From a virus: a DNA stretch of 29,545 bases. Positions 1 to 29,545 of this stretch are shown here, in pieces. Location of the stretch: positions 1-29,545 of IMG/VR virus record IMGVR_UViG_3300042553_000536. The stretch is one strand, 5' to 3'. How positions within the stretch are numbered: the stretch's first letter is position 1; each line of letters starts with the position of its first letter. Made by a program: the position numbers and the translations under genes. Below the pieces are notes generated by a model. That model did not search any database and was not told the origin of the DNA. It saw only the letters and a program-made list of their open reading frames with translations.

Positions 1-78
1 GCGATCACAAGGGCAAGTTCCCAGTTGTTCAATCGCGGGCGAACGGTTGGCGGCGGTGTCGGCGCGTACATGCGTTGA
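1..78 (+). CDS. C-terminal end of an unknown phage structural gene (partial)
   Basis: Frame 1 is open from the window edge to a TGA at 76-78, giving the last 25 residues of a protein that ends in a Gly-rich tail (VGGGVGAYMR). It lies directly before the tail assembly chaperone in a tightly packed late operon. In siphophages this slot usually holds the major tail tube or a tail completion protein, but too little is left to assign it. The fragment is read from frame and context only; no domain is recognisable. Confidence 0.55.
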   Translation, partial: AITRASSQLFNRGRTVGGGVGAYMR

Positions 79-86
79 TCCATTAT

Positions 87-509
87 ATGACGTTCGCCGA
101 CGCGCTCAACAAAATCCCGGTAATTGACACTGAGTTCTTCGTGGAAACCCCAGGCGGCGTGCGGATTGTTTTCCGGCAATTCAACTCTCGCGACGACCGT
201 GAGACGGTGCTCGAATCAGCTCGCCAAGTCACGGATTCAGTCAAGAAGGGATTGGACCCGCTGGGTGGATTCCAGCACCTCAAGGCCGAAGTTGTGTTCC
301 CCGCGATGATCGCTCATCAGCTCTTCCTTCGAACGGAGGTTAACGGGGAAGTGTCCACCGACAACTCTCAGCGGGCATGGCTTGAGTTTGCGGGCGGCCC
401 GAAGTTCCAGGTGTTCGATAACGTGGTGGTGGCTATGGACGACGTAGTCCACGGCAAAGTCAAGTACGCGATGGTGAAGGCCATCGAGGACGCCGAAAAA
501 AACTCCTGA
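87..509 (+). CDS. Tail assembly chaperone, short form (G-like)
   Basis: This encodes about 140 residues if started at ATG 87; a TTG at 75 overlapping the previous stop is the alternative. ATG 87 is preferred because a GCGTTGATC element lies 6 nt before it, as at two other late starts. The protein is small, mixed alpha/beta and soluble, with no family motif I can name with certainty. The assignment rests on position (immediately before the tape measure) and on its 3' end, which carries a classic A AAA AAC slippery heptamer followed by a conserved open -1 frame. That is the hallmark of the lambda G/GT-type chaperone pair, which holds the tape measure and recruits tail tube protein during tail assembly. 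The short form would be the major product, ending at TGA 507-509. Confidence 0.72.
   Translation: MTFADALNKIPVIDTEFFVETPGGVRIVFRQFNSRDDRETVLESARQVTDSVKKGLDPLGGFQHLKAEVVFPAMIAHQLFLRTEVNGEVSTDNSQRAWLEFAGGPKFQVFDNVVVAMDDVVHGKVKYAMVKAIEDAEKNS
497..503 (+). promoter_or_regulatory. Programmed -1 ribosomal frameshift slippery site
   Basis: The zero-frame codons GAA AAA AAC give the heptamer A AAA AAC (X XXY YYZ), among the most efficient bacterial -1 slip sites. Six nt upstream lies a Shine-Dalgarno-like GAGGA (486-490), placed as in the dnaX stimulator. The zero-frame TGA lies only 3 nt after the heptamer. CTCC at 503-506 could pair with a GGAG about 20 nt downstream as a weak stimulatory stem. 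Confidence 0.78.
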
Positions 510-673
510 ATGACCCCATGAGGCTGGAGGAGCTTGTCGTGAGCTTCAAGTGCCTTGGGGGTCATCCCGACCTTCTTGCGGGCAATCGGTTCTCCGAGAA
601 GATTCTTGCCGAGTCAATCGCCGCCCATCGAATCATGACTAGAGAAAACCCCTTCGCATCATGGCAACTGTAG
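500..673 (+). CDS. -1 frameshift extension of the tail chaperone (T-like domain; full product join 87..500,500..673)
   Basis: After a -1 slip on A AAA AAC (497-503) the ribosome continues KLLNDPMRLEELVVSF and stays open to TAG 671-673. This adds about 57 residues and overlaps the tape measure start at 661 by 13 nt. The extension has no good start codon or Shine-Dalgarno of its own, so it makes sense only as a fusion. Starting from ATG 87 the long form is about 195 residues. The C-terminus (MTRENPFASWQL) has the short Pro-Phe...Trp ending often seen in tail chaperone extensions. By analogy with lambda GT, the T domain would bind tail tube subunits while the shared N-terminus coats the tape measure. 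What is seen is the heptamer and the open frame; the function is inferred. Confidence 0.72.
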   Translation, partial: KLLNDPMRLEELVVSFKCLGGHPDLLAGNRFSEKILAESIAAHRIMTRENPFASWQL

Positions 674-2109
674 ACGTTTTGGTCACGAGATACGAGCTGG
701 ACGATTCCAAGCTCCAGTCTGGGGCGCGTGGGGTGTCGGGAGCTTTGCAGCGGCTTTCTGCTTCGCTCAACAGCCACAAGACCAGCACGGATGCGGTCAG
801 CACAGCAACGACCGGCTTCTCATCGGCTCTGAGCACTCTTGCGGGCGCGGCTGGGCCAATCGGTGTGGCGTTCGCGGGCATTGGCGCGGGGATCATGGCA
901 GTAGTGGGGGCGCAGGCGTCCTTTGCCAAGTCCTCGATCGACGCCGCCGCCAAGTTCAGCCAATACGAAGCGGTCTTCACCGGCGTGACGGGGAGCCTCA
1001 AGGAAGGGGAGAAGGTCATGCGCGGACTTCAAAACTACGCGCAGACCAGCGGTTTCTCGCTCGATGCTCTGGCCAAATCTTCAACGCGCCTCGCGCTGTC
1101 GGGCATGAGCATCAAACAGCTTCTCCCAGTTATTGACCGGCTTGGAATTTCGACGGGTGACCTCAGCCCTGAGAAGCTGGACATGTTCGCATCAGCCCTC
1201 ATCAAGATCAAGGGCGGGGCGTTGGGCGAAGCCAAGGAGATCCTGCAAAGCGCGGGGATTGGTCCCGACAAGCTCGCATCCGCCGGGGTCCAGTTCTCAA
1301 AGTCTGGGGAGATCAAAAGCTCGCCTGCCAAGTTCATGGCGGCAATTGAGAAGTTGTCTTCAAGCCCCGAACTGCTTCGCGTCCAGGCAGAGATGGCCGG
1401 AACCCTCGCGGTCAAAATGTCGAACTTCGGCGACGCGATCGAGAAGGCCCAGGTGGCTTTCGGTAAGGCTCTTGCGGGCGACGCGGGGAATGCGCTGACG
1501 TCTTTCAGCGACTCGCTCAACGAGCTGACCGACGCGGGCGTGATCGGCGAGGTTGCAAACTCGTTCAAGGATCTTGTTGTCTCGATGGCAGGGACCAAAG
1601 ACATCGGCGACGGTCTAGCTCAAATGGCCGCCGGGGTCATGGCATTCAACACAACTCTTGGTTCGTTCATCAAGGGGCTCGCCGAAGGTCCGGCGAAGTA
1701 CATTCTGGGTCCGGTGGCACTCGCCATCAAAAATGTATTTGATTCCAACTTAGCAGCGGAGCGCGAAAGTATCGAGGCGAGCCTTCAACTCGCACGGCTG
1801 AGACGAAAGAAGGCAGAGCAGGAAGGTCTTGCCGAAACCGGTACGCGCATGGTGGACACGCCTGGGAAGGCCGCACAGGGCCAAAACCCATTCCTCCGCA
1901 AGATCGAGGAGAACACTCGGCAGAGCAAGGACGCGCTGCAGGCAATGGCGTTCGGGAACGGGCGAGGAATGAACGGCATCACCCCGGTTGAGCTTTCGGC
2001 GATGAAGTCGGGGCGCAGGAGTCGCAACGCTTCGACGGACCTGTTCGCGCTCCTTGAGGAGTTCGTCTTCGATGCGGTTCAACGCGGACGCGCGGCGGGA
2101 GTCGGCTAA
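661..2109 (+). CDS. Tail length tape measure protein
   Basis: This 482-residue protein sits directly after the frameshifted chaperone pair, the standard place for the tape measure, which sets tail length and helps DNA ejection. The sequence is Ala/Gly/Ser/Lys-rich and largely helical. A long hydrophobic stretch at about residues 53-90 (many GAG/GIG steps) suits the membrane-active segment of tape measures, and a charged helix (RRKKAEQE) lies near residue 380. It is short for the family; by the usual 0.15 nm per residue rule it would specify a tail of roughly 70 nm. The start ATG overlaps the end of the chaperone extension, and the stop TAA overlaps the next ATG by one base (TAATG). Identification is by context and composition. 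Confidence 0.82.
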   Translation: MATVDVLVTRYELDDSKLQSGARGVSGALQRLSASLNSHKTSTDAVSTATTGFSSALSTLAGAAGPIGVAFAGIGAGIMAVVGAQASFAKSSIDAAAKFSQYEAVFTGVTGSLKEGEKVMRGLQNYAQTSGFSLDALAKSSTRLALSGMSIKQLLPVIDRLGISTGDLSPEKLDMFASALIKIKGGALGEAKEILQSAGIGPDKLASAGVQFSKSGEIKSSPAKFMAAIEKLSSSPELLRVQAEMAGTLAVKMSNFGDAIEKAQVAFGKALAGDAGNALTSFSDSLNELTDAGVIGEVANSFKDLVVSMAGTKDIGDGLAQMAAGVMAFNTTLGSFIKGLAEGPAKYILGPVALAIKNVFDSNLAAERESIEASLQLARLRRKKAEQEGLAETGTRMVDTPGKAAQGQNPFLRKIEENTRQSKDALQAMAFGNGRGMNGITPVELSAMKSGRRSRNASTDLFALLEEFVFDAVQRGRAAGVG

Positions 2110-4319
2110 TGGCTTGGACCCCGGCGAAGGTCTGGGTAGACCACGAGCAACCCCGCGTACGGTTCGACCGGCTTTCAGCGGTTGCGCTCGGTGAAGACTT
2201 CACCACCAAGCCGGGAGCAATGTCGGTTTCCGGGGTATGGCGCGAACCAGTCGCCGACCGCATGGTCCTCTTGCCGTACGCGCTCACCGATACCTGGGTG
2301 ACGAGCAACACCGGCAACTACGCCAAGCTCGCCAAGTCGGATTTCGGCCTCGGTTCAGGGTGGGAGGATCGGCAGGACCAAAGCATTAAGGGCCCGTGGA
2401 TCAGCCTGAAGGACTCGGCAACGGCTTCGGGTTCCGGGCGGCGTGCCGTTAGCTCCGCGTCGTACAACAAGAACCAAGGGTTCTACGTGGCGTTCTTCAG
2501 CTACGGGGGCGGCGAGAAGCTACCGGCCCTGCGATGCGGCTGGAATGCCTCAGCGTCCCTGTCGGCGGGCGTGGGGCTGGAGATCTTCACCGACAACTCG
2601 GTGGACGTCTACGACGGCGGTGTGGTGATCGCGCAAGGCAAGATCAGCGGAACGTCCGGCGGCACGGCCACTCCGGGCAAGATCGTCGAGATGCTGCTCC
2701 TGCCGTACGCTCACAACGAGCTGCTGATCTACGGGATCGGCGGCGGTGACGGGTTCCGGGTGGTGTTCGACCGGATTGATGAGGACGCATCTTCACCGGC
2801 TATCACTCCCGCGGGTAGCTTCTGGTTCGAGGTTCCGCAAGGCTCGGGGCAGGTCATGGTTGCGCCATTGAAGTTCCCAACGTCGGGCACCATCGCAAGC
2901 GAGACGCTGACCTTCCAGGAGGCGCCTGCGACCGGCGAGACGCTTGCAAGCTATCTGAACGTGTGGCCCGCTGCTACCCGGTCCTACTTCGTCTATGGTG
3001 ACCCGGCGTACGTCGTCACCCAGGACGTGACGCTCGAACTGGTGGAACCGGACGGAACGGCATTCGTGCCGAACGGAACGCGGGTTCAGTCGAGGATCAA
3101 GGCGACGCTTACGACGGACAATGCGAACTTCACGCCGACGTTCTACGGGGGATTGCTTGCCTACGCGGCCCAGGTTGAAGCGACCAACGGGACCGAAATC
3201 ACGGACGTTTCGAACTACATCTACAAACTCTCCCTCTCGGTACCGGAAGACGGCGGCGGCGCGACGGTCGACATCGTGGTGAACAATCCTTCTGCCCTTG
3301 CATCGGTGGCGGGTGTCCCTGCGATCGAGACTCAGCAGAACCGGCCCGTGTGCGTGAAGCTCGATACCGTGATGCTCTTCGATGGTGTCGGCGAAAGCCC
3401 GGAGACGGACGAGGGAATCGCCGATGATGACACCTGGGTCAGGATGTCGATCCGGGACCGGACCAAGCTCCTTGAGGATTACACCTTCACCGACCGGGTG
3501 CCGCTTGCGGGTTGGAGGCTTGACACGGCCCTGAACTTCGTGGGTTCTCGGGCGTTCGCTTCGGCTGACATCAACATCAGCTCAACATCCTTCGTGATCC
3601 CGCGCGGGCGGTCGGCTTCAGCCTCGGAGATGGAGCCGATGATCAAGCCGGGCGACAACGCTTTAGAGTGGTTCCGGCGTTTGATTGAGACCTACGCGGC
3701 CAACTGGTATTGGGGAGTCAGGCCGAAGACCGGCGGCAAGGTGGAACTCTACGCGCTCACGGAAGCGGACTGCGGCACGACTGCGCTGATAACGGTCTAC
3801 GAGCGGTTTGCGGACGCGAAGACGGCCAACCCATCAGCGACGGACGACGAGCTGCTGAAGCTGTTGGTTCGGGACTTTTCACCGACTCGCATGGCTCCGA
3901 TTGCCAACGATGTTCGGGTGACGGGCTTTGACGTGCGAAGACAAAAGCCCATCCAGGCGTACAAGGTCGATGCGGCTTCGATGGACCCGACGACCATGCC
4001 GGACTCGCGGCCTGCGAACTGGCTCGGGTGCCGTCGAAGGTATGCGGTGGTGGATCCAGGCATCACGACCCAGGCGGCCCTGAACGCGGCAACCGATCTG
4101 ATCTTCTCCCGTCTCTCGAAGGCTCCGGTGATCGCTCAAATGGAATCGGACTTCCTCATCCGTGATTCAAACGGCTTGCCGCTTTGGCGCGGGGCACCTA
4201 TCGCGATTCACGGACGTGGCAAGTGGAGAATCAACACCTTCGGCTGCGACTTCGTGCGGGAGCTATCGAGCTGGCAGTGGCGCAACGGAACCTACACGGT
4301 GGAGCAATTCGAAGCATGA
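2109..4319 (+). CDS. Putative baseplate/tail-tip hub protein (Tal/gp27-like)
   Basis: This 736-residue protein lies directly after the tape measure, where siphophages encode distal tail and tail-associated hub proteins. The N-terminal half is beta-rich, with Gly/Ser turns resembling a lectin-like or carbohydrate-binding jelly roll (about residues 75-270). The second half (about 380-730) resembles baseplate-hub folds: an acidic and aromatic stretch with DRTKLLEDYTF, then NALEWFRRLIETYAANWYWG, which recalls the helix of gp27-type hubs that packs under the tube. A terminal barrel follows (RGKWRINTFGCDFVRELSS). No lytic motif is visible. It is translationally coupled on both sides (TAATG before, ATGA after). 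The hub role is an inference from order and fold impression. Confidence 0.55.
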   Translation: MAWTPAKVWVDHEQPRVRFDRLSAVALGEDFTTKPGAMSVSGVWREPVADRMVLLPYALTDTWVTSNTGNYAKLAKSDFGLGSGWEDRQDQSIKGPWISLKDSATASGSGRRAVSSASYNKNQGFYVAFFSYGGGEKLPALRCGWNASASLSAGVGLEIFTDNSVDVYDGGVVIAQGKISGTSGGTATPGKIVEMLLLPYAHNELLIYGIGGGDGFRVVFDRIDEDASSPAITPAGSFWFEVPQGSGQVMVAPLKFPTSGTIASETLTFQEAPATGETLASYLNVWPAATRSYFVYGDPAYVVTQDVTLELVEPDGTAFVPNGTRVQSRIKATLTTDNANFTPTFYGGLLAYAAQVEATNGTEITDVSNYIYKLSLSVPEDGGGATVDIVVNNPSALASVAGVPAIETQQNRPVCVKLDTVMLFDGVGESPETDEGIADDDTWVRMSIRDRTKLLEDYTFTDRVPLAGWRLDTALNFVGSRAFASADINISSTSFVIPRGRSASASEMEPMIKPGDNALEWFRRLIETYAANWYWGVRPKTGGKVELYALTEADCGTTALITVYERFADAKTANPSATDDELLKLLVRDFSPTRMAPIANDVRVTGFDVRRQKPIQAYKVDAASMDPTTMPDSRPANWLGCRRRYAVVDPGITTQAALNAATDLIFSRLSKAPVIAQMESDFLIRDSNGLPLWRGAPIAIHGRGKWRINTFGCDFVRELSSWQWRNGTYTVEQFEA

Positions 4320-4447
4320 GACCAGGCGTAACCCTCAAAGGCATTAGGCGGATTCGCGAGGCGATCATCCGCCAAGGAAGTACCGTTCGTCCGGGAGCTG
4401 AGAAGCTGCAAGACCGGGTGATTCGGAACATCGTCAAGCGAACGTAA
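4316..4447 (+). CDS. Small basic protein of unknown function, 43 aa
   Basis: The ATG at 4316 overlaps the preceding TGA (ATGA), and the TAA overlaps the next ATG (TAATG), so this short frame is locked into the operon. The product is strongly basic (RRIREAIIRQGS, IRNIVKRT), probably a single amphipathic helix pair, with no signal peptide or membrane segment. It belongs to no family I recognise. Tiny ORFs between tail-tip genes can be assembly factors, but that is speculation. The coupled start and stop are the main reasons to call it real. Confidence 0.55.
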   Translation: MRPGVTLKGIRRIREAIIRQGSTVRPGAEKLQDRVIRNIVKRT

Positions 4448-7400
4448 TGCCGACCTACCTCACCGCATCGGTCAACCGTTCGACCGTGAACGAGACTTGG
4501 GAAGGCACGTTTACGGGTACGTATTGGGGCCGGAAGAACTCGTTTGCGGTTCAGCAAGGCTTCAGTATTCCGGCTTGGCGTTGGCAGATGCCTTTTGTTG
4601 GTCCGTGGGGGAACATCACGACGACGGAGCCGCCGGGGGCGTACGTCACCGTGCGCTACGAGTCCGGCAGCTCGCCTTCGGCATTGTTCCCTTACGACTT
4701 CATTCCGTCTCCTAACACTTCCAGCTTGTACATCATCATGGAGTGCGAGAACGGCTATGGGGCGCGGGACGTGGCCTACGTGGAACGCACGTTCTCGGGT
4801 TCTGGCGTTGTCCAATCGCTTGCCATCTCGGGTGAATGGTCATTCTCGGCGCAGTGCGAGGAGGTTCTGCATCCCTACTTCATGGACGAAGCGGTCCGGG
4901 GTGCGGACGGAAGCCCGACGTACGGCGGCGCGGCTTCGGATGACATTGTGCCGCGTGCCCAGGGCCAACACTTCTATTTGAGGTTCCGCGAAGGTGGCAC
5001 GGCGGTCGCGTCGGGAAGTTTGACGGTAGATGGAACAACCGTCACGGCTACGGCGTCGTCGGTGGTGTCGGCTTCGGGTCCGGGGTCTGCGCTTTACGGC
5101 TACTACCCGACTTGCCGCATGGATCAGTTCAGCGTCAACAAGTCGGGGTCTATGTCGGCGACCTTTACGAACTTCGGGGATGAAGCGGTGGACGCGGACA
5201 CGGACACGCACACGGACGCTTATTCCCAGGAGGTCACGCGCTCGCTTTCGGTCGGTGGGTCTGACGTCACCCTCTCGCAGGGCTGGACGATTTACGAAGG
5301 CGTCACGGTTGGTAGCCCCGGCAACATGGGGGATGGGCGGGGAGAATCCGCGTCGGTGGTGTTCCTGACGATGGAGCCGCAGGACACTTTGGGCCTCGCG
5401 TGCAAGTTCTTTGCGATGGATCAGCCTTACCCGTCTCCGGGTTTGGATCTCTCGTACCTCCGGCGCAAGTCGCTCAGCTCGCAGACGCTCACCTGCAACC
5501 CCTTCAACTCGGTCCAATGGACGCGCAGAAGCTACGGGAGTGACGGTGCCTGGGGGCTGAATTACTACCCTCCGGCAGAATCTGACTACGGGCTACCGGG
5601 CGATGGACTGGGCACCGGCGGGGCCTTGACACTCGGCGATTTTGACGCAGTGAGTGCCGACGAAAAGGAACCGCTCAGAAGCTGGGTCAACTCGGCAAGC
5701 CTAGCAGCTCGAGGTGAGGAACCGCAGGACTGGCGCACGCTCTTCCGCGGCTATCGGTACAACCTGGGGACCCTGACCAAAGACGCAACCATCGGGGTAG
5801 GTGGTGGTACGGGGGCGTCTCGGTCATGGTCCCCGAACCCCGGCAACTGGGAAGGCTACCGCTTCCTGCGTGTTCGGCTGAAGGTCACGTCGGGCGGCTC
5901 GGTGGAGTTCACGGCTAGCGCAACGGCAACGCCTTCTAAGACGTTCAAGACCACGGCCACGATGACGGCCGACACTTACGCTTACGTCTGGTTCGATCTC
6001 TGCAACCCCGACGGGGGCACCTGGACAACGGACAACCTAGACACCCGGTACCCCGTCCTGGGGGATGGTCTACCGGAAGAAGATCCCGACAGTAGAGGCG
6101 TCGGGCGTATAACTGCGCTCACTATCTCGGGCGGAACGGGCTTGACGGTAGATACGATTGACCTAGCGCATTGGCAGGACATAGCGGGCGGCCTTACCAC
6201 CGATCCGCCTACCCTTACGTGTGCGGGCGTGTGGAACTGGTGGACGCGGACGCAGGAAACCGGGGACGTGGTGGAGGCTTACGTGGGGCTTCAAGGGGAC
6301 GCAAACGGCCGGCGTTCGTGTGATGTGCCTATCGCGAGTCGGCAGCTCTTCACGGACGCCTTCGGCGCGGCCTTCTGGGTTTATTCGCAAGTCACCATTA
6401 ACGCGGCTCGTTTGGACCTTCTGAATACTCCCGGCTGGAATTGGGCGGACGGATTTAGCCCAGTGACGGGCGACACCTGGCACCGGACCGGGCTTTCGGG
6501 ATCGGCGACGTATGGCTCGCAAGCGTGCTGGATAGGCGGCGGCGGCGTGACCATAAGCGGCAACGCAACGGGGGACTTCCTTAACTGGATGGGCCGGGAT
6601 CTGACGGGCGGTCTCTCAATGGTGGCGCAAAGCCTCATGGACGAAGTGAGGCTCTGGCCGAGGTGCGGGGAGGTGTTCCAAAAAGGTTCAACGGGCGGGC
6701 GCACTTGGCTCCGAACGGCTAAGGTTCTGCGAGGCGGGGCGATGGGCGTGGCTCTTGGTGGTCCTGACCCTGCGGCTGACGTGACCCTCTCCGAGTCTCC
6801 GGGAAGCTCGGTAGCGACCGACGCGGTGGACGAGTGTCGGCACTTCCTCGTCGGCAACCCTTACGCTCGGATGATGGAAACCGGCGCAAGCCCGAGGGTA
6901 TGGCCGATCACCTGGACGGGGCTGTCCGTGAACACTCAGCAAGCGAAGGCTCGGCGGTGGTGGCGCGTCGGGCTGAAGGCGCAGGCGACGGAGGGCGAGG
7001 GGAACGTTAGCTTCACGTTCCACCCAGACGGCAGACGCTGGCGGGCCTACATCACCGGAGGCGCGATCTCGGTGGACATGGCGACCAGGCGCGGCCCGTG
7101 GATCAACATGCTTTCGGGAGCGATCTCGGCTAACTGGGTTTCGATTTGCGTTGATCCTGCGGACCCCAAGGCAACCCTCTACATGGTGGCTGATCTCGGG
7201 TCTGCCATCGAGGAGTACCAATCGACCAATGGAGGAGCGTCTTTCCCTGTGAGCACAACCTTAGCCTCTGGCACTCTGAAGTATCCGTCCGTAGAGGTCC
7301 AGGCCGACCGCATCAGGCTCGCCTACTGGTACGACGCGGGCACGATCAAGGGCTTGATTCGCGACGCGGCAGGGAACACTCTGCGGGGTCCGTTCTCGGC

Positions 7401-7539
7401 GGTCACGTCGGTGGATGATGCGGGCTTCGACGTCCGGTACATGGACTCGGGCGGTCGGTCTCACGAGGTTGTGATGCAGGTCATCAAGTCCGGCGCGGTG
7501 GTCGAGTACCGCTCAACGGACGGCGTGACCTTCGCTTAG
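4447..7539 (+). CDS. Large adhesin/tail-fibre-like protein with C-terminal Asp-box repeats
   Basis: This 1030-residue, Gly/Ser/Thr/Trp-rich, beta-strand-dominated protein has almost no charged helix, the composition of phage receptor-binding or tail-fibre proteins. It follows the hub gene with a TAATG overlap. The middle contains jelly-roll-like stretches (for example SGGSVEFTASATATPS near residue 485) resembling carbohydrate-binding modules. The C-terminus carries two Asp-box-like loops, STNGGASF (residues 926-933) and STDGVTFA (1023-1030), typical of BNR/sialidase-type beta-propellers. No catalytic set is recognisable. A role in surface glycan recognition is inferred; it could also be a tail-tip structural protein. 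It ends 26 nt before the deacetylase gene, in a gap that holds a GCGTTGATC element. Confidence 0.5.
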   Translation: MPTYLTASVNRSTVNETWEGTFTGTYWGRKNSFAVQQGFSIPAWRWQMPFVGPWGNITTTEPPGAYVTVRYESGSSPSALFPYDFIPSPNTSSLYIIMECENGYGARDVAYVERTFSGSGVVQSLAISGEWSFSAQCEEVLHPYFMDEAVRGADGSPTYGGAASDDIVPRAQGQHFYLRFREGGTAVASGSLTVDGTTVTATASSVVSASGPGSALYGYYPTCRMDQFSVNKSGSMSATFTNFGDEAVDADTDTHTDAYSQEVTRSLSVGGSDVTLSQGWTIYEGVTVGSPGNMGDGRGESASVVFLTMEPQDTLGLACKFFAMDQPYPSPGLDLSYLRRKSLSSQTLTCNPFNSVQWTRRSYGSDGAWGLNYYPPAESDYGLPGDGLGTGGALTLGDFDAVSADEKEPLRSWVNSASLAARGEEPQDWRTLFRGYRYNLGTLTKDATIGVGGGTGASRSWSPNPGNWEGYRFLRVRLKVTSGGSVEFTASATATPSKTFKTTATMTADTYAYVWFDLCNPDGGTWTTDNLDTRYPVLGDGLPEEDPDSRGVGRITALTISGGTGLTVDTIDLAHWQDIAGGLTTDPPTLTCAGVWNWWTRTQETGDVVEAYVGLQGDANGRRSCDVPIASRQLFTDAFGAAFWVYSQVTINAARLDLLNTPGWNWADGFSPVTGDTWHRTGLSGSATYGSQACWIGGGGVTISGNATGDFLNWMGRDLTGGLSMVAQSLMDEVRLWPRCGEVFQKGSTGGRTWLRTAKVLRGGAMGVALGGPDPAADVTLSESPGSSVATDAVDECRHFLVGNPYARMMETGASPRVWPITWTGLSVNTQQAKARRWWRVGLKAQATEGEGNVSFTFHPDGRRWRAYITGGAISVDMATRRGPWINMLSGAISANWVSICVDPADPKATLYMVADLGSAIEEYQSTNGGASFPVSTTLASGTLKYPSVEVQADRIRLAYWYDAGTIKGLIRDAAGNTLRGPFSAVTSVDDAGFDVRYMDSGGRSHEVVMQVIKSGAVVEYRSTDGVTFA

Positions 7540-7548
7540 GTCCGCTTT

Positions 7549-7565
7549 GCGTTGATCTAGGTGAG
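7549..7565 (+). promoter_or_regulatory. GCGTTGATC element and start signal before the deacetylase gene
   Basis: One of the few non-overlapping junctions of the late operon contains GCGTTGATC (7549-7557), then TAGGTGAG and ATG 7566. The same nonamer lies 5-6 nt before the starts at 87 and 27908. TGATCC, or TGATCT here, is the 5' extension of the full anti-16S sequence, so it may be an extended Shine-Dalgarno; a phage-specific promoter element is the other option. GGTGAG here also looks like an ordinary ribosome-binding site set close to the ATG. Confidence 0.4.
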
Positions 7566-9836
7566 ATGCCGCTTTTCACCATCGCCAATACTGATCCGGT
7601 CCTGATCGGGAGCGGCCGCACGATTTCGGTCACCAACACCGTCGGGCAAAACGTCCGGTTGCTTTCGACTCCGAACAACTCTGAGCCAGACGCTGCGCTT
7701 GTTCGATCTAGCGGCGCCCAGCTCGCTTCGGGATCTAGCACCACGTTCACGGCGGCGTTTGCCCCGATCTGGGTTTGGGCGATCACCGAGACGGTTGGGA
7801 ACTTCACCCCGAGCACGCTGGACGTCACGACGGTTGACTGGGCCGCGAACACTCCTGGGCTTACGCAGGTTCCACTCCCGAACCAGAACGTCCACCAGCT
7901 TGCGCTAGCATTCACGGCGGCACCGACCGGCGGCACTTGGGCATTGACTACGGGCATCCTCAACGCTTCAAGCGGCGCGGCGATCACGGTCACCGGCCAA
8001 GCGTGGAACGTCACGGCGGCTACCCTGCGGGACAACATTCAAACCGCGCTGAACACCCCGGCTCCAGGATGGCGAGTCTCGGTGATCGGTGGTCCGTTCC
8101 CGATTCGCCCCTACATTGTCACCTACGTCCACAGCACCGGCGCGGCGGCGGGCATCCCCACGGCGGACGTTTCAGGATTGACCGGCGGCACCGGCGTCAC
8201 GTTCGCACGGTCCCAGGTTGTTAGCCAAGTTGGGACGGGCCGGTCTGGAATCTCTATGCTTGGGCCACGGGCCAAGATCACCAAGGACTTCCAATCGGAT
8301 TCGGGTGGAACTCAGAGCACGGATAACGGCTGGAGCATCGACGGGACCGGCGCGACTCGGTTCACGGCCACGGCCACGGGCAACAACATTGCGGCAGTCA
8401 CCCGGTTCAATGGCCCGGTAGACCTTTCTCGCGGCCCGTTGGTGGTGCAAGTTTACAACCCGCAGGACGCTTTGGTGGCGGGCTTGCTGACGCTTTGGAC
8501 ATCTCACCCAACTTCGCCCGGTGGGACCACGCAAGACATTTCCGTGACGTTGGAGCCGGGACCGTCGCAACTCGTGGTAGATGAGTCCCGGCTTGGGAAC
8601 GGTGGCGTTGACTACCGTGTCACTAACGCGGTTTCCGCAGTCGCAAACGCTTACACGGGTGAAGGCTACTGGAACGCAACGGGGCTTGCGGGCCTAACGG
8701 TTTCGGATATTCGGGTGCCAGACACCGACCGCCCCGGCTTGGTTTGCTTCACCTGGGACGATTGTTTGATCTCCTTGCTGGACAACGGAATCAACAGCGG
8801 TTTGCTTGCCGAGTATCCCGACATTCCCCACACCCTCTACGCGGTTCACTCGTGGATGCGAAGCGGCGCGCGCTCGATTGGGGTAGGCGCGGACTCTGCC
8901 CAGGTCATGACCCAGGCGCAGATGCAGTCCGTGGTTCGGTCCCCGCAGTTTGCCATCGGCAACCACTCGCGTAACCACTACCGGTACGAGGCTCAAGAAG
9001 ATCCACTGTCAACCGCTACAACCGCAACCGACCAGATTATTCGAACGGGTACGACGGCCCCAGGTGGCGGAACCTTCACTCTTACGATTCCGGGCGTCGG
9101 CACTACTGGGAACCTTGCATGGAACGCAACCACCAAGGTCATCCAGGCGGCACTGAATTCGCTCGTTGCCAACACCCGAGTGGTGCTTTATTCCGGCACA
9201 TCAAACAACCTTGGAAGCCAATATTCGTTCCGCGTCATCTTCCCGACGGCGCGACCGATCATGACGGTGGACAGCACGAACCTTACGGCTGGTGGCGCAA
9301 CGATTGTATCGGGCGCGGCGTTTACTCCGGCACGAATCGCAGAAGAGTACCGAACAAACGCAGAGCTTCTGCGGGAGGCAGGGTTCACGGTTCGGAATGA
9401 CCTTATTGTCTACCCGCAGGGATCGGTTGGGCCGAACGTCATGGCGGCAATGGAAACGGTTCCGGGGGTTCGGGCTGGACGGGTTGACCGTGCACGAGCT
9501 GGACACCGCACGTTCTACGGTGCGGCGGCACTCTACGGCTCTGGGAACGAACGGGCAAAGTACCTTCTTCCCACTTCCATCCTCGGGACCACGGGAACGC
9601 AGACGGCCAACAACCTGGACGACATCATGCGGGTCTCGACTCGCGGCGGAAACCTCATCTTCATGGGCCATGGGGTTGTAACTAGCGGTGGTGGCTCGGT
9701 GGACATTCTGAACACCGACCTTCGGCAAGTGCTTTCCTTGGTTTCTCAGATGATCCGCGCCGGACGCCTTCGAGCGGTCTGGCCGTGGGAGATGCTTGAC
9801 GCGGCGGGAATTCCGGCGGCGACGACTCCTGCCTAA
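7566..9836 (+). CDS. Tail-fibre protein with NodB/CE4 polysaccharide deacetylase domain
   Basis: This 756-residue protein has a beta-rich N-terminus (1-110) and an immunoglobulin-like module (about 112-215). An intermediate beta region follows (220-390), then a CE4/NodB catalytic domain. Motif 1 is FTWDD (D398, D399), motif 2 is HSRNH (H467, H471), the H-(S/T)-x-x-H zinc motif, motif 3 is VYPQGS (616-619) and the terminal motif is MGHG (H702). These give the metal triad Asp-His-His and a candidate base. A second copy of the N-terminal-type module (GGTFTLT...WNATT...IQAALN, about 497-584) is inserted between motifs 2 and 3. CE4 enzymes remove N- or O-acetyl groups from peptidoglycan, chitin-like polymers, exopolysaccharide or capsule. 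On a tail fibre this would modify the host surface during adsorption. The fold call is strong; the substrate is unknown. Confidence 0.8.
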   Translation: MPLFTIANTDPVLIGSGRTISVTNTVGQNVRLLSTPNNSEPDAALVRSSGAQLASGSSTTFTAAFAPIWVWAITETVGNFTPSTLDVTTVDWAANTPGLTQVPLPNQNVHQLALAFTAAPTGGTWALTTGILNASSGAAITVTGQAWNVTAATLRDNIQTALNTPAPGWRVSVIGGPFPIRPYIVTYVHSTGAAAGIPTADVSGLTGGTGVTFARSQVVSQVGTGRSGISMLGPRAKITKDFQSDSGGTQSTDNGWSIDGTGATRFTATATGNNIAAVTRFNGPVDLSRGPLVVQVYNPQDALVAGLLTLWTSHPTSPGGTTQDISVTLEPGPSQLVVDESRLGNGGVDYRVTNAVSAVANAYTGEGYWNATGLAGLTVSDIRVPDTDRPGLVCFTWDDCLISLLDNGINSGLLAEYPDIPHTLYAVHSWMRSGARSIGVGADSAQVMTQAQMQSVVRSPQFAIGNHSRNHYRYEAQEDPLSTATTATDQIIRTGTTAPGGGTFTLTIPGVGTTGNLAWNATTKVIQAALNSLVANTRVVLYSGTSNNLGSQYSFRVIFPTARPIMTVDSTNLTAGGATIVSGAAFTPARIAEEYRTNAELLREAGFTVRNDLIVYPQGSVGPNVMAAMETVPGVRAGRVDRARAGHRTFYGAAALYGSGNERAKYLLPTSILGTTGTQTANNLDDIMRVSTRGGNLIFMGHGVVTSGGGSVDILNTDLRQVLSLVSQMIRAGRLRAVWPWEMLDAAGIPAATTPA

Positions 9837-9842
9837 GCAACC

Positions 9843-10322
9843 ATGATAACTGCCCTTACGAACTGGTTAGCGTCCCGGCCTCGCAAGCGGCCTATCTCTA
9901 CCATCGTCCTGCACGCTACGGACGGGGCTAGCGCGGGTTCCTCTATCTCGTGGCTGCGGAAGATTGGTTTATCGTATCACTACGTCATAGAGCGGGACGG
10001 ATCGGTTACGAAGTGCGTGCCCGTGTCTCGTGTTGCGTTCCATGCGGGGAAGTCGAAGGGTCCGCAGGGTGTGAACGTCAACGAGTATTCGGTGGGTATC
10101 GCGCTCGCCAACTGGGAATCCCGAGACGAGTTTGTGACTCCTCAGCAGGTGGATGCGCTGGACGATCTGGTGGAACTGCTTTGCGATGCGGAGCCGGATA
10201 TTCGGTGGATCACGACGCACTACTGGGTATCTCCGGGACGCAAGACGGACCCACGCATGTTGCCTCAGAAAACGATTGCGAGCATGGCGACAATCAACAA
10301 GCTGCGGATGTGGAGGGGCTAA
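9843..10322 (+). CDS. Endolysin: N-acetylmuramoyl-L-alanine amidase (Amidase_2 type)
   Basis: This 159-residue protein matches the type-2 amidase/PGRP fold over its whole length, with no separate wall-binding domain. The zinc ligands are readable: H24 in IVLHATDG, H126 in ITTHYW and D136 in GRKTDP, with K134 as the usual catalytic lysine. The SYHYVIERDGSVTK and AFHAG segments are family landmarks. It cuts the bond between N-acetylmuramic acid and L-alanine in peptidoglycan, releasing progeny at the end of infection. It has no signal peptide and would depend on a holin, and a holin-like gene follows 2 nt downstream. The compact single-domain form is more usual for phages of Gram-negative-type envelopes, a weak hint about the host. 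Confidence 0.9.
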   Translation: MITALTNWLASRPRKRPISTIVLHATDGASAGSSISWLRKIGLSYHYVIERDGSVTKCVPVSRVAFHAGKSKGPQGVNVNEYSVGIALANWESRDEFVTPQQVDALDDLVELLCDAEPDIRWITTHYWVSPGRKTDPRMLPQKTIASMATINKLRMWRG

Positions 10323-10324
10323 GA

Positions 10325-10546
10325 ATGGGGCACTTTTTTCACGATCACTGGATGTCGGTGATGGGCACTACAACGAGTGTCCTGGTAGCGCAAGCCAACA
10401 TGCCGACGGACCTTTCGGGGTTCGAGAAGATTGGTGCGCTTGGCTTGCTCGGAATCTTCATGTGGTTTACCCTCGTCCGCTTGGAGGCCGCAATTAAAGC
10501 CAACTCCTCCGCCATTGAAAGACTTATCGACCATCTAGACAAATAG
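10325..10546 (+). CDS. Holin-like small membrane protein, 73 aa
   Basis: ATG 10325 follows the endolysin stop by 2 nt, with a good GGAGG-type site in the end of that gene (GTGGAGGGGC). The product has a His-rich N-terminus (MGHFFHDHW) and one clear membrane helix at about residues 36-51 (IGALGLLGIFMWFTLV). A C-terminal amphipathic charged helix follows (RLEAAIKANSSAIERL). Size, single span and position beside the endolysin fit a small holin or holin-associated protein that permeabilises the inner membrane to release the amidase. No specific holin family is recognised. Confidence 0.62.
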   Translation: MGHFFHDHWMSVMGTTTSVLVAQANMPTDLSGFEKIGALGLLGIFMWFTLVRLEAAIKANSSAIERLIDHLDK

Positions 10547-10626
10547 GTTTTTCGCCCGCCGGTGATGAGCCGGGTGCGTAACCAAACCGCAAGATCATCG
10601 TTTGAGCCCGACCACAAAGCAACACC

Positions 10627-10863
10627 ATGAAACTCTTAGAACTCTTCAACATCGTTCGGCCTCTGCTGGCACTTGCCGGGAGCAACATCAACAGTGCAGC
10701 GGAGCGAGCCATCACGATCCCAAAGGCACAGCGGCAAAGCCTCTACAGCGGCATGAGCCCCGAAGACATCGAGGAGGCCGAGCGCCTTTACCGCATCCAC
10801 GCGGACGCGACCGCGGACTTTCTTGTCTTCACGGCAAGTCGCGGCGCAGTTGACCCGGACTAA
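10627..10863 (+). CDS. Hypothetical protein, 78 aa, end of lysis cassette
   Basis: The predicted product has a mildly hydrophobic N-terminal helix (LLELFNIVRPLLALAGSNIN), then a charged helical part with MSPEDIEEAERLYRIHADAT. There is no convincing membrane span, signal peptide or family motif. The upstream spacer of 80 bp (10547-10626) shows no promoter or ORF I trust. It is the last gene before a strong terminator, so it belongs to the late/lysis transcript. Coding character (GC-rich third positions, clean stop) supports it being real. It could be a small virion or lysis accessory protein, but nothing in the sequence decides this. Confidence 0.55.
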   Translation: MKLLELFNIVRPLLALAGSNINSAAERAITIPKAQRQSLYSGMSPEDIEEAERLYRIHADATADFLVFTASRGAVDPD

Positions 10864-10869
10864 AGACCA

Positions 10870-10897
10870 GGCCCCCGAAAGGGGGCTTCTTTCTTTC
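10870..10897 (+). terminator. Rho-independent terminator after the lysis genes
   Basis: A perfect 6-bp GC stem (GCCCCC 10871-10876, GGGGGC 10881-10886) closes a GAAA tetraloop and is followed by the T-rich tail TTCTTTCTTT. It ends 2-3 nt before the next ATG at 10900, so that gene is either read through or has its own expression signal. Confidence 0.8.
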
Positions 10898-10899
10898 TC

Positions 10900-11922
10900 A
10901 TGGCAAAACGCACCTGGACGCAGGCGGAGCTCGACTACCTACGGCAGGAGATCGAGCGCAATCCCGACTCGGTTGACGAGGTAGCGAAGTCGCTCAGCCG
11001 GACGCGCGACTCCATCGTGAACAAACTCGGGGAGCTCGGCATCAAGCGAAGCGAATTGTTCCAGGCTCGCGTCACGGTTCCCACCAAGCCGGGCCGGACC
11101 TTCGAGGAGTACCTTGAGTACCAGAAGAAGGCCCACAAGCAGAAACGGGAGTACCACGAGGGCAAGCGGAAGATTCCGGTCAAGTTCGATGTGACGGGAC
11201 CGTTCGGTATCGCACTATTCGGGGATCTTCACGGGGACGACGAGGGGTGTGACTTCGGTCTGTTTGAGCACCACTGCGACATCGTGAGCAAGTCGGGGCT
11301 ACCGATCCTCAGCTTCAACCTGGGAGACTTCACCAACAACTGGGTCGGCAAGCTGGCCCCACTCTGGGCGCATCAAGGTTCGACCGAGGGCGAAGGCCGG
11401 AAGGTCATCCAGTACGCGCTCCAGAGGATCAACTGGACGGCCGTGATCCTCGGCAACCACGACGTCTGGACGCCGGTCTGCGAGATGATTTGCAATCGGC
11501 TCGGAGTGTCAGCGGTCACCCACGGCGGCAAGTTCTACGTGTCCACGCCATCCGGCCAGGTGGTCCTCGATCTTGCTCACCACCATCGCGGCAACTCGAT
11601 GTACAACAACGCTCACGGCCAGACGCGCAAAGCGTTCAGGGGCACGGACGCTGACATCATCGCCGGGGCCCACATCCACAGTTCGGCCTACCACCTCACA
11701 CCGAACCCAGAGACCGGGAAGGTGTACCACGCGGTCAGGGTGTCGAGCTACAAGGTGGTGGACGAGTACGCGGACAAGCTCGGGTTTGGAGACGAAGCGA
11801 TCAGCCCGTGCGTGATGTTCATCTGCGACCCATCCGAAACCGAAGCCCAGCGACGCATCCGGTACTTCAGCGACCCAGAGGACGGCGTGATCTTCCTCCG
11901 CGCGATTCGGACCGCATCCTAG
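10900..11922 (+). CDS. Calcineurin-like metallophosphoesterase with N-terminal HTH-like segment
   Basis: In this 340-residue protein, residues 1-50 (RTWTQAELDYLRQEIERN ... SLSRTRDSIVNKLGELGI) look like a Myb/GcrA-type helix-turn-helix. A basic linker follows (KKAHKQKREYHEGKRK), then a metallophosphoesterase domain with every metal motif: GDLHG (D109, H111), LGD (D143), GNHD (N186, H187, D188), AHHH (227-229) and AHIH (H258, H260). Such enzymes hydrolyse phosphomono- or diesters with two metal ions; substrates range from DNA to nucleotides and proteins. The DNA-binding-like N-terminus suggests a nucleic acid target, but that is inference. It stands alone between two terminators, after lysis and before the attachment region, a place where temperate phages often carry accessory genes. 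Confidence 0.82.
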   Translation: MAKRTWTQAELDYLRQEIERNPDSVDEVAKSLSRTRDSIVNKLGELGIKRSELFQARVTVPTKPGRTFEEYLEYQKKAHKQKREYHEGKRKIPVKFDVTGPFGIALFGDLHGDDEGCDFGLFEHHCDIVSKSGLPILSFNLGDFTNNWVGKLAPLWAHQGSTEGEGRKVIQYALQRINWTAVILGNHDVWTPVCEMICNRLGVSAVTHGGKFYVSTPSGQVVLDLAHHHRGNSMYNNAHGQTRKAFRGTDADIIAGAHIHSSAYHLTPNPETGKVYHAVRVSSYKVVDEYADKLGFGDEAISPCVMFICDPSETEAQRRIRYFSDPEDGVIFLRAIRTAS

Positions 11923-11952
11923 CCTTTCGAAACAAGCACACTGGTCCTACTA

Positions 11953-11979
11953 GCCCCGGCTTCGGTCGGGGCATTTTTT
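11953..11979 (+). terminator. Rho-independent terminator after the metallophosphoesterase gene
   Basis: An 8-bp stem (GCCCCGGC with GGTCGGGGC-type pairing, one G-T) is capped by a C(TTCG)G tetraloop and followed by ATTTTTT. It is the last rightward signal before the attachment region and the leftward int gene. It also shields the convergent int end from late read-through. Confidence 0.85.
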
Positions 11980-12023
11980 GGGCTTGCAAGATATGGTTGT
12001 CGCCGACGGGCGTCTACCATGAG

Positions 12024-12150
12024 CCTCAGATTCAAAATTCACAATTGCTGGTTGTCAGTTTGAATCTGAGGTCGGACACCCATTATCCGCCCCATTAGAT
12101 TCAAAATCGCGCCTTTTGGTTGTCAGGGTTCGAACCCGGCTGGTTGTCAC
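12024..12150. repeat. Putative attP region: duplicated tRNA-Leu-like module with direct and inverted repeats
   Basis: The 11923-12146 interval has no gene. After the terminator it holds two imperfect copies, about 69 bp apart, of one module: AGATTCAAAAT (12028-12038 and 12097-12107), then TGGTTGTCAG (12049-12058 and 12117-12126), then a T-loop-like block (TTTGAATC from 12059; TTCGAACC from 12129). TGGTTGTC also occurs at 11994 and 12141, the last overlapping the int stop. A perfect 13-bp inverted repeat joins 12024-12036 to 12059-12071, and GGGTTCGAACCC (12126-12137) is a perfect palindrome. GATTCAAAATC is the anticodon arm of tRNA-Leu(CAA), and its 18-nt spacing to the T-loop fits that tRNA. 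The T stem is mispaired and there is no acceptor or D arm, so it is not a working tRNA. Phage att sites adjoin int and often copy tRNA 3' halves. Confidence 0.5.
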
Positions 12151-13187
12151 TGGACATCCGTCAACGGGTTTGCGCTTTTGAGCGCGGCTCGGATCCGGTC
12201 GTCGGACGAGTCGCGGTACTGGCGAATCATCAACAAAGACGAGTGGCCGACGAGGTCCATGATCGTGTGATCGGAGACGCCGGCATCGATCAGGTTGCAG
12301 ATTGCCGCAGCGCGGAAATCGTGGAACGTCACCGGGTTCGTCGGGTCCTGAAACTCGCGCATTGCACGGTCCAGATGCTGGTAGGGGATCGGCTTCCCTT
12401 TGTCCGTCGTGAAGAGGTAGATCGATGATCCATCCCACGAGCTGATCAGGCGCTCAGCGATGGACTCGGGAAGTGCGATGCGGCGGGTTTGCCCATCAGC
12501 TCGAGACTTCAACCGGTCCTTCTCGCCGCGCGTGTGGTTGCGCTGGCGTGACACGGTCAGCACGTTCCCCTGGATGTCGGTTCGCTTGAGGCCCGCGATC
12601 TCGCCCTTTCGAAGACCAAGGACAATCGACGCGTACAGCGGCCCGGCAATCCAGTGACCCGCGTTGCTGGCCGCGGCAAGGAGCGCATTGGCTGCCGACA
12701 CGACGTCCCGTCGGCCCTTGGGTTTGGGCGATGGCACGGTGCAGATTCGGACGGACGTTTCCGCGCTGGCGTCGGCCAAGCCGGTCGCGACGGCCAGGCG
12801 AACGATCTGCAGGAGCAGCCCTCGAGCATTGGTCTTGCTCGACGCGGACCTGGGTGAGGCCGTGAACGCGGACTGCACGATCGCGGGCGTGAGCTCGGCG
12901 AATGTCAGGTGCCCGAACGACGGTCCGACCATCGCGAGCCACTCCGAGTCGTATCGATCGACGGTCTCGGGCTGTACGCGCGACCTGATCCATCCGTCGA
13001 ACTGAGTGGCGTAGAACTCGGAGATTGACCCAGGGCGGACCCTTGAAGATCCGGCCGAGAGCGCCTTCTGGTAGCGCTGAATGCACTCATCTTTGGTTCG
13101 ACCGTAGACGCAGCGACGGGACGTCCCAGCCGCCCGAGGGAGCTGCAACATCCAACGTCCGTCGGTCCTGAGTGTCGGTGTCGGCAT
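12147..13187 (-). CDS. int: Tyrosine-family phage integrase
   Basis: This encodes 346 residues from ATG 13187. A TTG 54 nt upstream would add 18 residues but has no ribosome site. The N-terminal arm-binding and core-binding domains (about 1-160) precede the catalytic domain with the complete active site: R193 in GLRKGE, H289 and R292 in FHDFR, H315 in VGHSS and the nucleophile Y324 in RQYRDS. It recombines the phage attP with the bacterial attB and, with excisionase, reverses the reaction. Its stop (TGA at 12147-12149) lies inside a TGGTTGTC repeat of the putative attP. Its start lies within the xis gene, overlapping by about 100 nt, so it is translationally tied to xis at the end of the leftward early operon. 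Confidence 0.93.
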   Translation of the reverse strand: MPTPTLRTDGRWMLQLPRAAGTSRRCVYGRTKDECIQRYQKALSAGSSRVRPGSISEFYATQFDGWIRSRVQPETVDRYDSEWLAMVGPSFGHLTFAELTPAIVQSAFTASPRSASSKTNARGLLLQIVRLAVATGLADASAETSVRICTVPSPKPKGRRDVVSAANALLAAASNAGHWIAGPLYASIVLGLRKGEIAGLKRTDIQGNVLTVSRQRNHTRGEKDRLKSRADGQTRRIALPESIAERLISSWDGSSIYLFTTDKGKPIPYQHLDRAMREFQDPTNPVTFHDFRAAAICNLIDAGVSDHTIMDLVGHSSLLMIRQYRDSSDDRIRAALKSANPLTDVQ

Positions 13188-13368
13188 GGCTGCATTGTAA
13201 AGCAAATCGTTCAATTTCGGACCTCGCAATTCTGTCAGCAAGTATCGGATGGGCCTTTAGGTGACCGTGAGAAATGAGCCTGCGGACCTCTGCGCCGTCC
13301 ACCCACAACAAGCGGGCGGCCTCGTTAAAGGTCACCAAAAGCGTGTCGGGGGAGGATCGGCGGGGCAT
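13087..13368 (-). CDS. xis: Excisionase-like helix-turn-helix protein
   Basis: In this 93-residue protein the first 60 residues form an excisionase/MerR-type winged helix: VTFNEAARLLWVDGAEVRRL is the HTH, HGHLKAHPI the wing-like turn and ARSEIERFAL the closing helix. Proteins of this kind bind bent att DNA and steer integrase towards excision. The last third is Ser/Arg-rich and is encoded over the start of int. The gene begins 3 nt after the beta-helix gene stop and has no clear Shine-Dalgarno, so translational coupling is likely. A role as a MerR-like regulator rather than Xis is possible, but position and size favour Xis. Confidence 0.75.
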   Translation of the reverse strand: MPRRSSPDTLLVTFNEAARLLWVDGAEVRRLISHGHLKAHPILADRIARSEIERFALQCSHADTDTQDRRTLDVAAPSGGWDVPSLRLRSNQR

Positions 13369-13371
13369 GGG

Positions 13372-14076
13372 CTAGGCGATTTTCTCCAACCCCATCATCT
13401 TGACCACCACCGCCGCAAACCCTGCATCCTCCAGGCGCACGTCAAACGGCAGACCGTCAAACGGGTATAGCCGGTATTCCTCGGCTACGTTGTGGTAGAC
13501 CTTGATGTCCTCCGACCGTCCAGCTACTTCTATTGCGGGTGCGCAACAGCGGTGTACAACGCAGGACGATTGACCGAACTCCGCAAGGCTTTGGGTTATG
13601 TTGCCGACGTGGATTCTCGCGTCTCCAACGATCCGATAGAACCGAACGTTGTGGCAACCACCACCGTGAACATCGGTCATCCAACAATCCCTGGTCACGA
13701 TGTCGTTGTCCGTGTCTCCAATCTGGACGTCCCGGCTTCCGTCCGTGACCATGATCGCGGAGTGGAGGTTCTGGAAGAACCCGCCGCCACGGATCAGCAC
13801 GTTCTCGGAGTTGTTGATCACGATCCCGTAGCCCCTGCGGTAGGGCGGTGGCTCTGACGTTGTGCAGGTGACCGTTGGGTTGATGATCGTGACGTTCCGG
13901 CACTCTTCTAGGATCAGCCCGGAGTTCTGATTGTCCTCCCCGTTCATGGTGACTTCGATGTGGGGAAGCTTGAAGTTGTCTATCCCGATAATCCGCGCGG
14001 GTACCGGGTTGCCTAACCACCCCACGAGTTGGGAATGGGTGCGGATGACGAGCTGCTTCGTGACGAGCTGCTTCAT
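13372..14076 (-). CDS. Short right-handed beta-helix (pectate-lyase-like) protein
   Basis: This 234-residue protein has repeated short strands with Asn/Gly/Asp turns spaced like beta-helix rungs: SGLILEECRNVTIINPTV, YGIVINNSENVLIRGGGF, SAIMVTDGSRDVQIGD and HNVRFYRIVGDARIHVGN. That pattern is typical of parallel beta-helix proteins such as pectate lyases and phage tailspikes. There is no signal peptide, membrane segment or obvious catalytic Asp pair. It is translated from ATGA overlap 14073-14076 within the leftward early operon, just before xis and int, which is unexpected for a tail-type fold. It may be a lysogenic-conversion or cargo gene, or a truncated tailspike relic under new control. 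Function unknown. Confidence 0.6.
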   Translation of the reverse strand: MKQLVTKQLVIRTHSQLVGWLGNPVPARIIGIDNFKLPHIEVTMNGEDNQNSGLILEECRNVTIINPTVTCTTSEPPPYRRGYGIVINNSENVLIRGGGFFQNLHSAIMVTDGSRDVQIGDTDNDIVTRDCWMTDVHGGGCHNVRFYRIVGDARIHVGNITQSLAEFGQSSCVVHRCCAPAIEVAGRSEDIKVYHNVAEEYRLYPFDGLPFDVRLEDAGFAAVVVKMMGLEKIA

Positions 14077-14501
14077 TCTTCCGCCTCGTCGAACTGTTCA
14101 ATGGTCAGGAGAATGGCGCGGGTTAGGTCGGCATCTCGGATTGTAAAAACGCCCCCAATAGGCTCTTCCTGCTTGTTGTAGGAGACCACGTTCATTTGCC
14201 CGGCGTGCATCTCATGCGCGGCCTTGAGCAGGATTGACCCTGCCGCAAAGACTTGGGTTGAGGACTTGGATTGCCCAGAGTCAGCGTGTTGCTCGGTCAG
14301 GGCGATAAGGTCCGAAGCAAGCTCGGGGTTCTCCTGCTGAATGGACAGTGCGTACGCGACCATCGCTACTCTCGCGTGCGGGTCTTGCGGGCGAAGGACA
14401 AAGCATGGGCCAGCAACCTCATAGGCCCCAGTGTCGCTTTGCCGGCAGACGGCGTACTTGTTGTACAGTCCGCGCGGGTCCGGGGTGTACGCCTCGCTCA
14501 C
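14073..14501 (-). CDS. Conserved-type phage protein of unknown function, 142 aa
   Basis: The GTG at 14501 is chosen because it overlaps the preceding TGA (GTGA). The longer frame upstream is only the shadow of the neighbour. Residues 5-60 contain GLYNKYAVCRQSDTG and then CFVLRPQDPHARVAMVAYA and ENPELASDLIAL, a pattern (FVL...DPHAR.A...YA....ENP.LA.DL) met in small proteins of many phages but without known function. The C-terminal part has AAGSILLKAAHEM and a short beta stretch. It is part of the overlapping leftward operon with the 275-aa gene before and the beta-helix gene after. It is probably a soluble early protein. Confidence 0.65.
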   Translation of the reverse strand: MSEAYTPDPRGLYNKYAVCRQSDTGAYEVAGPCFVLRPQDPHARVAMVAYALSIQQENPELASDLIALTEQHADSGQSKSSTQVFAAGSILLKAAHEMHAGQMNVVSYNKQEEPIGGVFTIRDADLTRAILLTIEQFDEAEE

Positions 14502-15325
14502 GCGGTCACCTCTTCGCTTGCCTTGGCGAGCGTGGCCCGCAGGAGTTCGGTGGCGAAGTTTTCCATCGCGTGGACGTCGTTGTACAGGCGGACCTTTGCG
14601 CTGGTTTCGTGGACGTGGACGAAGTTGCCGGTGCCCTTCTCGGTGAACTCCAGGAAGTCGCATCCGGCCATGCGCAGCGCAGCGGCTTCGAACCTCCGGC
14701 CGTCGTGGTCGATGCGGAAGCGGTGATTTCCGTTTGGCCACGGCTTTTCGGGTTCTTCGGCAGGCTCTTCCGGCGTGCCCTCTTGGACTTCGAACGTCTT
14801 CTTGTATTCGTCCCACCACGTCCAGGCGAGGGCCTTCCCACCGATGGCGGAACCTTCGGGGTCCGTGAATGCTTGGTCCTCGACGAGGGTTTCAATGACT
14901 TCTCCGCCCTTGATTTCGGCGACGTTTAGCAGCCAACGGCCGGTGTGACCTTCGCCCTTCGCATCGTCCTCACCGTTCGTGAGCGGCGCAAACTCAGCCT
15001 TCACTGAGGCTCTGATGATCCGTCCGTCCCAAGTGATGATCTCATCCATCCCCGAGTCCTCCCGCGAGATGGCACCGCCTTCGACGAGCCGCGGTTGGGA
15101 ATAGACGTCACCGTGAGACACGACGCGGCGGATGTGCAGCGCGGTTGCTTCGGGGATCAGGTCCGGGTCGACGTCGAGCTGACCGGCATTCACGAGGTCG
15201 AGCAGGTGACCCTGGACGTCCTCGGTGCGAATGCCGATGGACTGGGCGAGGTCCGCGAGTTCTAGCTTTCCGGGCTTGCGCACGGCGGCGGTGATGGCTT
15301 TTTCGATTAGGGTTGGTTTGCTCAT
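14498..15325 (-). CDS. Hypothetical early protein, 275 aa, winged-helix-like N-terminus
   Basis: The first 60 residues (TLIEKAITAAVRKPGKLELA ... IGIRTEDVQGHLLDLVNAGQL) look like a winged helix of the kind used to read DNA. The middle is a mixed alpha/beta region containing GRWLLNVAEIKGGEVIETLV, then an acidic linker (TPEEPAEEPEKPWPNG). The C-terminus is a beta-rich domain (HRFRIDHDGRRFEAAALR). ATGA overlap with the exonuclease gene and GTGA overlap with the next gene show coupled expression. I recognise no family; a DNA-binding or recombination-accessory role would suit the neighbouring exonuclease. Confidence 0.58.
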   Translation of the reverse strand: MSKPTLIEKAITAAVRKPGKLELADLAQSIGIRTEDVQGHLLDLVNAGQLDVDPDLIPEATALHIRRVVSHGDVYSQPRLVEGGAISREDSGMDEIITWDGRIIRASVKAEFAPLTNGEDDAKGEGHTGRWLLNVAEIKGGEVIETLVEDQAFTDPEGSAIGGKALAWTWWDEYKKTFEVQEGTPEEPAEEPEKPWPNGNHRFRIDHDGRRFEAAALRMAGCDFLEFTEKGTGNFVHVHETSAKVRLYNDVHAMENFATELLRATLAKASEEVTA

Positions 15326-15888
15326 GGCTGGATTAGGTGGTGATAGATTCGGCCCGCGAGGATGCAGTCTTCGAGTGCTTCGTGAAGGTCGGTGGATCTT
15401 GAGAGATTGAAGTGAGCGGCGACGGTATCGAGCTTGTTATCCGGTAGCGAGAGGCGCGAAGCCATTCGCCGGGTGCAAGCCCACGGGCCACGGAGAGGTT
15501 CGGGGAATGCCCTGAACTTCCCGTAGTCCCAGACCCCGCACCGGAAGACCATCTGCGAGAGGAATCCCGCATCGAATACCGCGTTGTGGCTGACGATCAT
15601 GCCGTCCAGCATCTCGAAGTCTGCGGCGAGCTTCTGCAACTCGGTGAGGACGGTGCGCTCGGGGCTTCCGCCGGAGATGAGCGCCTTCATGTTCGAACCG
15701 CTGACACAGAGGGCCGAGTAGTCGTATTCGAGGGCGAGACCTCCGGCCTTCTTGGTCGGTGGCTGGATCTTCCATTCGTGCGAGTGGATGACTTCAAGAC
15801 CATCCATCACGGCCACTCCGAGGCTTACCGGCCCGTGGCGTTGGGGATCCAGCCCGCCGGTTTCGAAGTCAAGGGCGAGGATTCTCAC
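15322..15888 (-). CDS. DEDDh 3'-5' exonuclease (DnaQ/RNase T-like)
   Basis: GTG 15888 is selected because it overlaps the preceding stop (GTGA) and has GAGGTG 4-5 nt upstream; GTG 15903 is less well placed. The 188 residues show all three Exo motifs: D7 and E9 in LALDFETGG, D106 in SHNAVFDAGFL, and H169 plus D174 in HEALEDCILAG. That makes it a DEDDh-type two-metal exonuclease on single-stranded DNA or RNA ends. The segment ACTRRMASRLSLPDNKLDT is the usual piece between Exo II and III. It may proofread, trim ends for recombination or degrade host nucleic acid; in an operon ending with int and xis, DNA-end processing is plausible. Confidence 0.85.
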   Translation of the reverse strand: MRILALDFETGGLDPQRHGPVSLGVAVMDGLEVIHSHEWKIQPPTKKAGGLALEYDYSALCVSGSNMKALISGGSPERTVLTELQKLAADFEMLDGMIVSHNAVFDAGFLSQMVFRCGVWDYGKFRAFPEPLRGPWACTRRMASRLSLPDNKLDTVAAHFNLSRSTDLHEALEDCILAGRIYHHLIQP

Positions 15889-16082
15889 GCGACACCTCGC
15901 CACTCGTCGACCAGCTTGTTCGCTTCCTCAACGAGGGTCGGAACGGGGACCGTTTCTTTCTTCGCGGCAAGGGCTTTTACAAGAAGCTCCATCTGCACTA
16001 CCTCTGCGACAATTGCGTCCCAGGTGCTGGAAAACCCAACGTAGTCGCGGCCTGCGTCAACTAATTTGCGGCTGGGTCTCAT
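15885..16082 (-). CDS. Hypothetical small helical protein, 65 aa
   Basis: ATG 16082 overlaps the upstream gene's stop and the TGA overlaps the exonuclease GTG, so it is embedded in the operon. The protein is mostly helical (WDAIVAEVVQMELLVKALAA and TLVEEANKLVDEWRGV), soluble and of mixed charge, with a basic N-terminus (MRPSRKLVDAGRD). There is no recognisable motif. Its small size and tight coupling upstream of the exonuclease could mean a partner subunit, but nothing in the sequence proves it. Confidence 0.6.
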   Translation of the reverse strand: MRPSRKLVDAGRDYVGFSSTWDAIVAEVVQMELLVKALAAKKETVPVPTLVEEANKLVDEWRGVA

Positions 16083-16279
16083 GCGTGGGGTTGTCCTCCT
16101 AGGGTTGTGAGGTCCGTGACGACAAGCTCAAAGCGGTACACGGCGTTCGCAGAGATGCGGACCTTGCTTAGCAGTTGGTAGACCGAGTTTTTATCCATGC
16201 CTTCGAGGTCGCGCCAAACCTCCTGAAGCTCTTTCGAGCTCGCAATCATGCTCAGTTGCTGAGTATCGTTTGTGTTCAT
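16079..16279 (-). CDS. Hypothetical small protein, 66 aa
   Basis: This 66-residue frame is joined to its neighbours by 4-nt overlaps at both ends. It begins with a polar stretch (MNTNDTQQLSMIASSKELQE), continues as a helix with WRDLEGMDKNSVYQLLSKV and ends with a short beta-like segment (VYRFELVVTDLTTLGG). It has no membrane segment, cysteine cluster or family motif. It is one of several tiny early leftward genes that temperate phages use for host takeover or immunity; the actual role is unknown. Confidence 0.6.
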   Translation of the reverse strand: MNTNDTQQLSMIASSKELQEVWRDLEGMDKNSVYQLLSKVRISANAVYRFELVVTDLTTLGGQPHA

Positions 16280-16509
16280 CGAAGCACCTCGTAAGCGGAC
16301 ATGTCACGTTCGGCCCGAGCCTCGCGGTTCAGGGCCTGGCCGTGGGCGTACCAGTAGCCGATAACGATTCCGAGAAGCACGGCGAAAAAGTGCCCCCACC
16401 CAAGGAGAGGGAGAGTAGGGGCCATGCACTTTGCTCTGCTTCGTTGTCGGTAAAAATTGGGGACGAAGGACGGTTGCGCCTTCGAGAGTTCGCGGCGGGG
16501 GTCTGCCAT
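16276..16509 (-). CDS. Single-span membrane protein, 77 aa
   Basis: ATG 16509 overlaps the upstream TGA (ATGA), which favours the 77-residue form; an internal Met at residue 29 would give a 49-residue version starting just before the membrane helix. The N-terminal 30 residues are basic and polar. A hydrophobic helix follows (about 35-55, GHFFAVLLGIVIGYWYA), then a charged tail (NREARAERDMSAYEVL). The positive N-terminal flank suggests N-in topology. Small early membrane proteins of temperate phages include superinfection-exclusion factors, but no motif supports that here. Confidence 0.58.
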   Translation of the reverse strand: MADPRRELSKAQPSFVPNFYRQRSRAKCMAPTLPLLGWGHFFAVLLGIVIGYWYAHGQALNREARAERDMSAYEVLR

Positions 16510-16856
16510 CAGGCCACCCCCTCGGCGATGTAGCGGCAGGCTTCGTAGACCGGCTCGTCAATCCAGCGGTCGGAGCGGAAGCAGTACCACTGCTCTTGTC
16601 CGACGCTGTAGATTGCGCCACCGACGAGCATGGCGAAGGACTTCGCGCCTTCGAGGTCGGACATGATCCCGGCGATTCGCCAGCCCGGATTGACGTTCAG
16701 CAGGTTCGCGAGGCTGTCGAAGTCGTTGCCGGTGAACACGAGAGGCTTGACGGTGGTTGCAGGTACGTAGACAGCGAACCCGTAGGCCGTGAACGTCGCG
16801 ACCTCGTAGGCCGTTGGGGGCCGAAGCCCCCGGTTGGTTTCGTTCACCTTGCTCAC
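16509..16856 (-). CDS. Hypothetical early protein, 115 aa
   Basis: GTG 16856 overlaps the upstream TGA (GTGA), so the start is well fixed. The protein has a mixed fold: an N-terminal strand-rich half (YGFAVYVPATTVKPLVFTGN) and a middle containing NLLNVNPGWRIAGIMSDLEG. A C-terminal aromatic-rich part (GQEQWYCFRSDRWIDEPVYE) ends in a helix. It has no known catalytic or binding motif. As the second gene of the leftward operon it would be made early after induction. I do not recognise the family. Confidence 0.6.
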   Translation of the reverse strand: MSKVNETNRGLRPPTAYEVATFTAYGFAVYVPATTVKPLVFTGNDFDSLANLLNVNPGWRIAGIMSDLEGAKSFAMLVGGAIYSVGQEQWYCFRSDRWIDEPVYEACRYIAEGVA

Positions 16857-17113
16857 GAGTTCGCCTCCGCGAATCGTGGGTTGCAGGTCATCGCGTCTTG
16901 AGCGATGGCGTGGGCGATGTAGTCCTCATCCGTGAGGAACCCTTCGGCTTTCGCCTCTGAAGCGGTCATCGTGACCACGCCTTCGTTGAAGTCCGACACG
17001 CTCAGCACGTCGCAGTAGTAGGCGTGGAGGGCGTCGAAGGATCGGAAGGTACGATCCGGGCGGGTGTCGTGGAAGAAGACTTCCGGTTGTGCGAGGCTTT
17101 GGTTAAGTGCCAT
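16853..17113 (-). CDS. First gene of the leftward early operon, unknown function, 86 aa
   Basis: ATG 17113 has a clear GGAG six nt upstream and lies about 28 nt downstream of the predicted start of the repressed leftward promoter. The protein is acidic and soluble; it has an N-terminal extended part (PEVFFHDTRPDRTFRSFDAL), a helix (HAYYCDVLSV) and a C-terminal helical part (DEDYIAHAIAQDAMT). Being promoter-proximal under repressor control, it occupies the place of lambda N-operon genes, but it shows no Arg-rich antiterminator motif. Function unknown. Confidence 0.62.
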   Translation of the reverse strand: MALNQSLAQPEVFFHDTRPDRTFRSFDALHAYYCDVLSVSDFNEGVVTMTASEAKAEGFLTDEDYIAHAIAQDAMTCNPRFAEANS

Positions 17114-17148
17114 TTCAATCTCCGAGCCGTTTCAGCGGCTACGAAGAT

Positions 17149-17177
17149 ATTATTGCACGTGTGCACAGCGTGCACAA
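17149..17177 (-). promoter_or_regulatory. Leftward early promoter (PL-like)
   Basis: Read on the minus strand, TTGTGC (17177-17172) and AATAAT (17154-17149) are separated by exactly 17 nt, giving a sigma70-type promoter with a strong -10 and a moderate -35. Two repressor operators cover the -35 and spacer. Transcription would start near 17142, about 28 nt before the first leftward gene and upstream of its GGAG site. Confidence 0.6.
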
Positions 17178-17210
17178 GGGGGCACGCCTATATTTTGTGC
17201 AAAAATGCAC
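17153..17210. promoter_or_regulatory. Left operator cluster (three repressor sites)
   Basis: Three sites built on the half-site (G/T)TGCA are seen. They are TTGCACGTGTGCAC at 17153-17166 (N4 spacer), GTGCACAGCGTGCAC at 17161-17175 (N5 spacer, overlapping the first) and GTGCAAAAATGCAC at 17197-17210 (N4). Two overlap the leftward promoter, so binding would block RNA polymerase. The same consensus appears on the other side of the repressor gene. Confidence 0.72.
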
Positions 17211-17226
17211 TCGTCAGGTATTTGTG

Positions 17227-17862
17227 CTAGGGGCGGATGCCTGAGGAGTCGTAGACCGTGACGCGCCTACTGCCCTGCTCGCGGACGATTCCGACGAGGT
17301 AGCCCACGAACCTCCCAGTGGCGGGTACGTCGGGGTATGCGCGGTTCACAGCGCGAAGAAGGAACCGTTCTCCGTCGTGGTGGCACGTCTTGACCGTGGC
17401 GAGTCCATCCTCAGATACGAAGAGGCACACGATACCAATCTTGGGAACGTCGGTCCGCTGAAAGACGCATAGGTCATCCGGCCAAAGAAGATCGAACATC
17501 GAGTCTCCGACGATGCGCCCCGAGAACCGGCCACGGTCGGCCATCTCGGTCGGCACGTACTCGAAGACTTCCGATTGATAGGGGTCCGTCCAGTCGACGG
17601 GATCTGACGCGGCTATTGCACCAATGTAAGGAATCGGGACACGCAACTCGGCAGCGGGGATAGAAGGCGGCCCTACCTCTGACACCTGGAATCCCATGCG
17701 CCGCAGCTCGTTGAGCCGGTCATTGGGGATCGGTGCGGTTCCGGCTTCATAGTTCGCGTATCCGCCACGAGTTAGGTTCAGCTTGGCGGAAACTTCGCTT
17801 TGAGTCCATCGGAGCGACTTGCGCCACCGCTTCAAATCTTCATGCAGTCCCCAGTTACTCAC
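17227..17862 (-). CDS. Phage repressor, XRE helix-turn-helix plus S24/LexA-like self-cleaving domain
   Basis: GTG 17862 gives 211 residues; ATG 17916 would extend the protein through an operator and is less likely. Residues 7-58 are an XRE HTH (RWTQSEVSAKLNLTRGGYAN). The S24 peptidase domain runs from about residue 75, with a cleavage-type site at IGAIAAS (A85-S86), catalytic S121 in VGDSMFD and K158 in LATVK. Such repressors hold lysogeny and cut themselves when RecA is activated by DNA damage. Operators with one consensus flank the gene. On the minus strand AATAAT (17874-17869) is a possible -10, placing the transcript start at or next to the GTG, so the mRNA may be leaderless. A good -35 is lacking, which would suit activation by repressor bound at 17898-17911. 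Confidence 0.9.
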   Translation of the reverse strand: MSNWGLHEDLKRWRKSLRWTQSEVSAKLNLTRGGYANYEAGTAPIPNDRLNELRRMGFQVSEVGPPSIPAAELRVPIPYIGAIAASDPVDWTDPYQSEVFEYVPTEMADRGRFSGRIVGDSMFDLLWPDDLCVFQRTDVPKIGIVCLFVSEDGLATVKTCHHDGERFLLRAVNRAYPDVPATGRFVGYLVGIVREQGSRRVTVYDSSGIRP

Positions 17863-17897
17863 GGCGACATTATTCGAGAGAAAAACACTCGGGGGCC

Positions 17898-17934
17898 TTG
17901 CAAATGTGCACAGCATGGAGTACAGTGTACGTGC
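17898..17934 (+). promoter_or_regulatory. Rightward early promoter (PR-like)
   Basis: TTGCAA (17898-17903) and TACAGT (17921-17926) are spaced by 17 nt and each matches the sigma70 consensus at four of six positions. The predicted start of transcription falls at about 17932-17935, on or just before the ATG of the HTH gene, so the message would have no leader. Operators overlap the -35 and the start point. Confidence 0.52.
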
Positions 17935-17944
17935 ATGAGTGCAC
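17898..17944. promoter_or_regulatory. Right operator cluster
   Basis: TTGCAAATGTGCAC (17898-17911) and GTGCATGAGTGCAC (17931-17944) both fit (G/T)TGCA-N4-TGCAC, and GTACAGTGTAC (17920-17930) between them is a related palindrome. The cluster lies between the repressor start and the divergent HTH gene, covering the rightward promoter and the ATG at 17935. Confidence 0.72.
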
Positions 17945-18189
17945 AAACGCAAGCCCGCGACCAACAAATCTGGGACCTTTACCTGCTTGGCGTTCCGAAG
18001 ACGCGGATCGCGGAGCAAGTCGGGGTTCACCGCAACACGGTCCATCAACGACTTCAACAAATAGAAAAGGAGGCCGCTGAAACGACCTCCCCTGTAACCA
18101 ACCAACCCAACGAATCGGGTGATCGGCACTTAACCGCTGACAATCTACCCGATTCCCCGACCAAGCCCGCAACGGGCACAGGAGAATAA
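17935..18189 (+). CDS. Cro-like small HTH regulator, 84 aa
   Basis: ATG 17935 lies inside a repressor operator and is the first Met in this frame after the promoter. Residues 10-45 (RDQQIWDLYLLGVPKTRIAE, then QVGVHRNTVHQRLQQI) form a clear helix-turn-helix of the sigma-region-4/Hin type (HTH_23-like), followed by a polar, Pro/Thr-rich unstructured tail. It is divergent from the repressor and first in the rightward early operon, the position of Cro. It probably controls the lysis-lysogeny decision or the early operon. There is no Shine-Dalgarno before the ATG, in line with a leaderless transcript. Its TAA abuts the exonuclease ATG at 18190, which has its own AGGAG. Confidence 0.7.
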   Translation: MSAQTQARDQQIWDLYLLGVPKTRIAEQVGVHRNTVHQRLQQIEKEAAETTSPVTNQPNESGDRHLTADNLPDSPTKPATGTGE

Positions 18190-19137
18190 ATGAGTTCAGC
18201 ACTGCTGATTAATGATCGAGCCGCATGGCTTGAGCGAAGGCGCCGGGTCATCTCGGCTACCGACATCGCCGCAATCGCCGGCGTTCATCCCTACTCGACC
18301 CCTCGGAAGGTCTACCTCGATAAGCTCGGACTAGAACCCGAACTTGAAGAGAACGACGCGATGCGGTTCGGGAACTACATGGAACCGATCATCGCGGCGG
18401 AGTTCATCCGCACCAACCCAGGAGTGGGCGAAGTGGTGAAAGCGGACTTTGTGGTCCATCCCGAGTGCGACTTCTTCGGCTGCACGCCCGACTTCTATGT
18501 CGGTGACAACGCGGTCCTAGAATGCAAGTACGCGGGAGTCAACACCGCGAGCGCGTTCGGCATCGAGGGTTCCGACTTTGTGCCGGACCACTACCACATC
18601 CAAGTTCAGTGGCAACTCTACTGCACGGGCCGGTCGGTCGGATACCTGATGGTCTGCACGCCGCCGTCGTTCAGGCTCTACACCATCCCGGCGGACCACG
18701 AGCTGCACCTTCAGCTTGCGTTCCACGCCCGGAAGTTCTGGCACGAGTACGTGAAGCGTGAGGTAGCCCCTCCGGTCACCGGGCACAAGCCGGACACCGA
18801 AGCGATCAAGGACGCCCACCCGATGGACAACGGCCAGCTCGTTGTTGCCCCGTTCGCGGTGGACGAAGCCGCGGCAAAACTCCGAGAGGTCACCGCGCAC
18901 CTCGGAGCGATCGAGGAGGAACAGGCCCGGCTGCAGAACATTCTGAAGGAATGCCTCGGAGACGGTCAGATCCTCGAAACCACGGAAGGGAGGTTCACCT
19001 GGAAGACCCAGGAGCGAGCCGTCACCGACTGGAAGGGACTCGCCAAAGCCCACAACCTGCCCGCTGAATGGCTCCAAGCCTTCACCAAGACCCAAACAAC
19101 CCGCGTGTTTCGCACGCCCTTCGGAGGAAAAGCCTAA
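18190..19137 (+). CDS. YqaJ-like viral recombinase exonuclease (lambda Exo family)
   Basis: This 315-residue protein belongs to the YqaJ/lambda-exonuclease PD-(D/E)xK family. The family opening RRRRVISATDIAAIAGVHPY is present. The catalytic core follows: MRFGNYMEP with the conserved Glu, D101 in CTPDFY, and E111 and K113 in LECKYAG, followed by HYHIQVQWQLYCTG. It resects double-stranded DNA 5' to 3' to leave a 3' strand for annealing. The RecT gene starts in its stop codon (TAATG), the classic exonuclease-annealase pair. The C-terminal region (about 220-315) has a coiled-coil-like stretch (LREVTAHLGAIEEEQARLQN), probably for oligomer or partner contact. Confidence 0.9.
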   Translation: MSSALLINDRAAWLERRRRVISATDIAAIAGVHPYSTPRKVYLDKLGLEPELEENDAMRFGNYMEPIIAAEFIRTNPGVGEVVKADFVVHPECDFFGCTPDFYVGDNAVLECKYAGVNTASAFGIEGSDFVPDHYHIQVQWQLYCTGRSVGYLMVCTPPSFRLYTIPADHELHLQLAFHARKFWHEYVKREVAPPVTGHKPDTEAIKDAHPMDNGQLVVAPFAVDEAAAKLREVTAHLGAIEEEQARLQNILKECLGDGQILETTEGRFTWKTQERAVTDWKGLAKAHNLPAEWLQAFTKTQTTRVFRTPFGGKA

Positions 19138-19958
19138 TGTCCAACATCGTAGCCGTCAACGACCTTCTCACCAAGCGAGCATCGTCCATCCAATCCATCG
19201 CCCCTACCGGCATGGAAGCCAAGAAGATCATCAAGATCGTTCTCAATGCGATTACCAAAACCCCGGCCCTGCAAAGCTGCTCGCCGGAGTCGGTCTTTCG
19301 CTCGGTGATGCACGCGGTAGAACTCGGGCTTACCCCCGGTTCGTCGCTCGGTGAGGCGTACCTCGTGCCCTACGGCAAGGAGTGCCAGCTCATCCCCGGC
19401 TACCGGGGCCTCATCACCTTGGCTCGTCGCTCGGGCGAAGTCTCGACGATTACCAGCTACCCGGTGTATTCGGGTGACGAGTTTGACTTTGAGCTTGGTC
19501 TCAACCCGGTCCTGCGCCACATCCCGCACCACGGAGAACGCCAGCCCAGCGACATCACCCACGTCTACTGCGTCATCCGGCTAAAGGACGGCGGCGTCGT
19601 CTTCGACGTCATGACGCGCGGCGAAGTGGATGCGGTCCGCAAGCGGTCGAAGGCGGGAGGTTCCGGCCCATGGGTGACGGACTACGCGGAGATGGCACGC
19701 AAGACGGTGACCAGGCGGTGCCTGAAGTACGCGCCGATGAGCGTGGAAATGTCGAAGGCGCTCGCGATTGACACCGCCGCCGACACCGGCGACATGTCCA
19801 TCCTCGCAGAGTTCGGTGACCCGGACGACGCGCTGCTCATCGAGGCCGGTCCCACGAAGGCGGACGCATTGAAGGCAAGGCTCGGTGACGTTCCCAATGC
19901 CCTCGACACCGCCACCGGTGAGGTGACCCCAGGACAACAGGAGCTGTCCAGCAACTAA
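19137..19958 (+). CDS. recT: RecT single-strand annealing protein
   Basis: ATG 19137 overlaps the exonuclease stop (TAATG), giving 273 residues. RecT landmarks are clear: SPESVFRSVMHAVELGLTPG, then EAYLVPYGKECQLIPGYRGL, ITLARRSGEV and the C-terminal PWVTDYAEMARKTVTRRCLK block. RecT coats single-stranded DNA and anneals complementary strands, acting with the upstream exonuclease in phage recombination and concatemer formation. The last 60 residues are acidic and low in complexity, probably a flexible tail for host SSB or partner contact. A strong terminator follows 12 nt after the stop. Confidence 0.93.
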   Translation: MSNIVAVNDLLTKRASSIQSIAPTGMEAKKIIKIVLNAITKTPALQSCSPESVFRSVMHAVELGLTPGSSLGEAYLVPYGKECQLIPGYRGLITLARRSGEVSTITSYPVYSGDEFDFELGLNPVLRHIPHHGERQPSDITHVYCVIRLKDGGVVFDVMTRGEVDAVRKRSKAGGSGPWVTDYAEMARKTVTRRCLKYAPMSVEMSKALAIDTAADTGDMSILAEFGDPDDALLIEAGPTKADALKARLGDVPNALDTATGEVTPGQQELSSN

Positions 19959-19970
19959 TCCAAGACCATC

Positions 19971-20008
19971 CCCCGGCCTGAGCATCCCTCAGCGTCCGGG
20001 GTTTTTTT
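19971..20008 (+). terminator. Rho-independent terminator inside the rightward early region
   Basis: CCCCGG (19971-19976) pairs with CCGGGG (19996-20001) around an inner CTGAG/CTCAG stem, followed by seven T (20002-20008). The next gene starts only 20 nt later with no visible promoter, so downstream early genes must rely on read-through, antitermination or an unseen promoter. Confidence 0.85.
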
Positions 20009-20027
20009 GGAGCCAACGGAGCTACCT

Positions 20028-20420
20028 ATGATATTTACCGACATCCTTTTTACTGTCATCGCCGCCTTCGTTGCGGTTCAGATGTTCATCCTCACTCAGC
20101 TCGTGCGGTCGGTCCTCGAAGCGACGCGAACGCCTCGGTACCTCTTCGTTCCCATGTCGGACGAAGACGGGGGCGATGACGACGACGACGAGGACGACGA
20201 GCCGACGCACCCAGCACCTCCCGGCAACGAGACCATCAACGAAGCCCTCGATCGGTTGCAGCCATCAAGCCCCCACGTGCGGCTTGGTGATGCGCCGGTG
20301 ACCGCTGACTTTCGGTCTTCAGTTGATCGAATGATGGAAGCAATCTGGCCGAACCCGTACGCCGATGGCGTGCTCGACCAATCTCACCACGAGATCGACG
20401 GGAGGCACGAGTGGCGATGA
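20028..20420 (+). CDS. Membrane-anchored acidic protein, 130 aa
   Basis: ATG 20028 is chosen for its GGAG seven nt upstream; the longer frame would start inside the terminator T-run. Residues 2-27 form one hydrophobic helix (IFTDILFTVIAAFVAVQMFI) with basic residues after it. A run of Asp/Glu follows (about 44-57, GGDDDDDEDDEP), then a polar Pro-rich part. The acidic run is unusual and would be cytoplasmic or periplasmic depending on topology. No family is recognised. It overlaps the next small gene by 10 nt. Confidence 0.55.
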   Translation: MIFTDILFTVIAAFVAVQMFILTQLVRSVLEATRTPRYLFVPMSDEDGGDDDDDEDDEPTHPAPPGNETINEALDRLQPSSPHVRLGDAPVTADFRSSVDRMMEAIWPNPYADGVLDQSHHEIDGRHEWR

Positions 20421-20602
20421 AGCACAAGTTCGAACTCGGAGACCGCTACATGACCCAGGACGGCCGTGAGCTTGTCATCATGCGGACCTTCACGCGAGGG
20501 ACCGGCAGATGGTACGTGCTCTCGAACGGTGATGAGGTCATCACGTCCACGTTCCGCTATTGGCTCTCCAAAGGGCTGGTCAAAAAGGTTGGTGACGACT
20601 GA
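20411..20602 (+). CDS. Small beta-rich protein, 63 aa
   Basis: GTG 20411 has GGGAGG six nt upstream, better placed than the in-frame ATG 20417. The product (KFELGDRYMTQDGRELVIMR ... GRWYVLSNGDEVITSTFRYW) looks like an SH3/KOW-like small barrel: a G-D turn, paired strands and a basic end. It resembles in pattern the two small proteins at 21045 and 21257. It has a TGATG overlap with rusA. Such folds often bind nucleic acid or protein partners, but no function can be read. Confidence 0.58.
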   Translation: MAMKHKFELGDRYMTQDGRELVIMRTFTRGTGRWYVLSNGDEVITSTFRYWLSKGLVKKVGDD

Positions 20603-21048
20603 TGGTCCACAACCATTCTCAGGTCACGATCTTGGGCAGTGTTGCGCTTCCACCACCGCCGTCGGCCAATCGGCTTTGGAAGACCTTTCGAGGCCGCGCG
20701 GTTCGGTCGGCGGAGTTCAATAACTGGCTGAAGGAAGCAGTCATTCAGATCCAATCGAACATCCGCCCAACCTCGGGGCCGGTTGCGGTTCGCCTCGTGC
20801 TTCACCTCGGCTCCGGAGTCATGCGGACTGCTGACCTGGACAACTTCCTCAAGCCGACCCTCGACGCGCTCAAGCCGGAAACCAGGCACAAGGAAACCGG
20901 CCAGGTGACCAAGCCGGGCGCGGGAGTGATCGCTGACGACAACCTCGAAGTGGTCCGCTCCATCGAGTTGGACATCCGCAACGAAGGCCCGAAAGTCCAC
21001 GGCAAACGTCCACCGGCTGAGCTGATCGTGGAGGTGTGGGCACTATGA
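20602..21048 (+). CDS. rusA: RusA-family Holliday junction resolvase
   Basis: This 148-residue protein shows the RusA pattern. The N-terminal strand carries ALPPPPSANRLWKTFRGRAV, the catalytic block is TADLDNFLKPTLDAL (D78, D80, D88) and the second acidic block is GVIADDN (D112, D113). RusA dimers cut four-way DNA junctions symmetrically and resolve recombination or replication intermediates before packaging. Between the two acidic blocks there is a longer insert (PETRHKETGQVTKPG) than in E. coli RusA. The gene is coupled on both sides (TGATG start; ATGA end) and lies near the exonuclease/RecT pair, forming one recombination module. Confidence 0.88.
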   Translation: MVHNHSQVTILGSVALPPPPSANRLWKTFRGRAVRSAEFNNWLKEAVIQIQSNIRPTSGPVAVRLVLHLGSGVMRTADLDNFLKPTLDALKPETRHKETGQVTKPGAGVIADDNLEVVRSIELDIRNEGPKVHGKRPPAELIVEVWAL

Positions 21049-21260
21049 CCAGCATCCGCCCCGGTGACGTCCTGCGGAACGAGCACGGCACCTACACGGT
21101 CTCGAACGTGGATTGTCACCAGATCGTCGCGAACGTCCAGGGGGTCGCCGTCCTCGATCGAATGGTGACGATTGTCGGAACCCCTGAATCGCTCGTGCAA
21201 AAGCGAACGGAATGGGAGTCGACTCTCCTTGAAGAGTTCCTGCTGGAGGTGCCAGCGTGA
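21045..21260 (+). CDS. Small beta-rich protein, 71 aa
   Basis: ATG 21045 overlaps the rusA stop (ATGA). The first half (IRPGDVLRNEHGTYTVSNVD) and the pattern of strands that follows (HQIVANVQGVAVLDRMVTIV) suggest a small SH3-like barrel, then a helical end (QKRTEWESTLLEEFLLEV). Pattern similarity to the next gene (G-x-x-L/R, KTY/GTY-x-V-x-NV) suggests the two arose by duplication. There is no recognised family. The end overlaps the GTG of the following gene. Confidence 0.58.
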   Translation: MTSIRPGDVLRNEHGTYTVSNVDCHQIVANVQGVAVLDRMVTIVGTPESLVQKRTEWESTLLEEFLLEVPA

Positions 21261-21421
21261 GACCCATATCCTTCTTCGAAGGCCAGCGGTTACGGTGGGA
21301 CGGTAAGACCTATCGTGTCGCGAACGTATTAGCCTTTAGCTGCATTGTAGTAGGCGAAGACGGGTTCGCCATCTGCCTCTCTAAAGCCGTACTTCGGTCG
21401 GTCTTCGTGGAGGTCGAATAA
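21257..21421 (+). CDS. Small beta-rich protein, 54 aa
   Basis: GTG 21257 overlaps the preceding TGA (GTGA), and the TAA overlaps the replication gene ATG (TAATG), so both ends are fixed by coupling. It reads MRPISFFEGQRLRWDGKTYR, VANVLAFSCIVVGEDGFAIC, LSKAVLRSVFVEVE. It is a run of short strands very like the first part of the 71-residue neighbour and probably a diverged paralogue. Function unknown. Confidence 0.58.
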   Translation: MRPISFFEGQRLRWDGKTYRVANVLAFSCIVVGEDGFAICLSKAVLRSVFVEVE

Positions 21422-22365
21422 TGGTTAGCAACGAGCGATGGATTCGGTTAAATGCCCATTGGTCCTACTCTGAGTGGCTCGTGAACCTTGATTGGTGCGT
21501 GCGGGCCGTCTGGCCGGAGTTCTTGTGCGCGGTCAAGCGTGCGGGCACTCGTGGGCGGCTCAAGTGCCGGCCGGTAGCAAGGCTCGCCGGAGAGATGGGA
21601 ATCCCCAAGGAATTCGTTGAGCAGCTCATCGAGGCAGCCATCGCAGACGGCGCTCTAGCCATCGAAGACCGCTGTTGGGTGGTCACCAAATGGGTGCAAT
21701 ACCAGCCGAAAGACGCGGCGGAACGCATGAGGGAGATGCGATCGAGGAGAGCTGAAGACGCCGAAGAGGCCCAAGAAACCCCCGATTCTGAAGATTCTCA
21801 GGTTCAAACGTTACGCGAGCGTTACGCGCCGTTACGCGATGTTACGAATTCCCCTGTTACGCGCGACAGAGGACGAAGGACAGAGGACATAGGACAGAGG
21901 ACGAAGGACGATAGACGGACTACGAAGGACAAACAAGTCCTAGACCATGACCAAGGCCAAGGGGGGAAACAAACTTCTTCGAAGATGGTTGAGCCTCCCA
22001 CGGTGGAGATGGTTTGCCTTCGGTTCCAGCATCACCACGGAATGGAAGAGCGAGCCTCACAAGTGCAAGCTCTCAAGTTCTGGAACTACCACGAAGGCAA
22101 GGGTTGGACGATCCGAAACAAGCCGATGGTGAGCTGGACGAGCGCGGTTCAGACCTGGTACCGAAACCTCTCAGAGGCCGAAAAAGACGGGTCTAACTAC
22201 CGGACCCCTGTCGGAACACCTAACAGTACCCAAAACGCGTCAGCGGGGCAAATAGACGGCAAAAACGGGCAATTATCGGGCGAGACGTCACCACGCAAAA
22301 CGTCGATCTACAACTCCGAAGGGATGATTCGTGCCGAAGAGGTGCCGCAGGAATGGCTGCAATGA
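21421..22365 (+). CDS. Replication initiator / replisome organizer (lambda O-like arrangement)
   Basis: In this 314-residue protein, residues 1-105 look like the winged-helix DNA-binding domain of phage replisome organizers (RWIRLNAHWSYSEWLVNLDW, VARLAGEMGIPKEFVEQLIE, WVVTKWVQYQPKDAAERM). Residues 106-185 are a polar, low-complexity linker. The C-terminal domain (about 190-250) has FQHHHGMEERASQVQALKFW and KGWTIRNKPMVSWTSAVQTW, typical of modules that contact the helicase. The gene for a DnaB-type helicase follows with an overlap, so the protein probably melts the origin and loads that helicase. Five iterons and a heptamer array lie inside the linker-coding DNA, as lambda ori lies inside O. 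Overall similarity is by architecture, not by a signature motif. Confidence 0.7.
   Translation: MVSNERWIRLNAHWSYSEWLVNLDWCVRAVWPEFLCAVKRAGTRGRLKCRPVARLAGEMGIPKEFVEQLIEAAIADGALAIEDRCWVVTKWVQYQPKDAAERMREMRSRRAEDAEEAQETPDSEDSQVQTLRERYAPLRDVTNSPVTRDRGRRTEDIGQRTKDDRRTTKDKQVLDHDQGQGGKQTSSKMVEPPTVEMVCLRFQHHHGMEERASQVQALKFWNYHEGKGWTIRNKPMVSWTSAVQTWYRNLSEAEKDGSNYRTPVGTPNSTQNASAGQIDGKNGQLSGETSPRKTSIYNSEGMIRAEEVPQEWLQ
21810..21930. other. Putative replication origin: iterons plus heptamer array inside the initiator gene
   Basis: Five copies of GTTACG (four as GTTACGCG) start at 21810, 21821, 21831, 21841 and 21856. The first four are spaced 10-11 bp, one helical turn. They are followed at once by six GGAC units in exact 7-bp steps (21871, 21878, 21885, 21892, 21899, 21906), with looser copies at 21917 and 21927. 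The array is purine-rich on one strand. A 7-bp period does not fit codons, so selection on DNA rather than protein is likely. An AT-rich unwinding element is not obvious. Confidence 0.62.
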
Positions 22366-23693
22366 TCGAACTCGACGACTACCGCGGGCCGGACGTCCCG
22401 GCCAATGTCGAGGCTGAAATGGCGCTCCTCGGATGCTGGATTCTCGATGCGAGGAGCAGCTACAAGCACTGCGGCAGGATCGAGCCTCGTGCGTTTTGGC
22501 ACCCGACTCACCAGATGATCGCTCGTGCAATGGCTGCGCTTTTTGATGAGTCGGTGGTTTGGGATCTTATCATCCTGAAAGACCGACTCGAAAGAGATGG
22601 AAACCTTACCAAAGTTGGCGGCGAGGACTTCCTGATCCAAGTTGCTGAAAGTCCGGTCGGTGTCGGAGCGGTCGAAGGCTACTGGAAGATCGTCAACGAA
22701 AACTGGCGATGGAGAGGATTCCATCACCGCGCTAATCGGTTAGCAAAACTTGCGCTTGATCGCGCGAATGACGACGACTTAGCCGTCGCGATGCGGGAGA
22801 TTGATGAGATCAACTCCCTGACGTTTCGAGGGCAACGAGCACCAGGAAGATTCAACCCGGATGACCTGGGTGACATGCGCGGAGTTCAGATGGGAATCCC
22901 TCAGATTGAGCGATACCTGGATCATCGCGGCTGGCCGTGCGGTCACCTCTCGGTCGTCGCCGGTGAGACTGGGCGAGGGAAGTCGACGTTTGCCCTCCAA
23001 GCGGTCTACAACCTGATTGACGATCCTTTCTCCGACCACGCGAAGCGCGTGGCCTACATCTCCGGCGAAATGTCCAGAGACGAGATATTCCGCAAGCTCC
23101 ACCGGATGCACTGCGGACGCGGAAAACGGCCGACTCCCGACGGGGTGCTGATCGAGTCGGAGTACGAGCAAGCACTCGCGAAGTGGGAAGCCGCGACCGA
23201 GTGGGTGAACCGCGCGGACATCACGGTCATGGACCTGAGAAGCGACTTCGGCGGCCGCTGCGAGATCGGACGCGCCATGTCGTGGCTTCAAGCCCAGCAC
23301 CGACAATCGCCGGTCGACGTCTGCGTGGTGGATTACTTCCAGCTCTTCAACCTCGAAGGGTGGCGCGGGCAAAGGTACGAAGAGGTCGGACTGATGTCGA
23401 AGATGATGATGGACACCGCGAAGACTCTCGGGATTCCCATCGTCACCCAGTCGCAGGTGACCATCAACGCCCAAGGCGGATACCAGACCCGCGACGGCCG
23501 GCAACTGGAAGACGACGCGGCCCTGATCGTCGACGTTCGCCGCGGCAAAGACGGGACCGGCAAGGATGCGAAGGAAGACCCGAACCGGACGGAGGTTGTC
23601 CTACGCAAGGTGCGTTTCGGGAACTCGCGGGTGGTGATCCCCGCCCGTTTCGACCACGGCCGCCGGATGCTCGACTTCGAGAACCTTGACTAG
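22353..23693 (+). CDS. Replicative DNA helicase, DnaB type
   Basis: This encodes 446 residues from ATG 22353 (GAGG ten nt upstream); ATG 22362, which overlaps the previous stop as ATGA and has AGGA nine nt upstream, is an equally good start. The N-terminal helical domain (about 15-110: PANVEAEMALLGCWI) is the primase/loader-contact part of DnaB. The RecA-like domain has Walker A GETGRGKST (204-212), the H1a-type EMSRDEIFRKL block and Walker B VCVVDYFQLF. An H3-like TQSQVT and a C-terminal Arg-rich strand (TEVVLRKVRFGNSRVV) follow. It unwinds the fork as a hexamer after loading by the upstream initiator. Confidence 0.92.
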   Translation: MAAMIELDDYRGPDVPANVEAEMALLGCWILDARSSYKHCGRIEPRAFWHPTHQMIARAMAALFDESVVWDLIILKDRLERDGNLTKVGGEDFLIQVAESPVGVGAVEGYWKIVNENWRWRGFHHRANRLAKLALDRANDDDLAVAMREIDEINSLTFRGQRAPGRFNPDDLGDMRGVQMGIPQIERYLDHRGWPCGHLSVVAGETGRGKSTFALQAVYNLIDDPFSDHAKRVAYISGEMSRDEIFRKLHRMHCGRGKRPTPDGVLIESEYEQALAKWEAATEWVNRADITVMDLRSDFGGRCEIGRAMSWLQAQHRQSPVDVCVVDYFQLFNLEGWRGQRYEEVGLMSKMMMDTAKTLGIPIVTQSQVTINAQGGYQTRDGRQLEDDAALIVDVRRGKDGTGKDAKEDPNRTEVVLRKVRFGNSRVVIPARFDHGRRMLDFENLD

Positions 23694-23719
23694 AAGCACA
23701 CGACCAAAGGAATGGAACA

Positions 23720-24298
23720 ATGCGGCAACTCAGTCTCTTCAATCCACCAAGCGAGGTCAAGACCCCGGAAGGGGCTCCGCCGCCGGATCTGATTGTCGTT
23801 GAGAAGTGCACACCATTCCAAGCCCCCGACGGGCCGCTGTCGACGTGGCCGGACATTGATCTGCTTCGGGTCGGAACGCCTGAGTCGGTCGGCGAGTTTC
23901 TCGGACGCTACCGGCGAACGCTGGAAGGATTCGACGAGGAGCACCACGGTCTCGTCGTGGCGAAGTGGATGAACGCGGCGACACGTTACCGCCCGGTGGA
24001 ATCGGCGAAGCTCGTGACGTGGCTGATTTACGTCGGCAACAACGCCATTCGGGACGCAAAGCGGAAGCTCATTCGCCATGAGATCGGTCACAAATTGTTT
24101 CAACGGACCACGGTCGAAGCAGACACGCCTTACGAGACGTTCATCGAGGCCGACTACCTCGCGTGGGATTTCGACCACGTTGATCCAGATGTGGCGGAGC
24201 TTGCTCGGTCGGTCATGTCCGGTGAAATCGAGCCTGACCAGCTCACCGATTTTGAGCGTCAATCCCTTCGAGATGCGTGGGAGACGCTGCAGCTATGA
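23720..24298 (+). CDS. Sigma-like protein, putative late-gene regulator
   Basis: This 192-residue protein has AAAGGA well placed upstream. Residues 74-120 resemble sigma70 region 2: WMNAATRYRP, then KLVTWLIYVGNNAIRDAKRK, comparable with the R-Y-D-P ... F-x-x-W-L-x-x-I-x-x-N-x-I-x-D-x-x-R pattern. Residues 157-192 (VAELARSVMSGEIEPDQLTD, FERQSLRDAWETL) resemble the start of region 4 but end before the DNA-reading helix. The first 70 residues are Pro-rich and unlike sigma. Directly upstream of terminase, this is where Gram-positive phages carry ArpU/sigma-like late activators. It may direct RNA polymerase to late promoters. The similarity is read by eye and is moderate. Confidence 0.5.
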   Translation: MRQLSLFNPPSEVKTPEGAPPPDLIVVEKCTPFQAPDGPLSTWPDIDLLRVGTPESVGEFLGRYRRTLEGFDEEHHGLVVAKWMNAATRYRPVESAKLVTWLIYVGNNAIRDAKRKLIRHEIGHKLFQRTTVEADTPYETFIEADYLAWDFDHVDPDVAELARSVMSGEIEPDQLTDFERQSLRDAWETLQL

Positions 24299-24660
24299 AC
24301 GAACGACAACTTCAGTTTGCCCGTGAGTACGCGATCGACGGGAACGGGGCAAGGGCCGCAGTTGCCGCTGGATATTCGGGCACGAATGCACGAGGGCACG
24401 CATGTCGGCTGCTAGCGAATGACCACGTAAGGGCAGAGATCAAACGCCTAAAGGGTGAACTCGACGACTCCCGGATTCTGTCCGCCCGCGACGTGCTTGT
24501 CAACCTCAGTCGGCTCGCTGAAACGGCCGAGAAGGAAGTGGACCGCATCCGCGCCTTGACCCTCCTTGCTCGCCATCACGCGCTCCTCGTCGACCGTGTT
24601 GTGCTCTCGGAGGAAGACAGCCCGCTCAAGACGTTGCGGGAGGTTCTTGCGGGTGACTGA
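24295..24660 (+). CDS. terS: Terminase small subunit
   Basis: ATG 24295 overlaps the preceding TGA (ATGA), giving 121 residues. The N-terminus is the Terminase_2-type helix-turn-helix: QLQFAREYAIDGNGARAAVA, AGYSGTNARGHACRLLANDH, VRAEIKRLKGEL. A helical oligomerisation segment follows (ILSARDVLVNLSRLAETAEK) and an acidic C-terminus. It recognises the packaging site on concatemeric DNA and recruits the large subunit, whose GTG start lies within its last codons. Confidence 0.88.
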   Translation: MNERQLQFAREYAIDGNGARAAVAAGYSGTNARGHACRLLANDHVRAEIKRLKGELDDSRILSARDVLVNLSRLAETAEKEVDRIRALTLLARHHALLVDRVVLSEEDSPLKTLREVLAGD

Positions 24661-25927
24661 GCGGGAACTTGAGATCGCGCGGCGGCTTTGGAAGTTTGCG
24701 CCTCATGGTGAGGTCCAGCGGCGTTTCCTGCTTGCTGATGCGAAGGTAAAGACGGCCGCGTGCGGTCGACGTTGGGGGAAGTCCGAAGCCTGCAGCGTCG
24801 ACATCGCGCTCTACGCCCTGAAGCACCCCCAGAGCACGCAGTACATCATCGCTCCGACGGACGATCAGACCTCGGTCATCATGGACGCGGTTTCAGAACG
24901 GCTCCACGCGATTGCGGGGATGCGCCACCACATGCGCGAGGTGAAGCGACCGTACTACACGATTCGGATGCTGGACGCGGAGCACCCGAGGAACCGCACC
25001 ACGATTGCGGGACGCACGGCCGGAGGTAAGGGCATCCGTGGCCGGAACGCTAGCCGGTTGATCGTCGACGAGCGGCAGGACGTTTCCGACGACGTGATGG
25101 AGAAGGTCATCCTTCCACTGCTCACCGACACCGACGGGGATCTTGTTCAGATCGGAACTCCCAAAGGGAAGGGCGGGTTTTACCGTGACTACATGCGCGG
25201 CCTCGCGGGTGAAGAGGGTTATGCATCGTTCAACGCTCCGACCACCGACAACCCGCACATCTCCGCGGCTTACGTGGCTCGCCAAAAGGACAAACTCCCC
25301 GATCGCGTCTTCCGCCAGGAGTACCTTGCCGAGTTCCTGGACGACTCTGGCGGCGTGTTCCGTGGGGTGTCCGATGCGGTGGGCGCCTTGCCTGCGACCG
25401 AGCGCACGGGGACCGTCTCCATCGGTGTTGACCTCGCCCGCAAAGAGGACTTTACGGTCATCAGCGTTCTCGACGCGAACGGTGAGCAGATCAGCTTTGA
25501 GCGGTTCAACGAGATCAGCTGGAAGCGACAGGTTGGCCTTATCGAATCGACGTACAACCGGTTCCCGGGGGCAACGGTCTACCTTGACTCATCCGGCGTG
25601 GGCGATCCAATCTTCGAACAATTGCGTGGGATTGGGATCCGCGTGCATGGCTACCTGTTTACCAACGCAAGCAAGGAGCAGCTCGTCGACAATCTCGCGA
25701 TGATGATCGAGCAGGGCAAGCTGAGCCTGATGGACGAGCCTCAACAAACGGCTGAGCTAGTGGAGTTTGCTTACGAGATCACCCCGAGCCGCAACATCCG
25801 CATGAACGCTCCGGCAGGTCAACACGACGACTGCGTGATCGCTTTGGCACTCGCGGCCTGGGGTATCCGGCCGTCTGCAGCCGTTGAGCCGATGGTCATC
25901 ATCCCCGGTTCGCGTTTATCTTCTTAG
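24653..25927 (+). CDS. terL: Terminase large subunit (packaging ATPase-nuclease)
   Basis: GTG 24653 has GGGAGG about nine nt upstream and overlaps terS by 8 nt; 424 residues. The ATPase domain has Walker A CGRRWGKS (37-44) and Walker B LIVDE (D139, E140), with the IIAPTDDQT and RTAGGKGIRGRNA segments usual between them. The RNase H-like nuclease domain has D260 in GVDLARKED, D312 in VYLDSSG and D392/D393 in QHDDCV. It cuts concatemers and drives DNA into the prohead. Domains and length are complete. Confidence 0.96.
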   Translation: MTERELEIARRLWKFAPHGEVQRRFLLADAKVKTAACGRRWGKSEACSVDIALYALKHPQSTQYIIAPTDDQTSVIMDAVSERLHAIAGMRHHMREVKRPYYTIRMLDAEHPRNRTTIAGRTAGGKGIRGRNASRLIVDERQDVSDDVMEKVILPLLTDTDGDLVQIGTPKGKGGFYRDYMRGLAGEEGYASFNAPTTDNPHISAAYVARQKDKLPDRVFRQEYLAEFLDDSGGVFRGVSDAVGALPATERTGTVSIGVDLARKEDFTVISVLDANGEQISFERFNEISWKRQVGLIESTYNRFPGATVYLDSSGVGDPIFEQLRGIGIRVHGYLFTNASKEQLVDNLAMMIEQGKLSLMDEPQQTAELVEFAYEITPSRNIRMNAPAGQHDDCVIALALAAWGIRPSAAVEPMVIIPGSRLSS

Positions 25928-25928
25928 G

Positions 25929-27236
25929 ATGCCGACCATTATCGAACGCGCTCGCCTTGCCCTTCGCAAGGGTTTCAACTGGCTTGCCGCTGCAGGCGAC
26001 ATCCAAGCTATTGCGGGCGGCATTGGTCGCGGTCCTCTGCGGGTGCCGTACAGCTCAAGCGAAGCCGGGGCCAATACGATCATCGCGGCGGCGGTGAACT
26101 ACCTGATGCTCAATCTGCCGGAGCCTCCGCTGCAGTTTGGGCGGATGCTCGACGAACAAACCTTCAGACCGACGCCCAACGAGATCGCCTACCAGCTCGT
26201 CAATGATCCACTCGGCGCGGTTTTGACCACCAAGCGACTGACCAGGCGGGAGTTGGTCCAGCACGTCGGTACTTCGCTTTTGCTCGACGGCAACGCCTAC
26301 CTTCACAAGCTTCGTGACGATCGCGGACGCATCCAAGGCATTGAGGCGTTGAGCTTCCTCGCGGTTCGGCCCAACATCGACCAGTACAGCGGCGAGCTTC
26401 GGACTTGGCAAGTTCAGACCACCAAGGGCATGATGGACGTTCCTCCCGAGGACATGATCCACTTCCGGTGGGGCATTGACCCGGACGGGCACCGAGGGCA
26501 AAGCCCGCTGAAGTCCGCGATGCGGCAGATCCTTTCCGACAATGAGATCGCGGTCTACACCCACTCGATCCTGAAGAAGCCATCTATCTCGGGGATCGTC
26601 AGCCCGACGGACGGCAACGGTTGGAACGCGAACCAGGCTGAAGCGATCAGCGCATCACTTACCCAGGTAGCGAGCGGTGAGAACGCGGGCGCGATTGTTG
26701 CGCTCACCGCTCACGCCCGCTTTGAGAAGACGAGCATCAACCCTGCGGACATGGACATCAGCGTCATGGCGAAATTGGGTGAAGAACGCATCTGCGCGGT
26801 GCTTCGGATTCCGGCCGTGGTGCTCGGGGTCGGCGCAGGGCTTGCAACATCCACTTACAACAACGTTGAGGAAGCGAAGTCGCAAGCGGCTGAAGACCTC
26901 CTCGTACCGATGTGGCTCCTCATCGAGGACGTGCTGAACGATCAGCTCTACCGTGCCGAGTTCAACGTCCGTGGCGGGCAAACCTTCACCTACAAGTTTG
27001 ACACGAGCAAGGTGGCCGCGCTTCAGGAGGACGTCGAAAGGCTCCACGCGCGAACGGTGAACCTGTTCGACAAGAACATCGTTGATCGGGCCGAAGCTCG
27101 GGCGGCTCTGCGGTTACCTGTTCGGCCTGAAGACGGCGGCGTTTACGCTTTTCAATTGCAAGCCATGCGCGGACTGCCGATGACCGCGCCGGACAAGGTG
27201 AAGTCCCTGCGGAAGTCGGTCGAAGAGGCGGTCTGA
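25929..27236 (+). CDS. Portal protein, HK97 type
   Basis: ATG 25929 follows the terminase stop by 1 nt; 435 residues. The HK97-type portal pattern is clear: RVPYSSSEAGANTIIAAAVN, TPNEIAYQLVNDP, LLLDGNAYLHKLRDDRGRI, MIHFRWGIDPDGHRGQSPLK, the helical SILKKPSISGI and the crown-side LGEERICAVLRIPAVVLGV with STYNNVEEAK. The dodecameric portal forms the DNA entry vertex and binds terminase and the connector. Start choice is fixed by the stop just upstream. Confidence 0.93.
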   Translation: MPTIIERARLALRKGFNWLAAAGDIQAIAGGIGRGPLRVPYSSSEAGANTIIAAAVNYLMLNLPEPPLQFGRMLDEQTFRPTPNEIAYQLVNDPLGAVLTTKRLTRRELVQHVGTSLLLDGNAYLHKLRDDRGRIQGIEALSFLAVRPNIDQYSGELRTWQVQTTKGMMDVPPEDMIHFRWGIDPDGHRGQSPLKSAMRQILSDNEIAVYTHSILKKPSISGIVSPTDGNGWNANQAEAISASLTQVASGENAGAIVALTAHARFEKTSINPADMDISVMAKLGEERICAVLRIPAVVLGVGAGLATSTYNNVEEAKSQAAEDLLVPMWLLIEDVLNDQLYRAEFNVRGGQTFTYKFDTSKVAALQEDVERLHARTVNLFDKNIVDRAEARAALRLPVRPEDGGVYAFQLQAMRGLPMTAPDKVKSLRKSVEEAV

Positions 27237-27238
27237 CC

Positions 27239-27880
27239 ATGTGCCGGCACGCGCACCTCGTGAAGCTCGCGGCCCAACCGATTCTCGTGGAACCGGACCG
27301 TGACCCTTTCGCCCGCTACATTGTCGGCGCGGATGCTGACATGCGGGATCTTGCCGACTCGCTTAAGGCCGGTGACATCACCCTCTCCCAGTGGTACGAG
27401 AAGTTCACCGCGGCGATTCTGGACGGGCACACCGCTTCCCACTCGATCGGCCAAAGCATGGCGGGCACGACCCCGGACCTGGGTGCGGCGGCTATCCGGG
27501 GGCAGATGATGCTCGACATCGAAAGCGAGTATATGCAGGGGTTCCTCTTCGATCTTCAGGGTGGACGTTACGGCGACATCGGCGCGGACGACTTCGCGGC
27601 GGAGTCGGTCTACTACCGGGAGCGCATGTACCTCGGAAAGATGCGGGGCACTGCTGGGTATGGCTTTGTGGACGGCTCGGACGCGGCGGCGGAGTTTGAT
27701 TGGGTGCTCGGTGGGATTGAAGAGCATTGCCTCGACTGCCCCGTGCTAGCCGAAGGCGGACCCTACACCAAGTCGACACTCTACGCGACGCCTGGGTCCG
27801 GTGACACCCCTTGCCTGGGCTACTGCAAGTGCTTCCTGCGGCGCGAAGACGGCGCTGAGTCGCCTTACTCGGTCTTCTGA
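27239..27880 (+). CDS. Minor head protein (Mu gpF / SPP1 gp7-like)
   Basis: This 213-residue protein starts 2 nt after the portal stop. The N-terminal part is helical (DMRDLADSLKAGDITLSQWY). The C-terminal part keeps the family's fingerprint: RERMYLGKMRGTAGYGF, then a cysteine set in EEHCLDCPVLAEGGPY and a closing TPCLGYCKCFL. This matches the C-x-x-C ... H-x-x-C-R-C pattern of gpF/gp7-like proteins, with GYCKC where HPNCRC is usual. Such proteins sit inside the head near the portal and can be ejected with DNA. The cysteines may bind a metal. It is followed by a 27-bp gap containing a GCGTTGATC element. Confidence 0.78.
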   Translation: MCRHAHLVKLAAQPILVEPDRDPFARYIVGADADMRDLADSLKAGDITLSQWYEKFTAAILDGHTASHSIGQSMAGTTPDLGAAAIRGQMMLDIESEYMQGFLFDLQGGRYGDIGADDFAAESVYYRERMYLGKMRGTAGYGFVDGSDAAAEFDWVLGGIEEHCLDCPVLAEGGPYTKSTLYATPGSGDTPCLGYCKCFLRREDGAESPYSVF

Positions 27881-27893
27881 CTCCTTGCCACTT

Positions 27894-27907
27894 GCGTTGA
27901 TCCTAAC
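27894..27907 (+). promoter_or_regulatory. GCGTTGATC element before the prohead protease gene
   Basis: GCGTTGATC (27894-27902) followed by CTAAC lies in the only sizeable gap of the head module and ends 5 nt before GTG 27908, which has no ordinary Shine-Dalgarno. The same nonamer precedes the starts at 87 and 7566. TGATCC can pair with GGATCA near the 16S 3' end. Confidence 0.45.
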
Positions 27908-28654
27908 GTGAACCGCTCACGCAAGTCGCTTTGTCTGGAGGTCAAGTCCTATTCGGAGGACGGACCCGGAACGCTTACCGGTTACGGCTCGGTCAAGAAC
28001 GTCCTCGATTCTTACGATGACGTGATCGTTGATGGTGCCTACCAAGGGCTTGACGAGCTGGTGAAGAGCGGGTATGGCGCGGTCGGCCACGATTGGTACG
28101 AGACGCCGATTGCGATGATCATGGACGCTCAAGAAGACGATCACGGGCTGCTGTTCACCTGGAAGTTTCACAGCACGGACGAAGCCCAAGCCGCTCGCCG
28201 CGTGATCATGGAGCGCATCGCCGAAGGGAAGACGGTGCCCCTCTCGATCGGTTACTACGTGACCGATTCCAGCTACGAGCGACGCGAAGGGAAGGACGTT
28301 CGCATCCTTCGCGGTATCCAAGTTTTTGAGATTTCGTACGTCAACACGGCGGCTAATTCGGCAGCTATGGCGACGGACGCGAAGGCCGACCGGACCGGGG
28401 TTCCGTTCGCCAAACAACTCGATCACTGCCTTGGCCAGCTGGACGAGATCATCACCCGCGCGAATGAGATCGCGGACTTGCGGAAGGGAGTTTCGGACAC
28501 GAAGCTCGCTCAGCTTGGCGTGCTCAAGTCTCGAATCGAGACGATCATGGGCAACGCCACTCCCGAAGAAGAAGCGAAAGGCGACGGCCTAGCGGTTCCC
28601 CTCGGCGCAATCCACGAGCTTCAGCAACGCGCCCGACTGTTAGGACTCGACTGA
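27908..28654 (+). CDS. Prohead protease, HK97 type (peptidase S78), with C-terminal scaffold-like extension
   Basis: This encodes 248 residues from GTG 27908. The protease domain (1-155) has the pattern GTLTGYGSVKNVLDSYDDVI, the catalytic His in VGHDW (H61), DHGLLFTWKFHSTDEA, the catalytic Ser in VPLSIGYYV (S113) and the closing FEISYVNTAANSAA. It cleaves the capsid N-terminal delta domain and itself during maturation. The last 90 residues (LDHCLGQLDEIITRANEIAD and after) are helical and may act as an internal scaffold. It lies between minor head and capsid genes as in HK97. Confidence 0.93.
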   Translation: MNRSRKSLCLEVKSYSEDGPGTLTGYGSVKNVLDSYDDVIVDGAYQGLDELVKSGYGAVGHDWYETPIAMIMDAQEDDHGLLFTWKFHSTDEAQAARRVIMERIAEGKTVPLSIGYYVTDSSYERREGKDVRILRGIQVFEISYVNTAANSAAMATDAKADRTGVPFAKQLDHCLGQLDEIITRANEIADLRKGVSDTKLAQLGVLKSRIETIMGNATPEEEAKGDGLAVPLGAIHELQQRARLLGLD

Positions 28655-28655
28655 A

Positions 28656-29545
28656 ATGAACATCGCAGAAATCGAATCTAAGCACACCGAACTACTGGCC
28701 AAGTACCGAAAGACCCTGCTCGACGCGGGGAACGTCAAGCTGGCCGACGGCTCCGAGGTGCCAAACCTCACGACCGACCAGTACACCGAGCTTCGCCAAA
28801 TGCAGGATGACCTGCAATCGTACGGCCAAAAGCTGAACGACGCGAAGGACGCGGCAACGAAGGCCGCTGGTATGTCCAGCGCGTTCCTTGAGCGAAAGGA
28901 AGCCGCAAACCCCTTGAGCGTGGCGCAAGCCGCACAGGAGCGAAAGAGCTTTGCTCAGCAAGTCGTCGCTCTGAACCTCAAGGAAGCCAAGGGCCGAACG
29001 TTCGAGATTGACGCCGACCTCCTTGCAATGCCTGAGTTCAAGCTCAACGGCGGCGCGGAGTTCAAGGCGACGATGACGACCACGGCCAACGGCTACGGGC
29101 CGGAAGTGCTCCGAGACGGGGATGTTGTGCTCGCCGCGCAGCGACCTCCGCAGCTCATTGACTTCCTGCCGAGCTACACGACCACGCAGAACGCCATCAA
29201 GTACATGGTGGAAAGCACGTACACGCCGGCATCGGCGGCAGTTGCTGAAAACAGCAACGCGGCAGAAGCCACCTTCGCGTACACGGAAACCACGGACACC
29301 ATCCAAAAGATCGCGTCCTACATTCCGATCGCCGAGGAAGAGCTTGAGGACGTGCCTTCGCTCGAAGAGTTGATCCGCTCGCGGCTCATCTTCGGCTTGC
29401 GGCAAGCCATCGACACCCAGGTCACGGTTGGATCTGGAACCGCTCCGAACATTCGCGGTGTGTACAACACCACGTCCATCGGCTCGGTCTCGATCGCGAC
29501 TCAGACCACCGACCGCCTGCGCTGTATCCTCGATGCGATCTACCA
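28656..29545 (+). CDS. Major capsid protein, HK97 fold (partial, 3' end outside window)
   Basis: ATG 28656 follows the protease TGA by 1 nt, and the frame is open to the window end (296 complete codons). The first 100 residues are charged and helical (IESKHTELLAKYRKTLLDAG ... LQSYGQKLNDAKDAATKAAG), the delta domain that guides assembly and is later cut off. The HK97 core then begins: IDFLPSYTTTQNAIKYMVES, FAYTETTDTIQKIASYIPIA, EEELEDVPSLEELIRSRLIF and GLRQAIDTQVTVGSGTAPNI, with the E-loop and spine-helix landmarks. A long minus-strand frame over the same DNA is a shadow. Confidence 0.95.
   Translation, partial: MNIAEIESKHTELLAKYRKTLLDAGNVKLADGSEVPNLTTDQYTELRQMQDDLQSYGQKLNDAKDAATKAAGMSSAFLERKEAANPLSVAQAAQERKSFAQQVVALNLKEAKGRTFEIDADLLAMPEFKLNGGAEFKATMTTTANGYGPEVLRDGDVVLAAQRPPQLIDFLPSYTTTQNAIKYMVESTYTPASAAVAENSNAAEATFAYTETTDTIQKIASYIPIAEEELEDVPSLEELIRSRLIFGLRQAIDTQVTVGSGTAPNIRGVYNTTSIGSVSIATQTTDRLRCILDAIY

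Follow-up and report, generated by a model that had tools for sequence, protein, structure and literature searches.

A candidate phage replication origin inside the initiator gene, with GTTACG iterons followed by a purine-rich GGAC ladder

Within the gene for the replication initiator of a phage lie two adjacent sets of short repeats, and the question raised by this locus is whether they form a replication origin on which the encoded protein would act, or whether they are a by-product of encoding the linker of that protein. The window (the whole stretch of DNA analyzed, a virus record of 29,545 bases) encodes an integrase, an S24-type repressor, RecE/RecT, RusA, the initiator, a DnaB helicase, a terminase, a portal protein, and tail proteins. 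The initiator gene is preceded in the same block by recombination genes that together span 18190..21048 on the plus strand, and it is followed directly by the DnaB helicase gene, with the ends of the two genes overlapping. The features of this block are as follows.

18190-19137, plus strand: RecE-like exonuclease, recombination gene upstream of the initiator gene
19068-19958, plus strand: RecT, recombination gene upstream of the initiator gene
20602-21048, plus strand: RusA resolvase, recombination gene upstream of the initiator gene
21421..22365, plus strand: replication initiator gene (ORF, 314 aa), with a predicted winged-helix N-domain (approximately residues 7-111), a repeat-bearing linker, and a C-terminal domain
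21809..21864, plus strand: five GTTACG iterons, at 21810, 21821, 21831, 21841, and 21856, probable initiator binding sites
21864..21933, plus strand: purine-rich 7-bp ladder, six exact GGAC units (21871-21909) with degenerate flanking units in the same register
21880..21980, no strand: low-stability duplex segment by nearest-neighbour energy, a candidate opening region that overlaps and follows the ladder
22353..23693, plus strand: DnaB-type replicative helicase (Pfam DnaB and DnaB_C; PHROG 19, E 1e-39)

Results

Two repeat arrays in the initiator linker

The GTTACG copies are separated by steps of 11, 10, 10, and 15 bp, such that four share a 10-11 bp phase that the fifth does not keep. The motif itself is not rare, with 12 occurrences in the window compared with 8.6 expected, but its clustering here is unusual. 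The GGAC units that follow start at 21871, 21878, 21885, 21892, 21899, and 21906, in exact 7-bp steps, and they generate five GGACnnAGGAC junctions, where 0.43 would be expected across the whole window. The 7-bp register extends in degenerate form from CGACAGA (21864) to GGACAAA (21927), giving about ten units. The initial annotation had placed an iteron origin at 21810-21930, with five GTTACG copies, four of them in 10-11 bp phase, and six GGAC units in strict 7-bp steps; a motif scan confirmed the iteron positions, the GGAC units and their spacing were likewise found as described, and Tandem Repeats Finder calls both arrays. The coordinates given there are correct except that they stop slightly short at the 3′ end, as the register runs to about 21933.

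Both arrays were compared with shuffle controls covering 21790-21960 (20,000 shuffles), made by synonymous recoding with the gene's own codon usage and by codon reordering. Neither kind of shuffle produced five GTTACG copies (0 of 20,000 synonymous recodings). The 7-bp tandem score was matched by 0.05% of the synonymous recodings and never after codon reordering, and neither kind of shuffle reached the 14-bp tandem score. The shuffles thus fall short of both repeats, which indicates repetition beyond what the protein needs, and the GTTACG and GGAC repeats in the initiator linker are not forced by the protein sequence.

The ladder is also the most purine-rich stretch in the window at lengths of both 60 bp (0.80) and 100 bp (0.75). 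By nearest-neighbour energy, 40-bp segments starting from 21880 to 21940 rank within the lowest 2-4% of the window in stability, and the GC content is 53-60% in the ladder and about 50-53% in the low-stability segment at 21880-21980, beside the iterons. A second weak segment of similar rank is found at the start of the initiator gene, and since this is about equally weak, duplex weakness alone is not diagnostic. The GC skew of the window has a weak local minimum near 21.0 kb, with no stable flip at third positions.

The initiator protein

An AlphaFold model of the N-domain, built from a six-sequence alignment, has a mean pLDDT of 80.6 over residues 7-111 and contains helices and a two-strand wing in the element order of a winged helix. 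The viral models that Foldseek places closest include replisome organizers and replication initiators, and the matches in the PDB are to winged-helix regulators, with the initiator structures 4pta and 4pt7 lower down, all of them with weak E-values. The N-domain is predicted, with moderate confidence, to be a winged-helix DNA-binding domain. Residues 114-256 match PHROG 15768 (E 1e-7), which is the sole PHROG match, with none to PHROG 2149, 1408, or 16167; a search of Pfam at E 0.1 matched no family, including that of the lambda O protein.

Relatives of the phage and of its initiator

No relatives of this initiator were found in IMG/VR, in the phage collection, or in 199 genomes of the phylum of L279, and GTTACG followed by three GGAC 7-mers had no match in IMG/VR; the exact combination of GTTACG and GGAC appears, as far as searched, to be private to this phage. 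The relative with the closest terminase (L157, 97% identical in protein), the DNA of which is 92% identical from about position 23,900 of the window to its end, has a primase gene in place of the initiator-helicase pair and a separate ACCACTCGCC repeat set behind the primase. This relative was rejected as a test of repeat conservation, because its replication block has been replaced by the primase. Origin and replication genes appear to have been exchanged as a block, which would be expected if the origin lies inside the block. The region behind the primase (L157:2648-2951) contains many copies of ACCACTCGCC and GGCGAGTGGT in both orientations, with 37-nt perfect inverted arms, and these repeats are a candidate origin of another type.

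A scan of IMG/VR for four GGACnnA units returned 116 stretches. There are 92 distinct arrays, most of them outside initiators, and seven distinct initiators carry one. In these seven, which were recovered by the GGAC 7-mer pattern only, the array is in the linker just after other, mostly clear, repeats that are candidate iterons (CCCGGAACAGT; AAACCGTTCCTG eight times; TCGCGA-type). By a rough estimate, fewer than one GGAC array would be expected by chance in initiator linkers, even allowing a 150-bp linker per 20 kb per viral contig. The GGAC 7-mer unit is not specific to origins. Heptamer arrays of the GGACnnA form are scattered in viral contigs outside initiators (L122-L155, L161-L242), where they occupy RTEDRGQ-type open frames. 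GTTACG alone was rejected as a mark of origins, as most GTTACG triplet matches in IMG/VR are simple repeats, repeats in tail proteins, or intergenic.

Initiators that carry GTTACG iterons were found in IMG/VR and in genomes, and mostly have ladders of AGAGA (5 bp), ACAGA (5 bp), CAGATA (6 bp), or AGAGAT (6 bp) after the iterons. Ladders of 5- or 6-bp steps are present in most of the dozen GTTACG-type initiators examined, and 6-bp steps do occur in this class; the ladders of L030 and L403 are weak, that of L075 contains GGACA units left unscored by the scan, and L108 has a pyrimidine-rich array. A genome search with the GTTACG-type alignment gave two clear matches in 299 genomes, and a PHROG 15768 search of 399 genomes gave one match, to an AT-rich initiator that has repeats of its own and, after them, an A-rich purine strand.

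Initiators fetched by the N-domain alone

Further initiators were collected with an alignment of five N-domains that contained no linker sequence, the five seeds themselves having been found through GGAC arrays, and this search yielded 80 genome loci and 80 viral loci (L243-L402). Across 146 distinct linkers, GGAC pairs are 66-fold denser at a lag of 7 and 62-fold denser at a lag of 14 than in the rest of the loci. A tandem score of at least 12 was reached by 101 of 138 linkers but by a single N-domain and 5 C-terminal segments; at the 5% level, 113 of the 138 linkers are more repetitive than synonymous controls. The most frequent leading periods are 7 (40), 5 (25), 10 (19, mostly iterons), 12 (8, often 5+7), 6 (4), and 11 (4), and the leading units are AAGGG, AAGGATC, ACCTAGG, AACAGGG, and AAGGACC. 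A typical linker has TCGCGA iterons and then units with a GGA core, spaced by 5 or 7 bp and rarely by 6. When 98 loci were aligned on the last iteron, GGA density was raised approximately 6-8-fold, and purines reached 0.74, only within the 60 bp that follow it. Spacings between GGA copies of 5 (208) and 7 (203) far exceeded those of 6 (56), 3 (18), and 9 (2). This strong preference for 5 and 7 in the linkers of L243-L402 leaves a gap at 6. The array is 3′ of the iterons and on one strand in most members, and some weaker matches, for example several Pseudomonas and Streptomyces members, have no clear array; the ladder is common in these initiators, not universal.

Members of the fetched set match PHROG families annotated as replication initiation protein, and several have genes for DnaB, a primase-helicase, or a P-like loader downstream. 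When mapped on a tree built from the N-domains (140 rows), array type undergoes at least 29 changes over 112 classified rows (shuffled mean 53), and the 5- and 7-bp forms interchange 20 times (shuffled 38). Array type therefore follows descent loosely, the element persisting while its spelling changes. The suggestion of the initial annotation that the 7-bp array is likely selected as DNA gains support from these relatives, in which arrays recur after iterons: their steps are mostly of 5 or 7 bp, a misfit with codons, and the encoded peptides differ, from which it would follow that the array is kept as DNA.

Discussion

The closest known comparator is lambda ori, which lies in gene O and, like the locus in the window, has iterons inside the initiator gene followed on the 3′ side by an asymmetric tract that is purine-rich on the coding strand, with a helicase-recruiting gene next to the initiator gene. 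The lambda tract directly after iteron 4 has a coding-strand purine fraction of 0.78 over its best 50 bp. Lambda O binds the iterons, it is the A+T tract next to them that unwinds, and A- and T-rich single strands are bound by O as well (PMC7466680, PMC5043065). The two loci differ in that the lambda iterons span 18-19 bp and have inverted symmetry (PMC5043065), whereas those in the window are short direct GTTACG units, in that the lambda tract is A+T-rich, whereas that in the window consists of GGAC units in 7-bp steps, at about 53-60% GC, and in that lambda uses the P loader, whereas this phage encodes its own DnaB helicase. The initial claim of the same design as lambda ori holds up, given the predicted winged-helix N-domain, the linker iterons, the DnaB gene next door, and the purine richness that the lambda tract shares, and from sequence features the locus is supported as an in-gene iteron origin like lambda ori. 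That claim had added a second repeat type as a departure from lambda; the array is real, and its description as a difference should be softened, as the best reading by analogy is that the ladder would be the GC-rich counterpart of the A+T-rich opening element of lambda.

We consider it probable, though well short of certain, that this stretch is the phage's replication origin inside its own initiator gene and consists of two functional blocks, the iterons and an opening ladder. The winged-helix N-domain would bind the GTTACG iterons as duplex DNA, and assembly of the initiator on them would cause the strands of the purine-rich, relatively weak GGAC ladder to separate. The initiator, or a partner, may then keep the ladder repeats of one strand single-stranded, and the captured strand would allow loading of the DnaB helicase encoded by the next gene, such that replication would start here. 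There are precedents for such a reading of repeats in an opened strand by DnaA and RctB (PMC10797057). Like the ladder, the DnaA-trio of oriC and the (G/A)ATCA repeats of RctB in V. cholerae ori2 are short repeats beside duplex binding sites, and the GGATCAA ladders of the relatives contain GATCA; those systems have other initiators and shorter units, and it is only by analogy with them that the ladder would be bound as single strand. The initiators of PHROG 2149, 1408, and 16167 similarly combine iterons with a GGA ladder after them in the linker of the initiator gene, although they have no family match to the initiator of the window, the iterons of which are GTTACG and not TCGCGA.

It is conceivable, if unlikely, that the ladder is a by-product of a linker that need only be long, polar, and disordered, with slippage repeats being tolerated and the iterons forming the origin alone or with another weak segment. 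The encoded peptides are indeed all polar (RTEDxGQ, GPRTKDQ, REGKG, DTDTDT, REEKR), array type does turn over (29 tree changes compared with 53 shuffled), GGAC 7-mers are present elsewhere too, and purine-rich codons suit a charged flexible linker and could explain part of the composition. Slippage by one unit of 5 or 7 bp would shift the frame, yet it is steps of 5 and 7 that dominate and those of 3, 6, and 9 that are scarcer, and this account must also accommodate both the array of most members, which follows the iterons on their 3′ side and on one strand, and repetition above the synonymous controls. That the ladder is read by a factor other than the initiator, for example host primase or an accessory protein, is less probable again. 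The same GGA core after unrelated iterons of diverged initiators would suggest a shared reader, but the units vary (GGACCAA, GGATCAA, GGACCTA, GGGAACA, GAAGG) beyond what a strict host site would allow, and no candidate factor was found.

Least probable of all, in our judgment, is that the ladder acts through an RNA:DNA hybrid, in which purine-rich message, left paired to the template strand by transcription through the gene, would open or prime the origin. The purine-rich strand is the coding strand, and a purine-rich RNA strand favours stable RNA:DNA hybrids. Precedents are the activation of lambda ori by transcription and the opening of ColE1 by a hybrid that persists (PMC5043065). Set against this, the activating promoter of lambda ori may lie downstream, and the origin need not be transcribed (PMC5043065); moreover, the array of the GTTACG-type initiator L108 is pyrimidine-rich, and a hybrid would not require spacing of 5 or 7. 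Two further candidates were set aside on general grounds: GGA sites acting in mRNA (CsrA, Shine-Dalgarno-like), which explain neither the place beside the iterons nor the 5/7 steps, and primase trinucleotide sites, with which only TCC is shared, on the complement.

Returning to the two-block origin, iterons differ by class (GTTACG, TCGCGA, AAACCGTTCCTG, CCCGGAACAGT) and a purine-rich ladder follows each, and this recurrence across initiator classes suggests that a functional component of such origins has been overlooked. A broader proposal, which we put forward tentatively and at slightly less than even chances, is that phage in-gene origins have in common a second, undescribed element, in which units with a GGA core, or other purine-rich units, form a ladder on one side, mostly in steps of 5 or 7 nt, just 3′ of iterons of any sequence, and are read as single strand. 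The unit would change fast, whereas the element would keep its presence, place, and polarity; the window would contain the 7-nt GGAC form. Our literature search, which covered few subscription papers, found no description of such ladders. The proposal bears on how initiators may open GC-rich replicons without a strongly A+T-rich element, and in GC-rich phages the ladder would mark, at the level of sequence, a candidate opening block, by which the origins of many phages and prophages not yet studied could be found from sequence. A clean test is possible, since recoding of the array can leave the protein unaltered.

Elsewhere in the window, the early region encodes on the minus strand a protein resembling a DNA polymerase exonuclease subunit (15322-15903, PHROG 192), and a tail-region protein at 7566-9836 has a weak match to PHROG 10909, with a middle part that by eye resembles a polysaccharide deacetylase. 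A perfect 15-bp tandem duplication, TGACGAGCTGCTTCG, is found at 14046-14074, at the start of a minus-strand ORF, and encodes KQLVTKQLV.
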